From Dehalococcoidia bacterium (GTDB lineage: Bacteria > Chloroflexota > Dehalococcoidia > DSTF01 > JACRBR01), in NCBI GenBank assembly GCA_040902535.1, contig JBBDXD010000001.1, forward strand, positions 1 to 64,000: 64,000 nucleotides of DNA. The letters are read 5' to 3'. A model generated the notes under the pieces. It made no database searches and was not told the origin of the DNA. It saw only the letters and a program-made list of their open reading frames with translations. Below, piece after piece: positions 1 through 64,000 of this stretch. Position 1 is the first letter of the stretch. Every line of letters starts with the position of its first letter. A program made the translations under genes and the position numbers.

Positions 1-1
1 T

Positions 2-352
2 TGGTGGAGACGGGGGAGAGTTGAACTCCCCGTCCAGGTGGTGCGCCGCCCTGAGTCTGCTACAGGCTTATTTCCGCAGATTAACTTCGCCCGGCGCCAC
101 GCTGCGTCGTCGCGCCGGACTATCCGATGGTCTTAGGCCCGCGCTATCGGCGTCCCGCGGACAGCACCCCGGCTAATCGTCGCTCGTCCTCCGTCCGTCG
201 GGGTGGGGCGGAGGCGAACGTCACCGCTGTTTAGGCGGCGAGGGCGAGTTGTCGTTCGCCAACTATGATTGGCCACCTGGATTAAGGAGGTCGATGGCCG
301 CCCTCCGCCTGCAACTCAGATCCGTCGACCCCTGTCGAGCCCTTTCGTCCCC
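2..352 (-). ncRNA. ssrA: transfer-messenger RNA (tmRNA)
   Basis: tmRNA rescues stalled ribosomes together with SmpB and appends a degradation tag. The 3' end carries a tRNA-like T arm and an encoded CCA (complement of 2-4). The 5' end GGGGACG (complement of 346-352) pairs with the 3' acceptor strand to give a 7 bp stem with one G-U pair. The internal reading frame at 231-260 reads GGC GAA CGA CAA CTC GCC CTC GCC GCC TAA, so the tag is GERQLALAA, and the resume codon follows a TAGTT context as in other tmRNAs. The smpB gene lies about 770 nt upstream on the same strand. Both ends were placed by base pairing, so processing sites could differ by a few bases. Confidence 0.95.
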
Positions 353-385
353 GAAAGCGCGCTCAAGGAGCGCGGTGTGCAATAC

Positions 386-391
386 AGTATA
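386..391 (-). promoter_or_regulatory. -10 element of the tmRNA promoter
   Basis: On the minus strand the sequence reads TATACT, 34 nt upstream of the mature tmRNA 5' end. A transcript starting about 7 nt further on would carry a leader of roughly 25-30 nt to be removed by RNase P. The -35 region is weak (CGTTAT at 17 bp spacing). Confidence 0.5.
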
Positions 392-416
392 CCGGATCCG
401 GACGTGACATAACGTA

Positions 417-1121
417 TCATCCTGGTTTACGAGCCACCGCCAACAGGTGACTGCGAAGGAAGGGCAGCGTTTCGAGTGCCGCGGCGAGCGGCCAGGAGAC
501 GCGGGCGATCCGACGCGCGATCGGCGGCGCGAGCGTGATGCGTCGCGCGTCGATCATGCACGCAGGAAAAAGCGCGCGCAGATCCCGTGCGTTGATACCG
601 CGGACGTCGCGATTCGTCGGATTCCACGTGAAGTCGTAGGTGATGAGCGTGCCGCCGGGCCGCAGCACGCGCAGCGCTTCGGTCGCGATCCGCTGTCGCG
701 TCGGCTCGTCGACGACCGACGACAGAACCGTGAACATCAACGCAAGGTCAACGTGCCCGGCGGGGTAGGGCAGATGCTCCGCATTCCCTAGGGAAAACTC
801 TACCGCCGGCGCGCTCCGCTCGCGCGCCGCATCGATGCGCTCCGGCAGGAGATCGATGCCGCTCAACATCTCTGCGCGCGCGCCGTAGCGCAGGAAGTCG
901 CGCAGCACTTCGCCGTTGCCGCAGCCAATGTCCAGCACGCGCTTGTTATCGAGCGGCGTCAAGCCCTGCCGTCGCAGCAGGTCGAGCAGCGCGCGTTCGC
1001 GACGCTGGAACATATACAGGTTCGCGCGATCGTGGAGGCCGTAACGATCGTCGGCGCCGCGTCGCGCGCGGGCGGCGTAGGCCTCGCGGATACGGTCGAC
1101 CTCATCCGGCACGCGCGTCAT
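417..1121 (-). CDS. class I SAM-dependent methyltransferase
   Basis: The 234-residue protein has the Rossmann-like methyltransferase core. Motif I is VLDIGCGNGEVLRDF (about residues 62-76), an acidic residue follows in SGIDLLPERI, and motif IV/post-I regions are NAEHLPYPAGHVDLALM and LRVLRPGGTLITYDF. These place it in the Methyltransf_11/25 group of small-molecule or lipid methyltransferases, and the substrate cannot be read from sequence. Its ATG overlaps the smpB stop codon (ATGA), so it is probably translationally coupled to smpB as the last protein gene of that operon. The tmRNA gene follows with its own promoter. No membrane segment is evident. Confidence 0.85.
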   Translation of the reverse strand: MTRVPDEVDRIREAYAARARRGADDRYGLHDRANLYMFQRRERALLDLLRRQGLTPLDNKRVLDIGCGNGEVLRDFLRYGARAEMLSGIDLLPERIDAARERSAPAVEFSLGNAEHLPYPAGHVDLALMFTVLSSVVDEPTRQRIATEALRVLRPGGTLITYDFTWNPTNRDVRGINARDLRALFPACMIDARRITLAPPIARRIARVSWPLAAALETLPFLRSHLLAVARKPG

Positions 1122-1576
1122 CGCGTGCTGTGGCGCAGCGCGCGCTGCATGTCGCGTTCCGCATCGCGCTTTGCGATCGCCTGGCGCTTATCGTACTGCT
1201 TGCGACCGCGCACGAGTCCGAGCTCGACCTTGGCCATGCCGCGCTTCAGGTACAGGTTGAGCGGAATGACGGTGAGGCCGCGCTCGTTCATCGAGCGTGC
1301 GAGTTCGTGGATCTCCTTGCGGTGCAGAAGCAGCCGTCGCGGGCGCGTCGGTTCGTGGTTCATGTGACTGCCGGCCTCATAGGGCGCAATGTGGGCGCCG
1401 TAGAGCCACATTTCGCCATCGAGCGGGCGCGCGTACGCCTCGCGGATGCTGGCGCCATTTGCGCGGATCGACTTGATCTCGGTGCCGGTGAGGCTGATGC
1501 CGGCCTCTACGCGTTCAAGGATCTCGTAGTCGTGGAACGCCTTGCGGTTCGAGGCGACCTGCTTGTTGTCGGACAT
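1118..1576 (-). CDS. smpB: SsrA-binding protein SmpB
   Basis: SmpB binds the tRNA-like domain of tmRNA and takes it into the A site of stalled ribosomes. The 152-residue length is normal. Family signatures are visible: NRKAFHDYEILERVEAGI near residue 10, LTGTEIKSIRANGASIREAYA, the MNHEP segment, and the ERGLTVIPLNLYLKRGMAKVE strand region. The tail KQYDKRQAIAKRDAERDMQR matches the basic C-terminal segment that enters the decoding centre. It begins 13 nt after the stop of the CtpA-like protease gene and overlaps the methyltransferase start by 4 nt. Its RNA partner lies just downstream. Confidence 0.98.
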   Translation of the reverse strand: MSDNKQVASNRKAFHDYEILERVEAGISLTGTEIKSIRANGASIREAYARPLDGEMWLYGAHIAPYEAGSHMNHEPTRPRRLLLHRKEIHELARSMNERGLTVIPLNLYLKRGMAKVELGLVRGRKQYDKRQAIAKRDAERDMQRALRHSTR

Positions 1577-1589
1577 AACGCCTGCCGGA

Positions 1590-2903
1590 CTAACCGCCGT
1601 CCGTCGGGGTCGCTTCCGGATCCGCGGTGGGGCTCGCCTGCGGCGTTAACGCCGTGGCCGGCGTCGTGTCCGTACCGCGAAGCACGTCGAGCGCCTTGAA
1701 AAGCTGTACGTCGCGCCGCTGGTCAATGTCTTCGTCCGAGAGTTGCACCTCGATGTCGGGCCGGACGCCGACGCCATCGATCGCGAGGCCATCGGGTGTC
1801 AGCCACTTGGCGATGCTGATGTAGACCTGGCCGCCGTCTCCCAGGTCGTTGGAGATATTGACCGTGCCCTTGCCGAACGACTTTTCGCCCACGACGGTAG
1901 CACGGCCGTTGTCGGACAGGGCGGCGGCGAGCACCTCCGATCCGCTGGCGCTGAAGCGGTTGATCAACACGACCACCGGGATCTCCGTCGCGATACCGCC
2001 GCGGCCGGCGCGGATGTGCTGTGGATCGTCGTTACCCCGCTCGACTTCGCTGAGGACGATGCCCTCATCGAGGAACTCGTCGGCGACCTCCACGGTCGTG
2101 CGCAGCAGTCCGCCCGGGTTGTTGCGCAGGTCGAGGACGACGCCGCGCTTGCCGCTGTCGACCGCGTCGCGCAGCGCCTGGCGGAACTGTTCGATCGTCG
2201 GCTGCGTGAACTCGCGGATGTAGATGTATGCGACGTCGTCGATCGGCGTGCCGGCGCCGTCTTGCAGCGCGCCGCCGGGGGGCTGCGTTGTGACGCTCTG
2301 GACTTCGATTTCGTCGCGCTCGATTTCGAGCGTCTCCTCCTGGCCGTCGCTGTGGCGCACGACCAGCGTTACCGTGCTGCCCTTGGGCCCGCGGATCATG
2401 ATGACCGCCTTCTCCTGGGTCCAACCCTCCGTCGACTCTCCGTTGACGGACACGATGACATCGCCGGACTGGATGCCTGCGCGCTCGGCCGGGGTGTTCT
2501 CGATCGGCGCGACGATAATGATCTCGCCGTTCTCCGAGGCGACGGTCGCGCCAATGCCCTCGAAAGAGCCGCTGGGACCGGTGCTCGTCGCCACCGTGAC
2601 CGGATCGACGTAAAAGGTGCCGCTGTCGCTCAGCGTCTGCAGCATGCCATTGATGGCCGCCTCGTACAGCGCCTGCTCATCGATCCGGTCGGGGTCGACG
2701 TAGCGGTCATCGAGCAAATCCAGGATCTGGTTGAGGGTCTCGAAGTCGATGTCGCCTTCGAGGTCCTGGCCGTCGCTGGGAGAGTTGACGGTTGGCGATG
2801 CGGAGGCATCGTCGTCGGCCAGCACGTAGCCGATTGCGAACGCCAGGACGAGGATAGAGGCGGCGAGCAGACCGAGAACGGTCCAGCGAGCGGCGTTCAG
2901 CAT
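1590..2903 (-). CDS. S41 family C-terminal processing protease (CtpA/Prc type)
   Basis: This is a 437-residue exported serine protease. Residues about 7-29 form an N-terminal membrane anchor, a low-complexity linker follows, and residues about 110-195 form a PDZ domain (GIGATVASENGEIIIVAPI; NTPAERAGIQSGDVIVSVNG). The S41 catalytic domain shows LDLRNNPGG (258-266). The likely Ser-Lys dyad is S320 in NRFSASGSEVL and K345 in GEKSFGKGTV, a spacing of 25 residues as in E. coli Prc. The C-terminus is Pro/Thr-rich. Members of this family recognise apolar C-termini. The gene heads an apparent operon with smpB (13 nt gap), which suggests a link to tagged or truncated proteins, though this is inference. 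Confidence 0.93.
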   Translation of the reverse strand: MLNAARWTVLGLLAASILVLAFAIGYVLADDDASASPTVNSPSDGQDLEGDIDFETLNQILDLLDDRYVDPDRIDEQALYEAAINGMLQTLSDSGTFYVDPVTVATSTGPSGSFEGIGATVASENGEIIIVAPIENTPAERAGIQSGDVIVSVNGESTEGWTQEKAVIMIRGPKGSTVTLVVRHSDGQEETLEIERDEIEVQSVTTQPPGGALQDGAGTPIDDVAYIYIREFTQPTIEQFRQALRDAVDSGKRGVVLDLRNNPGGLLRTTVEVADEFLDEGIVLSEVERGNDDPQHIRAGRGGIATEIPVVVLINRFSASGSEVLAAALSDNGRATVVGEKSFGKGTVNISNDLGDGGQVYISIAKWLTPDGLAIDGVGVRPDIEVQLSDEDIDQRRDVQLFKALDVLRGTDTTPATALTPQASPTADPEATPTDGG

Positions 2904-3015
2904 GCGCCTGAGGACTCCTTACGCGTGCCGGACGAGGGCGGGAGGAGCCGACGCCGGAGTCAATGTCGTCTGGCAGTCTAGCATTCGGCTTCTTCGGGCA
3001 ACCAAGGCGCGCGGA

Positions 3016-3834
3016 TCACGCGACGGAAGAGCGCCCGCGCCGCCGCCCGACCCTCCGATCGGCCTTGGCGGCGTACAGCCGCGCATCGGCCTGTTGGATC
3101 AATTCGCCGGCCGTCTTCGCATCGGACGGAAACGAAGCGACGCCATACGATACGCCCAGCTCGACAGACTCGCCTGAGGCCGTCATGGCCGCGCAGCTCG
3201 CGACGGCAGTCACGAGCTTATTGCCGGTCAACGCCGCTTCATCGGTCGTCGTGTTCGGCAGGACGATGACGAATTCGTCGCCGCCATACCTTGCCCCGAC
3301 GTCGCTGCCCCGGATATGCCGGTCGATGACCTCGCCAACCAACCCCAGGAACTTGTCGCCCATGAAGTGGCCGTAGCGGTCGTTGATCTCCTTGAAGTTG
3401 TTCATGTCCATCAGGATCATCGAGAGCGGCTGTGCGTAGCGTGCGGAGCGCTCGAGCTCGTGCGAGAGCTGCTCGCGGAAGTAGCGGTGATTGTAGAGGC
3501 CCGTGACGGCATCCCGGTAGGCCATGTTGCGAAGCCGCTGGCTGAGCTCCTCCAGGTGGGCCGAATAGGCGCGCTCCAGCCCGACGTGCATCGTGCGCGA
3601 ATGTGCGGCAAGGAAAATGCCGTAGGCAGCGCCGATCATCACGAAGAAGAGTTGGAGCGCCGTATATGTCTCGCGTGACATAAGCGATGGTCCGACGGTG
3701 ATCACCGAGACCGTCGTGACGACGAGGACGATACCCGACAGCCGGATGGCATGGTCCACTGCTCGGGAACGGCGATGCGGTCGCATGTGCGACATGGCCT
3801 CGGCGACACTCTCCTGGGACGAAGTTGAACTCAT
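3016..3834 (-). CDS. membrane-bound GGDEF diguanylate cyclase
   Basis: The 272-residue protein makes cyclic di-GMP from GTP if active. Two hydrophobic segments (about 33-52 and 59-78) are followed by a short coiled linker and a GGDEF domain from about residue 102. The active loop RYGGDEF (GGDEF at 184-188) is intact. The inhibitory I-site RGSD (175-178) stands five residues before it, so product feedback inhibition is expected. The substrate-side motif MDMNNFKEINDRYGH is normal. There is no recognisable sensory domain beyond the membrane hairpin. It is a single gene with about 110 nt to the next gene downstream and a long upstream intergenic region. Confidence 0.94.
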   Translation of the reverse strand: MSSTSSQESVAEAMSHMRPHRRSRAVDHAIRLSGIVLVVTTVSVITVGPSLMSRETYTALQLFFVMIGAAYGIFLAAHSRTMHVGLERAYSAHLEELSQRLRNMAYRDAVTGLYNHRYFREQLSHELERSARYAQPLSMILMDMNNFKEINDRYGHFMGDKFLGLVGEVIDRHIRGSDVGARYGGDEFVIVLPNTTTDEAALTGNKLVTAVASCAAMTASGESVELGVSYGVASFPSDAKTAGELIQQADARLYAAKADRRVGRRRGRSSVA

Positions 3835-4145
3835 GCGTACACGGCCGCCGCGCGGGTCTGCGCGGATCCGGCTATCTCCTCGATTGAGTATCGGATTGGC
3901 CCCGAGTCACTTGACGGTACGGCACGTAGCGAATGCAGACGTCGTTCTCTCCGCTTCAGGGGCGGACCGCCGGAGCCTGTGCGTCAGATTCGGGAAAGGG
4001 CCGCGCGGGTTGGGAGATCCGTTATGTACGAAGGACTAGCGACGGCTACATAACATCTATAGTGCGATCATATGAATACGAGCGTGAGACGCGTTTTGGG
4101 GCTTCGTGCCCTACCACGGAAAGTACGCGTCAGACGTGAGGAGGT
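3835..4145. other. intergenic region, no gene seen
   Basis: This 311 bp gap lies between two minus-strand genes and should hold the promoter of the GGDEF gene. No convincing reading frame or RNA gene was found. The segment 4020-4090 is richer in A+T than its surroundings and contains a perfect inverted repeat, listed separately. A GGGC/GCCC stem near 4100-4113 has no T-tract after it, so I do not call a terminator. Confidence 0.6.
4021..4054. repeat. 8 bp inverted repeat GTTATGTA / TACATAAC
   Basis: Perfect arms GTTATGTA (4021-4028) and TACATAAC (4047-4054) are separated by 18 bp, so the arm centres are about two and a half helical turns apart. The same octamer recurs at 5210-5217, and GTTATGTC occurs at 404-411 (complement) and at 34102-34109, mostly in intergenic DNA. 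It may be an operator, but this is a guess from repetition alone. Confidence 0.4.
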
Positions 4146-4982
4146 CTAGCCGCGGCTCTCGGCTCCGCGGTGCGAACCGCGCAGGATGGCCAGGACGGCG
4201 TTGAGCGGTTCGCTCTCCGTCTCGATGTCTTGCTCGCCCTTCACGATGTCGACGAGGGTCGTGCTCGGAGCGGCGTCCTCGCGCGCAACGGGCTCGATCG
4301 GCGCCTTGAGGCCGATGCTCGCCCGCCACCGGGCGATCGTCGCCGCCGTCGAGGAATGCAATTCGTCGGCGTCCATGGCATCTTCCCGGCCCGGCGGATC
4401 TGGCAGCTGGAAGTCGGGCAGATTCGGCATGCCGATCTTCGGCGCCTGGATCTGCGGCATCGACACCTGTGGCATCGACGGCATCGAGAGCTGCATACCC
4501 TGGAGGCGGCTCGTCACAGCCGGCGAGAGCGACAATACGAGGCCAATGCCCAGCGCCGCGATGACGAAGCCAAGATTGACGCCCTGCCATGCGCCCGCAA
4601 ACGCCAGCGAAGCGATGACTCCGGCTACCGCGTAGGTTCGCACATGTTGGACGTGCGGAATGCTCCAGTCGCGGCCCGGACGTTCGCCGGGTGCGCCTTC
4701 CTCCGCCCGGCGCTGGGCGGCATGCGGCCGCGCCTTTACGGGCTTCACCATGCCCTTACGGATCAGGACATCGTCGCGGAACGCGTCGTACTGCTCGCGC
4801 AAGCGCGGCGTGCCGAGCACGCCGTAGGCCTCGTTCAATTCGTCCAGCAGATGCTGCGCGCGCGGATTGGTGGCAGCGAGACCCTGGTACTTTCGCGCCA
4901 GGTGCCAGTACGCCTGGTCCACCATCGCCCCATCTGCGGTCGGCGTCAGGCCGAGGATCTCATAGTAATCGCGGTCGCTCAT
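4146..4982 (-). CDS. J-domain-like membrane protein lacking HPD
   Basis: The start is set at the ATG that opens MSDRDYYEILGL, the usual beginning of a J-domain; a longer frame to 5126 has no family support. Residues 5-70 resemble a J-domain (DYYEILGLTPTADGAMVDQAY, LARKYQGL, LLDELNEAYGVLGTPRLREQYD). The HPD tripeptide that activates DnaK is replaced by YQGL around residues 32-35, so ordinary co-chaperone activity is doubtful. A basic, charged linker is followed by two hydrophobic segments (about 120-160), then a Met/Pro repeat (LSMPSMPQVSMPQIQAPKIG) and a polar tail. It is probably anchored in the cytoplasmic membrane. The function is unknown. Confidence 0.8.
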   Translation of the reverse strand: MSDRDYYEILGLTPTADGAMVDQAYWHLARKYQGLAATNPRAQHLLDELNEAYGVLGTPRLREQYDAFRDDVLIRKGMVKPVKARPHAAQRRAEEGAPGERPGRDWSIPHVQHVRTYAVAGVIASLAFAGAWQGVNLGFVIAALGIGLVLSLSPAVTSRLQGMQLSMPSMPQVSMPQIQAPKIGMPNLPDFQLPDPPGREDAMDADELHSSTAATIARWRASIGLKAPIEPVAREDAAPSTTLVDIVKGEQDIETESEPLNAVLAILRGSHRGAESRG

Positions 4983-5289
4983 CGTCGTACCCCTGTTTGA
5001 AGTCGCGGCTACACGAAAGAACGCGAGTGCCGAGGCTGATGTTTCCCCGCGATTGACGCCGAAGCGCCACCGCTCGCGGGGGCTCAGTGTCTTGCACGCC
5101 GGCCGCGCACACTCCCGCGGCCACATCGTCGTGAAGCCAGACGTCTTCGACCCTGGATCTACTCCCCTGTCTGGATCATCGGTCCGGGTGGGTCAATCTG
5201 GTGACTGTTGTTATGTAAAGACGAGCGCGTCCTGTCACACGGCTCAATCTGGCGCGTTGGGATTAGCAAGCAGCGGAGGTCTGACGCCC
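4983..5289. other. intergenic region between divergent genes
   Basis: This gap of about 307 bp separates the J-like gene (minus strand) from the small Cys protein (plus strand) and must hold both promoters. A GTTATGTA octamer lies at 5210-5217. I see no RNA gene in it. A ribosome binding site GGAGG at 5275-5279 serves the plus-strand gene. Confidence 0.5.
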
Positions 5290-5508
5290 ATGCGGACAAA
5301 GGCCGACACCATCCTGGATGAGCGCGGACGCGTCATGTTTCGGTGCCTTGACTGCGCCCAACCGATGACGAGAAGCGACTTCTTCGACCTCGGTCTGCGC
5401 TTGCCTGAGCTCGGCGAGACCCCGGACGATTACTGCGACACGGAACTGATCGATGGCTTCGAGCACGCCGCCTGCCACGAGCGCCGGCGTGGGGCGCGCG
5501 CGGGCTGA
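5290..5508 (+). CDS. small cysteine-containing protein, unknown function
   Basis: The 72-residue protein begins at an ATG 10 nt after a GGAGG ribosome binding site. It contains a CLDC pair (residues 19-22), a later Cys at about 48 and a HAACH group at about 58-62. That pattern could bind one zinc ion, but it matches no family I recognise. It is followed by a noncoding leader that belongs to the next gene. Coding status rests on the ribosome binding site, codon use and the ordered Cys pairs. Confidence 0.55.
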   Translation: MRTKADTILDERGRVMFRCLDCAQPMTRSDFFDLGLRLPELGETPDDYCDTELIDGFEHAACHERRRGARAG

Positions 5509-5555
5509 CGACATCAGGCCAATTGACGCTCCGTCGTATTGACGATAGCGTGCAC

Positions 5556-5680
5556 GCAGGCAAAGGGGAGTAATCGGTCCCGCAGCGCGGGACGGTCCGG
5601 ATCGACAAACCCGTCCGCCGCAGGCAGACCGGTCCGGACTACCTTCGCGAAGGCGTTGGTGCGGTGAGACCTTTGATGAC
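5556..5680 (+). promoter_or_regulatory. yybP-ykoY (Mn2+) riboswitch aptamer
   Basis: The leader of the antiporter gene carries both conserved halves of the yybP-ykoY element: CAAAGGGGAGTA (5561-5572) and GGTGAGACCTTTG (5663-5675). CAAAGG pairs with CCTTTG to form P1, and G+C-rich hairpins fill the middle. In this family, Mn2+ bound between loops L1 and L3 stabilises P1. The 3' strand of P1 (5670-5675) is also the 5' strand of the following terminator stem, so the two structures exclude each other. The expected logic is that high Mn2+ allows readthrough into the transporter gene. Confidence 0.9.
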
Positions 5681-5702
5681 AACGGTCATCAGGGGTTTTT
5701 TT
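5670..5702 (+). terminator. intrinsic terminator, riboswitch expression platform
   Basis: The stem CCTTTGATGAC (5670-5680) pairs with GTCATCAGGGG (5685-5695) across the loop AACG, with two G-U pairs. Seven T residues follow (5696-5702). It overlaps the closing helix of the aptamer and ends 20 nt before the antiporter start codon. Confidence 0.92.
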
Positions 5703-5722
5703 GTGGCCCGGAGGCGCGCGCG

Positions 5723-6964
5723 TTGACGAGCTTCTTGCGGACGTGGCAGTGGCCGATCTTCATGGGCCTCATGGCCTGGCCAGCCGTGCTGGCGCGGTTT
5801 CACGTCTTCAGCGCCCCTCATTGGTTCGAGACCTTGCTCTTTGGCCTGGCGATCGTCTCGGCCGCGTTCCTGCTGACGTGGACCGCCGAAGCCGCCGAGC
5901 GCGACGTGCCTCGCACGCTGGCGCTGGCGGGCCTGGCGCTGATCGCCGTGCTGCCGGAGTACGCCGTGGATGCGGTGTTCGCGTGGAAGGCCGGCGAAGA
6001 CCCGTCGTACGCTTCTTACGCAACAGCGAACATGACGGGCGGCAACCGGCTGCTCGTGGGCGTCGGCTGGACCGTCGTCGTCGGCATCTTCTGGTTCCGG
6101 ACGAAGGGCAGCGTGCTCAAGCTCGCGTCGGTGCACCGGAACGAGGTCGGCATCCTCGCGATCGCGACCGTGTACTCATTCATCATTCCGTTCCGCGGCG
6201 GCATTACGCTTTTCGACGCGGCGTTCCTGATCAGCCTGTTCGGCGTCTACGTCTACCTGGCATCGCGGGGTGATGTCGAAGAGGAGTCATCCCTCGTCGG
6301 CCCTGCCGAGACGATAGGCAACCTGCCGACCCGGCAGCGCCGGACGGTGCTCGTGGCCATGTTCCTGTACGCGGGTGTTGCGATCCTGCTCGCCGCGGAG
6401 CCCTTCGCAGAAGGGTTGATCGAAACCGGCACGCAATTCGGTATCGACGAATTTACGCTCGTGCAATGGCTCGCGCCGCTCGCCTCGGAGTTCCCGGAGT
6501 TCCTCGTCGCGTCGCTATTGGCGTGGCGAATGCGCGCCGATGCCGCGCTCGGCGCGCTCGTCTCGTCGAAGGTGAACCAGTGGACGCTGCTGATCGGCAC
6601 CCTGCCGATCGCGTTCGCGCTGTCGAGCCAGTCCCTCGACCCGTTGCCGACAGATGAGCGTCAGGTCGAAGAGGTGTTCCTCACGGCCGCACAGAGCCTG
6701 CTGGCGGTAGTGCTGTTGATCAACCTGCGCATGTCGCTCTGGGAGGCGGGCACGCTGCTGGTGCTCTTCCTGGCGCAGTTCTTTACGCCGCACGACATCA
6801 TCTCGCGCGACACGTTCTCGTACGCGTACCTCCTGTTGGCGGCGATGTTCCTCTTGCGACAGTTGCTGGAGATGCGCCCGTTTATCGGCGGCCCTCCCCG
6901 CGGTCAACTCGCGCGGCCGCCCTCGCGGGCTCCAGAGCCCTCGCCGCGGCCCGCCGGTTCTTGA
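5723..6964 (+). CDS. CaCA-type cation antiporter under Mn2+ riboswitch control
   Basis: The 413-residue membrane protein has about ten hydrophobic segments and two alpha-repeat-like regions of the sodium/calcium exchanger superfamily: LPEYAVDAVFAWK with ATANMTGGNRLLVG (about 79-115), and LASEFPEFLVASLLAW with GALVSSKVNQWTLLIG (about 252-292). The acidic residues of the first motif and the Glu pair in SEFPEF are likely ion ligands. The start is a TTG 8 nt after CGGAGG; no better start exists after the terminator. The riboswitch upstream argues that the physiological substrate is Mn2+ efflux rather than Ca2+. The C-terminal tail is Pro/Arg-rich and probably cytoplasmic. Confidence 0.88.
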   Translation: MTSFLRTWQWPIFMGLMAWPAVLARFHVFSAPHWFETLLFGLAIVSAAFLLTWTAEAAERDVPRTLALAGLALIAVLPEYAVDAVFAWKAGEDPSYASYATANMTGGNRLLVGVGWTVVVGIFWFRTKGSVLKLASVHRNEVGILAIATVYSFIIPFRGGITLFDAAFLISLFGVYVYLASRGDVEEESSLVGPAETIGNLPTRQRRTVLVAMFLYAGVAILLAAEPFAEGLIETGTQFGIDEFTLVQWLAPLASEFPEFLVASLLAWRMRADAALGALVSSKVNQWTLLIGTLPIAFALSSQSLDPLPTDERQVEEVFLTAAQSLLAVVLLINLRMSLWEAGTLLVLFLAQFFTPHDIISRDTFSYAYLLLAAMFLLRQLLEMRPFIGGPPRGQLARPPSRAPEPSPRPAGS

Positions 6965-7040
6965 CAGATGCTGCCACTCCAGCGGATGGTATGCGGACGG
7001 TTCCGATCGGAACGGATCAAGGTGCCGGCGGAGGTACATC

Positions 7041-7334
7041 GTGGCGACCTACGTGGTTCTCTGCAATCTCACCGACCAGGGCGCGCGGACGATGCACGAC
7101 CTGCCCTCACGTCTTGAAAATGCGCGCGCGACCTTCCGGCAGCATGGCGCCGAGCTAAAGCAACTCTTCTTCGCGATGGGCGTGTATGACTACGTGGTCG
7201 TTGCCGAAGCGCCGGACGACGAGACGATGTCGCGCGTCTCGATGTCGGTGAGCAGCCAGGGCAACGTACGGACGTCTTCGTTTCGCGTGTTCACCGAGGA
7301 TGAACTGCTGAAGCTCGTCGAGGCGCTCAGCTGA
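7041..7334 (+). CDS. GYD domain protein
   Basis: The 97-residue protein matches the GYD family: ATYVVLCNLTDQGARTM at the N-terminus, a central LKQLFFAMGVYDYVVVAEAP carrying the GxYD motif, and a SSQGNVRTSSFRVF strand. It is expected to be a small alpha/beta-barrel-like protein of unknown function. The GTG start follows a GGAGG box by about 7 nt. Its stop codon lies inside the open frame of the next (TPR) gene, so the two are probably coupled. Confidence 0.88.
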   Translation: MATYVVLCNLTDQGARTMHDLPSRLENARATFRQHGAELKQLFFAMGVYDYVVVAEAPDDETMSRVSMSVSSQGNVRTSSFRVFTEDELLKLVEALS

Positions 7335-7396
7335 CGCAGTCCGACGAAGCGCGAGCCCTCTTCGCGCAGGCACGCGAACGTCACGAAGCGCGCGAC

Positions 7397-7771
7397 GTGG
7401 CGCAGAGCGTGGCGCTCACGCGGCGCGCACTCGCGCTCGACCCGCACTACGTCGAGGCGCTGGAACATCTCGGGACGACCATGATCACGCGCCGGCAGCA
7501 GTACGCGGAAGGCCTCGATTGCCTCGAACGTGCGGCGGCCGCGCGTGACGACGATCCGGGCATCTGGTACGCGCTTGCCTGGTGCTACGAGTTTGCCGCG
7601 CACGAGATCGCGCGGCGCCGCCCTGCTGGTATCGATCTCGTGCCACGCGACCTGTACCGGCGCGCCGCCGAAGGCTTCCGCCGCTGTCTTGCGCTGCACC
7701 CCGATGGAAAGCTCAAGGATGACGCGGAGGATCTGCTCGACCACGTCGAGAACGAACTCTCCGCGTTATGA
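7397..7771 (+). CDS. TPR-like repeat protein
   Basis: The protein is built from helical repeats: SVALTRRALALDPHYVEALEHL, GLDCLERAAAARDDDPGIWYAL and RAAEGFRRCLALHPDGKLKDDA, the spacing of tetratricopeptide repeats. GTG at 7397 is the first canonical start. The frame is open to 7304, and the codons 7331-7396 encode a further repeat half (EARALFAQARERHEARDVA). The real start may therefore be CTG at 7331, overlapping the stop of the GYD gene. It probably serves as a protein-binding scaffold. The partner is unknown. Confidence 0.75.
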   Translation: MAQSVALTRRALALDPHYVEALEHLGTTMITRRQQYAEGLDCLERAAAARDDDPGIWYALAWCYEFAAHEIARRRPAGIDLVPRDLYRRAAEGFRRCLALHPDGKLKDDAEDLLDHVENELSAL

Positions 7772-7808
7772 TGCCCGCGACATCGAGTGCGTGCTGTCGG
7801 GAGGGACC

Positions 7809-9170
7809 ATGACCATTCTCGATCGTTATGTAGAGATGCATCCCGGCTCCCGCACCCTCCACGAGCGCGCGCTTCGACTCTTTCCTAACGGCGTCACGCA
7901 CGACATCCGGCACCAGTCGCCCTTCCCTCTGTATGCCGCGCGCGCCGCCGGCAGCCGCAAGTGGGACGTCGATGGCAACGAGATCGTGGACTACGTGATG
8001 GGCCACGGCGCGCTCTTGCTCGGTCACCAGCATCCGGCGGTCGTCGAGGCCGTCGCGGAGCAAGCGCAGCTTGGCACCCACTACGGCGCGTCGCACGAGG
8101 CCGAGGTGCGCTGGGGCGAGCTGGTCTGCAACCTCGTCCCGTCCGCCGAACGACTCCGCTTCACGTCGTCCGGGACCGAGGCGACGATGATGGCGCTGCG
8201 CCTCGCGCGCGCCTATACGGGCCGTGAGAAAGTGATCCGGCTGCGCGAGCACTTTCATGGCTGGAGCGACGCGCTCACTGGCCAACCGCCGCCTGAGGAG
8301 ACGGTCCCTCGATCGCCCGGCATCCCCGAAGGCATGCTCGCCGCGTCGATCGTGCTGCAGGCGAACGACGTTGAAGTCCTCGAGCGCACGCTCCGCGACG
8401 AGGGCGGCGACATCGCAGCGATGATCCTCGAGACGACCGGAGCGCATTGGGGCACGCATCCCATCGATCTCGAGTACGTGCGGCGGGCACGCGAGTTGAC
8501 AGCGGAACACGGCGTCGTGCTGATCTTCGACGAAGTGATCACGGGATTCCGCGTGACGCCCGGCGGCGCGCAGGCCGCGTACGGCATCACGCCGGATATG
8601 ACGACGATGGCCAAGATCCTGGGCGGCGGACTTCCCGGCGGCGCCGTCGCCGGCCGCGAGGAGATCATCGAACAGATCTCGATCCCCGGCGAGAACTCGC
8701 CGAACGATGGCCGCCGGGCGCGCATCGCACATCCGGGTACGTACAACGCGAACCCGCTGTCGGCGGCGGCCGGCGCAGCGTGCCTGGAAATCGCCGCCAC
8801 GGGCGTACACCAGGACCGCGCGGCATCCACGGCAGCGCAACTCGCGCGCGAACTCAACCGCGCGTTTCGCGAGGAAGCCGTCGCGGGCGCCGTGTACGGC
8901 CACTCATCGATGCTGCACATCGCGATCGGCATGGAGCAGCAGCCGCCAGATGGCTACGGCTGGGGCTGGCGCGCGCTGCCGGTTGCGCCACCGCGTGTAT
9001 CGGGCGCGGCATCACAGGCATTGAGACGCGGCATGCTCAACGAGGGCATAGACCTGATGGGCGACGGCATGATGGTATCGTCAGCGCACACCGACGCAGA
9101 CGTCGACCGCACGGTCGAGGCGTTCCGCCGCACGCTGCGAGCCATGAAGGAAGAAGGCGCCGCTCTCTGA
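7809..9170 (+). CDS. class III aminotransferase / GSA aminomutase-like
   Basis: This is a PLP enzyme of fold type I, 453 residues long. It resembles glutamate-1-semialdehyde 2,1-aminomutase: RLFPNGVTHDIRH near the start, FTSSGTEATMMALRLARAYT (118-137) for phosphate binding, HFHGW, IFDEVITGFR (239-248) with the PLP-ring Asp, and MAKILGGGLPGGA with the Schiff-base lysine K269. The C-terminal half is more divergent (a Gly/Trp-rich YGWGWRALP stretch), so a different amino-substrate is possible and I do not name it hemL. The start is supported by GGGAGG just upstream. No other haem biosynthesis genes are nearby. Confidence 0.85.
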   Translation: MTILDRYVEMHPGSRTLHERALRLFPNGVTHDIRHQSPFPLYAARAAGSRKWDVDGNEIVDYVMGHGALLLGHQHPAVVEAVAEQAQLGTHYGASHEAEVRWGELVCNLVPSAERLRFTSSGTEATMMALRLARAYTGREKVIRLREHFHGWSDALTGQPPPEETVPRSPGIPEGMLAASIVLQANDVEVLERTLRDEGGDIAAMILETTGAHWGTHPIDLEYVRRARELTAEHGVVLIFDEVITGFRVTPGGAQAAYGITPDMTTMAKILGGGLPGGAVAGREEIIEQISIPGENSPNDGRRARIAHPGTYNANPLSAAAGAACLEIAATGVHQDRAASTAAQLARELNRAFREEAVAGAVYGHSSMLHIAIGMEQQPPDGYGWGWRALPVAPPRVSGAASQALRRGMLNEGIDLMGDGMMVSSAHTDADVDRTVEAFRRTLRAMKEEGAAL

Positions 9171-9173
9171 CTA

Positions 9174-9410
9174 CTACGACTCGGGGAACGTCACCAGTGA
9201 GGTGGTGCTTTCTATGCCGGGGACGCTGCGGATCTTGTCGCTGAGGATCGCCGGCACCTCGCTGAGCTGCTCCACCTCGATCTCGACCACGATGTCGTAG
9301 GGCCCCATCACCTCGTGCAGTTCGACGACACCCGCAATCTGGCCAATGGCGGCAACCACGTTGCGCGTTTCACCGGGATTGGTGACGACGAGGACGTAGG
9401 CCTTGATCAT
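9174..9410 (-). CDS. stand-alone Lrp/AsnC ligand-binding (RAM) domain protein
   Basis: The 78-residue protein consists only of the alpha/beta sandwich ligand-binding domain of Lrp/AsnC regulators (IKAYVLVVTNPGETRNVVAAI; VMGPYDIVVEIEVEQLSEV; SVPGIESTTSLVTF). It has no helix-turn-helix part, so it probably oligomerises and binds an amino acid or acts as a partner for a full-length regulator. It is transcribed divergently from the CBS-KorAB operon and convergently with the aminotransferase, whose stop is only 3 nt away. Confidence 0.88.
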   Translation of the reverse strand: MIKAYVLVVTNPGETRNVVAAIGQIAGVVELHEVMGPYDIVVEIEVEQLSEVPAILSDKIRSVPGIESTTSLVTFPES

Positions 9411-9568
9411 CAGTGCCTCCTGTATCTGATAAAGCGCTCAGCGCATTTCCCCTGCTCGCGAAGCGCGGTACGGTCAAGATAGTGAGTATAGGTACCGCCT
9501 GCGCATCGGTGGCGTCAATGGGGCCATCGAAGTTCCGGAGCGCGGCGTCGGCGCGGCCGAACCTGCGG

Positions 9569-9574
9569 TACAAT
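9569..9574 (+). promoter_or_regulatory. -10 element before the CBS-korAB operon
   Basis: TACAAT in a CGGTACAATG context lies about 60 nt upstream of the likely CBS-protein start. The -35 region is not clear. Taken as the probable promoter of the CBS-korA-korB-CBS unit. Confidence 0.45.
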
Positions 9575-9632
9575 GAGGCTGGAATGCGCGCCCGCCTGCA
9601 GATTCGGCGGGGCGGCCGCGGCCCGAGGGGCA

Positions 9633-10115
9633 ATGCGGCAGAGGCCAATGGTCGAAGAAATCTTCCAGACCGACCCCATCAGCGCCTTAGGGCTTCCAAC
9701 TCCCGTTTCCATCGGTCGTACCGCCACTGTCGGCGAAGCGCTCAGGGCCGTCCAGACCCGGGGCGTCGGCTACGTGCTGATCGTCGAGGATGACGGTCGC
9801 CCGATCGGCATCATGTCCGAGACAGAAGTGCTGATGAAGATCGTGGCGCGGGACGTGAAGTACGACGAAAGTGTCGATATATACATGTCTCACGGTCCGG
9901 AGACGCTGACCCAGCGGGACCCGATCGCCACGGCGGTCAAGCTGATGAATGAGGCCGGCGAGCGGAACATTCCCATCGTGGACGAGGACGGACGCGCAGT
10001 CGCCGTCCTGCGGACGCTGGACATTATCCACTTCCTGGCCGAGGCGTTCCCGGCGCAGGTCATGAACCTGCCCCCGCGCCCCCACCAGTTGATCCCCGAA
10101 CCGGAGGGCGCATAG
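9633..10115 (+). CDS. CBS-pair domain protein, upstream of korA
   Basis: The protein is about 160 residues and has two CBS motifs forming one Bateman module: ATVGEALRAVQTRGVGYVLIVED with RPIGIMSETEVLMKI, and DPIATAVKLMNEAGERNIPIVDEDG with AVAVLRTLDIIHFLAEA. Such modules bind AMP, ADP, ATP or similar nucleotides. The start is uncertain between ATG 9633 and ATG 9648; neither has a well-spaced ribosome binding site. The stop TAG shares a base with the korA GTG start, so translation is coupled. The position suggests it senses nucleotide state for the oxidoreductase, which is inference. Confidence 0.9.
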   Translation: MRQRPMVEEIFQTDPISALGLPTPVSIGRTATVGEALRAVQTRGVGYVLIVEDDGRPIGIMSETEVLMKIVARDVKYDESVDIYMSHGPETLTQRDPIATAVKLMNEAGERNIPIVDEDGRAVAVLRTLDIIHFLAEAFPAQVMNLPPRPHQLIPEPEGA

Positions 10116-11977
10116 TGACCACGCTGACAAGAGAGTCCGACCAGCACGAAGGCCCGGATGTCCTGGAGCTGGACCGTGTAACGATCCGTTTCGCGGGTGA
10201 CTCCGGCGATGGCATGCAGCTCGCGGGCACCCAGTTCACCAAGACGTCGGCGGTCCTCGGGAATGACATCAGCACCTTCCCGGACATCCCGGCGGAGATT
10301 CGCGCGCCCCAGGGTTCGCTGCCCGGTGTCAGCGGCTTCCAGGTCAGCTTCTCGAGCCACGACATCTACACGCCGGGCGATGCGCCTGACGTCCTCGTCG
10401 CGATGAACCCCGCGGCACTCAACACCAACATCGGCGACCTGCCGCGCGGCGGCATTCTTGTGGTCAACGAAGATGAGTTCACTGAAACGAACCTCAAGAA
10501 GGCCGCTTACGGGTCGAACCCGCTCGATGATGGCAGCCTTGGCGCCTACCGCGTGTTCCAAGTGCCCGTATCGACGTTGAACGCGCGTGCGCTGAAGGAC
10601 AGCGGCCTCACCGCCGTCCAGGTCGACCGCTGCAAGAACATGTTCGCGCTCGGCTTGATGTTCTGGATGTACAGCCGTCCGCTCGACACGACGACTCGCT
10701 GGATCGATGAGAAGTTCGGCAAGAATCAAGGTGTGGCCGAGGCGAACAAGAAGGCACTGCGCGCCGGCTACAACTTCGGCGAGACGACCGAGATGTTCGC
10801 GACGCACTACCATGTGCCCAAGGCCAAGCTGCGGCCGGGCCTGTACCGCAACATCACCGGCAACGAGGCGACCGCGCTGGGCGTCATCACAGCGTCGAAG
10901 CTTGCGGGCCGCACGCTGTTCTACGGGAGCTATCCGATTACGCCGGCAAGCGACATCCTGCACGAACTGTCGCGCTTCAAGCGATTCGGCGTACGCACCT
11001 TCCAGGCGGAGGACGAGATCGCGGCCGTCGGCGCCGCCATCGGCGCGTCGTTCGGCGGCTCGCTCGGACTCACCGGCACGAGTGGCCCGGGACTGGCGCT
11101 GAAGAGCGAGGCGATCGGGCTTGCGGTGATGGTCGAATTGCCGCTCGTCGTCATCGACGTGCAGCGCGCCGGCCCGAGCACCGGTATGCCGACCAAGACC
11201 GAGCAGGCGGATCTGCTGCAGGCGATGTTCGGGCGCAACGGCGAGTCGCCCGTCGCCATCGTCGCCCCATCGACGCCGTCCGACTGTTTCCAGATGGCGA
11301 TCGAGGCGTGGCGGATCGCGATCAAGTACCGGACGCCGGTTCTATATCTCTCGGACGGCTACCTCGGTATGGGCTCGGAGCCATGGCTCGTGCCGGACTA
11401 CACGAAGTTACCGAAGATGGATCCGGACTTCGCGCACGACCCGGCCACGTTTAAGCCGTACGCACGAGATCCGGAGACACTGGCGCGCCCCTGGGCGATC
11501 CCGGGCACACCGGACCTGGAACACCGGATCGGCGGACTCGAGAAGTCGGATATCACGGGCAATGTGAACTACGACGCGGCCAACCACGACAAGATGGTCC
11601 ACCTTCGCGCCGAAAAGATCGAACGCATCGCGAACGACATTCCCGAACTGGAGGCGCACGGCGATGAATCGGGCGATCTGCTCGTACTCGGCTGGGGCAG
11701 CACCTACGGCGTCATCACGACGGCGGTGCAGCGCGCGCGCGCGAAAGGGCTCAAAGTGTCGTCGGCGCACCTGCATCACTTGAACCCGCTGCCGAAGAAC
11801 CTGGGCGATGTGCTCAAGCGTTACGACCGGGTGCTGATGCCGGAGATCAACCTCGGGCAGATGCGCATGCTTGTCCGGTCACGCTACCTCGTCGACATCA
11901 TCGGTCTGAACAAGGTATCGGGGCGACCGTTCACAATCAGCGAAGTCGAAGCGAAGATCACAGAACTGGCCGCCTAA
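10115..11977 (+). CDS. korA: 2-oxoacid:ferredoxin oxidoreductase, fused gamma-alpha subunit
   Basis: The 620-residue subunit catalyses, with KorB, CoA-dependent oxidative decarboxylation of a 2-oxoacid to acyl-CoA with reduction of ferredoxin. The N-terminal gamma domain contains RFAGDSGDGMQLAG (about 25-38). The alpha (pyrimidine-binding) domain begins near residue 245 with GNEATALGVITASKLAG and YGSYPITPASDILHEL, followed by TGTSGPGLALKSEA and QRAGPSTGMPTKTEQADL. The architecture fits 2-oxoglutarate synthase (KorA), but substrate choice among 2-oxoacids cannot be proven from sequence. The GTG start overlaps the CBS gene stop, and korB follows after 13 nt. Confidence 0.93.
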   Translation: MTTLTRESDQHEGPDVLELDRVTIRFAGDSGDGMQLAGTQFTKTSAVLGNDISTFPDIPAEIRAPQGSLPGVSGFQVSFSSHDIYTPGDAPDVLVAMNPAALNTNIGDLPRGGILVVNEDEFTETNLKKAAYGSNPLDDGSLGAYRVFQVPVSTLNARALKDSGLTAVQVDRCKNMFALGLMFWMYSRPLDTTTRWIDEKFGKNQGVAEANKKALRAGYNFGETTEMFATHYHVPKAKLRPGLYRNITGNEATALGVITASKLAGRTLFYGSYPITPASDILHELSRFKRFGVRTFQAEDEIAAVGAAIGASFGGSLGLTGTSGPGLALKSEAIGLAVMVELPLVVIDVQRAGPSTGMPTKTEQADLLQAMFGRNGESPVAIVAPSTPSDCFQMAIEAWRIAIKYRTPVLYLSDGYLGMGSEPWLVPDYTKLPKMDPDFAHDPATFKPYARDPETLARPWAIPGTPDLEHRIGGLEKSDITGNVNYDAANHDKMVHLRAEKIERIANDIPELEAHGDESGDLLVLGWGSTYGVITTAVQRARAKGLKVSSAHLHHLNPLPKNLGDVLKRYDRVLMPEINLGQMRMLVRSRYLVDIIGLNKVSGRPFTISEVEAKITELAA

Positions 11978-11990
11978 GAGAGAAGGAATC

Positions 11991-13025
11991 ATGGTCACCG
12001 CGAGCCGCGACGATAACGTGAAGGTGCTGTCCCGGAAGGACTTCGTGTCCGACCAGGAGGTGCGGTGGTGCCCCGGATGCGGAGACTACTCGATCCTCGC
12101 GCAGACGCAGAAGCTGATGCCAGAGCTGGGCATCCCGCGCGAAAACATCGTGTTCATCTCCGGCATCGGTTGCTCGAGCCGTCTGCCCTATTACGTCGAC
12201 ACGTATGGATTCCACAGCATCCACGGCCGGGCGCCGACGATCGCCTCGGGGTTGAAGGCTTCGAGGCCGGAGTTGAGCGTCTGGGTGGTGACGGGAGACG
12301 GCGACGCCCTGAGCATCGGCGGCAACCACATCCTGCACGTGCTGCGCCGTAACGTCGATCTGCAGATCATCCTGCACAACAACGAGATCTACGGCCTGAC
12401 GAAGGGGCAGTACTCGCCGACCTCCGAACTGGGCAAGCGCACCAAGTCGTCGCCCTACGGCACGATCGACCGGCCGCTGCATCCGCTGAGCGTCGCCATC
12501 GGCGCCGAGGCGACGTTCGTCGCGCGCTCGATCGACACTGATGCGCATCACCTGGTGTCCACGCTGGACAGGGCGTACAGGCACAAGGGCGCGTCGTTCG
12601 TCGAGGTCTACCAGAACTGCAATATCTTCAACGACGGCGCCTTCGCGGACTTTGCCGCCAAGGAAGTGCGTGCCGACCGCACGATCTCGCTCGAGCATGG
12701 CAAGCCCATGATCTTCGGCAAGGAGCGCGACAAGGGGCTGCGCTTCAGCGGCGCGAAGTTCGAAGTCGTGACGGTCGGCGAGAACGGCGTCACCGACGCC
12801 GACCTCTTCGTCCACGATGAGACTCGCGAGGATCCGTCGATCGCGTTCACGCTGAGCCGCATGGAGTGGCCCGAGTACCCGGTGCCCGTCGGCGTGCTGC
12901 GCGCGGTGCAGAAGCCGACGTACAACGACCTCATGGACAAGCAGATCGAAATGGCCATCGAGGCAGAGGGTGAGGGCGATCTGCGCGATCTGTTCCTCGA
13001 AGGCGACACGTGGACCGTCGAGTAG
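11991..13025 (+). CDS. korB: 2-oxoacid:ferredoxin oxidoreductase, beta subunit
   Basis: The 344-residue subunit binds thiamine diphosphate and a [4Fe-4S] cluster. Likely cluster ligands are WCPGCG (C27, C30), the Cys in GIGCSSR and the Cys in QNCNIF. The TPP motif is GDGDALSIGGNHILH followed by NNEIYGLTKGQ. A terminal extension of about 80 residues follows the core. An AGAGAAGGA-type ribosome binding site precedes the ATG. There is no ferredoxin-like delta subunit gene, so KorAB is the two-subunit type. A zinc-ribbon CBS gene follows after 4 nt, in the same operon. Confidence 0.94.
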   Translation: MVTASRDDNVKVLSRKDFVSDQEVRWCPGCGDYSILAQTQKLMPELGIPRENIVFISGIGCSSRLPYYVDTYGFHSIHGRAPTIASGLKASRPELSVWVVTGDGDALSIGGNHILHVLRRNVDLQIILHNNEIYGLTKGQYSPTSELGKRTKSSPYGTIDRPLHPLSVAIGAEATFVARSIDTDAHHLVSTLDRAYRHKGASFVEVYQNCNIFNDGAFADFAAKEVRADRTISLEHGKPMIFGKERDKGLRFSGAKFEVVTVGENGVTDADLFVHDETREDPSIAFTLSRMEWPEYPVPVGVLRAVQKPTYNDLMDKQIEMAIEAEGEGDLRDLFLEGDTWTVE

Positions 13026-13029
13026 CGCG

Positions 13030-13536
13030 ATGATTTGCCCCGAGTGCAAACACGACAACATCGAAGGCGCGGACTACTGCGCCAACTGCGGCCACGACCT
13101 TGCCGGCCTGGATCAGCCGGACGCGCCCGGCGCCACGGGCCCCGCATTCATCCACCAGCGTCTCGCCGATGTGCCGGCGCGTTCGCCGGTCAAGGTGAGC
13201 GTCGGCGATCCGGTGGGGCTTGCGGTGCGCATGATGCAGCACGCGGATACGGGATGCGTGCTCGTCATGAACGACGGACGGCTGGCGGGCATCATCACGC
13301 CGTGGGACATCCTGCACAGAGTCGCAGGCCCAAACGAGGACCTCAACGCCGTGACGTGCGGCCACGTGATGACCGCCGACCCGGTGTTCCTGCGGGATGA
13401 CGATGACATCGCGGTCGCCATCAACAAGATGTCGATTGGGGGCTTCCGGCACATTCCGCTGCTGCAGGCGGGCACGCCGCTGTGCGTGATAAGCATCGGC
13501 GACCTGTTCCGTCATATGGCGCCAAACCTCGCGTAG
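13030..13536 (+). CDS. zinc-ribbon plus CBS-pair protein, downstream of korB
   Basis: The 168-residue protein starts with a four-Cys zinc ribbon (CPECKHDN at 3-10 and CANCGHDL near 18-25). A Bateman module follows: VSVGDPVGLAVRMMQHADTGCV with RLAGIITPWDILHRV, and HVMTADPVFLRDDDDIAVAI with GGFRHIPLLQ and VISIGDLFRHM. The ATG lies 4 nt after the korB stop. Together with the upstream CBS gene it brackets korAB. The ribbon may dock it to the enzyme or to nucleic acid. A nucleotide-sensing role is inferred. Confidence 0.9.
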   Translation: MICPECKHDNIEGADYCANCGHDLAGLDQPDAPGATGPAFIHQRLADVPARSPVKVSVGDPVGLAVRMMQHADTGCVLVMNDGRLAGIITPWDILHRVAGPNEDLNAVTCGHVMTADPVFLRDDDDIAVAINKMSIGGFRHIPLLQAGTPLCVISIGDLFRHMAPNLA

Positions 13537-13604
13537 CCGCGCCTGTCTCCAGCCGTCATCCCCGCGTATGATGCGCCTCGCCAGTTCATTCGTTGGAGGC
13601 CTCG

Positions 13605-14777
13605 ATGACGACTGCATCGGTTACCCATCATCACATCGTAAAGACGGCCGCAGACCTGGCGCCCGATATCCGCGCCGCAGCGGATGCGACCGAACGCGGG
13701 CGCACCGTCGATCCCGATCTGATCGAAAAGCTGCGATCCGCGCGGCTCTTCGACATGGTCGTCCCACGAGACTACGGCGGCCTGGAGGTCGACGTGATCA
13801 CGATGATGCGCGCGATCGAGGAGGTCGCGATCGCCGACGGCGCGACCGGGTGGTGCGTGGCGATCGGCGTCGGCACGGCGATTGTCAGCGCCTACCTGCC
13901 TGAGGACGTTGCGCGACCGATCTTTCGCCCGGGCGTGATCACCGGCGGGCCTGTGGAACCCGCCGGACGGCTGACGCGCGACGGTGACGGCGCGCTTCGG
14001 CTCTCCGGCCGCTGGAAGTTCGCGAGCGGCTCACCGCATTGTTCATGGCTCGTGGCCGGTGCCCTGGTCTTCGATGGCGACCAACCCAGGATGCTCGAAG
14101 GCGGCATGCCCGACTGGCGTCTTGCCGTCGTGCCGCGCGACGGCGTGCAGATCATCGATACGTGGAGCGTGTCCGGTCTGCGCGGCACCGGCAGCCACGA
14201 CATTGCTATCGAGAACGCTCATGTGGCTGAGGAGCGGACGATTCCGTTCCTGACCGCTGCTTCGGCCATGCAGGGCGCGCTCTATCGATTTCCGATCGTC
14301 TCGTTCCTGGCGCTGTCGATCGCGCCGGTCGTGTGCGGCATCGCCCGGCGCGCGCTCGATGAGTTGATCGTGCTCGCCGAACGCAAGACGCCCACCGGGG
14401 CGGCCACGCCCTTGCGAGAGCGCGGCGTCGCCCAGCACGAGGTCGCACGGGCGGAGGCCACATTGCGCGCAAGCCGGGCGCTCCTGTACGAAACGGCGGC
14501 TGAAGCATGGGACACGCTCGAGAGCGGCGGCCGCCTCACGGTGAAGCAGCGGGCGCTGGTGCGGCTCGCGGTTGTGCATGCGACGAGCAGCGCGCGACAG
14601 ACCGTCGACATTGCGTACAAGCTTGGTGGCGGCTCTGCGTTGTACGAGACGAGCGTGCTTCAGCGACAGCTCCGCGACGTGTACGCGGCGTCGCAGCACA
14701 TCTTGCTCACGGACCTGAATTACGAGACCGTCGGGCGGGTGCTGATGGGTCTGCAGCCGTCATCGCCCGCGCTCTGA
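13605..14777 (+). CDS. acyl-CoA dehydrogenase-fold flavoprotein (DszC/HsaA-like group)
   Basis: The 390-residue protein has the acyl-CoA dehydrogenase fold, but its signatures are those of flavin-dependent monooxygenase relatives: VPRDYGGLEVDVITMMRAIE, ATGWCVAIGVG, LSGRWKFASGSPHCSWLVAG, SGLRGTGSHDI, and the C-terminal four-helix part with TVDIAYKLGGGSALYETS and LQRQLRDVYAASQHI. It may hydroxylate or dehydrogenate a small aromatic or other substrate with reduced flavin. The ATG follows TTGGAGG at 6-7 nt; an in-frame TTG at 13593 is part of that ribosome binding site. It appears to be a single gene with a TATGAT box upstream. Confidence 0.87.
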   Translation: MTTASVTHHHIVKTAADLAPDIRAAADATERGRTVDPDLIEKLRSARLFDMVVPRDYGGLEVDVITMMRAIEEVAIADGATGWCVAIGVGTAIVSAYLPEDVARPIFRPGVITGGPVEPAGRLTRDGDGALRLSGRWKFASGSPHCSWLVAGALVFDGDQPRMLEGGMPDWRLAVVPRDGVQIIDTWSVSGLRGTGSHDIAIENAHVAEERTIPFLTAASAMQGALYRFPIVSFLALSIAPVVCGIARRALDELIVLAERKTPTGAATPLRERGVAQHEVARAEATLRASRALLYETAAEAWDTLESGGRLTVKQRALVRLAVVHATSSARQTVDIAYKLGGGSALYETSVLQRQLRDVYAASQHILLTDLNYETVGRVLMGLQPSSPAL

Positions 14778-14807
14778 CGACTCCTGCCCGTTGGTCCGCG
14801 ACTGTTG

Positions 14808-15233
14808 TCATGCGCGGAAGAGTGCGCAGTTCTCGCGCATCTCCGCTAGGAACAACTGCGCCCATGGCGGCACCACCGCGGCAACTCGATCGCTGCAGTA
14901 GCGCTCCGCGTACTCATCGACGGACATCCATGCATATGCCGAGTGCTCTTCGCTGAGGATAACATCGCCAGGCGGCGCGTAGGCTGCATAAGAGTGGCAC
15001 GCGACGATGTCACCGCGCCGATCGTGATACTGCCACGTCCGCAACAGCTCAGGATTGGTAATGCGAAGGCCTGTCTCTTCGCGCGTCTCGCGAGTCACTG
15101 TTTCGGCGGCGCTTTCGTCCGCTTCGATATCGCCGCCCGGCTGGCCCCACCACCGGGATCCGCCGGCGTTCTGCAGCACCAGGATCTTGCCGTCACGGAC
15201 GATGAAGGCGTGTGAACGCCTGTGGACCGCCAT
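14808..15233 (-). CDS. Nudix hydrolase
   Basis: The 141-residue protein hydrolyses a nucleoside diphosphate linked to some group X. The Nudix box is complete at residues 34-56: G, x5, E, x7, RETREETGL. Preceding strands are HAFIVRDGKILVLQN and RWWGQPGGDI, normal for the fold. The substrate is unknown. It sits convergently with the preceding flavoprotein gene and back-to-back with the alcohol dehydrogenase gene, sharing a 70 bp promoter region with it. Confidence 0.93.
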   Translation of the reverse strand: MAVHRRSHAFIVRDGKILVLQNAGGSRWWGQPGGDIEADESAAETVTRETREETGLRITNPELLRTWQYHDRRGDIVACHSYAAYAPPGDVILSEEHSAYAWMSVDEYAERYCSDRVAAVVPPWAQLFLAEMRENCALFRA

Positions 15234-15303
15234 GCGGTCATTGTCCCACGTTCCTAGTCCACTTCAACGCCGTTCGCTATCATCGCGTCCACTGGAGGAC
15301 GCG

Positions 15304-16338
15304 ATGAAGGCTGCCGCGCTCAAGGGCTCCCGCAGCATGGAGTTAATCGACCTGCCGGACATGGAGCCCGCGCCAGGGATGGTGAAGCTGCGCGTCGCTT
15401 TTTGCGGGATCTGCGGCTCCGACATGCACGAGTACGAGTCTGAGAATCCGCCGCGAGCGCTCGGCTTCATGCAGCCCGTGATGGGGCACGAGTTCAGCGG
15501 CCAGATAGTGGCGGTGGGTGAAGGCGTCGCCGGAATCGAGGTCGGTCAGCACGCCGTGGGCAACCCGGGCGCCGGATGCGGAGCTTGCCGCTACTGCGCG
15601 ATGGGGCGCGAGAACCTGTGTCGGGCTGGTGGCGGCGGCGGCATGGGATACACGCTGGCCGGCGCCTACGCTGAATACGTCACGATGCCCGCCCGCAGCG
15701 TCGTCACGTTACCGGATGGTTCCGATCTGCGCGCCTGTGCCCTTACCGAGCCGCTCGCGGTAGCGCGTCATTCGCTGATCCAGGGCGCCTACAAGCCGGA
15801 TGAACTGCTGGTGGTCGCAGGCGCCGGACCGATTGGGCTGCTTACCGTCATCGCGGCGCGCCAGATCGGTGGCACGCGCATCGTTGTGTCGGAGCCGCTC
15901 CCCGGGCGGCGCGCGGCTGCCGACTCCGTCGGCGCAACGAATGTGATCGAGCCGTCGCAACTGCTGGAGACCGCATACAAGCTCTCCGACGGCAACGGCG
16001 CCGACATCTCGGTGGACGCTTCCGGCCTCCCGGTGGGCATCGCGTCGTGCGCCGATGCGACGGCCCGGGGCGGGCGCATCGTCCTGGCGGGCGTCGGTGA
16101 GCAGACGTACGCGCTCGATATCCTGCGCTCGATCATCAACGAGTACACGTACATCGGCATTCTCGGCTATACGCGGGCGGAGTTCGCCGATACCGCGATG
16201 ATGATCGCCCGCGGCGAAGTCGACGTCTCACCGGTGATCTCCGAGGTCGTCGCCGTGGAAGGTACACCCGATGCGTTCACCCGTTTGTCGGCGGGCCGCG
16301 ACGGCCTGTACAAGATCCTTGTGTCGCCCGATGCCTGA
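15304..16338 (+). CDS. zinc-dependent alcohol/polyol dehydrogenase (MDR family)
   Basis: The 344-residue medium-chain dehydrogenase has catalytic zinc ligands in FCGICGSDMHEYE and GHEFSG and a four-Cys structural zinc loop in GAGCGACRYCAMGRENLC. The NAD(P) fold carries GAGPIGLLTVIAARQIGG. The sequence pattern is that of the butanediol/threonine/sorbitol dehydrogenase group; the substrate is not determined. The start ATG follows TGGAGGACGCG. Its last codons overlap the next gene (GNAT) by 8 nt, so the two are co-translated. Confidence 0.92.
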   Translation: MKAAALKGSRSMELIDLPDMEPAPGMVKLRVAFCGICGSDMHEYESENPPRALGFMQPVMGHEFSGQIVAVGEGVAGIEVGQHAVGNPGAGCGACRYCAMGRENLCRAGGGGGMGYTLAGAYAEYVTMPARSVVTLPDGSDLRACALTEPLAVARHSLIQGAYKPDELLVVAGAGPIGLLTVIAARQIGGTRIVVSEPLPGRRAAADSVGATNVIEPSQLLETAYKLSDGNGADISVDASGLPVGIASCADATARGGRIVLAGVGEQTYALDILRSIINEYTYIGILGYTRAEFADTAMMIARGEVDVSPVISEVVAVEGTPDAFTRLSAGRDGLYKILVSPDA

Positions 16339-17248
16339 ACCGCCAGCCCCAATCTACCGGCCGCTGACAGAAGCGGACGTGCCCGTCACCGCCTACATCC
16401 GCAAGGCCGCGCTCGAAGGGCTGGGCCGCGAGCAGGGGCGGATACCGCAGCCCTGGCAGCCGTCTCTCGGAGGACACTCTGGGCACCTCGTGCGCACCGA
16501 TCCGGCGGGTTCATGGGCTGCCGAGATCGACGGACTCGTGGTCGGGTTTGCGCAATCGTTTGTCCGCGGCGAGATCTGGTTCCTGGCGCAGCTATTCGTC
16601 CAACCCGAGGTACACACCCGAGGCATCGGGCGTGAATTGCTCCGTTTGGCGCAAGACTACGGCCGCCGCCGCGGCGCTCGCGTGTTCGCAGTAGTCGCGT
16701 CGTCATCTCCGGTGGCGCAGGCGTTGTACATGCGGTCAGGCATGTTCGGCATCGGTACCGGCTACCGCGTGACCGGCGCCGTCTCCGCGCTGCTCGCGCT
16801 ACCCGAGCCGAAGGCGAATCGCAAGCGCGTCGTCGATTGCTCCGGCTGGCTCGACCGTATCGCCGAGATCGACCGCGAACTCTTCGGCGCCGAACGCCGC
16901 CAGGACCACGAGTACTACCTGCGGCCCGGCCCGGTCGACCATCACTCGTTTGGACTGACGCGTGATGGTGTGCTCGAAGGCTACGGCTATGTCGACGCGC
17001 GCGGATGGATCGGCCCCATCGCCGCGAGCGAACCGGACGGACAACGGCCGCTGTTGCGCATGGCCGCGGAGTACCTGGCCGGCCGGGGCGTCGAAGAAGC
17101 GAGCATCTGGGTGGCTTCTCTCAACCACGTGATGATGAGCAGCTTGCTCGAAGCGGGATGGAAGTCGCAGCCGGTGACCTACTTCATGTCGAGCGAGCCC
17201 TTTGGGCGGTTCGACCGGTATCAACCCTCCGGCGGCTTCTTGTTGTGA
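16331..17248 (+). CDS. GNAT-fold acetyltransferase with two GNAT-like halves
   Basis: The 305-residue protein begins with an acetyltransferase domain. The acetyl-CoA loop is LFVQPEVHTRGIGRELLRLA (about 92-111), and ALYMRSGM follows. The second half (about 160-305) also resembles a GNAT fold (REEL-like REIDRELFG segment; LRMAAEYLAGRGVEEASIWV) but lacks a clear CoA loop, so it may be a degenerate duplicate that forms the substrate side. The start overlaps the dehydrogenase stop. The substrate is unknown. Confidence 0.82.
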   Translation: MPEPPAPIYRPLTEADVPVTAYIRKAALEGLGREQGRIPQPWQPSLGGHSGHLVRTDPAGSWAAEIDGLVVGFAQSFVRGEIWFLAQLFVQPEVHTRGIGRELLRLAQDYGRRRGARVFAVVASSSPVAQALYMRSGMFGIGTGYRVTGAVSALLALPEPKANRKRVVDCSGWLDRIAEIDRELFGAERRQDHEYYLRPGPVDHHSFGLTRDGVLEGYGYVDARGWIGPIAASEPDGQRPLLRMAAEYLAGRGVEEASIWVASLNHVMMSSLLEAGWKSQPVTYFMSSEPFGRFDRYQPSGGFLL

Positions 17249-17275
17249 CGCTGTCTCAGGCCCGTGTGACGCGCC

Positions 17276-17281
17276 TATAAT
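17276..17281 (+). promoter_or_regulatory. -10 element before glcD
   Basis: A perfect TATAAT lies 28 nt upstream of the glcD ATG. The -35 box at 17 bp spacing is poor. The ATG at 17280, which would extend the protein by ten residues, falls inside this box and is therefore unlikely to be the start. Confidence 0.5.
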
Positions 17282-17309
17282 GCGGCGTATCCCGCCCCGG
17301 AATGCCCTG

Positions 17310-18803
17310 ATGACTGAATTGCCGCCCCCAGAACGCCCGCTGCCGAAGGGCGCCGTCACGCGCCAAGTCGTGCGCGAACTGGAGCGCGCCCTCGGTAAGG
17401 AGCGCGTGCTCTCGACGCCGGAAGAGCTTATCGCGTACGAGTTTGACGGCACGATTGAGCGCGGTACGCCGCAGGCCGTCGTGTTTCCCGAAAGCACAGA
17501 GCACGTCGCCGCCGCTGTCCAGATCGCGCATCGCTTCGACGTGCCGGTGATCCCGCGGGGCGCCGGCACGGGCCTGAGTGGAGGCGCCGTCGCGGCGATC
17601 GGTGGCATCATCGTCGCCCTTGCACGCATGAAGCGCATTCTTGAGATCGACGCCGTGAACCGCATCGCGGTGGTCGAGCCGGGCGTCGTCAACCTTGATC
17701 TGACGAAGGCCGTGGCGCCGCTGGGGCTCTACTATGCGCCGGATCCTTCGAGCCAGCGCGCGTGCACGATCGGCGGCAATGTCGCGGAGAACGCCGGCGG
17801 GCCGCACTGCCTGGCTCACGGCGCCACGACGAACCACGTGCTCGGCGTCGAAGTTGTGCTCGCTGACGGTGAGGTCGCATGGCTCGGCGGTCGCACGCGC
17901 GACGTGCCGGGATACGACCTCGCCGGCGCGTTCGTCGGCTCGGAAGGCACGCTGGGCATCGCGACGAAAATCGTCGTGCGGCTGATGCGTACGCCCGAAT
18001 CGACGCGCACGCTGCTCGCGGTGTTCGACAGCGTCGATGACGCGAGCAACGCCGTTTCGGCAACGATCGGAGCAGGCATCCTGCCGACCGCGCTCGAGAT
18101 GATGGACAAGAACATTATCGCGGCGATCGAACCGGTCCTGCACGCCGGATTTCCGCTCGATGCCGAAGCGATCCTCCTCATTGAAGTGGAGGGCCTCGAA
18201 GAGGCGACGGTCGAGCAGGCGGATGTGATCCACGGCATTTGCCATAGCAACAACGCGCGTGAGATTCGCATCGCCGTCGGGCAGGCGGACCGCGATCTCC
18301 TGTGGGCTGCCCGCAAGACTTCGATCAGCGCGCTGGGACGGCTGTATCCCAATTACTACGTGCTGGACGGCGTCGTCCCCCGTACGCGGTTACCCGCCGT
18401 CCTTCGCGAGGTGTACGCCATTTCGGCGAAGTACGGACTCGACGTCGCGAACGTCTTCCACGCCGGCGATGGCAACCTGCACCCGAACCTCCTGTTCGAT
18501 GACCGCATCCCCGGCACGACGGCGCGCGTGCTCGAGGCGGGAGCCGAGATCATGCGGCTTTGCGTCGATGTGGGAGGCAGCATCACGGGCGAGCACGGCG
18601 TCGGCCTGGAGAAGCGCGACTTCCTCGCCTGGATCTTCGACGACACGGATCTCGCCGTGATGGGACGCTTGAAGGCAGCATTCAAGGCCGGCGAGAACTA
18701 CAACCCGTGCAAGGCCTTCCCCACTCACAAGGGATGCGGCGAGTTGAGCCAGGCGCACGTCGCTCGCGTGGCCGCCGCGGTAGGTGCCGACGTCTATGTC
18801 TAG
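17310..18803 (+). CDS. glcD: glycolate oxidase FAD subunit GlcD
   Basis: The 497-residue subunit oxidises glycolate (or a similar 2-hydroxy acid such as lactate). It has the VAO/PCMH FAD fold: VIPRGAGTGLSGGAVA (about 80-95), PDPSSQRACTIGGNVAENAGG, and GYDLAGAFVGSEGTLGIATK. The FAD-linked oxidase C-terminal domain ends with VFHAGDGNLHPNLLF and GGSITGEHGVGLEKR, where the His residues contribute to the active site. The last 8 nt overlap glcE, and glcF follows directly, the usual glcDEF order. Electrons pass to GlcF. Confidence 0.95.
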   Translation: MTELPPPERPLPKGAVTRQVVRELERALGKERVLSTPEELIAYEFDGTIERGTPQAVVFPESTEHVAAAVQIAHRFDVPVIPRGAGTGLSGGAVAAIGGIIVALARMKRILEIDAVNRIAVVEPGVVNLDLTKAVAPLGLYYAPDPSSQRACTIGGNVAENAGGPHCLAHGATTNHVLGVEVVLADGEVAWLGGRTRDVPGYDLAGAFVGSEGTLGIATKIVVRLMRTPESTRTLLAVFDSVDDASNAVSATIGAGILPTALEMMDKNIIAAIEPVLHAGFPLDAEAILLIEVEGLEEATVEQADVIHGICHSNNAREIRIAVGQADRDLLWAARKTSISALGRLYPNYYVLDGVVPRTRLPAVLREVYAISAKYGLDVANVFHAGDGNLHPNLLFDDRIPGTTARVLEAGAEIMRLCVDVGGSITGEHGVGLEKRDFLAWIFDDTDLAVMGRLKAAFKAGENYNPCKAFPTHKGCGELSQAHVARVAAAVGADVYV

Positions 18804-20100
18804 CTCCGTCGCGGCGTCCCGCATCGATGAGTTTCGTGCAGCAGTCGCTTCGAGCGTCAATGACGATCTCCTGCGCGACCGGGACCTCGATGCGTTCGTT
18901 GTTGATGGCATCGTGCCCGACCTCGTCGTGACGCCCTCGAGCGAGCACGAGTTGGCGACGGTGCTCGCCGAGGCGCACGAACACGCACTCGCCGTGATCC
19001 CGTTCGGGGCAGGGACGCACCGCTCGCTTGGCAATCTGCCCGCCGGCTTCGACATTGCGTTGTCGACAACGAGGCTCGATCGGATCGTCGCTCACGAGCC
19101 GGCGGACCTCACCGTGACCGTCGAGCCCGGTGTGCGGTTGGACGATCTCCAGACGCTGCTCGCGACAAGCAATCAGTTCCTGCCGCTTGACCCTCCCTGC
19201 GGAAACGATGCGACCGTCGGCGGGCTCATCGCGTCGGCGGCGTTCGGCCCGCTACGGCACGGCTTCGGCACGGTGCGCGATTGGTTGATCGGCGTGCGCG
19301 TCGTGCACGCGGATGGCGCGATCAGCAAGGCCGGCGGGCGCGTGGTAAAGAACGTCGCCGGTTACGAGATGACGAAGCTCTATACGGGATCGCTGGGGAC
19401 GCTCGGCGTGATCAGCGAGGCCACCTTCAAACTGATGCCGTCGCCCGCAGCGCGGCAGACGGTGGCGGCGTACTTTCATTCGCCGCACGCCGCAGCGACA
19501 TTCGCCTTCGCGGCGCAGGACGCCGGCCTATCCCTGGAGGCGGCTGAGTTGCTTTCGCCTCCCGGCGCCTTCGCAGTGCTCGGTCAATCGCGTTGGGCGG
19601 TGCTCTTGCGCGTCGGCGGCTCGCCCGGCGGCGTCGCGCGGACGCTGCGCGAGATGACGTCGCTGGCAAACGGGCTCCATGCTTCGGTCGAACACATTGA
19701 CAACGATGCCTGGCGCCGCTGGAGCGACGTCTTCACGCCGGGCGAACTCGCGTTGCGCGTGAGCGTCCAGCCGTTTGCGGTGGCGGATGCCGTCGAGGTG
19801 CTCGATCGGCGCTTCGCGGGCGCGGCTGCAACGCTCTCGGCAACGATCAGCGCCGGCGTCGTGCGCGTGAACGCGCGGCCTTCGCGCGACCATCGTCCGG
19901 CGGCGCTTGTCGCGCATGCACGCGCGCTTGCGGCGCGCTGCGATGGCTATACGGTCGTCGATGCGGCTCCGGTATCGTATAAGCGCGAGCACGACGTGTT
20001 CGGACCGCTGAGGCCCGACTTTGCGATCATGAAACGTCTCAAGGACGAATTCGACCCTCGGCGGATCCTGTCGCCCGGACGCTTCGTCGGAAGGTTGTAG
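18796..20100 (+). CDS. glcE: glycolate oxidase subunit GlcE
   Basis: The 434-residue FAD-binding subunit is a shorter paralogue of GlcD. It shows the flavin site VIPFGAGTHRSLGNLP, DPPCGNDATVGGLIASAAFGP and RVVKNVAGYEMTKLYTGSLGTLG, the typical GlcE motif set. ATG 18796 overlaps the last codons of glcD; a GTG at 18784 is an alternative start. The stop codon abuts the glcF ATG. It acts in the membrane-associated GlcDEF complex. Confidence 0.94.
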   Translation: MSSSVAASRIDEFRAAVASSVNDDLLRDRDLDAFVVDGIVPDLVVTPSSEHELATVLAEAHEHALAVIPFGAGTHRSLGNLPAGFDIALSTTRLDRIVAHEPADLTVTVEPGVRLDDLQTLLATSNQFLPLDPPCGNDATVGGLIASAAFGPLRHGFGTVRDWLIGVRVVHADGAISKAGGRVVKNVAGYEMTKLYTGSLGTLGVISEATFKLMPSPAARQTVAAYFHSPHAAATFAFAAQDAGLSLEAAELLSPPGAFAVLGQSRWAVLLRVGGSPGGVARTLREMTSLANGLHASVEHIDNDAWRRWSDVFTPGELALRVSVQPFAVADAVEVLDRRFAGAAATLSATISAGVVRVNARPSRDHRPAALVAHARALAARCDGYTVVDAAPVSYKREHDVFGPLRPDFAIMKRLKDEFDPRRILSPGRFVGRL

Positions 20101-21396
20101 ATGATGCGGGTGCACCAGCAGGCGCATGCGCACGACATGCGCCCTTCGCTTGCCGACGACATCGCTCGCTGCGTGCACTGCGGCTTCTGCTTGCAGGCGT
20201 GCCCAACGTACCTGGAACTCGGCATGGAGACGGATTCGCCTCGCGGCCGCATCGCTCTCATCGATGCCGTTGCGTCACACCGCGCCGAGCCGACGCCGTC
20301 GCTGCTCAAGCATCTGGACCAGTGCCTGCAGTGCCGGGCGTGCGAGACGGCCTGCCCCTCGGGCGTGCAGTTCGGCCGCATCATGGAGACCGCCCGCGCG
20401 GACGTCCTCGAAAGCCCGAAGCGGCCCCTGTCGTGGCGACTGCGCGTGGCGGCGCTGCGGCAGGTGCTTCCGCACCAGTCACGCATCCGCACGCTCATGA
20501 CGGCCATGCGTGTGTACGAGCGCTCGCCGCTACGCAAGCTCGTGCAACGAACTGGCGCGCTCCGTCGCGTGGCGCCGTCGCTCGCCGATGCTGAGCAGTC
20601 GATGCCCCACGTGCCATCGGAGCGGTTCAGGCCATCCGAGCAGCCCGAAGGACTGACGAAGAGCGTCGCGATGCTCACCGGTTGCGTGATGCCGCACCTG
20701 TACGCGCGCACGCACGAGGCGACGGTGCGCGTGCTCAACCGTCTCGGTTATCGAGTGATCATGGCGGCAGACCAAACGTGCTGCGGCGCGCTCAACGTGC
20801 ACGCCGGCGACCGCCGCTTCGCGCGCGAACTCGCAAAGCGCAATATCGACGCGATGCTGCGCGAAGACATCGAAGCGATCGTCGTGAACTCCGCGGGCTG
20901 CGGCTCGACGATGAAGGAGTACGGCGACCTGCTCGCTGACGACGCCGAATACGCCGCCCGGGCGGCTCGATTCGCATCGATGACGCGCGATCTGCTCGAG
21001 TTCATCGCCGTCCACGATCTGGGCGATCTGGGGGCCGTGCCGCGCGTCGTGACATACCAGGACTCGTGCCACCTCGTACACGCGCAGCGGATTGCTGCCG
21101 CGCCCCGGACGATCATGTCCCAGATACCCGCGCTTGAACTGCGCGAGATGGCGACGCCGGACCGCTGTTGCGGCAGCGCCGGACTGTACAGCATCGTCCA
21201 GGGTGACCTCTCGCGACGTCTGCTGGGGAGCAAGATGGACGACGTCGAGCGGACCGGCGCGGCGATCGTTGCCACGGCGAACCCCGGCTGCATGATGCAG
21301 CTTGAGGCCGGATTCCGTTCGCGCGAGATTCGCGGCCAAGCGGTGCACGTCATCGAACTGCTGGACGAGTCGATGCGCGCCGCCGCGCCCCGGTAA
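20101..21396 (+). CDS. glcF: glycolate oxidase iron-sulfur subunit GlcF
   Basis: The 431-residue subunit passes electrons from the flavin subunits toward the quinone pool. It has two [4Fe-4S] motifs (CVHCGFCLQACP near 24-35 and CLQCRACETACP near 76-87) and two CCG domains with DQTCCGALNVHAGD and PDRCCGSAGLYS, the ligands typical of this family. No membrane segment is seen, so it is probably peripheral. It directly follows glcE with no gap. Confidence 0.95.
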   Translation: MMRVHQQAHAHDMRPSLADDIARCVHCGFCLQACPTYLELGMETDSPRGRIALIDAVASHRAEPTPSLLKHLDQCLQCRACETACPSGVQFGRIMETARADVLESPKRPLSWRLRVAALRQVLPHQSRIRTLMTAMRVYERSPLRKLVQRTGALRRVAPSLADAEQSMPHVPSERFRPSEQPEGLTKSVAMLTGCVMPHLYARTHEATVRVLNRLGYRVIMAADQTCCGALNVHAGDRRFARELAKRNIDAMLREDIEAIVVNSAGCGSTMKEYGDLLADDAEYAARAARFASMTRDLLEFIAVHDLGDLGAVPRVVTYQDSCHLVHAQRIAAAPRTIMSQIPALELREMATPDRCCGSAGLYSIVQGDLSRRLLGSKMDDVERTGAAIVATANPGCMMQLEAGFRSREIRGQAVHVIELLDESMRAAAPR

Positions 21397-21406
21397 GCCG
21401 CGACGG

Positions 21407-22396
21407 CTATTCGCGGAGCATAGCCTCGACGAGCACTTGCAGTGAAGTTTCCGGGCGGGCTCCGACGTGGCTGATCACTTCGGCCGCGGCGATCGATCCC
21501 ATCCGCGCCGCTGTGGCGAGCGCGTGTCCGTGCGTCAGACCGTAGAGGAAGCCGGCGGCATACAGGTCGCCTGCTCCGGTCGTGTCCACGACGCGCTCGA
21601 CCGGTTCGGCATCGATGACGTGAACTTCGTCTCCCGCGACGATCACAGAGCCCTTCGCGCTTCGCGTCAGCGCAGCGATGCCGCAGTGACCGCGTACCTG
21701 CTGCAGCGCATCGTCGAAGTGTTCGGTCCGGTAGAGCGACATGATTTCGTGCTCGTTCGCGAAGAGAATGTCGACGTGGCGTTCGACGAGCTCGAGGAAC
21801 TCCGTGCGGTGGCGCTCTACGCACAGTGAGTCGGACAGCGTCAGCGCGACGCGCCGCCCCGCGTCGTGCGCCAGCCGCGCCGCCTTCGTGAAGGCTTCCT
21901 TCGCCAGCGGCGGATCGAAGAGGTAACCCTCCAGGTACGTCACCTGCGCACCGGCGACGACATCGGGATCGATATCGTCTGGCGCGAGCTCGAGGCTGGC
22001 GCCGAGATATGTGTTCATCGTGCGCTGCGCATCCGCGGTCACCAGGATCAGGCAGCGTCCGGTGGTCACGCCGCTCGTCGATGGCGTGCTGCGGAAATCG
22101 ATGCCCGTCGACCGCATGTCGTGTGCGAAGACCTGCCCGAGTTGATCCGTCGCGACCTTGCCGAAGTACGCCCCGCGGCCGCCAAGCGACGCGATGCCCG
22201 CCATGGTGTTGCCCGCGGAACCGCCGGACATCTCGATGCCGGGCGGCAGACGCTCGTACAGCGCGTTCGCGACGTCCGCATCGATGAGTTGCATGGATCC
22301 CTTCGCCATGCCCTCCCGCTCCAGGATCGCGTCATCCGCGTGCACCAGCACATCCACGATCGCGTTGCCGATGCCGAGGACATCGTATTCGGGCAT
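21407..22396 (-). CDS. PfkB-family sugar/nucleoside kinase, adenosine kinase-like
   Basis: The 329-residue ribokinase-fold protein begins YDVLGIGNAIVDVLVHAD, carries SGGSAGNTMAGIASLGG and FGKVATDQLG (substrate side), and ends with the anion-hole motif DTTGAGDLYAAGFLYG that holds the catalytic Asp. The N-terminal pattern is closest to the bacterial adenosine kinase group of PfkB proteins, but the substrate is not certain. It is convergent with glcF (10 nt apart). Confidence 0.88.
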   Translation of the reverse strand: MPEYDVLGIGNAIVDVLVHADDAILEREGMAKGSMQLIDADVANALYERLPPGIEMSGGSAGNTMAGIASLGGRGAYFGKVATDQLGQVFAHDMRSTGIDFRSTPSTSGVTTGRCLILVTADAQRTMNTYLGASLELAPDDIDPDVVAGAQVTYLEGYLFDPPLAKEAFTKAARLAHDAGRRVALTLSDSLCVERHRTEFLELVERHVDILFANEHEIMSLYRTEHFDDALQQVRGHCGIAALTRSAKGSVIVAGDEVHVIDAEPVERVVDTTGAGDLYAAGFLYGLTHGHALATAARMGSIAAAEVISHVGARPETSLQVLVEAMLRE

Positions 22397-22483
22397 GCTT
22401 GCTCCTTCGAAACGCGTGAACCGGTGACGGGATACCGGCCTCGTCGACGAGTGTCAAACGAGGCGGCGTGCTAGCATCGCTCG

Positions 22484-23125
22484 ATGCGCGTCCGCCCGTC
22501 GCTGCTCGTCCTCACCTTCGTCGCTTCGGTGCTCCTCGCCGCGTGCTCCGAAGACAGTCAGGTCGAAGATTGCGCGGCCGACGGCGATTGTCCGCCCTCA
22601 GCTACCGCGACGACGTATGTCGGCGGTGCTACACAACCTTCAGACCGCACCCCATCCACGTTTGAGGTCCCGAGGTCCTGCGCTGCGCCCTACCCGTCCG
22701 GCCCACCCACCGTGACGACCGTGTTCTGCGCCGATCCGGCCTCCATGACGCAGGCCGCCGTCGTGCGCATCATCGATGGCGATACGCTGCGCGCGATCGT
22801 GGACGGCACCGAGGAGCCCGTGCGGCTCTTCGGCGTCGATACACCGGAGCGCGGCAAGGCATGCTTCAGCGAGGCGACCGACGTCTTGCGCGTCCTGGTG
22901 GCCATGCACGGCGGCCAAATACGTCTCGTCCGTGACGCGCGCAATCGCGATCCGAATGATCGTCTTCTGCGTTATGTCTATACCCCCACGGGACTCAGCA
23001 TCGACGCTGTGCTCGTCGCCGAGGGGTATGCCTACGCATGGACGCGCGATGGCGCTCTCCGCGACCCGCTCATCGACCTCGAAGCTATCGCACGGCTGGA
23101 GAAGCGAGGTTGCCTCTGGCGCTGA
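22484..23125 (+). CDS. secreted lipoprotein with thermonuclease (SNase) domain
   Basis: The 213-residue protein begins with a lipoprotein signal (SLLVLTFVASVLLAAC, lipobox LAAC) and a Ser/Thr/Pro-rich linker. The SNase-like OB-fold domain covers about 88-213. Active-site residues are conserved: IIDGDTLRAIV (Asp), EPVRLFGVDTPERG (Arg, Asp, Glu) and DPNDRLLRYVY (Arg). It is expected to be a Ca2+-dependent nuclease tethered on the cell surface. A TAGCAT box ends 6 nt before the ATG, so the transcript may be leaderless. Confidence 0.9.
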   Translation: MRVRPSLLVLTFVASVLLAACSEDSQVEDCAADGDCPPSATATTYVGGATQPSDRTPSTFEVPRSCAAPYPSGPPTVTTVFCADPASMTQAAVVRIIDGDTLRAIVDGTEEPVRLFGVDTPERGKACFSEATDVLRVLVAMHGGQIRLVRDARNRDPNDRLLRYVYTPTGLSIDAVLVAEGYAYAWTRDGALRDPLIDLEAIARLEKRGCLWR

Positions 23126-23208
23126 TCGCATCGGTCGCCGGCAAGGTGGTCTGGGAACCGCGTGCCTGTTACTATCGCTCGCGGAGGAAAGTAAGGAGGC
23201 TAGATCAC

Positions 23209-24108
23209 TTGTACAAAGTGTGGCTAACCGTTTTTGTGGTGCTGTCGATATCGGCGGCTGCGTTCTTTGCGGCGTGCGGAGGCGACGGCGACGAGACGAT
23301 CGACACGGGCGATGGAGAAATCACGATCTCCGACGATCTGCCGGACGATTTCCCGGACGACTTCCCGATCTATGATGGCGCCGATCTCCAGGGCTCGTAC
23401 CGTGGCGAGAGGGAGGGCATCGAAGGGCTCGTTGCGACGTGGACGACCGGCGACAGCGCGGAGGACGTCTCTGCGTTCTACGAGGAAGAACTGAACGGCG
23501 ACAACTGGACGATCCAGTCGCAGGGCGACCAGGGTGCTCTTGGTTCGTTCTTCGTTGCGCTGAACAACGACGAATCAAAGGCCGCGTACGTCTACATCGG
23601 CAGCAACGATGATGACACGACCATCGTCGTCACCGTCGGTGACAACGAAGGCTCGCTCACGGGTGGCGGCGATGGAACGCCGGCCGATGGCGGTGACGAC
23701 TCAGGGGATGATTCGGGAGACAGCGGCGACGACGGTTCATCCGATGGCGCGTCCGGCAGCGCCGATCTGCCCGACGAGCAGGATCTTCCGGATGACTTCC
23801 CATCGGACCGCGTGCCGCTCCCGAGCGGCGCGCGCGTCACGAGCAACAGCTCCATCTCCAGCGGCGGTACGAATACGTTCTTCGTGGAGTTCTACTCGGA
23901 GCAGAGCGCCGACGAGCTTTCTGACTACTTCAAGGATGAGCTTCCCAACAACGGCTGGACCGAAAGCCTGTCGTCTCAATCCGGCGGTGAGGTCTTCCTG
24001 TCGTTTGCGCCGGAAGGCGGTGAAACGACGTCGGGCGTGACGATTATCATCGCCGACGCGCCGACAGACGGCTACCGGCTGGTGACGCTCAGCATCTTCG
24101 GCGACTAG
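23209..24108 (+). CDS. lipoprotein with a duplicated domain, unknown function
   Basis: The start is a TTG 9 nt after a strong AAGGAGG (23193-23199). This gives a signal peptide YKVWLTVFVVLSISAAAFF with a lipobox ending AAC (Cys about residue 21). The mature protein has two related domains of about 100 residues, each opening with a DLPDDFP-type segment followed by a predicted alpha/beta stretch (SAFYEEELNGDNWTI in the first, SDYFKDELPNNGWTE in the second). They are joined by an acidic Gly/Ser/Asp linker rich in SGDD. The domain is not one I can name. A terminator follows the gene. Confidence 0.8.
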   Translation: MYKVWLTVFVVLSISAAAFFAACGGDGDETIDTGDGEITISDDLPDDFPDDFPIYDGADLQGSYRGEREGIEGLVATWTTGDSAEDVSAFYEEELNGDNWTIQSQGDQGALGSFFVALNNDESKAAYVYIGSNDDDTTIVVTVGDNEGSLTGGGDGTPADGGDDSGDDSGDSGDDGSSDGASGSADLPDEQDLPDDFPSDRVPLPSGARVTSNSSISSGGTNTFFVEFYSEQSADELSDYFKDELPNNGWTESLSSQSGGEVFLSFAPEGGETTSGVTIIIADAPTDGYRLVTLSIFGD

Positions 24109-24128
24109 CGCGACTCGACGCACGCTGG

Positions 24129-24165
24129 AGCCCCAACCCGTACTGGGTTGGGGCTTCCGTTTGTG
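24129..24165 (+). terminator. intrinsic terminator after the lipoprotein gene
   Basis: A perfect 11 bp stem AGCCCCAACCC / GGGTTGGGGCT (24129-24139 and 24145-24155) with loop GTACT is followed by TTCCGTTTGT, a weak T-tract. It stands between the lipoprotein gene and moeA. Confidence 0.8.
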
Positions 24166-24178
24166 CTTCAATCGAAGC

Positions 24179-25444
24179 ATGACCCTCCCCCAGAGCATGA
24201 TCTCTGTCGAAGAGGCCCTGACGCGCATCCTGGCCTTCGTGCCGCTGCTCGAACCCGTGGACGTGCCCATTCTTGACGCCCTCGGCCAGGTCGTTTCCGA
24301 GGATGTCGTCTCCGACGTGGACATCCCGCCGCTCGATAATACGGCGATGGACGGATACGCCGTTCGGGCGGTAGACACGAGCGGCGCGTCAGATCGCGCT
24401 CCCGTCGAACTGCGGGTTATCGGTGAACTGGCGGCGGGCTATGTATTTGACGGCGAAGTCACGCCCGACACGGCGCTGCGCATCATGACAGGCGCGCCGA
24501 TGCCGTCCGGGGCCGACGCCATCGTGCCGTTCGAAGAGACCGATGAACCTTCGGGGCGGGCCTTCGGCTCCTTCGCCAAGTCGCGCGACATCGTCGGCGT
24601 GCTGAAGGCCGCCGCCCCGGGCGCCAACATTCGGCGCGCCGCCGAGGACCTGCGCCGCGGCCAGGCAATCATCGCCCGTGGCACCGTGCTGCATCCGGCG
24701 CAGATCGGCGTGCTGGCCTCCCTGGGCAAGGCAACGGTGCGCGTGCATCGACGGCCCGTCGTCGCGATCCTCTCGACCGGCGATGAAGTGCGCGAACCCG
24801 GCGAATCGCTGAAGCCCGGCCAGATCTACGACAGCAATGCGTACAGCATCAGCGCCATGGTGGCAGCGAACGGTGGCATCCCGCGCAGGCTCGGTATCGC
24901 GCGGGATACGGTCGACGCCTTGACCGCAAAATTGCGCAAAGGACTGGACGCCGACATGCTCGTCACGTCGGCCGGCGTCTCGCGCGGCGACTATGACGTC
25001 GTCAAGGACGTGCTCGCAAACGAGGGCCAGGTGAACTTCTGGACGGTGCGCATGCGCCCGGGCAAGCCGCTGGCGTTCGGTGCCTTCCCTTCGGGCGGCC
25101 GAAACGTCCCCCATATCGGACTGCCTGGAAATCCCGTCAGTTCCATGGTGTCGTTCGAACTCTTCGGACGCCCTGCGATCTACCGCATGCTGGGACGCGC
25201 CGATTGGCAGCGCCCCGTCGTCCGCGCCGTCGCCGATGAGCCGATCGAGAACAGCGACGCGCGCCGCGTGTATGCGCGCGCGATCGTCACGCAGCGTGAC
25301 GGCCGTTATCACGCGGCGCTGACAGGCCCGCAGGGATCCGGCATCCTGACATCGATGGCGTTGGCGAACGCCTTGGCCGTGGTGCCCGAAGACGTACCGG
25401 GCGTGGCCGCGGGCGACGAAGTCGAATGCATGCTCCTGGACTAG
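24179..25444 (+). CDS. moeA: molybdopterin molybdenumtransferase MoeA
   Basis: The 421-residue protein inserts molybdate into adenylylated molybdopterin to complete the molybdenum cofactor. It shows the family motifs in order: SVEEALTRILAFV, PPLDNTAMDGYAVRA (near 45-60), ALRIMTGAPMPSGADAIVPFE, STGDEVREPGESLKPGQIYDSN-like region, TSAGVSRGDYDVVKDVL, RPGKPLAFG and GLPGNPVSSMVSF. The length is normal. ATG 24179 is chosen; ATG 24197 (before ISVEEAL) is possible. It is a single gene just after a terminator. No molybdoenzyme gene is in the window. Confidence 0.96.
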   Translation: MTLPQSMISVEEALTRILAFVPLLEPVDVPILDALGQVVSEDVVSDVDIPPLDNTAMDGYAVRAVDTSGASDRAPVELRVIGELAAGYVFDGEVTPDTALRIMTGAPMPSGADAIVPFEETDEPSGRAFGSFAKSRDIVGVLKAAAPGANIRRAAEDLRRGQAIIARGTVLHPAQIGVLASLGKATVRVHRRPVVAILSTGDEVREPGESLKPGQIYDSNAYSISAMVAANGGIPRRLGIARDTVDALTAKLRKGLDADMLVTSAGVSRGDYDVVKDVLANEGQVNFWTVRMRPGKPLAFGAFPSGGRNVPHIGLPGNPVSSMVSFELFGRPAIYRMLGRADWQRPVVRAVADEPIENSDARRVYARAIVTQRDGRYHAALTGPQGSGILTSMALANALAVVPEDVPGVAAGDEVECMLLD

Positions 25445-25445
25445 T

Positions 25446-25721
25446 TTAGAGTTCGACGCTGAACTTTGCGAAGCCGAGGCTCGCTTCGCTGAACTCAGCG
25501 TCCACGCCATCGACGACGGCGAAGCGCGGACCCCTGTGCAGAATGCGCACCAGGTCCTCGATCGCGGTGTCGTCACCCTCCGCGACGACTTCCACGCGGC
25601 GGCCATCGTCGCTATTGCGCACGTAGCCGCAGATGCCGCGCGTCACGGCCTCATGCCGGACGAACTCACGGAATCCGACGCCCTGCACGCGGCCGCTGAC
25701 GATGGCCTGCAGTCGCTTCAT
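25446..25721 (-). CDS. acyP: acylphosphatase
   Basis: The 91-residue protein hydrolyses acyl phosphates such as acetyl or carbamoyl phosphate. It has the complete family signature: IVSGRVQGVGFREFVRHEA (catalytic Arg and phosphate loop) and CGYVRNSDDGRRVEVVAEG (catalytic Asn). The fold is ferredoxin-like. It ends one base from the convergent moeA stop codon. Confidence 0.96.
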   Translation of the reverse strand: MKRLQAIVSGRVQGVGFREFVRHEAVTRGICGYVRNSDDGRRVEVVAEGDDTAIEDLVRILHRGPRFAVVDGVDAEFSEASLGFAKFSVEL

Positions 25722-25779
25722 CTCTCGGCGTGTCCCCCTGGCGCTACCGGCGTGCCCATAGCGCTGCCCGTCCTGCCTC

Positions 25780-26583
25780 CTACGGCGTGAGTTCGATCGG
25801 GACTCCGAACTCGTTCTGTCGCGATCCGTCTTCCGCGCTGAAGTCGAATGCGATCAACATATACGCTCCGGCTTCGAGTCCGGCAATCTGCAGTGTCGCC
25901 GACCAGGGCGCGTTGCCCAGCCCACCCGCGGCCTGCACCGTTTCCGATAGCACCACGGCGCCCGAGGAATCCCGCAGCTCGAGTTGCAGGCTACCCTCGA
26001 ATGCGTCCGTCACACCGGTTACCTGGAGCGGCCCTGCAACGGGCACGGGCTCCCCGCACAGCGGCATCTGGATGACGTTTGGCGGCCGTTCGCCTGACAC
26101 GTTGACGTCCACGGTGACGGCGTTCTCCTCCGAGCCGTGCTGCGCGCTGTAACTCAGCGCCCGTACGACCATCGGTACGGCTGCGTTGCCGGTTGGCGGT
26201 GCGGGCGGCGGGAACGCCATCGTCGTCGACCAGTCGCCGCGTGTGCCGGAGCCGGACGTCGCCGTGAGGTTATGCTGGCAGATCAACTGCCCGTCGGCGC
26301 TGACGATCTGCACGCTGAGGGCCGCTTCGAACACGTTTGCCGTCCCTGAGATGGCGAACGGCAGTTCGACGAGCGCTCCCAGGGCTGGTTCGGCGATGAC
26401 GATCGCCGGGAGATCTTCGGTCGGGACTGGGTCGGGCGTTTGCGCTCCGGCTGTCGCCGGCGGCGGCTGGCTCGTGGTTTGTGCGAATGTCGCGGTGGGG
26501 TCTGCGTCGCCATCGTCACCGTCGCAGGCGTACGCGAAGATGGCGATCGTGGTTGCGGCCAGAAAATAAAGACTACGCTGCAT
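25780..26583 (-). CDS. lipoprotein with two Gmad2-like immunoglobulin domains
   Basis: The start is the ATG before QRSLYFLAATTIAIFAYAC, a lipoprotein signal peptide with Cys about residue 20, preceded by AAAGGGA. After a Thr/Pro-rich linker come two Gmad2-type domains (about 62-165 and 170-265). Each has a PALGALVELPFAISGTANVFE-like opening or a GPLQVTGVTDAFEGSL equivalent and ends in an SAEDGS or SAQHGSEE-type turn. This fold is found in spore germination-related and other surface proteins. The role is unknown. Confidence 0.82.
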   Translation of the reverse strand: MQRSLYFLAATTIAIFAYACDGDDGDADPTATFAQTTSQPPPATAGAQTPDPVPTEDLPAIVIAEPALGALVELPFAISGTANVFEAALSVQIVSADGQLICQHNLTATSGSGTRGDWSTTMAFPPPAPPTGNAAVPMVVRALSYSAQHGSEENAVTVDVNVSGERPPNVIQMPLCGEPVPVAGPLQVTGVTDAFEGSLQLELRDSSGAVVLSETVQAAGGLGNAPWSATLQIAGLEAGAYMLIAFDFSAEDGSRQNEFGVPIELTP

Positions 26584-26656
26584 CGGTCCCTTTCGCTGTT
26601 TGCCCGCCACGCGAAGTATACGAGTCTGGCGCAAGCCCGTGCTATCCTCACGGTCG

Positions 26657-27589
26657 ATGCGTGTCGTCTTCATGGGTTCGCCCGAATTCGCCCTGCCAGC
26701 GCTCCGGCGGCTCATCGAAAGTGATCACACGATCGTCGGTGTGTTCACGCAGCCTGACAAGCCCGTAGGACGGGGGCGCAAGATGAGCGCGCCGCCGGTC
26801 AAGCTGCTCGCCGAGGAGCACGGGCTGCCGATCTTCCAACCAGCGTCGATCAGCAAACGCGAATCCGTCGAAGAGATGCGCGATCTCAAGCCGGACATCG
26901 GCGTCATCGCGGCGTACGGCCAGATCCTGCGCCAGCCCGTGCTCGATGTGCCGCCGCTCGGCATCCTGAACGTGCACGCGTCGCTCCTGCCGCGGTGGCG
27001 AGGGGCGGCGCCCATCCCGGCCGCGATCCTCGCCGGGGACAGCATCACGGGCGCGACGATCATGCAGGTCGTACTCTCGCTCGATTCGGGCCCGATGCTG
27101 GGTGCGGCGCAGGTGCCTGTCGCGCCCGATGATACGACCGGATCGCTCACGCCGCGGATCGCCGAGAGCGGCGCGGCGTTGGTCCTCGAGCTTCTTCCGG
27201 GCTGGGCCGACCGATCGCTGGTGGCAACGCCCCAGGACGAAGCGCTCGCCACCTATGCGCCTCAGATCAAGAAATCTGACGCGATGATCGAGTGGGCGCG
27301 CGACGACGCAGAGGCGATCTCGCGCATGGTGCGGGCATTTATCCCGTGGCCGATCGCATACACCCGGCTCGATGGTCAGCCGCTGCGCATCCACGAGGCG
27401 CGGCCGCTCGGCGGCCGGTCCGGCGCGGCGCCGGGCACGGTAGCGGTGTCCGACATGGGCTTCAGCGTCGCGACGAAGGGCAACGATCTCGCGGTGACGC
27501 GCGTGCAGCCCGCAGGCAAGAACGTCATGGCTGCGCGGGATTTCGCGCGCGGCAAGCGCGACTTGCACGGAAAGGTGCTGGGGCGCTGA
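26657..27589 (+). CDS. fmt: methionyl-tRNA formyltransferase
   Basis: The 310-residue enzyme transfers a formyl group from 10-formyl-THF to initiator Met-tRNA. Signatures are MRVVFMGSPEFALPALRRL at the start, the catalytic loop LNVHASLLPRWRGAAPI (about 108-124, with Asn, His and the SLLP motif), and the downstream Asp in LDSGPMLG. The C-terminal OB-like domain is present (INWPIAYTRL-like IPWPIAYTRLDGQPLRIHEA). A TATCCT box ends 8 nt before the ATG and no ribosome binding site is visible. Confidence 0.96.
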   Translation: MRVVFMGSPEFALPALRRLIESDHTIVGVFTQPDKPVGRGRKMSAPPVKLLAEEHGLPIFQPASISKRESVEEMRDLKPDIGVIAAYGQILRQPVLDVPPLGILNVHASLLPRWRGAAPIPAAILAGDSITGATIMQVVLSLDSGPMLGAAQVPVAPDDTTGSLTPRIAESGAALVLELLPGWADRSLVATPQDEALATYAPQIKKSDAMIEWARDDAEAISRMVRAFIPWPIAYTRLDGQPLRIHEARPLGGRSGAAPGTVAVSDMGFSVATKGNDLAVTRVQPAGKNVMAARDFARGKRDLHGKVLGR

Positions 27590-27602
27590 CGATAGCGGCG
27601 GC

Positions 27603-28079
27603 TCAACGGGCACCCCACGCCGAGTCCACGCCGGGCAGCTCGATGCCGAGGATCTGAAAGTAGCTGAGCAACTGCGCGCGGTGCAGGATGTCATGCTCCA
27701 GCCGCCGGAACGCGATCCAGTTGCCGTCGCCGTCCCACGGGTCGGCGTCGTCGGCGCTGCGGTACGTGCTCGCGAGAGCGGTCGCATCGCCCAAAAGCCC
27801 CATCTGCCGAGACCACGACAGCGCCAGTTGCTCCTTGAGCCCATCCGGCGACTGGCCGTTACGGATGAAGTCCGGCGTACCCTGACCGTCGCGGATGGCG
27901 TTCTCCATCCAGTGGTGGCGCGATCCGGCGATGTGCAGGAAGACGCCGCGGAAGTTCCATTCGCCCGGCGCCGGGCTCCAGTTCCACTTATCGTCGGGCA
28001 CCATGCCAGCGAGGGCGATGAGGCCATCGTTTAGACGCTCCCAGTAGCGGGTGATGGCGAGCGGTGGATACACAGGCAT
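27603..28079 (-). CDS. DinB/YfiT-family four-helix protein
   Basis: The 158-residue protein fits the DinB_2 superfamily: an N-terminal YWERLNDGLIALAGMVPDDKW helix, PAPGEWNFRGVFLHIAGSRHHWM with the first metal-type His residues, and RRLEHDILHRAQLLSYFQILG at the end with the third His region. Family members often bind a divalent metal and act in thiol transfer, or have unknown roles. The assignment of activity is open. A GGAGG-like box precedes the ATG. Confidence 0.85.
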   Translation of the reverse strand: MPVYPPLAITRYWERLNDGLIALAGMVPDDKWNWSPAPGEWNFRGVFLHIAGSRHHWMENAIRDGQGTPDFIRNGQSPDGLKEQLALSWSRQMGLLGDATALASTYRSADDADPWDGDGNWIAFRRLEHDILHRAQLLSYFQILGIELPGVDSAWGAR

Positions 28080-28206
28080 GCACTTCCTCCCTGAACAATG
28101 GCCAGTGTACGACGAACGCGAGCGTGCAGTCTCGACCGTGGCTGTGCGCGGCGAGCTTCTCGGCCCGGGCGTACCTACGGCGCCAAACTGAATACTGAGA
28201 ACGCTG

Positions 28207-30120
28207 TCAGGGCCTGGCCTGTATGGGCACCTGATCCGGCGCGACGTTCGCGCGCGTCACGACTCGGAGCGGCAGCATGTCCTTGTACCGATCCTCGATC
28301 TTGATGTCGTCCGGTGCGATGTCCTTGCACGCGTTGCACCGGATGCACTTCGCGTCATCGATGACCCACGCGCCCTGCTGCTCGACTATAGCGTCGGTCG
28401 GGCAGATCTTCGCGGCTTCCTGTACGGCAGGCGACTGATTGACCACGACGTAGCGGATCAGGTCGGGACAGACTTTCGCCGGGCAGCGGTGCTCGATGGC
28501 GTGTGCATCGTACTCATCCCGGAAGTGCGTCATGGTGTTGCGCATGATCACGGGTGAGAGCGAACCGTGGAAGCAATTCGAGTACTGAAACGAATCGCCC
28601 AGTGACTCGAGCCTCGGGACGTCCGACTCCTCCGCCTCGCCGCGCGCGGTGCGGTTGAAGATCTCAAGCATGCGCTGATTGCCGCCGCGACACGTCGTGC
28701 AGCGGCCGCAGGACTCATCCTCGAGGAACCATGAAAACATGACGTTCATGTCGACAACGCACGCCCTCTCGTCGACGAAAATCAGGCCTCCGCCGCCCAT
28801 ACCGGCGCCGAGCGGACGGAACGGCTCCGGCTCCAGCGCCAGCGGTCCGGCAACGTCGCCGGGCAGCAGGCCGGAAAGCGGCCCACCTTGCTGCAACGCC
28901 TTGAACTGTCCGTTGTTCGCGATGCCGCCGATCGCGGCGAGCAGTTCGTCGACCGTCGTGCCGAACGGCACCTCGAGGCACCCCGTGCGGTTGACGGCGC
29001 CCGATACCGTGAAGAGCTTGGTGCCGCGATTGGCTTCCGTTCCCGTCGAGCTGTACGTCTCGGCGCCGAGCCGGAGCAGCGTCGCGGCGGCGGCGTACGT
29101 CTCGACGTTGTTGACGTTCGTCGGCTTCTCGAGCACGCCTTGCTGCGCCGGGAACGGCGGCTTGATGCGCGGCATGCCGCGGTCGTCGTTCACCGATGAG
29201 ATGAGCCCCGTCTCGTCACCGCACACGTAGGCGCCGGCGCCGCGTACCACCTCACAGTCGAAGTTCACGCCCATGCCGAGCGCATCTGGCCCGAAGATCC
29301 CGCGCGCGCGGCACTCTTCGATCGCACGGTTCATCCGCTCGTTCGCCAGCGGATACTCGTCGCGCAGGTAGATCCAGCCGTACGTTGCGCCGGACGCGTA
29401 CGCCGCGATCAGCATGCCTTCGAGCACGACGTGCGGGTCGCTTTCCATCAGCACGCGGTTCACCCAGGCGCCCGGATCGCCTTCGTCGGCATTGCACACG
29501 AGGAACTTTGGTTCCGCCTTCGCGTCCTTCAGGAACTTCCACTTCGTGCCCGTCGAGAAAAACGAACCCGAGTGGCCCTTGAGCGTCGAACCGGTAACGA
29601 CGCTGATCAACTCGTCGCGGTCCATCTGCGCGCTCTGCACGAACGTGCCGTAGCCGCCGCGCGCGATGTAGTGGTCGATGCTGTCCGGGTCGATCTCGCC
29701 GCAGTTGCGCATCATCCAGCGCACCTGGATCTTCATCCAATCGGTGTCGTCGAGCGCGGGCACGCCGTCGGTCGCGGGGCCATCGACGATGCCGATCGCG
29801 TAGTCCTTCGCAATGCCGCGGAGCGCCTGTGCGACAAACGCTTCGGCCTTGTCGTCGGTGACGTTGCCGTAGACGACTGCGGGCGCATCGGGCAGCACGA
29901 CCTTGACGACGGGCTCCGCAAACGCCATGCCCGTATCGCCCGTTTGCATCACGTCGAAGCCCTGCGCCGCACCGAGCGAACGCAGCGCCTCCATGGTCTT
30001 CCGCGCGCCGCGGGCGATCGATGACGTGTTGATGGAGACGATGAATAGCGGCCGCGCCGGCTTCTCGACGGCCGCCCAGGCTGATGCAGCGTCGGCGCGC
30101 ATCTCTTCGTACGTGGCCAC
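28207..30120 (-). CDS. NuoF/HoxF-like flavoprotein with altered cofactor sites
   Basis: The 637-residue protein starts at a GTG just after the NuoE-like gene. The thioredoxin-like N-domain (22-105) has lost its [2Fe-2S] Cys ligands (NTSSIARGA; TGDTGMAFAEP). The FMN loop is GHSGSFFSTG (182-191) instead of the usual GRGGAGFPTG. CNADEGDPG and GAGAYVCGDET are near normal. The N3-type [4Fe-4S] ligands remain: C471, C474, C477, C516. In the C-terminal ferredoxin module, motif 1 keeps only C573 and motif 2 keeps C592, C595, C598 but has Ala at 602, so one cluster is lost and one kept. It probably still handles electrons, but NADH oxidation is uncertain. Confidence 0.85.
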   Translation of the reverse strand: MATYEEMRADAASAWAAVEKPARPLFIVSINTSSIARGARKTMEALRSLGAAQGFDVMQTGDTGMAFAEPVVKVVLPDAPAVVYGNVTDDKAEAFVAQALRGIAKDYAIGIVDGPATDGVPALDDTDWMKIQVRWMMRNCGEIDPDSIDHYIARGGYGTFVQSAQMDRDELISVVTGSTLKGHSGSFFSTGTKWKFLKDAKAEPKFLVCNADEGDPGAWVNRVLMESDPHVVLEGMLIAAYASGATYGWIYLRDEYPLANERMNRAIEECRARGIFGPDALGMGVNFDCEVVRGAGAYVCGDETGLISSVNDDRGMPRIKPPFPAQQGVLEKPTNVNNVETYAAAATLLRLGAETYSSTGTEANRGTKLFTVSGAVNRTGCLEVPFGTTVDELLAAIGGIANNGQFKALQQGGPLSGLLPGDVAGPLALEPEPFRPLGAGMGGGGLIFVDERACVVDMNVMFSWFLEDESCGRCTTCRGGNQRMLEIFNRTARGEAEESDVPRLESLGDSFQYSNCFHGSLSPVIMRNTMTHFRDEYDAHAIEHRCPAKVCPDLIRYVVVNQSPAVQEAAKICPTDAIVEQQGAWVIDDAKCIRCNACKDIAPDDIKIEDRYKDMLPLRVVTRANVAPDQVPIQARP

Positions 30121-30122
30121 TA

Positions 30123-30593
30123 CTACTCGCCCTTTAGTTCGCGCGCCAGCCGCACGGTCGACGCGGCGTCCAGCGGACCGACGACTTCGCCGTTCACCCA
30201 GATCTGCGCCGCCTGCTCGCAGGTGCCGTTGCACTGCGCCAGGTGCAGCCCCAGCTTGTTGTCTTCTGTGTTCTCGCCCATGCCGATGCCCAACTCCGCC
30301 TCGAGCACCCTGCGTACGCCCTCGCCGTTGCGCAGGCGGCACGCGAGGCCGCTGCACCAGCCGATGAGCGTCGCCGGCGGCGGCGTGAGGCGGAACTCGC
30401 TGTAGAACGTGACGGCGCCGTAGACGCGCGCTTCGCTGAGCCGCAGTTGCCGCCCGACGACGCGCATGGCGATCTTCGGGATGTAGCCGTAGTGGTGCTG
30501 CACCTTGTGCAGCGCGGCCATCAGGTCACCGTCCTCCGGCTTGAATTCGCGGATCAGGTGCTGGATTTCGAGAGTAGCTTCGTTTTCGAGCAT
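30123..30593 (-). CDS. NuoE/HoxE-like [2Fe-2S] thioredoxin-fold subunit
   Basis: The 156-residue protein has the NuoE helical N-part (LMAALHKVQHHYGYIPKIAM; VYGAVTFYSEF) and a thioredoxin-like domain with all four cluster ligands: C80 and C85 in WCSGLAC, and C121 and C125 in QCNGTC. It forms a pair with the NuoF-like gene, whose GTG start lies 2 nt after this stop codon. No NuoG, hydrogenase or formate dehydrogenase catalytic subunit is nearby, so the partner enzyme is unknown. Confidence 0.9.
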   Translation of the reverse strand: MLENEATLEIQHLIREFKPEDGDLMAALHKVQHHYGYIPKIAMRVVGRQLRLSEARVYGAVTFYSEFRLTPPPATLIGWCSGLACRLRNGEGVRRVLEAELGIGMGENTEDNKLGLHLAQCNGTCEQAAQIWVNGEVVGPLDAASTVRLARELKGE

Positions 30594-30693
30594 CTGCCCC
30601 TACTTTGTGCGCGGATTCACTATAGAGATTTGAGCATGACGGAACAAGAAGCGAACTGCGACGGAGACGCAGGTGCGGTCCCGCGCCACAGGC

Positions 30694-31401
30694 CTACAGC
30701 CGAGTCACGACTCCTGCCAAGATCTCGTCGACGCCATCGACGAATTGTCGTAGGAGACCGAGCGCACTGCCAGGTACGCCGTCGAAGTGAAAGTCCACCC
30801 ACACCGTGTGCACGACCTCTAAACCGGGCGAAGGCGCTGGCAATTGGGATGACGGATCAACTGGCGATCCGAGGATTGACACTCCTGATCCAAATCTCAC
30901 CGAGCTCGGATCCCAACTCACTTCACCGGCACCCGACCTTGTGGCCTTGACGCGTACACGTTCGGTCCGCGTCTGTGGCACCAGATGATGATGTTTATTC
31001 TCGTTCGTCAACAAGACGAATGCCTCAAGCCATTGCCACTTAGGTTCGCCGTACGGTTGGATCGATGCCAGGTACCCGACGATGGCGGGGCGATTCACTT
31101 CGAGGTCGGGCAAGTCCGCCGCGAAGGATGATTTCGACGGGCAGATAGGGAAGTACAACCTCGCGTTTTTATTTGCAGCCGGGCAGTGAACGTCGCGGAT
31201 CTCATGCGCCACGTAATCCAGAGCTGATCTTAGATTCTCAAGAAGATTCTTGATGGCGATTTGAAGGTCGTAGTCGATGCCTTGAGAGGATAATGACGAA
31301 CGATACTTCGCCTCGATTGGACGAAGGTCATTGCGCGCGGCTGCGAGTAACGCGGCGATCTGCGATCGGCGTTCTAACGTCAAGGGATCTCCCGAACACA
31401 T
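30694..31401 (-). CDS. hypothetical protein, possibly acquired
   Basis: I do not recognise this 235-residue protein. It opens with a charged helical segment (ERRSQIAALLAAARNDLRPIE), then AIKNLLENLRSALDYVAHEI, a NENKHHHLVP turn near 133-142 and a C-terminal beta-like region. The pattern of a helical LRSALDYVA region plus NKHH resembles uncharacterised proteins common on genomic islands. Base composition is visibly less G+C-rich than the neighbours, and the gene stands alone between two metabolic loci, so horizontal transfer is plausible. The ribosome binding site is weak. Confidence 0.6.
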   Translation of the reverse strand: MCSGDPLTLERRSQIAALLAAARNDLRPIEAKYRSSLSSQGIDYDLQIAIKNLLENLRSALDYVAHEIRDVHCPAANKNARLYFPICPSKSSFAADLPDLEVNRPAIVGYLASIQPYGEPKWQWLEAFVLLTNENKHHHLVPQTRTERVRVKATRSGAGEVSWDPSSVRFGSGVSILGSPVDPSSQLPAPSPGLEVVHTVWVDFHFDGVPGSALGLLRQFVDGVDEILAGVVTRL

Positions 31402-31422
31402 TCTACTCTGTTGGGAGTGACC

Positions 31423-32763
31423 CTACGCCACCGCGCCCGTGCGTCCTTCGCGCTTCGCGAAGTCTTCGATCGCCATGCGCGCGACTTCGTCGCCCATCTT
31501 GATGCTGTAGTTCTGGCCACGGTCCTCGGGATAGATCTGCGTCATCGTCTCCAGGTACAGGCCTTCCACGGGCGTGCGGTGATCGGGCTGGTGCGCTGAG
31601 TACTCCATGCGGATCACCGGCTGCGCGTATGGCGCCTTGAACACCCATCGGTCCTTCACCCAGTCCGATGAGAAGCGCGGATTGATGCGCTTGAGCGCGG
31701 GCTCGAAGATCGCCCACAGCTCATCGTCGTTCATGCGGAAGTACTCGTGGTCCTGCGCCAGGTAGTTCGAGACGTACAGGATGTGGTTGCCGTCGTAATG
31801 CTCCGGGCCGATGAAGTTTGTGTGCTCGACGAGCGCCAGGAATGGCATCGACCGGTCGCCGATGTTCATCCAGTAAATCGGCGAGAGTGACTCCTTCATC
31901 GTCAGGATCATGCAGACGGCGCCCTGCCACTGCACGTAGTCCAGCTTCTCCGCATACTCCGGTGTGAGCGGCGGCGCAAGCTTCTTGAACAGCAGCGAGG
32001 GCACCGCGGCGATGACGACGTCCGCATCCACGTGCGATCCATCCGCCAGTAAGACGCCGGTCGCGCGGTGGTTCTCGGCGGTGATCCGCTCGACCCCGGT
32101 GCCGAGATGGATTTTCACACGGCCGTCGCGCATGCGCCGCTCCAGCTCGCTGATGTACACCGCGAAGCTGCCCATCAGGTAGCCCAGCTCTTCGCGCGCC
32201 ATCGGGCCGCCCTTGCGGGACGCGAAGCGCAGGTGGATCTTGCTCCAGAGCCACGCCATCGCCACCTGGTCGTATGCTGAGCCGTACTTGCCGACCAGCA
32301 ACGGCCCCCAGACTTTTTCGAACACCTTCTTCGAGACGTTACGCTCGATCCAGTCCTTGCACGTAACGTGCTCGAACTCCTCCCAGTCATCTTTGCCGCG
32401 CAGTTTCATGCCCATGAGCCCGAGCTTGATGCGGTCGATGAACGGCAGCGGGCCAAACTTGAGCAGGTCAATCGGCGTGACGAACGGGTAAATCTCACCG
32501 TCCTCGTACCAGCCGACCTTCGACTCGATCCATTGCAGGCGGTCGCCGAGGCCCAGTTCTTCGATGAGGTCGATGATCGTCGTGTCGGTGCGAAAGATGT
32601 GGTGGTAGTACGCCTCCAGCCGGCTGCCGCCGACATCGAACGTGCGCACGAGGCCGCCGAGAAACGGGCTGGACTCGAAGAGCGTCACTTCGTGGCCGCG
32701 CTGCATGAGGCGGTAGGCCGACGTCATGCCCGCGACGCCGCCACCGACGACCACCGCCTTCAC
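31423..32763 (-). CDS. FAD-dependent amine-oxidase-type oxidoreductase
   Basis: The 446-residue protein starts with the dinucleotide fold GGGVAGMTSAYRLMQRG and the FESSPFLGGLVRTF strand of the protoporphyrinogen oxidase/phytoene desaturase/UDP-galactopyranose mutase superfamily. RLEAYYHHIFRTD and DADVVIAAVPSLL are further motifs, and the FAD end motif is near VEGLYLETMTQIYPEDRGQN. Its GTG start overlaps the flippase-like gene stop (GTGA). The gene neighbourhood suggests action on an isoprenoid or sugar-lipid during glycan assembly, but the substrate is unknown. Confidence 0.87.
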   Translation of the reverse strand: MKAVVVGGGVAGMTSAYRLMQRGHEVTLFESSPFLGGLVRTFDVGGSRLEAYYHHIFRTDTTIIDLIEELGLGDRLQWIESKVGWYEDGEIYPFVTPIDLLKFGPLPFIDRIKLGLMGMKLRGKDDWEEFEHVTCKDWIERNVSKKVFEKVWGPLLVGKYGSAYDQVAMAWLWSKIHLRFASRKGGPMAREELGYLMGSFAVYISELERRMRDGRVKIHLGTGVERITAENHRATGVLLADGSHVDADVVIAAVPSLLFKKLAPPLTPEYAEKLDYVQWQGAVCMILTMKESLSPIYWMNIGDRSMPFLALVEHTNFIGPEHYDGNHILYVSNYLAQDHEYFRMNDDELWAIFEPALKRINPRFSSDWVKDRWVFKAPYAQPVIRMEYSAHQPDHRTPVEGLYLETMTQIYPEDRGQNYSIKMGDEVARMAIEDFAKREGRTGAVA

Positions 32764-33911
32764 TTGCCGCTCGACCCTTCGACCGCAGGCTTCGATGAGA
32801 CGGCCCGCCGCGACCCGGCGTCGTTCGGCGCCGCCTGCGTCGCGATGGTCGATCCCGACGCTGCCAGGAGCGCATCTTCTTCGTCGTAGTTGCTGCTCTT
32901 CAGCATGTCGCCGAACGTCAGCTTCATCGACCACATCAGGTAGAGGCCGAGGGCCGTGATCGGGAAGAGCAGCAGGGCGTGCAACCCGATCGCGTAGGCG
33001 TTGGCGACACCCTCGATGTTATCTGCGCCCGCGAACGCGATCACCGTGCGCGAGACCACCAGCTCGAACGGCCCGACGCCGCCCTGCGTCGCGACGACGG
33101 CGATCACCAGGTTCGCGGCAGCCGTGAGCAGCAGGAACACGTAGAACGGCTCGTCAATGCCGAACGCGCGCGCCACCATGAAGTACATCGTCGCTTCGAG
33201 CGTCCATGACACGACGGACATCACGAGCGCGACGGCCATATCCGCCGGGTTGCGCAGCGCGTGCAGGCCTTCGAAGAACGAGTGCAGTAGCCGCTCGATA
33301 TTCGGTTTCAGCGGAGGTGGCGTGAATCGATGCACGATCCGGTGAAGCATGGTGCGACCGTGATCAGAAAGTGCCAGATATGACAGAAAGATCAGAGCCA
33401 GCCCGAACACGATCGCCATGAAGACGCCGAGACCCTCAAAGTTGAGACTCACGGTCCACGACCCGAAGCCGACATCGAAGTTTGCGTCGCTGCTGGCGAA
33501 CGCTACGACGATCAGCATCATCGGCACGAGCGTGAGGCCATCGAACAGGCGGTCGACCGCGATCGTGCCGAGCGTGGTCGTCTTGCTGATGCGCTCGCGC
33601 TGCCCGAGCACGTATGCCCGCGCCAGTTCCCCCGCGCGCGCCGGGATCAGATTGTTCGCCATCAGCCCGATGATCACGACCGGGTAGAGCCGTATCGCCG
33701 CGACGCGCTTCACCGGCCGCAGCAGGTACTGCCAGCGGACAGTGCGCATCCACAACCCCAAGAAGTACACGGGAAGCGAGGCCAACGCCAACAGCCAGTT
33801 GACGTCCTCGAACGCCGTGCGGACCTCGCCGAAGTCCGTGCTGCGGACGAAGAGCCCGACCAGCACGACGCTGACGGCGATGCCTATCCAGAATCCGCGG
33901 CTTTTGAGCAA
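32760..33911 (-). CDS. UPF0104 / LPG-synthase-TM flippase-like membrane protein
   Basis: The 383-residue protein has about eight membrane segments and the UPF0104 motifs LGLWMRTVRWQYLLRPVKR, VIIGLMANNLIPARAGELAR, LGTIAVDRLFDGL and ATQGGVGPFELVVSRT. These are shared with AglD and the transmembrane part of lysyl-PG synthase, implicated in moving or using lipid-linked sugars. The tail of about 45 residues is polar and cytoplasmic. It is coupled to the FAD oxidoreductase gene. A 196 bp gap separates it from the upstream GT-C gene. Confidence 0.9.
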   Translation of the reverse strand: MLKSRGFWIGIAVSVVLVGLFVRSTDFGEVRTAFEDVNWLLALASLPVYFLGLWMRTVRWQYLLRPVKRVAAIRLYPVVIIGLMANNLIPARAGELARAYVLGQRERISKTTTLGTIAVDRLFDGLTLVPMMLIVVAFASSDANFDVGFGSWTVSLNFEGLGVFMAIVFGLALIFLSYLALSDHGRTMLHRIVHRFTPPPLKPNIERLLHSFFEGLHALRNPADMAVALVMSVVSWTLEATMYFMVARAFGIDEPFYVFLLLTAAANLVIAVVATQGGVGPFELVVSRTVIAFAGADNIEGVANAYAIGLHALLLFPITALGLYLMWSMKLTFGDMLKSSNYDEEDALLAASGSTIATQAAPNDAGSRRAVSSKPAVEGSSGK

Positions 33912-34107
33912 ATCGGAGCTCCAGGAGGGACGCTACGGAAACGCCGGCGGGGCGCCGGATTGACTCCACAGTTTTATGTTCGGCAGCGAAACTCGCGCAT
34001 TATATGGTTGACCCTGGGGCCGGTCAATTGACTCGCAGACCTGGCCGCGCCTGCGAACTAGCTTCGCTGAAGGCGATATATTGCGCCGCCCTACCCTCAC
34101 TGTTATG

Positions 34108-37100
34108 TCATGGAATGACTTCCGCAAGCGGGATCTTTCGCACTACGCCACCCGCCGCGTCCGCCACCCACACACTCGTCCCGTCCGTCGCGATGCCAAC
34201 TGGTCGTACCGTCGGAGATGCGCCTTCCTTCGGCGGATCGTACGCGGCGATTTGCGTGCCGTCCGTGCCGAACGCCAGCACCTTGCCGCTGGCGGGGTCC
34301 GTCGCGAGCAGCCGTCCATCAGGCAACAGCGCAAGGTACGCCCGGTCCGTCACCGCCTCACTGCCCCACGATGGCACCGCGATCTCGCTCTTCTGCTGCA
34401 ATTCGCCGTCGAAGACGCGCACGATGCGGTTCCAGTAGTCCGCCACGTAGATGTCGCCATTCGGCGCCACGACGACGCCGACGGGTTCGCTGAACTCGGT
34501 CTCGCCGTCCTTCCAGCCGTTGCTGCCGTGCTGTCGTACGAACTCGCCGTCCGGCGTGTACTCCAGCAGGCGGCCGTTGCCCGTGTCGCTGAACAGCACG
34601 TTGCCATTGGCCAGCAGCGTGATGTCACGCGGTCCGAACAGCGTCGCGGGGTCACCATCGGTATCGGCGGCGACGCCTCCCGTGCCCCATTCGTCGACCA
34701 TGTTCAGGTCCGCGTCGAGCTTCACGATCTTGTGGTTCCAGGTATCGGCGACGAACACCGTGCCATCCGGGCCGACGGTCATCGACCACGGCTGGTTGAA
34801 CTTGAATGTCGAGTTGAAGCCGCCCGCCGCGGCGATGAAGTTGCCGTCCGCATCGTACTTCGAGATGCGGTTGTTGTTGGTATCGGCGACGTACAGGTTG
34901 CCGTCGGCGTCGAGTGCGACATCGGATGGGCTGTTGAGCTGTCCGGGCGCCGAGCCCGCGCTCCCTATGACCAGCTGCGTGCCTTCGGTGCGTACCGTCG
35001 GGCCGACAGGCTGCGGCGGCACAGCCTCGAAGCCGAGCGGGAAGAACGCTACCGCGTTCGCCGATCCGATCTGCCCGGGGGGCGTGCGCCGCACCAAGTA
35101 GTCGAGCCAATTCTCCCAGGCGTCCGGCGAGAAGACGTCGCCAAAGAAGTCGTTTGTGCTGTACGCGCCGTCGGCGCCCCGATACGACTCCGGAAACCAG
35201 CGGCGGTGAAAGTACGGGATGCCCTCTCCCCACAGTCCCCCGAGGCTCAGCTTCGATGTGTTGGCGTCGCCGATCAGGAGGATCGACCCTTCCTCGGGCT
35301 GGAAGTTATCGGTGATCGACGGATACGACACGTTGCGATAGTTCCTCAGGTACCACGCCCACGGCCATGTATAGCCGTCGACGGAGTCGACGACGATCGG
35401 CGTTTCTTTGCCGCGGCCTGACTCCCGGGCGAACGCGTCGATGTCCTCCATGAGTTCCGGAATATCGCCGGCGGTCTGCGTGTAGACCAGCACCTCGACC
35501 GGAACCTCGCCGTAGTCGCGCGCTGCGATGTCGCCCTTGTACGGATTGTCCGGGTGGCCCCACGATGCAAGCACGGCGGCGCGGAGTGAAAACACACTGA
35601 ACGCTGCGACGAGGCCGACGAGTGCGACTTGCATCGCCGTACGCGGGCTGAAGCTGCTATACGCCCAGTAGACGGCGACTCCGGCAACGATTGCAAGCGC
35701 CCACGCGCCGAACGACGCCACGGAGAACGGTCCGACGATCGTGAATACCAGCACCGAGAGTGCCGCCGCGACAGCGGCATAGATAAACGGCGCCAGCCGT
35801 TCCAGCTTCGGCAATTCGTCGCGCAGGTCAGTCCGCTCGATCATGTCGCCGACGAACTTGCCGGCGAGCACGGCCAGCGGCAGCGCGATGTGTACGCTCA
35901 GCCAGGGCATCTTTTCACCCGCGACAGTGAGCGCAAACGCCGTCGATGCGAGCCAGAACAGCAGGAACCTGTCCAGCGTGCTCATCGGAAACGAGAGGAT
36001 GGCGACCAGCACGATCGAGAACGGCAGCAGGACGTGCCACACCGACACCCCATCGCCGCCATCACCGCCCGGGCAGCCCTCCGCCGTGCATGGCAGAATG
36101 CCGTATCCGTGCGGCAGCAGAAGCAGCACGACGATAATCCCGACGCCAGCGCCGACGAACAGTGCGTGCGAAAGCTTGCCGCGGATCATGTAGTACAGCC
36201 CCGCCGCGACGGCGAGCGCCAACGGTAAGAACTCGTATACAGGGATCGTGATGAAGTAGTAGTAATCGGGCTGGTTGCCGCGCCGCACGTCCTGCTGACT
36301 CATCCAGTAGTCGAGCGAACCCCAGATGCCCGAGAAGAAGCCCTCGGGATTCGTGAAGAACGTCGTGTAGAGCAGGACGAACGGCACCCAGAACGCCGCC
36401 GCGGCGATCAGCCAGACGCGCGGATTCCAGACCAGCCCGATCACGGCGGATGCGGCGATCAGGAAGAAGATCGTCAGGTACGCGACCGTCGCCTCGTCGG
36501 GATGGACGTGGAAGTCGGAGCCCTCGTAGTTGCGGATCGTCCAATCGTGTCCGAAGAACGGCAGAAACTGCACCGCAGCCGCGTACATCGGCAGCGCAAG
36601 CGTCAACATCACGATCAGCAGCGACGCCTCGGTGGGGAGATGATCGAGCTTATATTTCGAGCGCCAATCGGCCAGGAATGGCCATGCTATCGCGACGATC
36701 CACGCCACCGGCATGAGCGCAACGACGAGCGCCACGTACCGCGGCGTATCGAGCTGCGACCGCTCGCGGATGCGGTCGGCGATGTGCACCGCCATCAGGT
36801 AGTCGAGGAAGCCGACTAGGGCGCCGATCGTGAAGAACGTCGTCTCCTTGGTGCAGAACGCGCCCGCCATGAAGCCGGCGGTCCAGTACAGCCACTTGTC
36901 TTCGCGCGACGATAGATACCGCCACATGAAGATGACGATGCCCAGCGTCCAGAACGCCGTATAGATATCTTCGCGCGTGAAGCGGCTGTAGTAGGTCAGC
37001 ATGGGCGAGAACGCGATGAAGGCGGCCGCCGCCAGTGCTCCCGCCGTCCCGATCTGCCTGCGCAGCAGCCACGGCATGAACACCATGGCCGTCCCCATCG

Positions 37101-37488
37101 CCGCTGCGAGCATGCGCGACTGGAACTCGCCGTCCCCGAAGATCCACATCACGAAGCCGTTGCCGATGAACTGGAAGGGGCCGTGCATGAAGGGCACGTG
37201 CTTGTACGTGTCGTTATTCGCGGTGCCGAACGTGAACACGTCCTCGAGGCCCTTCGTGAAGCCGTAGCTGAAGAACCCGTGCAGGCTCTCGTCGTGGTGC
37301 ATCGCGCGGGCGCCGAGGTTCCAGAAGCGCAGCACCGCGGCGAGCAGCACCAGCGATGCGTACGCGGTGATCTCCCAGTAGCGGGCGGACAACCCGGAAA
37401 GGCGTTCCCTCGTCTCGGCGCTGACGGCGAACGCCTTGAGGCGCTCGCCCGTCGATTCGTATGGAACGTCCTGGTCTTGTGTGCTCAT
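34108..37488 (-). CDS. Agl23-like GT-C protein fused to an NHL beta-propeller
   Basis: The 1126-residue protein starts with a polytopic GT39-like region of about twelve membrane segments (about 35-620). The first outer loop has ARAMHHDESLHGFF, the DE-type site of GT-C enzymes, and a TFGTANNDTYKHVPFMHGP segment matching the TIGR03663 (Agl23) family. Residues about 835-1126 are six or so NHL repeats (LNSPSDVALDADGNLYVADT; FADTWNHKIVKLD; VADYWNRIVRVFD). The propeller should lie outside the membrane. It overlaps the YYY gene by 4 nt. A role in lipid-linked sugar transfer to surface molecules is inferred. Confidence 0.88.
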   Translation of the reverse strand: MSTQDQDVPYESTGERLKAFAVSAETRERLSGLSARYWEITAYASLVLLAAVLRFWNLGARAMHHDESLHGFFSYGFTKGLEDVFTFGTANNDTYKHVPFMHGPFQFIGNGFVMWIFGDGEFQSRMLAAAMGTAMVFMPWLLRRQIGTAGALAAAAFIAFSPMLTYYSRFTREDIYTAFWTLGIVIFMWRYLSSREDKWLYWTAGFMAGAFCTKETTFFTIGALVGFLDYLMAVHIADRIRERSQLDTPRYVALVVALMPVAWIVAIAWPFLADWRSKYKLDHLPTEASLLIVMLTLALPMYAAAVQFLPFFGHDWTIRNYEGSDFHVHPDEATVAYLTIFFLIAASAVIGLVWNPRVWLIAAAAFWVPFVLLYTTFFTNPEGFFSGIWGSLDYWMSQQDVRRGNQPDYYYFITIPVYEFLPLALAVAAGLYYMIRGKLSHALFVGAGVGIIVVLLLLPHGYGILPCTAEGCPGGDGGDGVSVWHVLLPFSIVLVAILSFPMSTLDRFLLFWLASTAFALTVAGEKMPWLSVHIALPLAVLAGKFVGDMIERTDLRDELPKLERLAPFIYAAVAAALSVLVFTIVGPFSVASFGAWALAIVAGVAVYWAYSSFSPRTAMQVALVGLVAAFSVFSLRAAVLASWGHPDNPYKGDIAARDYGEVPVEVLVYTQTAGDIPELMEDIDAFARESGRGKETPIVVDSVDGYTWPWAWYLRNYRNVSYPSITDNFQPEEGSILLIGDANTSKLSLGGLWGEGIPYFHRRWFPESYRGADGAYSTNDFFGDVFSPDAWENWLDYLVRRTPPGQIGSANAVAFFPLGFEAVPPQPVGPTVRTEGTQLVIGSAGSAPGQLNSPSDVALDADGNLYVADTNNNRISKYDADGNFIAAAGGFNSTFKFNQPWSMTVGPDGTVFVADTWNHKIVKLDADLNMVDEWGTGGVAADTDGDPATLFGPRDITLLANGNVLFSDTGNGRLLEYTPDGEFVRQHGSNGWKDGETEFSEPVGVVVAPNGDIYVADYWNRIVRVFDGELQQKSEIAVPSWGSEAVTDRAYLALLPDGRLLATDPASGKVLAFGTDGTQIAAYDPPKEGASPTVRPVGIATDGTSVWVADAAGGVVRKIPLAEVIP

Positions 37489-40241
37489 TGGGCCGCCTCT
37501 GCGTCGCCTGTCAACCCCGTCGCCCTGTAGATGGTCACTTCCGGCGGGTCGCCTGGATTCTCCCGCGGTTCGTTCGACTGAAACATTACCGGCATCGCTT
37601 CAAACTTGGCCAGCCCCCCGCTTGATTCGTATTCCGTCCGTTCAAGTTGCCCCACGTACACATATGTAACGTCGTATTTCTCCAGGATTTGCCTCGCCTG
37701 CGTGATGTCAGACGTTGTGTATAGCGTACCAACGTCCTCGAAGCGCCCGGCATACGGCTCCGCCGATCCGCGCCACTGGTTCTCGTGTCCGACCCAACCG
37801 ACGATCGTCGGGATGCCCGTCGCGGCGGAGATGCGGCTCGCCAACGTGTAATCGTTGCCGACGGCCTCCGCGATCACGACCTCCTGGCCATCCGCGCGCT
37901 GATTCAGCCAGGCGATGCCTTCCCGCTCCGCCTGTGAGAAGTGCGCCAGACCGTGCAGGAAGGGGCCGCCGCCCAGAGGATCGCCGTCCGCCCGGTTCCA
38001 TGAGCCGCCGAGCGGGTACAGCGCCGCACCCAGCAACACCACGGCCGCGACGCCCGCCCAGGCGATTCGATACGTCCGTGCGTGCTCGAAGGTGACCCGC
38101 CAGTTCGACGCGAGGTAATAGAGCGAGAATCCAGCAGCGATAGCCAGCAACAGCCACGCCTGGTAGTACAGCTTGAACACCGTGTTCATCCGGTTGTTGA
38201 AGACATCGCCGACATAGAAGAACTCCGTGCCCAGGATCAGCAGGAGCGCGGTAGACGTCAGCAGCAGCGCGAACGTCGAAGCGTCCGATGAGCGATCGTC
38301 TCGGCGAGCGCTGATCTCGCCCCAGAGCGTCGCCAGCGCGATCGTCAGGACCGCCGCAAGAAAGATCGCCGTCATCCACGCGGCGCCGCGGTCCCCGACC
38401 TGAGAGAAGAAACCGGCGGCGTCCTCGAGCTTGGCATCGTCGGTCATGCGTTGCAGCCCGAACCAGATTGCCCAACCGACGATCACCAGCGCGCCGGGGA
38501 TCGCGCAAATTGCGTACGCGCGCTGCGTAAGCCGATCGCGCAACCCCAGGAATTTCAACAGCACGAACGGCAGCACGACCGCGAACAGCGGCCCCCAGAA
38601 CAAGAGCAGGTGCAACGGCCGCGTGCCCGGCTCCGTGATGCCCGTCCGCGTTACTACCGCGCCGATGCCAGCCGCCTGCGACGAGAATCCGGTGTAGAAC
38701 GGCAGATAGAGATCGACGGCGAGCAGGACGAGCGGCAAGGCGAACGACACGGTACGGACGGCGAGTTCCGCCGAAAAGTGCCACCGCGGGCGCGACAAAT
38801 ACCAGGCGAACAACGCCAGCAGCGCCGCCATCAAGAGGATCAGCCCGACGATCGCCGCCGGGGCCGGGCGCATCGCGACGAGCAGTACGATCAGCAACCC
38901 GAAGTGCAGCGCGCCGACCATGCCCAGCGTGAACAGCGCGTCCGCGGATAACGGGACGGATGTCGCAGGAAGAGCCTTGTTCGACCACGCACCCGACGCA
39001 CGCATCTGTCCGAAGTTCGCTACGAGTGCCGTGACCACGACGACAAACGCCATGGTCGCGATGTCCCACGTGTTGATAAACGCCAGGCCGCCAAGCATGA
39101 TCGCCGCGCCCACGAGCAGCAGCGGCCGCTTCAGCCAGAATGTGATGTCAAGCGGCGCGTCGCTGCGGAAGAGCGTCAGCGCCAGCGCGACGACGAGCAG
39201 CACGAACGGCAGCGCCATGACGTGCGGGTGCAAGTCGCCCAGCAGAAAACTGAACATCGGGAATTCTGTGATCGCGCGGAAATCGCGCGTCGGATCGGTC
39301 GGGTGTGCTGCGATCTGATAGATGCGCGACGCGTTGAAGAAGCCGAAGAAGTCACTCGGGTACCAGCCGTTGCGCGGCTCATCGGCCGTCAGACCGGAGA
39401 TATCGACCCAGTCGTAAAATCCGGCACCGCCAATGTCGTACGCCGACGCAAAGACGAGGACCCAGGCGAGATTCCCCATCACGACGAGTATGAGCGCCCC
39501 CGCGAACGCGAAGACCGGCGGCTTCCAGCTGAGGTCCCCGATTGTGCGGGCGCGTTGCGTCGCGACGGCCGTCGCTGGCATGGCGCCGGGCTTGTCACGC
39601 ACGAGCGTCGTTTCGCGCATCTGCACCAGGTTGTAGATGATGCCGAACGCACCGACGAGCGTCAGCGTCGCGATCATCGCGAGGCCCATGTTGTAGCCAA
39701 CGTCGGCGGGGACACCGGTGAGCTGCGTCACGACGCCCACGATGAGATATCCAAAGTAGTAGTACGCGACCGTGTGCCCTGCCAGCCACGGGTCCTCGGG
39801 CGGGAAGTGCTCGGCGCGGATCGTCGCGTTCAGGAACATCAGATCCATGGGCTGCTCTGTGCCGGAGATCTGCCCGACCGTCGACCGCAGGGACACCGCG
39901 ATCGCGAACACCACCAGCAGCATGACCTCGACGCCAACGACGTAGCGCCAGTTTGCGCGGAGCCATTCGAGTAACTCGCCCGCCCGCGCGTACAGGCACA
40001 GTGCCGCGATGGCCGCGAGCACGAACAACGCGCCCATGATGCCGCTGGGGGAGTTGGGCAAGACGGCGATCCAGTTCTCGCTGCTGAAAAACCAGAACGT
40101 GAACCCCAGGAAGAGCAGTCCGAGCGGCTTGGACAATGCGTAACCACGGTCCGGCAAACGCCGAAACATCAAGAGGCAGAGCGGCAGCGTCGAGATGCCG
40201 ACGACCTGCAGGATCAGCCACCATCGGATCGCTTCGCTCAT
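37485..40241 (-). CDS. Chlor_Arch_YYY (TIGR03662/DUF2298) membrane protein
   Basis: The 918-residue highly hydrophobic protein has about seventeen membrane segments and the motif AYYYFG (YYYFG at 160-164) that names this family. Other conserved parts are PMDLMFLNAT, ISGLTADEPRNGWYPSDFFGFF, FPMFSFLLGDLHPHVMALP and MNTVFKLYYQAW. It ends with a soluble domain of about 110 residues (IVGWVGHENQWRGS; YDVTYVYVGQLER). The family is known mainly from Chloroflexi and some archaea and is usually near Agl23-like genes, as here. It probably is a GT-C-type transferase. The biochemical activity is not established. Confidence 0.92.
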   Translation of the reverse strand: MSEAIRWWLILQVVGISTLPLCLLMFRRLPDRGYALSKPLGLLFLGFTFWFFSSENWIAVLPNSPSGIMGALFVLAAIAALCLYARAGELLEWLRANWRYVVGVEVMLLVVFAIAVSLRSTVGQISGTEQPMDLMFLNATIRAEHFPPEDPWLAGHTVAYYYFGYLIVGVVTQLTGVPADVGYNMGLAMIATLTLVGAFGIIYNLVQMRETTLVRDKPGAMPATAVATQRARTIGDLSWKPPVFAFAGALILVVMGNLAWVLVFASAYDIGGAGFYDWVDISGLTADEPRNGWYPSDFFGFFNASRIYQIAAHPTDPTRDFRAITEFPMFSFLLGDLHPHVMALPFVLLVVALALTLFRSDAPLDITFWLKRPLLLVGAAIMLGGLAFINTWDIATMAFVVVVTALVANFGQMRASGAWSNKALPATSVPLSADALFTLGMVGALHFGLLIVLLVAMRPAPAAIVGLILLMAALLALFAWYLSRPRWHFSAELAVRTVSFALPLVLLAVDLYLPFYTGFSSQAAGIGAVVTRTGITEPGTRPLHLLLFWGPLFAVVLPFVLLKFLGLRDRLTQRAYAICAIPGALVIVGWAIWFGLQRMTDDAKLEDAAGFFSQVGDRGAAWMTAIFLAAVLTIALATLWGEISARRDDRSSDASTFALLLTSTALLLILGTEFFYVGDVFNNRMNTVFKLYYQAWLLLAIAAGFSLYYLASNWRVTFEHARTYRIAWAGVAAVVLLGAALYPLGGSWNRADGDPLGGGPFLHGLAHFSQAEREGIAWLNQRADGQEVVIAEAVGNDYTLASRISAATGIPTIVGWVGHENQWRGSAEPYAGRFEDVGTLYTTSDITQARQILEKYDVTYVYVGQLERTEYESSGGLAKFEAMPVMFQSNEPRENPGDPPEVTIYRATGLTGDAEAAQ

Positions 40242-40351
40242 ATAGCCCCTGGCGCTGGCGCATGCGGGTTCCGGCGTCTACGGGGAGTACGTGAGGTGAG
40301 GGGCGCGGGTTTGGGCTGACGGACAGGCGGCGATGGCATCAAGAGCAGAAT

Positions 40352-41305
40352 CTACTGAAAGAGCGCTTCGACGAATTCATCTGCGTCGAACGGCGTCAGA
40401 TCTTCGGGCTTTTCGCCGGTGCCGATGAAGCGCACGGGTATCTGAAGCTGATCGGCCACCGCGAACACGATGCCGCCCTTCGATGTGCCGTCGAGCTTCG
40501 TCAGGCAGAGCGCCGTGATCGGCACCACTTCAGAAAACGCCTTCGCCTGCACCATGGCGTTCTGGCCGGTCGTCGCGTCCAGCACGAGCATCACCTCGTC
40601 CGGCCCTTCCGGCACCTTGCGTTCGATGACGCGGCGGATCTTGCCCAGTTCCTCCATCAGGTTGAACTTCGTATGGAGCCGGCCGGCCGTGTCGATGATC
40701 AGCACCTCGGCGTCGCGGCTCTCGGCGGCCGTCATCGCATCGAACACGACGGCGCCCGGGTCGGCGCCCTGCTTGTGGGCAATGACGTCGGCATCGACAA
40801 CCTCACCCCAACTCTTGAGCTGCTCGATGGCGGCGGCGCGAAACGTATCGGCTGCCGCGACGACGACCTTCTCGCCGTCCTCCTTGTATGCTTGCGCCAG
40901 CTTCGCCACAGTTGTCGTCTTGCCCGTGCCGTTCACGCCAACGACGAGGATGATTGCCGGTCGCGTCTCTGGAGGCGGCCCCTCGTCCCCCCAGATGCGC
41001 CCCTTCTCTCGGCCCGCCTGCAAGATGTCGACCAGTTCGTCTTTGAGGAGTTCTCGGACCTCGGACACGTCCTTGACGCGCCCCTGGTCGACGGCGACCT
41101 GCAAGTCCGTCAGGATCCGTTGCGTGGTAGCGACACCCGTGTCTGCGCCGATCAACAGCTCTTCCAGTTCTTCCCAGATCTCGTCGTCGAGCTTCGCCCG
41201 GTCGAAGAGACCCGAAATGTTGCTGAACCAGCCCTTGCGGGTGCGCTCGAGCGCCTGCTCGGTCTTCTGGTCGGTCTCTTTCGTGCGCTTGAAGATGCGG
41301 AGCAG
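40352..41305 (-). CDS. ftsY: signal recognition particle receptor FtsY, apparent CTG start
   Basis: The 317-residue GTPase receives ribosomes targeted by SRP at the membrane. NG-domain motifs are complete: G1 GVNGTGKTTTVAKLA, DTFRAAAIEQL, DTAGRLHTKFNL, TKLDGTSKGG and IGTGEKPEDLTPFD. The N domain reads RTRKGWFSNISGLFDRAKLD then EELEELLIGADTGV. The frame upstream hits TAG before any ATG, GTG or TTG. The first possible start is CTG at 41305, six nt after a perfect AAAGGAGG, giving MLRIFKRTKE. A start at the TTG 41155 would remove most of the N domain. It follows smc by 77 nt. Confidence 0.93.
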   Translation of the reverse strand: MLRIFKRTKETDQKTEQALERTRKGWFSNISGLFDRAKLDDEIWEELEELLIGADTGVATTQRILTDLQVAVDQGRVKDVSEVRELLKDELVDILQAGREKGRIWGDEGPPPETRPAIILVVGVNGTGKTTTVAKLAQAYKEDGEKVVVAAADTFRAAAIEQLKSWGEVVDADVIAHKQGADPGAVVFDAMTAAESRDAEVLIIDTAGRLHTKFNLMEELGKIRRVIERKVPEGPDEVMLVLDATTGQNAMVQAKAFSEVVPITALCLTKLDGTSKGGIVFAVADQLQIPVRFIGTGEKPEDLTPFDADEFVEALFQ

Positions 41306-41382
41306 ACGGCGCCTCCTTTGGCCCGCGCCATTCTATCGGCTGCTACCCGCGCCGTGAAGGAAAGCCGCCGAACGGGGCAGGC

Positions 41383-44300
41383 TCAGTTCGCCGAGTGCGG
41401 GACGTCCGCCAGCTTCAAGCCGAGTATCCGCGAGACGCTGTCCCCGCCCATCGACACGCCGTAAATCGCGTCCGCAATCTCGATGGTCCGCCGGTTGTGC
41501 GTGATGATGATGAACTGGGTCTTCTCGGCGAGCATCCGCAACTCTTCGACGAAACGCCCGACATTGGCCTCGTCCAGTGCCGCATCGACCTCGTCCAGCA
41601 CGCAGATAGGCGAGGGATTCGCCTGCAGCAGCGCGAAGAGCAGCGCCACCGCCGTCAACGACCGCTCACCGCCCGAGAGCAGCGCCAGCGACCCGAGCTT
41701 CTTGCCGGGAGGCTGCGCGAAGATCTCGATGCCCGGCAGGCCGTACTCATCCGCCTCGCCAAGTTCGAGCCGTGCGCTGCCGCCACGAAAGAACGCGCTG
41801 AAGTAACGCTCGAATTCCTGGTTAACCGTTTTGAACGTCGCGCGGAACCGCTCGCGAATGATGCCGTCCAACTCACCGATCGCGCTCTGCAACTGCTCCT
41901 CCGCCGATGTGAGATCGGTGAGCTGACCCGAGAGGAAATCGAACCGTTCGCGATTGTCGGCGTAATCGTCGGCCGCCTGCTCGTTGATGGGGCCGAGTGC
42001 GCGAATCTGCGCCCGCAGGTCGGCGATCCGGTCGCGCACCTCGGTGGAATTGATCGTCGAGCCGCCGCGCATCGGTGGCACGTCTTCCAGGTCGTCCTCG
42101 GAGCGCATCCATGTGGGCAGGTCGCCCTGGTTCTCGACGTAGGCTTCCGCGGGCTTGGCTTCTGAGTCCGTCTCGAGGGCCGGCGCCCGTTCGATCTCGC
42201 CATCCGCAGCGACGACGAAGCCTTCCGCTTCGAAGTTTTGCTTGAGGCTGTCGACCTCTTCTCGCGTCGTCCGAACGTCGTTTTGCGCGTCGTAGAGTGC
42301 GCGCTCGGCATCGCGCATGCGGCCGTTCGCATCCATGAGCTCGGTTGAAAGCGAGCGCTCGCGCGACACAAACTGAGATAGCTCGCGACGCGCGGGTTCC
42401 AGCTCCTGCACCAGTCCTTCGACCTCGCCGGACTTCTCGAGAAGCTCGCGCTGCGTCGCCGCCAGCCGCGATGCCGTGCCTTCGACCTCCTCGCGCAGCT
42501 TGGCCCCCTGCGCCAGGCGCGTGGCGATCTGTCGCTCAATGCGTTCGCGCGTCACGCGATGCGCCTCCGTCGGCTGCCGCTCTGTGCGCAGCTCGCCCTC
42601 CATCTGCGCGACGATCGCGGCGTGCTCGGACACGACTTCGATCAAGTGCCGCCGCTCGGCCTCGATGCGCTCGACTGATCGGCGTTCTTCCTCCTCACGC
42701 ACGGCTGCCGCCTGCGCTTCCTGCGCGCGGGCGTCCCGCTGCACTTCGATGCGGCCGCGGCCGGAGGTGAGCCGCGCGATCTCGGCAACCGCATGCCGCA
42801 GCGCATCCCGTGATGCGACCAGGCGCGCGCTGACAGCGGTGAACCGTGTCCGAAGGCCGGCGAGTGCGGCATCCGAGCGGCCGCGCTCGTGACGCAGCCT
42901 CTCGACGTCCGTGTCAATCCGTTCGGCGTGCGCCGCTGCTTGCTCGGCGCGTCGTCGCGTGTCATCGAAGGCTGCCTGACGCTCTTCGACAAGCGGCCGC
43001 AGTCGTTCTATCTCCGCAGGCAGATCGCTGAGCTCCCGCTCGTGTACGAATGACGCCTGCACCGATGCGAATGAGCCCGCCGCGATCGACCCGATCGGCC
43101 GCAGCAGCACGCCGCTCGTCGTTGCGACGGCGCTCGCGAGCCCGCGCCGCACGAAGCGACGCGCCAACTCGACGTCTTCGACAACGACCGTACGGCCGAG
43201 CAGCGTATCGATCAGCTTGCGGTATCGGCCATCGCACTTCACGAGCTGCGACGCGACGCCGAGCACGCCGCGTTCCTTGATCAGGTTGAGCGGGCGCGTC
43301 TCATGGAAGTTGTCGAGCGCGTACATCGTCGCGCGACCCAAATCATGCGTCAGGAGCAGATGCAGCGCTTCCGTGACGTCGCGCTGCCGCTCGCAGATGA
43401 TCGAGAATAAGTTCTCCGCGAGCGCCGCCTCGATCGCCCGTTCTAGGCCCGGCGGCACCCTCAGGACTTGCCCCACCAGCCCCAGCACGCCCGGGAGGTC
43501 GAGGTCCGCGGGCGCCACCTCGCGCGTCTTGAGGATGTTCCCCGCTTCGAGCACGGCCCGCACGCCTGCGTCAGGCGCCTGCGGGCGCACCTCGAGCGTC
43601 TCGATCATCTCGAGCTTCAGCTGAGTCGACTCAAACTCCGCTCGAAGGGTCCGCAGTTCGTCTTCGATCGCCGCTTCGTCGCGCCGCGCGCTCGTTAGCG
43701 CCGATGCTTCGTACGTGCGCTCGCGGCTCGCGCGCTCGAGTTCTGCGCCGGTCCGGCGCGATTCTGCCAGCGCCGTCGCATACTCTTTCGCCCACGCCGC
43801 CATCTCGACGATCTGTTTCCTCCGGTCGGAGGCCGTCGAGTCCTGTTCCGACGCCAGCCGCACCAGCGTTTCCGCCTGCTCGCTGATGCGCCGCGTCAGC
43901 TCCTCCTCCGACGCTTTCGCGCGCGCGACCGACTGCTCGTGCAGCAGCGCCGACCGCTGCAGCGACAACATCTCCTGCTCCGCTGCGGAAAGCCGCTTCC
44001 GGTGCTCCTCGAGCGCCGCCTGTGCTGCTTCGAGTCGCGTCTGCAATTCCGATGTGTCGACCGCAACCGTCAATGACGCCTGGGCTTCGGCTTCGGCGCG
44101 CATCTGCCCGAGTTCTGCATCGACCTCCTGGATACGCTCGCTGAGCATGTGCTCGCGCTCCGTGTCCAGCGTTGTGCGCCGCTCGAGATCGCTGACGTAG
44201 TCCTGCATAGACCGTAAGCGCGTCTCGCGGGAATTGATCTCGGCGCGGCGCTCATCGATGGCGGCGCGGAGCTGCGCCAGGCCGTCCTCGCAGGCCTTCG

Positions 44301-45084
44301 CATCGGTCTTGGTGCGTTCCGCTTCTTCGACACGCTGGTCAAGCGTCGTCATCGCAGCGAGCAGATGATCGTTGATCGCGCGCCACTGGTGCGCGTACCA
44401 CACGTGAAGCGTCGCCGCGAGCTCCCTGGAGAGATCCAGGTACTTCACGGCGCGGCCGGCCTGCCGCTCGAGTTGGTTGATGCGTGGTTCGATCTCACGC
44501 ACGAGCATGCGCACGCGATCCATGTTCTCGCGCGTCGCTTTCAGTTTATTCTGGGCATCCTCGAGCTTGTGCCTGTACACGCGGACGTCGGCCGCTTCTT
44601 CGATCAAGGCGCGCCGGTCCTCCGGACGCAGGCTGAGCACCTGCTCGACCATGCCCTGTCCCATGAACGCGTAGCTGTTCTGCCCGACTTGCGCACGCTG
44701 GAAGAGCTCGACGATGTCGCGCAGCCGCACGCGGTTGTGGTTGATGTAGTATTCGTTCTCGCCGTCGCGGTAGGCGCGGCGCGTCACGACGACGTCGGAG
44801 TAATCGATGGGCAGCCAACCCGTGCTGTTGTCCAGCGTGATGCTGACGTCCGCCATGCCCATCGGCGCCCGCTTGTCGCTCCCGGCGAAGATCACGTCTT
44901 CGGTCTTGCGGGCACGCAGCGCGCGACTGGCGTGCTCGCCGAGCACCCAGCGCAGCGCGTCAGCGACGTTCGTCTTGCCGGTGCCGTTCGGGCCGATGAC
45001 GCACGTGACGCCCGTGCCGAACTCCAGCGTCGTCTTGTTGGCGAAGCTCTTGAATCCCTGCGCTTCCAGCCGCTTTAGATACAC
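41383..45084 (-). CDS. smc: chromosome segregation SMC protein
   Basis: The 1233-residue ATPase organises and segregates the chromosome. The N-terminal head has Walker A GPNGTGKTN (residues about 32-40). Long coiled coils flank a hinge at about 500-680 (VLGLVGQVLRVPPGLERAIEAAL through GSIAAGSF). The C-terminal head has the ABC signature LLSGGERSLTAVALLFAL, Walker B ICVLDEVDAALD and the His switch IIITHNRRTIE. The length is typical. It directly abuts rnc (stop of rnc next to the smc start) and precedes ftsY, the rnc-smc-ftsY order known from Bacillus. Confidence 0.97.
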   Translation of the reverse strand: MYLKRLEAQGFKSFANKTTLEFGTGVTCVIGPNGTGKTNVADALRWVLGEHASRALRARKTEDVIFAGSDKRAPMGMADVSITLDNSTGWLPIDYSDVVVTRRAYRDGENEYYINHNRVRLRDIVELFQRAQVGQNSYAFMGQGMVEQVLSLRPEDRRALIEEAADVRVYRHKLEDAQNKLKATRENMDRVRMLVREIEPRINQLERQAGRAVKYLDLSRELAATLHVWYAHQWRAINDHLLAAMTTLDQRVEEAERTKTDAKACEDGLAQLRAAIDERRAEINSRETRLRSMQDYVSDLERRTTLDTEREHMLSERIQEVDAELGQMRAEAEAQASLTVAVDTSELQTRLEAAQAALEEHRKRLSAAEQEMLSLQRSALLHEQSVARAKASEEELTRRISEQAETLVRLASEQDSTASDRRKQIVEMAAWAKEYATALAESRRTGAELERASRERTYEASALTSARRDEAAIEDELRTLRAEFESTQLKLEMIETLEVRPQAPDAGVRAVLEAGNILKTREVAPADLDLPGVLGLVGQVLRVPPGLERAIEAALAENLFSIICERQRDVTEALHLLLTHDLGRATMYALDNFHETRPLNLIKERGVLGVASQLVKCDGRYRKLIDTLLGRTVVVEDVELARRFVRRGLASAVATTSGVLLRPIGSIAAGSFASVQASFVHERELSDLPAEIERLRPLVEERQAAFDDTRRRAEQAAAHAERIDTDVERLRHERGRSDAALAGLRTRFTAVSARLVASRDALRHAVAEIARLTSGRGRIEVQRDARAQEAQAAAVREEEERRSVERIEAERRHLIEVVSEHAAIVAQMEGELRTERQPTEAHRVTRERIERQIATRLAQGAKLREEVEGTASRLAATQRELLEKSGEVEGLVQELEPARRELSQFVSRERSLSTELMDANGRMRDAERALYDAQNDVRTTREEVDSLKQNFEAEGFVVAADGEIERAPALETDSEAKPAEAYVENQGDLPTWMRSEDDLEDVPPMRGGSTINSTEVRDRIADLRAQIRALGPINEQAADDYADNRERFDFLSGQLTDLTSAEEQLQSAIGELDGIIRERFRATFKTVNQEFERYFSAFFRGGSARLELGEADEYGLPGIEIFAQPPGKKLGSLALLSGGERSLTAVALLFALLQANPSPICVLDEVDAALDEANVGRFVEELRMLAEKTQFIIITHNRRTIEIADAIYGVSMGGDSVSRILGLKLADVPHSAN

Positions 45085-45804
45085 CTAGGCGATCTCCTGC
45101 CCGCGCTCGATCTCCTTGAGGGCCTGCTGCGCCGCTTCCTTTTCAGCCATCTGCTTGCTGCGCCCCTCGCCGACGCCCAACGCTTTCCCACTCACCATCA
45201 CCTGCACCGTGAAACGCCGCGCGTGGTCCGGGCCCTCGGTCTTCAAGAGCCGGTAGGAAGGTGTCGTTTGCCATCGTGACTGGATCACCTCTTGCAAACG
45301 CGACTTCGGGTCATGCGGCATGCCGCTCGATGCCAGCGCCGTGAACTCCGGTTTCAAGCTGCGTCGCACGAACGACCGTACCCGCGCGAGTCCCCCATCG
45401 AGGAAGATCGCGCCGACCAGTGCTTCGTACGTGCGCGCGAGATTCGTCGGGCGCTTGCGCCCGCCCGCTGCTTCTTCACCGCGTCCGAGCTGAAGATACT
45501 CGCCCAGGTCAAAGCGCGCCGCCGCTCTGGCCAGCGTATCCCGCCGTACGAGGTGGGCCCGCAACTCCGTCAACTTGCCCTCGTCGACCTCGGGATACTC
45601 GGCGTATAGCTGATGCGCGACGACCACCCCAAGCGCGGCATCCCCCAGGAACTCCAACCGCTCATTGGAACCTAGCCCGATCCCGGGGTTTTCGTTCAGA
45701 TAGGAGGTGTGGACGAGCGCCTGGCGCAACAGGTCGCGATTTTTGAACTTGAGAGCGAGGCGCTCCTCGAGTTCTCTCCAGTCGGCCAAGCCAACACCTC
45801 TCAT
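45085..45804 (-). CDS. rnc: ribonuclease III
   Basis: The 239-residue enzyme cuts double-stranded RNA in rRNA and mRNA processing. It has the RNase III signature NERLEFLGDAALGVVVAHQ with acidic catalytic residues and the second acidic cluster in YEALVGAIFLDGG. The C-terminal dsRNA-binding domain runs from DPKSRLQEVIQ to SKQMAEKEAAQQAL. ATG 45804 is chosen. A TTG at 45789 behind AGAGGTG is an alternative start that would give 234 residues. The region upstream holds a strong hairpin that might be an autoregulatory cleavage site. Confidence 0.95.
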   Translation of the reverse strand: MRGVGLADWRELEERLALKFKNRDLLRQALVHTSYLNENPGIGLGSNERLEFLGDAALGVVVAHQLYAEYPEVDEGKLTELRAHLVRRDTLARAAARFDLGEYLQLGRGEEAAGGRKRPTNLARTYEALVGAIFLDGGLARVRSFVRRSLKPEFTALASSGMPHDPKSRLQEVIQSRWQTTPSYRLLKTEGPDHARRFTVQVMVSGKALGVGEGRSKQMAEKEAAQQALKEIERGQEIA

Positions 45805-45845
45805 CGAGCGGGGCGCCCCGTCCGCGACAGGGTGGAAATGCGAAA

Positions 45846-45864
45846 CGACCGCATGAGGCGGTCG
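45846..45864 (-). promoter_or_regulatory. 7 bp hairpin in the rnc leader
   Basis: CGACCGC (45846-45852) and GCGGTCG (45858-45864) pair across a five-base loop, about 40 nt upstream of the rnc start on its transcript. In E. coli the rnc leader is cut by RNase III itself. A similar feedback here is only a suggestion; the stem is short for an RNase III site. Confidence 0.3.
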
Positions 45865-46072
45865 CGGGTTGATGCAATCCAAGGGGGCGACAGATGCCTG
45901 GCCCGGCGCGGAATAACTCGTCATCCGCGCGCCGATCGCGCTCCTCTCGCTCCATTCGGTTGCGGCCATCGGGGCTCCATCCCCACACACGCCGTCCAAT
46001 CGAACCCACCGAGCCGCCAGGCCGTGCTGATGATAGGTTTGGCCCCCACGCACTGTCAAGCGAGAGCGAATC

Positions 46073-46078
46073 TATACT
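46073..46078 (+). promoter_or_regulatory. -10 element directly before cca
   Basis: TATACT ends 7 nt before the cca ATG, so transcription would begin at or next to the start codon and give a leaderless mRNA. No ribosome binding site is visible. The -35 region is weak. Confidence 0.45.
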
Positions 46079-46085
46079 GCGAACG

Positions 46086-47375
46086 ATGACAAGCGAACGT
46101 GTCGATCCGGCGGCACTGCGGGCGCGCTTCTACGAGCAACTGCTTCCCGCCGCGCGCCTGGCGGTCGATCGGCTGGTCGCGGAGGCGTCGCGACGCGGTG
46201 CGGTGTACATGGCCGGGGGGATCCCGCGTGATCTGATCCTCGGGCGGCCGATCGGCAGCGATGTCGATCTCGTGACCGAGGCAGACGCCATGGAGATCGC
46301 ACGCGCAGCGGGACCGGCCGAAAGCCTCACGATGCACGATCGCTTCAGGACCGCGACGATGGAGGGCGATGGACATCGCATCGACGTGGCGACGGCGCGT
46401 CGCGAGACGTATGCCCGCCCGGGCGCATTGCCCGATGTGCACACGGCAAGCATTGAGGACGACATGCGACGGCGCGACGTCACCATGAACGCCATGGCGC
46501 TGCGGCTCGATGGCGAACCAGCACTCGTCGATCCTGCCGGTGGCTGCGCTGATATCGACGCACGGATAATTCGCGTGCTGCACGATGCGTCGTTCAGGGA
46601 CGACGCAACCAGGATATTCCGCGCATTCCGCTACGCCGCGCGTCTTGACTGTGTCATCGAACCGCACACGCAGTCGCTGGTCGCCGCAGGCGTGCGCTTC
46701 ATCGAGACGCTGAGCGGAGAGCGGGTCCGGCACGAGCTTCAACTCCTGTGCGCCGACACCAACGGCGGACGTGCGCTGGCGCAGCTTGACCGCGTCGGAG
46801 CGCTATCCGCCATACACGCCGCACTGCGCTGGCCGGAGCGGAAGTCATCAGCCCTCGAAGCACCGAACCATGATCAACCTGAAATCTGCCTGGCGCTGCT
46901 TGCGAGCGATGCTTCGGCGGAGCAGGCCGAAGAGATCGTCGAGCGCCTGCAACTCTCGAAGGCCGAAGCGGAAGCCGTACGAGGCATAGTCGCCCTGCGC
47001 GCGGCCGCCACGATGATCCGCCGTCCCGATGTGAAGCCGTCGGGAGTGGTCACGGTGCTCGAACGCTTCCTGGAGGCGTCGATCGAGGCCTTCGCTGCGC
47101 TGAGCGACGATGAGATCGTCCGGAGCGTCATGCGCCGATATCTCGACGAGTGGCGTCTCGAACGCCCACTGCTCAACGGCCACGACCTGATCGGGATGGG
47201 CGTGCCGGAAGGGCCACAGATCAAACGCGGATTGCAGCTCATCCGCGCCGCGCGGCTAGATGGCTGGGCGACGGACCGCGACGACGAGCGCGCGCTCGTG
47301 CTCCGCTTCGCGAAGAGCATCCGCGATTCGCGCGCGATGAACCAGCCGATAGACTTCAAGCTGTATGAAAACTGA
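46086..47375 (+). CDS. CCA tRNA nucleotidyltransferase / poly(A) polymerase family
   Basis: The 429-residue class II nucleotidyltransferase has the catalytic motif YMAGGIPRDLILGR followed by GSDVDLV (the GG...DxD site) near residues 40-65. RRDVTMNAMALRLDG and the neck motif FRDDATRIFRAFRYAARLD follow, with RVRHELQLL downstream. It adds CCA to tRNA 3' ends or acts as poly(A) polymerase; sequence alone does not separate these. The tmRNA here encodes CCA. It starts a plus-strand run divergent from rnc, and its end overlaps the next small gene by 11 nt. Confidence 0.93.
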   Translation: MTSERVDPAALRARFYEQLLPAARLAVDRLVAEASRRGAVYMAGGIPRDLILGRPIGSDVDLVTEADAMEIARAAGPAESLTMHDRFRTATMEGDGHRIDVATARRETYARPGALPDVHTASIEDDMRRRDVTMNAMALRLDGEPALVDPAGGCADIDARIIRVLHDASFRDDATRIFRAFRYAARLDCVIEPHTQSLVAAGVRFIETLSGERVRHELQLLCADTNGGRALAQLDRVGALSAIHAALRWPERKSSALEAPNHDQPEICLALLASDASAEQAEEIVERLQLSKAEAEAVRGIVALRAAATMIRRPDVKPSGVVTVLERFLEASIEAFAALSDDEIVRSVMRRYLDEWRLERPLLNGHDLIGMGVPEGPQIKRGLQLIRAARLDGWATDRDDERALVLRFAKSIRDSRAMNQPIDFKLYEN

Positions 47376-47649
47376 AGGCAACACGGCCGAATATGCGTGC
47401 GTTGTCTGCAGCGAGACAGTGACGACGGAGATGTCGGCGGAATGCAACTGGTGTGACGGCCGCTACCATCTCAACCAGCGCAACGACGTGGAAGCCAAAG
47501 ACTGCGGCCAGGTGTGGATAGACGAACAATACCTGGCGCTGCAATTCGCCTGCGCGAACTGCCTGAAGGGCGAGACACGCGCCGTACGTGCGACCAGGCC
47601 AGCGCGCGCGGCACCACCGCGTTCGCGGAAGTACCGTCGGCGCGCCTGA
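47365..47649 (+). CDS. small zinc-finger-like protein, unknown
   Basis: The 94-residue protein has an ordered set of metal-ligand residues: CVVC (12-15), CNWC (27-30), YHLNQ with His about 35, a later single Cys, and CANC (63-66). This resembles a two-zinc cross-brace or PHD/RING-like ribbon. The C-terminal 28 residues are Arg/Pro-rich and basic. It overlaps the end of cca (start inside the last codons) and its stop TGA overlaps a possible next ATG. A nucleic-acid-binding role is possible but unproven. Confidence 0.7.
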   Translation: MKTEGNTAEYACVVCSETVTTEMSAECNWCDGRYHLNQRNDVEAKDCGQVWIDEQYLALQFACANCLKGETRAVRATRPARAAPPRSRKYRRRA

Positions 47650-47669
47650 TGCCGGCATCCGGAGGATCG

Positions 47670-48029
47670 ATGGCCGCACGTAACCAGAAGGGCGCAACGA
47701 CCGCGCCCTCGCCGACGCTCACCGAAGCGCAACGATCGAAGATCGCCAACCTGCCAGACTGGCGATGGCGAACGTTTCCCGTATTCTTCGCGTTCTTCGT
47801 CGGCATGCTTGTGATGGCGGTGCTGAACGGAGCGCCGGACAACCAACTCGCGGCGATCGCGCAGTTCGTCGTGCTGGCGGCGTTGAGCTATGGCCTCGCA
47901 CGGATCGTCGTGCGGAAATTGCTCATGGAACGCCGCCTCACGCGCCGCGAGAAGCAGATCGCCCGCGGCGAGCCCGTCGACGATGAGTACGAGGATGTCG
48001 TCGTCTATCCCGAGCAGAACAAGCGCTGA
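47670..48029 (+). CDS. small two-TM membrane protein, unknown
   Basis: The 119-residue protein starts at an ATG behind CCGGAGG (47660-47665); an in-frame ATG at 47649 is an alternative. A polar N-terminus is followed by two hydrophobic segments (about 36-53 and 60-82) and a charged cytoplasmic tail (RKLLMERRLTRREKQIARG) ending in acidic residues. I do not recognise the family. It lies in a tight plus-strand series with the zinc-finger-like protein and the VTT protein. Confidence 0.7.
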   Translation: MAARNQKGATTAPSPTLTEAQRSKIANLPDWRWRTFPVFFAFFVGMLVMAVLNGAPDNQLAAIAQFVVLAALSYGLARIVVRKLLMERRLTRREKQIARGEPVDDEYEDVVVYPEQNKR

Positions 48030-48053
48030 CGGCACCGCCTGTACACTTCTCCA

Positions 48054-48794
48054 ATGTCACAACTGCAGGGACGTGAGCACGTCGAGGATGGCGATGGTCT
48101 GCTAGAGTCGGCGGCCGATGCGATTGCCCGTCGTGCGGAGTCACGCTTCGACCGCTTTGTCCTTCGCGTAACCGGCTGGTTCGCGGAGCACACCACGATC
48201 CGGATCGTCGTTGCGGTGACGGCTCTGTTGCTGGCGCTGACGCCGGGGATCGTCCTTGTACTGTTTCCCGACCTCACCGACAGCCTGACGGGCCTGAGCT
48301 ACGGCGGCGTCTTTCTCACGAACCTGGCGAGCACCGCGACGTTCTACTTCCCGGTGCCCGGCCTGACCCTCGCCGCGCAGACGATCATCGCCACGGAGGG
48401 CGACGTTTCGGCGACGCCCTGGCTCGTGGGCATCGCCGGCGGCCTCGGCATGGCGCTCGGCGAGATCACGGCGTACTACGCCGGCTACCTCGGCGCCGAG
48501 ATCGTGCGCGGCCGCGAGTTCCACGGCCCGAAACGGCTGCAACGCACGATCGAGCGCGTGTTGCACGGCATCGGCTGGCTAATGGACCGCTGGGGCATGG
48601 CGACGCTGTTCGTGCTCTCGGCGATCCCGAATCCGCTGTTTGAGATCGCCGGCCTCACGGCGGGCTCTGTGCGCATGTCGTTCCGGCGGTTCCTGGTCTC
48701 CGTGACGACGGGAAAGATCCTGCGCGGCATGATCCTCGCCTACTACGGAGTGAATGCGTTCGACTGGTTTGAAAATCTGATCCCGTTTCGCTAA
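48054..48794 (+). CDS. DedA/VTT (SNARE-associated) membrane protein
   Basis: The 246-residue membrane protein has the VTT domain hallmarks: a re-entrant first part with YFPVPGLTLAAQTII, GIAGGLGMALGEITAYYAGYLG and a C-terminal IPNPLFEIAGLTAGSVRMSFRRF. Members of this superfamily are linked to phospholipid scrambling or undecaprenyl phosphate recycling. The precise function here is unknown. About five membrane segments are expected. Confidence 0.88.
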   Translation: MSQLQGREHVEDGDGLLESAADAIARRAESRFDRFVLRVTGWFAEHTTIRIVVAVTALLLALTPGIVLVLFPDLTDSLTGLSYGGVFLTNLASTATFYFPVPGLTLAAQTIIATEGDVSATPWLVGIAGGLGMALGEITAYYAGYLGAEIVRGREFHGPKRLQRTIERVLHGIGWLMDRWGMATLFVLSAIPNPLFEIAGLTAGSVRMSFRRFLVSVTTGKILRGMILAYYGVNAFDWFENLIPFR

Positions 48795-48809
48795 CAGACG
48801 CCCTTCGCC

Positions 48810-49289
48810 TCACGGAGTGCGTGCAGGATCTCCTGCGCCAACGTCGCGACGGAGCCATGCGAAGCCATCACGCGTGCACGGCCACTCGGCCTGGAGCAGC
48901 GGACGGTACCCCAGCCGGATCCAGAAGTACACGTCGATGCCGTGGATCGCCGGCGCTGCCGCGTAGATTGTCGTCACGCCGGCTGCACGCAGCACGTCTT
49001 CGACGAGCGCCGCGCCCGCTTGACCGTAGCCTCGACGCACCTGCGACGGCTGCACGCCGATGAACTGGATCATCGCCGGCGCGCGAACCAGGTATGTAAC
49101 GACGCCTACTTTTTCGCCAGCGACGATGACGTTCGCGTTCAGATCACCATGCTCCAGCCGCACGAGCAGCGACCGCGCCGGCGCGTCGACGTCGATCACG
49201 TCATAGCCGACCGACGCGGCGCATACGCCCAGCCACGTGTCGAGCCATGCAGCGTCGTCGGCCCGCAGGTCGCGGAGCGTGACGATCAC
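48810..49289 (-). CDS. GNAT family N-acetyltransferase
   Basis: The 159-residue protein has the GNAT layout: beta strands with VIVAGEKVGVVTYLV, the acetyl-CoA loop IGVQPSQVRRGYGQAGAALVED (RRGYGQA is the Q/RxxGxG/A motif) and a C-terminal DVYFWIRLGYRPLL. The start ATG overlaps the stop of the upstream dinG gene by 4 nt. The substrate is unknown. Confidence 0.87.
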   Translation of the reverse strand: MIVTLRDLRADDAAWLDTWLGVCAASVGYDVIDVDAPARSLLVRLEHGDLNANVIVAGEKVGVVTYLVRAPAMIQFIGVQPSQVRRGYGQAGAALVEDVLRAAGVTTIYAAAPAIHGIDVYFWIRLGYRPLLQAEWPCTRDGFAWLRRDVGAGDPARTP

Positions 49290-52102
49290 AGCTCGTCAGG
49301 TCGGGCCAGCCATGCCGCAACCTGCCCGGGCAGCGCGTGCATCGGCAGGTCGCGGTTGTTGCACGCTGGGAGCGAACGCATGAACGATTCCCCGTACGCA
49401 CGGCTGCGGAGCCGCCTGTCGAGCACCACCATGACGCCGCGGTCCGTCTTGCGCCGAATGAGGCGGCCGAAACCCTGCTTGAAGCGCAGGATCGCCTGCG
49501 GCAGCGCGTACTGCTCGAACGGCTGATCGAACAGTTCCGCGCGCGCCTGGAATACGGGGTCGGACGGCACGGGAAACGGCAGCTTCGCCATGACGAGCAG
49601 CGACAGCGCTTCGCCCGTGACGTCGACGCCTTCCCAGAAGCTGGCCGCGCCCAAGACGACCGCGCGGTGGTTCTCGCGCAGCACGCCCAGCAGTTGCCGC
49701 GGCGTGCCGTCGATGCCCTGTCCGAGCACCAGGATCTCTTGCTCCTCCAGCGGCCGCTTAATGCCCATGTACGCCGTACGCAACGCTCCGTGCGAGGTGA
49801 AGAGCACCAGCGTGCGGCCTTCGCTTGCCCGCACGAGGTCGATGAGCACCGTCTGCAGAGCGGCCGCATACGCCGCGTTGTCCGGCTCGGGCATGTCGCT
49901 CGGGGTAAGGATGAGCGTCGACGCCTTGTAGTCGAACGGCGACCCCTGGAGGACGGCATGCGCGTCCGGCACGCCCAGCCGTCCTCGCATGTAGTCGAAG
50001 TTGCCCTCGGTGCTGAGCGTGGCGCCGGTCAGCACGACGCTCTCGCGCGGGCTGAAGAGCCCTTGCTGCAGCGGCTCGGCCACGCTCAATGGCGCGCTCG
50101 AAAGTGACGGCGCAGCGTCTCGGCGCCCCAGTGTCAGCCAGCAGATGCGCGATTTGTCATCCTTGCCGATGATCTCCGAGAGACCCACACGTAGCTGGTC
50201 GCCCTGCCCGTACAACTCGTCCGTCTCCGCCGCGATGGCGTCCCGGTCGAGGATGTCCGCGGGATTGATCTGCGAGAGTGACGCGCCCAATTCCTCGAGC
50301 ACGCCGCAGACCCGCGCCAGTTGCTCCTCGGTTTCGAACCATCCCGCTTCGATGTCCGCCCAGTCGGGCTGCACGCGCATGCTACGATTGAGCATGATGC
50401 GGTCGTCGTAATCGCCCCGCGCGACGGCATGCTCCTGCCCGAATCCCTGCAACGCCTGGAAGAAGACCGGCACGCGTGTGCGGGCCTTCTGCACAGCATC
50501 GACGAGGACGCGCGCGAGCGCCTGCAACTGAGGGCCCGCGCCGATCGCCTGCTGTGATGCGCGCGTCGCGGCGACCACGCTGCCGGCCAGCCCACCTTCG
50601 CGGTCCCGGCCGGCGCGGACGTGCAGCGCATCGAGCCAGTCGAGAATGTCCGACTCCGACGCAGAGAAGCCGAACTGGCGCGTCGCTTCGTCTTCCAGGT
50701 GATGCGCCTCGTCCACGACGAGGTGCTGATACTCGGGAAGCACGTTCCCTCCCGCGGCGACGTCGGACAGGAGCAGTGAGTGGTTCACGACAAGTACGTG
50801 TGCGCTCTCGGCGCGTCTGCGCGCCCGGTACAGGAAGCAGGTGCCGTCGCGGACGTACGGGCATTGCATGGTCAGGCAGCCGCCGTCCTGCGCGCTGACG
50901 CGTGACCACGACGCATCTTCCTCGCGACGCAGGCTCAACTCGGCGCGATCGCCGGTCTCCGTCGCACCGAGCCAGAACAGCAGGCGCACGAGGACGCGCG
51001 CGTCGTCCGACGATAGTGACGCCGAGCGGCGAGATGAGGACCAGCGCAGCAGGCACAGGTAGTTTCGCCGTCCCTTGAGCTGCGCGGTACGAAAGTCCGC
51101 GGTATCGATCCCGGCCGCCGCAAGGATGCGCCGTGCGATCGGAATGTCCTGCGACGTGAGTTGCTCTTGCAGGTTGATCGTGTTCGTCGACACGACGGTG
51201 CGCGCGCTGTTCTGCACCGCGTGTAACGCTGAAGGCACAAGATATGCCAGCGACTTCCCGACGCCGGTCCCCGCTTCGACGAGCAATTGCCCGCCCATGG
51301 CGAGGTTTTCGCCGACGGCGGTGGCCATCGCCCGTTGTTCCTCCCGGTCTTCGAACTCGTCGAATACCTGGTGCGCGGCCGACGCGATCAGGTCAGCGCC
51401 ACGACTCGCGGGCACCGCCACGCGTGACGTCGAAGGACGCAACGGCTCGGGCAACGGCTCGGGCGCCCGAACAAAGCCGTGTACGAACCCGGCGCGCTCC
51501 CCGTCCGCCGGCCGGCGTGTCGTTTCGCTCGCGACCTCCCGAAACAGGTGCCGCAAGGTCCAGTCACTGGCGCTCGCGATACGGTCTGCCTCCAGCAAGA
51601 GGTCGGCGGCCGACTCGGTCAGGCGAAGGCGCAGGGCAGTGAAGACGTGCATTGCCGCTTCAGCGTCGGCCATCGCGCGGTGCCGGTTCGTAAACTCAAT
51701 GCCGAGGTGATCTGCGATCGCACCGAGCCCGCGCTCCGTGAGCGTCGGCAGCATCAAGCCGGCGAGTTCAAACGTGTCGTACGTCGGCCCGAAGAGTTGC
51801 ACGCCCTTACCTGCGAGGAACGTCGTGTCGAACGTCGGATTCTGGCCGACGATCGGGTCCAGCCCGACGAATGCCTCAACCTCACCCGCGATCGTCGGAA
51901 AGTGCGGTGCGTTCTGTAACTCCGACGGATCGATGCCCGTCAACAGCGCGATGCGGTACTCCAGCCGCCTTTCCGGGTTGACCATCGAGTGGTACGTGTC
52001 GATCACGCCGTCCACATCGAAGCGAATGGCGGCGACCTCGATGATCTCGTCGGTATCCGGATCGAGACCGGTCGTTTCCAGGTCGAGAGAGATGTACGGC
52101 AA
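49286..52102 (-). CDS. dinG: DinG-type helicase with N-terminal DnaQ-like exonuclease
   Basis: The 938-residue protein combines an ExoN domain (SLDLETTGLDPDTDEIIEVAA; VGQNPTFDTTFL; HRAMADAEAAMHV for the DEDDh residues) with an XPD/DinG superfamily-2 helicase from about residue 240. Walker A is VEAGTGVGKSLAYL and the DEAH-type box is VVDEAHHLEDE. An iron-sulfur insert is indicated by the Cys of NYLCLLRW together with GGCLTMQCPYVRDGTC. The final helicase motif is RFKQGFGRLIRRKTDRG. The architecture is like Bacillus DinG. It acts in DNA repair or removal of R-loops. A GNAT gene is coupled downstream. Confidence 0.93.
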   Translation of the reverse strand: MPYISLDLETTGLDPDTDEIIEVAAIRFDVDGVIDTYHSMVNPERRLEYRIALLTGIDPSELQNAPHFPTIAGEVEAFVGLDPIVGQNPTFDTTFLAGKGVQLFGPTYDTFELAGLMLPTLTERGLGAIADHLGIEFTNRHRAMADAEAAMHVFTALRLRLTESAADLLLEADRIASASDWTLRHLFREVASETTRRPADGERAGFVHGFVRAPEPLPEPLRPSTSRVAVPASRGADLIASAAHQVFDEFEDREEQRAMATAVGENLAMGGQLLVEAGTGVGKSLAYLVPSALHAVQNSARTVVSTNTINLQEQLTSQDIPIARRILAAAGIDTADFRTAQLKGRRNYLCLLRWSSSRRSASLSSDDARVLVRLLFWLGATETGDRAELSLRREEDASWSRVSAQDGGCLTMQCPYVRDGTCFLYRARRRAESAHVLVVNHSLLLSDVAAGGNVLPEYQHLVVDEAHHLEDEATRQFGFSASESDILDWLDALHVRAGRDREGGLAGSVVAATRASQQAIGAGPQLQALARVLVDAVQKARTRVPVFFQALQGFGQEHAVARGDYDDRIMLNRSMRVQPDWADIEAGWFETEEQLARVCGVLEELGASLSQINPADILDRDAIAAETDELYGQGDQLRVGLSEIIGKDDKSRICWLTLGRRDAAPSLSSAPLSVAEPLQQGLFSPRESVVLTGATLSTEGNFDYMRGRLGVPDAHAVLQGSPFDYKASTLILTPSDMPEPDNAAYAAALQTVLIDLVRASEGRTLVLFTSHGALRTAYMGIKRPLEEQEILVLGQGIDGTPRQLLGVLRENHRAVVLGAASFWEGVDVTGEALSLLVMAKLPFPVPSDPVFQARAELFDQPFEQYALPQAILRFKQGFGRLIRRKTDRGVMVVLDRRLRSRAYGESFMRSLPACNNRDLPMHALPGQVAAWLARPDEL

Positions 52103-52202
52103 GCAGTGACGCGTCTAGGGCGAGAATGAGGAGTTGGGACGCGGGTGCAACGTCCCTTGCCTGCACACCCGGCACGCGCATCTTATCACGGTGCCGCGGT
52201 GC

Positions 52203-52928
52203 TCACGTGGCGAGGCCCGGGGGCGCCTCCTTCAGGCTATCTTCCGTAAAGTACGTGAGCTTGCCCTGTAGCAGCCCGTGGTGCGCATGAAACCGCCCCG
52301 CCCGCAATTCTTCGACCATCTCGCCGGACGATTGCAAGTCGCGCTCGAACACTGTGCAGTAAAAGCCGATGCCGCTCGTGGAGTGCGCGTCGCTGCCGCC
52401 GCTTACGGGCTTACCGATCGCTTGCGCGACCTGTAACGCGAACAGGTTCTCGCGCGGCGTGTTGGCGCCGTTCAGTGCTTCGATCGCATCGACGAGTTGA
52501 AAGACGGGCATGCGTTCCGCCGCTTGCTCCGGCGTCATGGTGAACGGCTCTTTGCCCTGCTTGCGGAAGTACACGGGATCGAACCAGTGACGAAATGGGT
52601 GCGCGACGGCCATCCAGCCACCGAGATCGTCGAGCACCTTGCGCAGCTCTTCGGCGCGCCGGATGCCCGGCACGTACTGCGTCAGCCCGACGACAATCAT
52701 GTGCCCGAGGTCCGTCGACACCTCCATGCCGTTATTGACGAACAACGGCGCATGGCGTTCGCGGTACTCGTTGAGCTTGTACGCGTCCCAGAGCCGGTCG
52801 TGCTCTGTGATGTTGATGCCGGTAAGTCCGCGCAGACGCGCTTCCTCGGCGAGATCCTCGGGGCTCAGACCGCTGTCGGAGGCTCCCGCCGTCGTGTGGA
52901 TGTGCATGTCGATGATGGTTCCGGCCAT
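52203..52928 (-). CDS. PHP-domain metal-dependent hydrolase
   Basis: The 241-residue protein starts with AGTIIDMHIHTTAG, the HxH motif of PHP phosphoesterases. Further ligands lie in NITEHDRLWD, NNGMEVSTDLGHMI, MAVAHPFRHW and GGSDAHSTSGIG. It should bind two or three metal ions and cleave a phosphoester. The substrate is unknown. An ATG 12 codons upstream (52964) is less likely because the family begins near HIH. Confidence 0.88.
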   Translation of the reverse strand: MAGTIIDMHIHTTAGASDSGLSPEDLAEEARLRGLTGINITEHDRLWDAYKLNEYRERHAPLFVNNGMEVSTDLGHMIVVGLTQYVPGIRRAEELRKVLDDLGGWMAVAHPFRHWFDPVYFRKQGKEPFTMTPEQAAERMPVFQLVDAIEALNGANTPRENLFALQVAQAIGKPVSGGSDAHSTSGIGFYCTVFERDLQSSGEMVEELRAGRFHAHHGLLQGKLTYFTEDSLKEAPPGLAT

Positions 52929-52976
52929 TTCGAGCCGGAGTATATCAGCGGCTCGAGCGCGCACCAGCGAGCCGCG

Positions 52977-53396
52977 TTAGGGTGCCGCTTCGGCGAGCCA
53001 CGGCATCACCCAACCAAATGCCGCTGCGAAGATCAAAGCGCCCGCGAGTGCGAACCGGCGCACCGCAGGCACCACGATCGTCGGGATCACCACGACGGCC
53101 ATCAACACCAGCACCAGTACGGTGTAGAAGAGATTAGGGCTCCCGAGCCCGCTGTCTGGGCGTCGATCTTCCAGGCCGGCAAGGGCCGTACCGAGGATCA
53201 TGCCGAGAGCCGTGAACAGCAACATCGCGGCGAAGTGCAGCACCACCGCGAGCGCCACGACGTTCGTCCCCTCCGGCGCGAATCGCTGCGCAAAGCCGGT
53301 GCGGTCGTTTGATCGCACGATCCCGATCGCCGCCATCGGCGACAGTACGAGCGCGAGCGCATAGCCGACGACGAAGCCCGCGAACACCTCCGCCAT
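52977..53396 (-). CDS. four-TM membrane protein, unknown
   Basis: The 139-residue protein contains four hydrophobic segments (about 4-24, 48-72, 88-110 and 113-132) with short polar loops. The family is not recognised. Its ATG overlaps the ispE stop codon by one base, so it is probably expressed with ispE-rsmA-yabE. It could be a membrane protein linked to isoprenoid or envelope metabolism, which is only suggested by position. Confidence 0.75.
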   Translation of the reverse strand: MAEVFAGFVVGYALALVLSPMAAIGIVRSNDRTGFAQRFAPEGTNVVALAVVLHFAAMLLFTALGMILGTALAGLEDRRPDSGLGSPNLFYTVLVLVLMAVVVIPTIVVPAVRRFALAGALIFAAAFGWVMPWLAEAAP

Positions 53397-54292
53397 CAGA
53401 GCGGCTCGATGCGCGTTGCATCGGTCCGGGACAGTGTGCGCGTGATACGAGGTTCGAAGCCGAGCTGCGTGATGCGGTCGCTCATCGCCTCGATCGCGCC
53501 CTCGTCCTTCGCGAGCAGGAAAAACGAGGGCCCGGAGCCACAGAGGTGCGGCGCATATCCCTGTGCGCGCAAGGCGTTCATCGCGTTCGCGGTCTCCGGC
53601 TGCATCGCCGCGACGACGCGCTCGAAGACGTTGGTCAACGCCGCGTCCGCGATCAGCCTGCCGGCTTCGACCGTCTCGCGCACGCCGATCGTGGCGTCCC
53701 CGTCCGAATAGTCGTCCGGCGTCAGAGCCGCGTACATCGACGCAGTCTTCTCGCCGCGCTCCGCCGGCGGCGGCGTCGCGAGTACGATCGTCGGTGCCAG
53801 CGCGTCACGGAGCGGCTGTACCTGTTCGCCACGGCCCGACGCCAGCGCGGTGCCGCCGATCATGAAGAACGGCGGGTCGGAGCCGATCTCGCCGGCGACT
53901 TCGACCAGGTTCAACTCCGATTGTGCTTCGCCCCATAAGACATTCAGGCCGCGGAGCACCGCCGACGCATCGCTGCTGCCGCCACCGAGGCCGGCCGCAA
54001 CAGGCACCCGCTTCTCCAGCGTAATGTGCACGCCATGCGGCGCGCGCAACCGCGCCCCGAACGCGGCCGCCGCGCGGTAGGCGAGGTTGCGCTCCGGATC
54101 CTCGCCAGCGCGCGCCGCGACATCGCCGGTTAACTCAATAGCAAGGTCGCGGTCGTCGCGTAGCGTCACAATGTCGTACAGGTCGATAGTCTGCAGCACA
54201 CTGCGGACTTCGTGGTATCCGTCCGGCCGCACGCGGAGCACCTCAAGCGTCCAATTGATCTTCGCCGGCGCGACGATGCGGAGGCCGCTCAT
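53396..54292 (-). CDS. ispE: 4-diphosphocytidyl-2-C-methyl-D-erythritol kinase
   Basis: The 298-residue GHMP kinase phosphorylates CDP-methylerythritol in the non-mevalonate isoprenoid pathway. It shows APAKINWTLEVLRVRPDGYHEV (substrate-binding start), the glycine-rich ATP loop PVAAGLGGGSSDASAV and the C-terminal APHLCGSGPSFFLL. The ATG overlaps the rsmA stop (ATGA). The gene order yabE-rsmA-ispE resembles that of Bacillus. Confidence 0.96.
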   Translation of the reverse strand: MSGLRIVAPAKINWTLEVLRVRPDGYHEVRSVLQTIDLYDIVTLRDDRDLAIELTGDVAARAGEDPERNLAYRAAAAFGARLRAPHGVHITLEKRVPVAAGLGGGSSDASAVLRGLNVLWGEAQSELNLVEVAGEIGSDPPFFMIGGTALASGRGEQVQPLRDALAPTIVLATPPPAERGEKTASMYAALTPDDYSDGDATIGVRETVEAGRLIADAALTNVFERVVAAMQPETANAMNALRAQGYAPHLCGSGPSFFLLAKDEGAIEAMSDRITQLGFEPRITRTLSRTDATRIEPL

Positions 54293-55146
54293 TCCCCGCG
54301 TCTCGCGACCCATGCACGCGTGATCGACGCCCACTCTTGCAGCGAGAGCACCTGCGGGCGCAGCGTCGCGTCGACTCCCGCATCGTGCATGAGCTCGTCG
54401 ATGAACGTCTGTTTCGCGTAGAGCCCGAACGAGAGGCTGTTGCGGAGTTGCTTGCGCGGATTGCCGAATCCAGCGCGCACGACTTTGAAGAACGTCGTCA
54501 GCGGCACGTCGACGCGCGGCCCTTCGGCCACATCGATGCGCACGACGGCGGATTGCACCTTTGGCGGCGGGCTGAATGCGCCCGGCGCGACCTTCATGAC
54601 CATGCCCGTCTCGCCGTACACCTGCGTCGCTACGCTCAGCAGCGACATCTTCCCGGGAAGCGCGACGATGGCCTCGCCGACCTCAAGCTGCACCATCACG
54701 ACGAGTCTCCGCGGCCGCGCGTCTCCTTCAAGAAAACGGCGCAGCGCGGGCGCCGCGATGTTGTAGGGAAGGTTTGCTACGACCACATATGGCTCGGTGC
54801 CGCCGCCCGCGGCGAGCAACTCGCCCGGCGTGCGGTCCAACACGTCCGCCTCGACGATCGCGACGTTTGGCGTCGCGGCGAATCGCTCACGCAACCCCGG
54901 TACGAGGTCGCGGTCGACCTCAACCGCGATCACGCGCGCCGCCCGCTCCGCAAGGATCGTCGTCAGCGCGCCGAGCCCCGGCCCCACTTCGAGCACCGAT
55001 TCGCCCGCGCGGATCTCGGCGGCGTCGACGATGCGCGTCAGGATGTTCACGTCGGACAGGAAGTGCTGACCGAAGCGCTTCTTGGCATTGGGGCGCCGCC
55101 TATTCGAGGATGTAGATGTCAATCCAGCCTGACCGCCAATCGACAT
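54289..55146 (-). CDS. rsmA: 16S rRNA dimethyladenosine transferase RsmA/KsgA
   Basis: The 285-residue enzyme dimethylates two adjacent adenosines near the 3' end of 16S rRNA. Motifs are KKRFGQHFLSD, VLEVGPGLGALTTIL (SAM motif I), VIAVEVDRDLV, VANLPYNIAAPAL (catalytic NLPY) and VRAGFGNPRKQLRNSL. The start overlaps the upstream 3D-domain gene by 47 nt; a TTG at 55122 would shorten the overlap. It is coupled to ispE downstream. Confidence 0.96.
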   Translation of the reverse strand: MSIGGQAGLTSTSSNRRRPNAKKRFGQHFLSDVNILTRIVDAAEIRAGESVLEVGPGLGALTTILAERAARVIAVEVDRDLVPGLRERFAATPNVAIVEADVLDRTPGELLAAGGGTEPYVVVANLPYNIAAPALRRFLEGDARPRRLVVMVQLEVGEAIVALPGKMSLLSVATQVYGETGMVMKVAPGAFSPPPKVQSAVVRIDVAEGPRVDVPLTTFFKVVRAGFGNPRKQLRNSLSFGLYAKQTFIDELMHDAGVDATLRPQVLSLQEWASITRAWVARRGE

Positions 55147-56548
55147 CGACGCCGTCCGGGTAGCCGAGGTCGATGATGTAGCCCTTTACGGCTCCGCCGG
55201 TATCGGCCGCAATGCCGTATCCGTATCCCGGTACGAACAGACGCGTGCCGAGCGGAATGACGTTCGGGTCGACCGCGATGACGCCGTACGTCACTTGCAC
55301 GCCCGTTGCTGTGCGGCCATACGCAGGATCGCTTGCCGCGCGGCCGCTGCTCGCCGGGTTGTACCACGTCGCGTAGACGTGCAATGTCTGCGCCACCGCA
55401 GCGGAGTCCGGCTGCGAGTCGCTGCGCCCGGTCTGAATGGGATAGTAGATCACCGTGTCGGCCGGTTCGGGCTCCCAGTACTCCTCCACCAACTCCCTGC
55501 TCGCCTCGACGCCGTTGACGTACCCGATGGCATATCGCCGCACCCGGACCCCATCATTTCCCGCGACCGTGCGCGTCTCGCCCGGGCCCAGGCTCGAGTC
55601 AGAACGATAGACGGTGCTGTGCTCGACGTGCTCGCGCTCGACTTCGTTTCCCTCGCCCAACTGCACGACGCGGACGGACATGCCGTCGATCACTTCAGCA
55701 TCGAGCGATGGTTCTACGAACGAATCGGAGGGAACCGTGATGCCGGCCGCGGCGAGCGTATCGCCGACGGTGCGCTCCAGCGTGTACAGCGTGACGTGAT
55801 CGTCAGGCAGCGCCACCGTGACGGCGCGCGCCCGCCGGATCTCGATGCTCGTTTCGGCTTCGATCGCCGCCTGCATGTCTGGCAATACCCGATCTCCCGG
55901 GCCGACGACGATGCCCGCCTCGCGCAACGCCTGCGCGACCGTGGGCCGGCTCGTCGTGCTCGCCACCCGTTCCGCGCCGTCGACCACAACCGTATACGGC
56001 AAGGCACGACGCACCTCAAACGAGATGATGCTGTCGTCGCGCCCTTCGTCGGCAAAGCCCTGCGTCGTGGCGAGGAGCACCTGCGGCTCGACGGGCGCAT
56101 TCATGGACACAAGCACGCCGTTCTGCAGGACGCTGTCACGCCCCGTGATCGCGACGCCGGCTTCGGAGAGCAGTTGGTCGATGGTCACCGCGTGCGTGAG
56201 CATTTCGTACGCCACGCCGTCTACGAGGAGTTGCGCCATATGTGCCCGATCGACGCGAATCACATCGAACGTGCCGCCATCGAGCAGCGTGACACGGTCG
56301 CCGCGACGCACGTCGACGCCTGCGTTCTGCAGCACGGCGGCATCGTTAGAGAGACGCGTTTCGAACGTGAATTGCCGGCCGTCGGCCTGCACCTGCACCG
56401 TGCGCTGCGGAAGCAACACGTAGCCGAATACGCTCACTCCGGCGATCACCGCGAGCAGCGCAAAATGCCGGCTATGGCGGCCCAGGAACGGCGCGTGCGT
56501 CCCTGCATGCTCGACCAATGCGGCCGTGATTCCGGACACGAATCGCAC
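55100..56548 (-). CDS. yabE: YabE-like cell-wall protein with DUF348, G5 and 3D domains
   Basis: The 482-residue secreted or membrane-anchored protein resembles YabE/Rpf2-type wall enzymes. A hydrophobic segment (FALLAVIAGVSVFGYVLL, about 29-46) is followed by three DUF348 repeats (for example RQFTFETRLSNDAAVLQNAG; VDGVAYEMLTHAVTIDQLL; LPDDHVTLYTLERTVGDTLAAAG). A G5 domain then leads to a C-terminal 3D domain (LHVYATWYNP; GVIAVDPNVIPLG; YGIAADTGGAVKG) with the three Asp residues of a lytic-transglycosylase-like fold. The GTG at 56548 follows GGGAG; a TTG at 56596 is another candidate. It overlaps rsmA. Confidence 0.9.
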   Translation of the reverse strand: MRFVSGITAALVEHAGTHAPFLGRHSRHFALLAVIAGVSVFGYVLLPQRTVQVQADGRQFTFETRLSNDAAVLQNAGVDVRRGDRVTLLDGGTFDVIRVDRAHMAQLLVDGVAYEMLTHAVTIDQLLSEAGVAITGRDSVLQNGVLVSMNAPVEPQVLLATTQGFADEGRDDSIISFEVRRALPYTVVVDGAERVASTTSRPTVAQALREAGIVVGPGDRVLPDMQAAIEAETSIEIRRARAVTVALPDDHVTLYTLERTVGDTLAAAGITVPSDSFVEPSLDAEVIDGMSVRVVQLGEGNEVEREHVEHSTVYRSDSSLGPGETRTVAGNDGVRVRRYAIGYVNGVEASRELVEEYWEPEPADTVIYYPIQTGRSDSQPDSAAVAQTLHVYATWYNPASSGRAASDPAYGRTATGVQVTYGVIAVDPNVIPLGTRLFVPGYGYGIAADTGGAVKGYIIDLGYPDGVDVDWRSGWIDIYILE

Positions 56549-56636
56549 GCGTACTCCCGTGCTGCTCCTTGCCGGCGTCCAAGGGGTTCGAGCCAAGCAC
56601 CGGGCACCCGCGCCCGGCGCGAGAGAGTGAAATTAA

Positions 56637-56902
56637 GGTCGTGCACCCACTGTCGATCAGGCCCTTAAGCTTAACGACGCTAGCCAGCTCCGGCCCGGTG
56701 ACCCTACGGCACCCGAAGTAAACTACTTACCGCTGCTTCCTTCCGGACCTGACGGGGTTCATAGCCCTTCGCCGCGTAGGACCAGGCCCTCAACGCCGCT
56801 TGACGCCGCCAGTTCCCAGGTACCTAACCTCGAGCGGGAATTCAGCCCCGCTATAGCGGCTTGCGGGTACAGGGCACCGCTGGCTCCCCGCCTAGCACGA
56901 CC
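56637..56902 (-). ncRNA. ffs: signal recognition particle RNA, long (Alu-containing) type
   Basis: The 266 nt RNA contains the universal domain IV sequence GTCAGGTCCGGAAGGAAG (minus strand, near 56736-56753) with its GGAA tetraloop. The 5' part (GTGCTAGGCGGGGAGCCAGC; GGTGCCCTGTACCCGCAA) closely follows the Bacillus 6S-type Alu domain. The 5' end GGTCGTGC and the 3' end GCACGACC are perfect complements, which fixes the termini. It partners Ffh and the FtsY receptor encoded about 15 kb away. Confidence 0.95.
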
Positions 56903-56909
56903 ATAAGGC

Positions 56910-56937
56910 AGGGTAACATCCCCACCTAGTCCGTCAA
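56910..56937 (-). promoter_or_regulatory. candidate promoter of the SRP RNA
   Basis: On the minus strand TTGACG (56932-56937) and TACCCT (56910-56915) are separated by 16 bp, and the RNA 5' end inferred from pairing lies 8 nt further on. The -35 box is good and the -10 box is poor. Confidence 0.5.
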
Positions 56938-56972
56938 GCGCAGCACCGATCGAGGCCGGCGCGATCGAAGAC

Positions 56973-57374
56973 CTATCGGCCCGCGAATCCATGCGGCGTG
57001 ACACGCAGGACCACCCGCTGTTCCGTCCGTGCCCGTTCTTCGACCGCCGGACGCGCCGATTCCGGTACCGGATTGCCGCTCATCACTGCGCCGATGCGCA
57101 TCATGGCATCAGCCGCACCGTCTTCCTCGATCCGTCCACGGCCATACACAGTGACGTACGGGAACGGCATCTGTTCGCCGATCACGCACAACGAGACCTC
57201 TGTCTCGCGCGCAAAGACCTTGCCCTTCGCGCGGGTTTTCGTCGTCGAGATGATCAGATCGTCGCCGTCCATCACGTAGTACACGGGTGACAGCGCCGGT
57301 GGTCCCGAAGCGCGCTCGTATCCGACGATGCACAATCGGTGGGCTCTGAGAAACTCCCGCTGCTCGTCAGTCAT
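56973..57374 (-). CDS. PNPOx-like split-barrel flavin/F420-binding protein
   Basis: The 133-residue protein has the split-barrel fold of the pyridoxamine-phosphate oxidase-like family (TIGR03618/Rv1155 type). It starts EQREFLRAHRLCIVG, with ALSPVYYVMDGDDLIISTTKTRAKGK (strand pair and cofactor-binding Lys) and VTVYGRGRIEEDG. Such proteins bind FMN or F420 and reduce or oxidise small molecules. The substrate is unknown. Confidence 0.87.
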   Translation of the reverse strand: MTDEQREFLRAHRLCIVGYERASGPPALSPVYYVMDGDDLIISTTKTRAKGKVFARETEVSLCVIGEQMPFPYVTVYGRGRIEEDGAADAMMRIGAVMSGNPVPESARPAVEERARTEQRVVLRVTPHGFAGR

Positions 57375-57438
57375 GTCAGTCCTCTTCGATCGTGTTCTAA
57401 TTCGCGTGTGATGAGGTCATCCTCCTGGGAGGACGCCG

Positions 57439-58083
57439 CTAAGGCAAGCGCCGCAGCACCGCTCGCGCCGGCGCACCATCACCGCCGACGATGCGCAGCG
57501 GCAGGCAGATCAGCTCGTACATGCCCGGATCCACCAGCCGCAGATCAAGCCCTTCGACGATCACGATGCCGGCCTCAAGTAATACTCGATGCGTTGGCGC
57601 GGGATCGTCCTTCGGCGCGATCGAGAGATAGTCGATGCCGACGAGCCGTACGCCTCGTTCAACAAGCACGCGGGCGGCGCTCACCGTCAATCCGATGAAA
57701 TTCGATGAGAAGGTGTCCTGCTCCCAGAGTTGGGAGTTCTTCGTCTTGAAGAGCACGCGCTCAACGCCCTCGTCGAGACCAAGTGAGGCGATTTCGCCCG
57801 CACCGATGTGCATATGGAGATGCGTCGCGTCGACGACGTGCGCGGCGCCGATCAGCGTGTCGAGCGACAGCGCGTCGACGCCCGGCGCGCCGTCGAGGAA
57901 ATGCACCGGCGCGTCGATGTGCGTCCCCGTGTGCGCGCCGAAGTCGAGCCGGCTCACGTTCGCCAGGTCGCCGTCCTCGAGCGATCCCGTGCGTGTGATC
58001 TGGACCTCTGGATCACCCTCGTACACGGGCATACCGCTGCGAAGCGGTACCGTGATGTCGTAGATCTGGCGGCTGGCCGTCAT
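57439..58083 (-). CDS. cyclase-family metal hydrolase (kynurenine formamidase-like)
   Basis: The 214-residue protein belongs to the cyclase family. The start YDITVPLRSGMPVYEGDP and the metal site GAHTGTHIDAPVHFLDG (HxGTHxDxPxHF, near 50-66) are complete. VGIDYLSIAPKDDPAPTHRVLLEAG is the C-terminal signature. Members hydrolyse N-formylkynurenine, isatin or other amides, and tryptophan catabolism genes are absent here, so the substrate remains open. It is divergent from the imuB cassette. Confidence 0.9.
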   Translation of the reverse strand: MTASRQIYDITVPLRSGMPVYEGDPEVQITRTGSLEDGDLANVSRLDFGAHTGTHIDAPVHFLDGAPGVDALSLDTLIGAAHVVDATHLHMHIGAGEIASLGLDEGVERVLFKTKNSQLWEQDTFSSNFIGLTVSAARVLVERGVRLVGIDYLSIAPKDDPAPTHRVLLEAGIVIVEGLDLRLVDPGMYELICLPLRIVGGDGAPARAVLRRLP

Positions 58084-58129
58084 GCGGCCACCGTACTTGA
58101 CGGGATGCGTGTTTGAAAGCTGGTATGCC

Positions 58130-58157
58130 TTGACTCGCAGTACAAACGTTCTATACT
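58130..58157 (+). promoter_or_regulatory. promoter of imuB
   Basis: TTGACT (58130-58135) and TATACT (58152-58157) are separated by 16 bp, one of the best promoter matches in the window. The spacer is occupied by a LexA-like site, so repression would block RNA polymerase directly. Confidence 0.65.
58139..58152. promoter_or_regulatory. candidate LexA (SOS) box
   Basis: The minus strand reads AGAACGTTTGTACT, which fits the Gram-positive LexA consensus GAAC-N4-GTTC with one mismatch in the core. It lies between the -35 and -10 boxes of the promoter of a Y-family polymerase gene, exactly where an SOS operator is expected. No LexA gene is in the window, so the local consensus is unknown. Confidence 0.55.
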
Positions 58158-58250
58158 AAGCCTATCTCTCCGGACGGATGTTCTCCCTTAATCCGCCCGT
58201 CAGCCCCGGACCTCGACGGGGTGAGAGCAGTCTCCGCATTGGAGCCGGCG

Positions 58251-59450
58251 ATGCGCCTGGCATGCATCACTATCCCCAACTTCCGCATCGCCCTGGAGCG
58301 CCTGCGCGATGCGAGCCTGCGCGGCCGTCCGTTTGCCATCGGCGAGCCGCCGCCGGGAGCAAACACGATCGTCGAATGTTCGCCGGAGGCCGCAGCGCTT
58401 GGCGTGCGCGCCGGCATGCCGCTGCGCGATGCCCGGACGCTGGCGCCGGATCTGTCACTGCTCCCGCCCGATCCCGTCTATTACAGCCGTTCGTATGATG
58501 CGCTGCTCCTCGCACTCGAAGACGCAGAACCGCTCATCGAACCCGCAGACGATGGCACCGCGTTCTCCGCGATTGACCCCAACGCCGACGAAAAGGCCGA
58601 GTGGGATGCCGCATCGCGATTGGTGCGCGCCGTCAAAGACGCTGCCGGCATCGATGCGAGCGTGGGCATTGGCGAAGGCAAGTTCATCGCGTGGGTAGCC
58701 GCGGCGGTCAGCGCGCCAGGCGAGGCTACGACTGTGCCTGCGGGCCGCGAGCAGGCGTTCGTTGCGCCGCTCAGCACATCGTTCTTGCCGATCTCGTTCG
58801 AGTCGCAACGCAAACTCGGATTGTACGGACTGCACAAGATCGGCGATGTCGCCGAACTGACGGTCGGGCCGCTGCAGGCCCAATTCGGCCGTGAAGGGCG
58901 ACGGCTGTGGCAATTGGCGCACGGTATCGATCTCGCGCCGTTCCGTCCGCGGGAACGCCACGAGCCCGTTGCCGGATCGATTGCCATGCCCGCCCCGACG
59001 GTTAACACGGGCGCGCTGATCATCGCTGCGCGGCAACTCATCGGCCGGCTGCTACAGCACCCGCGCATGCGCTACCGCCAGGTGCGGCAGTTCCGCCTGC
59101 GCCTCGCCCTGCTCGATGGTGGCAGCTGGGAGCGTGCAGTGACGTTTCGCGAGCCGCTCGGCGATGAAGAGAGCATGGCCTACGTCGTAAAGAAGCTCAT
59201 CGAGCCGGTACAGCTTGCCGGTCCTGTGGAAGAGATGATGCTGGAGTTCGTCGAGCTGACGGGAGAGCTGGGAAAGCAGCGCAGCCTGCTGTTCGTCGAG
59301 CAGGCGCGGCGGCGCGCCCAGCTGATCGGCGCGCTACGGCAACTGAAGACGCGCTTCGGCGGCGATTCGCAGGTCGCCCGCGTCGTGGAGGTAGAGCCAT
59401 GGTCAAGGATTCCGGAACGGCGTTACGCGCTCATCGATTACGACCTCTAG
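58251..59450 (+). CDS. imuB: ImuB-like inactive Y-family DNA polymerase
   Basis: The 399-residue protein has the Y-family polymerase layout (fingers and thumb with IDASVGIGEGKFIAWVAA, LGLYGLHKIGDVAELTVGPL helix-hairpin-helix, little-finger region). It has lost catalytic acids: the usual VDMDAFFA opening is LACITIPNF, and the SIDE motif is AIDP. ImuB proteins act as a beta-clamp-binding hub that recruits DnaE2 for lesion bypass. ATG 58251 is used; a GTG at 58221 is possible. No ImuA is next to it. It is overlapped by a DUF6504-like gene. Confidence 0.87.
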   Translation: MRLACITIPNFRIALERLRDASLRGRPFAIGEPPPGANTIVECSPEAAALGVRAGMPLRDARTLAPDLSLLPPDPVYYSRSYDALLLALEDAEPLIEPADDGTAFSAIDPNADEKAEWDAASRLVRAVKDAAGIDASVGIGEGKFIAWVAAAVSAPGEATTVPAGREQAFVAPLSTSFLPISFESQRKLGLYGLHKIGDVAELTVGPLQAQFGREGRRLWQLAHGIDLAPFRPRERHEPVAGSIAMPAPTVNTGALIIAARQLIGRLLQHPRMRYRQVRQFRLRLALLDGGSWERAVTFREPLGDEESMAYVVKKLIEPVQLAGPVEEMMLEFVELTGELGKQRSLLFVEQARRRAQLIGALRQLKTRFGGDSQVARVVEVEPWSRIPERRYALIDYDL

Positions 59451-59686
59451 CGTCGCCGCGCCGCACCCACGTCGAGACTGGCCAGCGCGCTTGTCCTCGC
59501 GCCGTGCTCTTCGAGGGCGCTATGCGCGACGTCACATCGATCCAGGATCGCTGGCGTATCGATGACGAGTGGTGGCGCGAAATGCCGGTATCGCGCACGT
59601 ACTACCAGCTCCAACTCGATAGCGGCCGCGTGGTGACGGTGTACCGGGACCTCGTAGGAGGTAAGTGGTGGGAACAGCGGTATTAG
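59399..59686 (+). CDS. DUF6504-like small protein of the ImuB/DnaE2 cassette
   Basis: The 95-residue protein carries DVTSIQDRWRIDDEWWRE and YYQLQLDSGRVVTVYRDL, a Trp-rich pattern like the DUF6504 proteins found with imuB/dnaE2 in actinobacteria (family assignment from memory). It starts inside the end of imuB (52 nt overlap) in another frame; the residues translated from the overlap are not obviously conserved, so the true start could lie a little later. Its stop overlaps the vapC stop on the other strand. Confidence 0.72.
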   Translation: MVKDSGTALRAHRLRPLASPRRTHVETGQRACPRAVLFEGAMRDVTSIQDRWRIDDEWWREMPVSRTYYQLQLDSGRVVTVYRDLVGGKWWEQRY

Positions 59687-60099
59687 CGCCGTCGCGGCTT
59701 GGCCGGAAGCCATTCGATGGCCACGATGTTGTCCCGTTCGAGGATCGCAAATTCGGGATCACCCGTGACGACGCGAGCCTGCATCTCCCTGGCAAGCGCC
59801 GCCGCAAAACAATCCGCGTACGAGACCGGATGTGTGGTTTTGATGCGGGCAGCTTCGATCGTCGTGATCAGGTCAACATCAACAATCCGGATCGACGTGG
59901 ACTGGAGCCACGCGAGCGCTCGGTCCGCGCTCATGACATCTTCGTCGCGCGCTTTCTGGTAATACACCTCACCGACGTTGATTACCGACATCCAATGTTG
60001 GTGTCGAAGATCCGTTATCAAATCAAGAACACGTGCGGCACCAGCCTCTTCGCGTATCACTGCCAGGACGGCATAGCTATCGAGGACGAAACGGCTCAT
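59683..60099 (-). CDS. vapC: PIN-domain toxin, VapC family
   Basis: The 138-residue ribonuclease toxin has the four PIN acidic residues at the expected spacing: D7 (FVLDSYAVLA), E44 (NVGEVYY), D96 (SYADCFAAALA) and D114 (VTGDPEF). Family members cut tRNA or rRNA. Its ATG overlaps the antitoxin stop codon (ATGA). The gene stands on the strand opposite to the mutagenesis genes around it and ends 4 nt inside the DUF6504-like gene. Confidence 0.93.
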   Translation of the reverse strand: MSRFVLDSYAVLAVIREEAGAARVLDLITDLRHQHWMSVINVGEVYYQKARDEDVMSADRALAWLQSTSIRIVDVDLITTIEAARIKTTHPVSYADCFAAALAREMQARVVTGDPEFAILERDNIVAIEWLPAKPRRR

Positions 60100-60482
60100 G
60101 CTGTCTTACGACGCCGCGTTGTAGGCGGCTTGAGTCCACGCTCCTCGCGCTCTCTTTCCTCGCGCCTATCGCGCAGCAACTGTTCAGTCAGTGACTGTTC
60201 GCCCGGCCGGTGCGGAAACATCGCTCTGGTCAGTTCAAGTAGTCCCTTCCGCGTCTTCGGCACCTTCATGATGTGGATGCTGCTGAAGCGCTTGTCCTGC
60301 TTCATGTCGAGCGGCGGCGGAAACATCGTGAACGACAACTCGTCGCCAGGCTCAATGCCGAGCGCATCCCTGATCGCCTTTGGAATCACCACCCAGCCTT
60401 TCGAGGACACCTTCGCTTTGCCATGGGCGTATGCGCCCGACACGAATGATGGCGATTGCTTTTTTGCGCTCGTCTTCGGCAT
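60096..60482 (-). CDS. vapB: AbrB/SpoVT-type antitoxin, VapB
   Basis: The 128-residue antitoxin has a swapped-hairpin AbrB DNA-binding domain (AKVSSKGWVVIPKAIRDALGIEPGDELSF, about 23-51) and an unusually long C-terminal part. That part includes KTRKGLLELTRAMF and a charged helix LTEQLLRDRREEREREERG, which would bind and inhibit VapC. It likely represses its own operon. Its start codon is 42 nt from the dnaE2 start, divergently. Confidence 0.9.
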   Translation of the reverse strand: MPKTSAKKQSPSFVSGAYAHGKAKVSSKGWVVIPKAIRDALGIEPGDELSFTMFPPPLDMKQDKRFSSIHIMKVPKTRKGLLELTRAMFPHRPGEQSLTEQLLRDRREEREREERGLKPPTTRRRKTA

Positions 60483-60514
60483 ATGCCCCTCCAGTATTAC
60501 GAAATCCGAAAAAG

Positions 60515-60520
60515 TATAAC
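60515..60520 (+). promoter_or_regulatory. -10 element before dnaE2
   Basis: TATAAC lies 4 nt upstream of the dnaE2 ATG in the 42 bp gap to vapB. If used, dnaE2 would have its own promoter with an almost leaderless transcript. No LexA-like box is evident in this gap. Confidence 0.35.
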
Positions 60521-60524
60521 TGCT

Positions 60525-63743
<3,219 letters not shown>

Positions 63744-63753
63744 CGGAGCCATC

Positions 63754-64000
63754 ATGAAGATCGAAACGCATCCGCTCACACCTGATAGATGGGACGACCT
63801 CGACGCGCTCTTCAAGACGAACAGCATCACCCGCAACTGCTGGTGCATGTGGTTCCGTCAGACGACCGACGAAGCACGACGCTTCGGCGGAGCACAGAAC
63901 CGCCACGCATTCCGCAAGATCGTCCAGACCGCCGAAGTACCGCCCGGCATCCTCGCGTATGTCGATGGCAAACCAGCCGGCTGGTGCGCCATCGCACCGC
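63754..64000 (+). CDS. GNAT-like acetyltransferase, cut by the window edge
   Basis: The first 82 residues are present. They read KIETHPLTPDRWDDLDALF, then NCWCMWFRQT and ILAYVDGKPAGWCAIAP, the N-terminal part of a GNAT family protein of the type annotated with a CWCM motif. The start ATG follows CGGAG at a normal distance, 10 nt after dnaE2. The acetyl-CoA loop would lie outside the window. Confidence 0.85.
   Translation, partial: MKIETHPLTPDRWDDLDALFKTNSITRNCWCMWFRQTTDEARRFGGAQNRHAFRKIVQTAEVPPGILAYVDGKPAGWCAIAP

Follow-up and report, generated by a model that had tools for sequence, protein, structure and literature searches.

The window analysed here is a 64,000-nt stretch of DNA from a Dehalococcoidia bacterium (GCA_040902535.1, contig JBBDXD010000001.1, positions 1 to 64,000 of the forward strand). 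An ORF at 5723–6964 (+) is preceded, in 5' to 3' order, by a promoter, an aptamer, a terminator and a GGAGG, and starts with TTG at 5723. The promoter (5523–5551, +) consists of TTGACG (5523–5528), a 17-nt spacer and TAGCGT (5546–5551) and is conserved in the leaders; the transcript is expected to start just before the helix P1. The aptamer (5561–5675, +) forms the four-way junction of a yybP-ykoY (Mn2+) riboswitch, as indicated by the Rfam model RF00080, by our covariance model R2 and by covariation. Its switch helix P1, marked by compensatory changes, is formed by the 5' strand CAAAGG (5561–5566) and 5670–5675. L1 spans 5565–5572, the P2 hairpin (5577–5593) pairs 5577–5583 with 5587–5593, P3 (5595–5639) carries the metal-binding loop L3 (5605–5611), and the P4 hairpin lies at 5641–5660. 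The intrinsic terminator (5666–5702, +), predicted by RNAfold in the window and in orthologs, has a stem of 5666–5680 and 5685–5699 and a U-tract at 5696–5702. The Shine-Dalgarno sequence GGAGG, recognised by its sequence, is located at 5710–5714, and the ORF encodes a 413-residue CaCA exchanger of the CAX_Af type. Just 5' of the promoter, a small Cys-containing ORF, MRTKADTILDERGRVMFRCLDCAQPM...YCDTELIDGFEHAAC, lies at 5290–5508 (+), and peptides resembling its product are encoded 5' of the CAX gene in loci L004 and L008. The window also holds a tmRNA gene (RF00023; 2–352, –) and a bacterial large SRP RNA gene (RF01854; 56639–56900, –), both above the gathering score.

The window RNA is a well-supported, divergent member of the known yybP-ykoY riboswitch class. 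Consistent with the earlier note, which assigned it to this class from the sequence, both conserved halves are there, namely L1 GGGGAGUA at 5565–5572 and the L3 core UCGACAAAC at 5602–5610, and P1, P2, P3 and P4 are arranged in the four-way junction of the class. The RF00080 scan that the note called for bears this out in part: a permissive scan of 401 nt gives a match at 5553–5654 (21.7 bits, E = 4e-4), but the gathering cut-off of 45 bits is not reached. Because the score falls below this cut-off, the aptamer goes unreported when the window is scanned with Rfam at default settings, and a scan of the whole genome with RF00080 gives no match. Since RF00080 is too distant from these sequences, two models of our own were built: R1, trained only on leaders of CAX exchanger genes, and R2, a covariance model made from six leaders of related genomes with the window left out. 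The sole R2 match in the 64 kb is 5561–5675 (70.7 bits, E = 5.5e-17); E-values from R1 and R2 are rough, with a large margin. R1 matches UPF0016, TerC and CaCA leaders that had been found with RF00080, with E-values from 1e-14 to 2e-4, as expected of homology to accepted members. Across 400 Chloroflexota genomes only one leader scores above the RF00080 cut-off, although many of the leaders found precede Mn2+ genes. The cut-off is therefore too strict for Chloroflexota, and this shows that it hides most of these switches in the GC-rich members of the phylum. Five weak RF00080 matches were set aside as probable chance, four because they lie inside coding frames (L038, L041, L045 and L046) and one because it is partial (L043).

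The predicted structure is supported by folding and by covariation. The leader folds better than its own shuffles (z = -3.1; 1 of 200 shuffles as good). An alignment of five leaders has 95.2% of its cells paired, with two-sided change in seven pairs, and none of 500 shuffles reaches any of the five measures of covariation. In these five leaders, both sides are altered in 5 of the 7 pairs of P2, and P4 has 3 pairs with 86.7% of cells paired. The P1 sequence is identical in all seven leaders of the family, and compensatory changes occur in 5 of its 6 pairs when 31 related leaders are compared. In this larger alignment, which was fitted to the model, 30 of 33 pairs show two-sided change.

The leader is conserved at orthologous genes of the same family. 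Orthologs of the exchanger ORF were gathered from 18 genomes of the order. A search for the same leader at orthologs, proposed in the earlier note, finds the order promoter, aptamer, terminator and exchanger in seven of the eight genomes of the window's own family (f1): the window's own genome, G000, and G002–G007. The leader of G005 is counted though its contig ends inside the gene, and that of G002 though a contig end splits it inside the terminator hairpin. TTGAC-N17/18-TAGCGT lies 9–11 nt 5' of P1 in all seven leaders, and the terminator is conserved in every family leader that can be read through. The remaining genome, G001 (L004 from ~1380), keeps the promoter and the terminator and has a short GC hairpin in place of the aptamer; its leader is a natural sensor-less version with an intact terminator. 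All leaders of the exact CAX type come from this one bacterial family. Because orthologs of ~50% identity in the sister families f2 and f3 and in other phyla are without the leader, the coupling of the riboswitch to CAX is a trait of family f1. The RNA could in principle resemble the class by chance or be a decayed, functionless relic, as the sub-threshold RF00080 score and the loss of the aptamer in G001 might suggest. However, compensatory changes, the occurrence in seven genomes before the same gene and the E-value of 5.5e-17 with the leave-one-out model R2 make this extremely improbable.

The metal core of the aptamer is retained. The columns of L1 are invariant or kept in 30 of 31 leaders, and the C and A of L3 are kept in 31 of 31, the adenosine corresponding to A5607 in the window. 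The equivalent adenosine contacts Mn2+ through its N7 in crystal structures, as A48 in the X. oryzae riboswitch and as A41 in that of L. lactis (PMC6754395). The window thus combines the L1 of the class (5565–5572) with an L3 that holds the Mn2+-contacting adenosine. The L3 loops of all seven CAX leaders, CA[A/G]ACCC, do not have the U by which the U-turn is made in the two crystal structures. This loss would fit a yybP-ykoY variant with another divalent ligand, above all Ca2+, matched to a Ca2+/H+ exchanger, and such variants have been expected in the class by Sherlock and Breaker (PMC7266159). A change of this kind is nevertheless quite improbable, because the N7-contact adenosine is kept in all 31 leaders, L1 is near-invariant, and U-less loops are also present in UPF0016 leaders (L026, L028 and L029) and TerC leaders (L054, L061 and L062) and so are not particular to the exchanger. 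The L3 change was rejected as proof of a different ligand for the same reason, and, since UPF0016 and TerC leaders share it, the missing U probably reflects drift of the loop. It is very improbable that the CAX-linked leaders form a ligand-switched subclass sensing Ca2+ and controlling a Ca2+/H+ exchanger; if true, this subclass would be a natural Ca2+ riboswitch. Mn2+, which is favoured over Ca2+ because the adenosine is kept and the regulon is shared, is presumably the ligand of the window RNA.

The aptamer and the terminator are mutually exclusive, as the earlier note had proposed. The segment CCUUUG (CCTTTG in the DNA, 5670–5675) is both the 3' strand of P1 and part of the 5' side of the terminator, and the two structures compete for it in folding. 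In the growing transcript of the window, the probability of P1 is ~0.9 until ~15 nt past P1 and then falls to near 0. The same exclusion is seen in all six leaders folded, in which P1 is formed with a probability of ~0.8–0.9 in the short transcript and near zero once the 3' side of the terminator is out. The terminator form of the window leader has an energy of -73.9 kcal/mol and the P1-forced form one of -66.7 kcal/mol, so the terminator should win without ligand. The placement of the P1 3' strand within an intrinsic terminator, as in antitermination, is conserved in the leaders of the family.

This anatomy resembles that of the L. lactis switch, in which Mn2+ holds the switch helix and RNA polymerase passes (PMC11087558). 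Both have a switch helix near the 5' end (P1.1 in L. lactis) with its 3' segment in the terminator stem, and both share the L1/L3 metal core and the antitermination logic (PMC11087558). They differ in the L3 sequence, UCAAUUC in L. lactis and ACAAACC in the window, and in the gene controlled, which is a P-type ATPase gene in L. lactis (PMC11477304) and a CAX exchanger gene here. Because the anatomy matches and the metal site is kept, the window switch would be ON with Mn2+. RNA polymerase would start beside P1 and make the aptamer first. At high cytosolic Mn2+, the metal would dock L1 on L3 and hold P1, thereby keeping CCUUUG out of the terminator stem and allowing the exchanger gene to be read. 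At low Mn2+, CCUUUG would pair downstream in the terminator (CCUUUGAUGAC/GUCAUCAGGGG followed by the U-tract), and transcription would stop.

The product of the ORF belongs to the CaCA superfamily. PF01699 matches the 413-residue protein twice, corresponding to two repeats, and the best solved relative is a full-length homologue, 4kpp_A (E = 3.2e-95), which is CAX_Af, the H+/Ca2+ exchanger of Archaeoglobus fulgidus (PDB 4KPP). E79 and E256 align with the metal-site glutamates E78 and E255 of CAX_Af, so each of the two alpha-repeats has one. The protein was previously described as a CaCA antiporter that would otherwise be called Na+/Ca2+ type; the superfamily holds, but the nearest solved relative is an H+/Ca2+ rather than a Na+/Ca2+ exchanger. 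No NCBIfam model matches the window protein. Residues 254–259 are ASEFPE in all seven f1 proteins, whereas all other aligned homologues, CAX_Af included, have ASE[S/A/T]PE; this change adjoins the second metal-site glutamate and is confounded with phylogeny. Because CAX_Af is known for H+/Ca2+ exchange and the metal-site glutamates are unchanged, the protein sequence by itself gives no pointer to Mn2+. The fold can handle Mn2+, since plant CAX2 performs Mn2+/H+ exchange (PMC3470555).

Related leaders precede genes of several transporter families. Over 393 genomes of the class, R1 finds nine leaders outside f1, eight of them before TerC and one before a TIGR00367 CaCA gene. Within the order, two TerC genes and one UPF0016 gene of G016 have related leaders, and G017 and G003 carry weaker ones at TerC. 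R1 also matches loci that RF00080 found independently in the 400 Chloroflexota genomes: before UPF0016 (L026, L028, L029, L030 and L034), before TIGR00367-like CaCA genes (L027, L032, L035, L036, L037, L039 and L040) and before a P-type ATPase gene (L033). Two other RF00080 loci, before a P-type ATPase gene (L042) and before TerC (L044), give no R1 match. At L035 and L036 (G215 and G389), TerC and TIGR00367-like CaCA genes are divergent and each has its own Mn2+-type riboswitch, at 916–1018 (–) and 1499–1605 (+) in L035 and at 1271–1371 (–) together with a forward leader in L036. In Actinomycetota, RF00080 matches lie before a third CaCA type, which scores below the TIGR00367 cut-off (L095 and L096; G778 and G970); the other RF00080 targets in 396 genomes of this phylum are UPF0016, TerC and MntP. 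The UPF0016, TerC and P-type ATPase leaders thus belong to the same RNA family as the window leader and serve other transporter families. The Chloroflexota leaders of TIGR00367 (YrbG-type) genes likewise place a Mn2+ riboswitch before a CaCA exchanger, but one of another branch, which scores 270–285 bits with TIGR00367.

Some related leaders have other neighbours. In G970, an apparent second leader of the Actinomycetota kind (L083) is followed by the degraded start of a CaCA gene and by a gene for a universal stress protein. In G367, an RF00080 match of 35.7 bits is located 5' of a gene for a Peptidase_M50 and CBS-domain protein (L031, 337–1614, –), a kind of gene that Mn2+ switches do not usually control, and this leader gives no R1 match. 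The window's genome has a second related riboswitch at G000:C3:54706–54808 (L063 1501–1603; L081 1707–1809; R1 50.5 bits), which precedes a 95-residue Asp/Arg-rich ORF (MLDRLFDMLGGGDDDGDDRD..., L081 1860–2147) and then a GNAT-like gene. Small acidic ORFs of a similar kind (MFEFLEDLFDR..., MFDELFELFERD... and MELFDLFERE...) lie between riboswitch and TerC in L054, L057 and L059. The small acidic ORFs look like an unnamed family, perhaps of metal-binding proteins; no NCBIfam model matches the one that was tested.

The regulon and the genome context make Mn2+ export by the CAX exchanger likely. Export of Mn2+ is strengthened because the regulon is shared with TerC, UPF0016, a P-type ATPase and two other CaCA branches, and because the usual Mn2+ exporters tested, UPF0016, MntP and TerC, are absent: models of these families and of Nramp have no match in the window's genome. 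The CAX gene is the one CaCA gene of this genome, and it may encode its Mn2+ exporter. It is also conceivable that the RNA senses Mn2+ but that Ca2+ is the main ion exported, or that both are, so that Mn2+ excess is answered by an adjustment of Ca2+. The closest solved homologue, CAX_Af, is an H+/Ca2+ exchanger with identical metal-site glutamates, and a precedent has been proposed for the streptococcal MgtA ATPase, which has a yybP-ykoY switch responsive to Mn2+ as well as to Ca2+ (PMC9495176, PMC11434433). The mgtA switch likewise stands before the gene of a transporter with a link to these two ions, but that transporter is a P-type ATPase and the RNA has a three-way junction (PMC9495176). 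Main export of Ca2+ is unlikely, because it would leave the Mn2+ response without an exporter in a genome that lacks the tested exporter families, and because related leaders sit before TerC, UPF0016 and P-type ATPase genes. We therefore favour export of Mn2+: the proton-coupled CAX_Af-type exchanger would export Mn2+, perhaps Ca2+ too, and would serve as the Mn2+ exporter in a genome without UPF0016, MntP and TerC. The model as a whole, a Mn2+-responsive transcriptional ON switch driving a CAX-type Mn2+ exporter, is probably correct.

Bacterial CaCA proteins are annotated by default as Na+/Ca2+ or Ca2+/H+ exchangers. The RNA itself is of a known class; what is informative here is that CaCA exchangers recur among the targets. 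The targets named in the literature searched, which did not include the primary gene lists of Dambach 2015, Price 2015 and Martin 2019, are P-type ATPases, MntP, UPF0016 and TerC-type proteins, and no CaCA target of a riboswitch is named there. Mn2+ riboswitches lie before three separate CaCA branches: the CAX_Af type, the TIGR00367/YrbG type and the third type in Actinomycetota. The conservation of the switch in related bacteria suggests that the exchanger of the window, in common with several other 'calcium' exchangers, is in fact induced for the export of manganese. The three branches hint directly, and in a way open to testing, that some members of the superfamily handle Mn2+ in bacteria.
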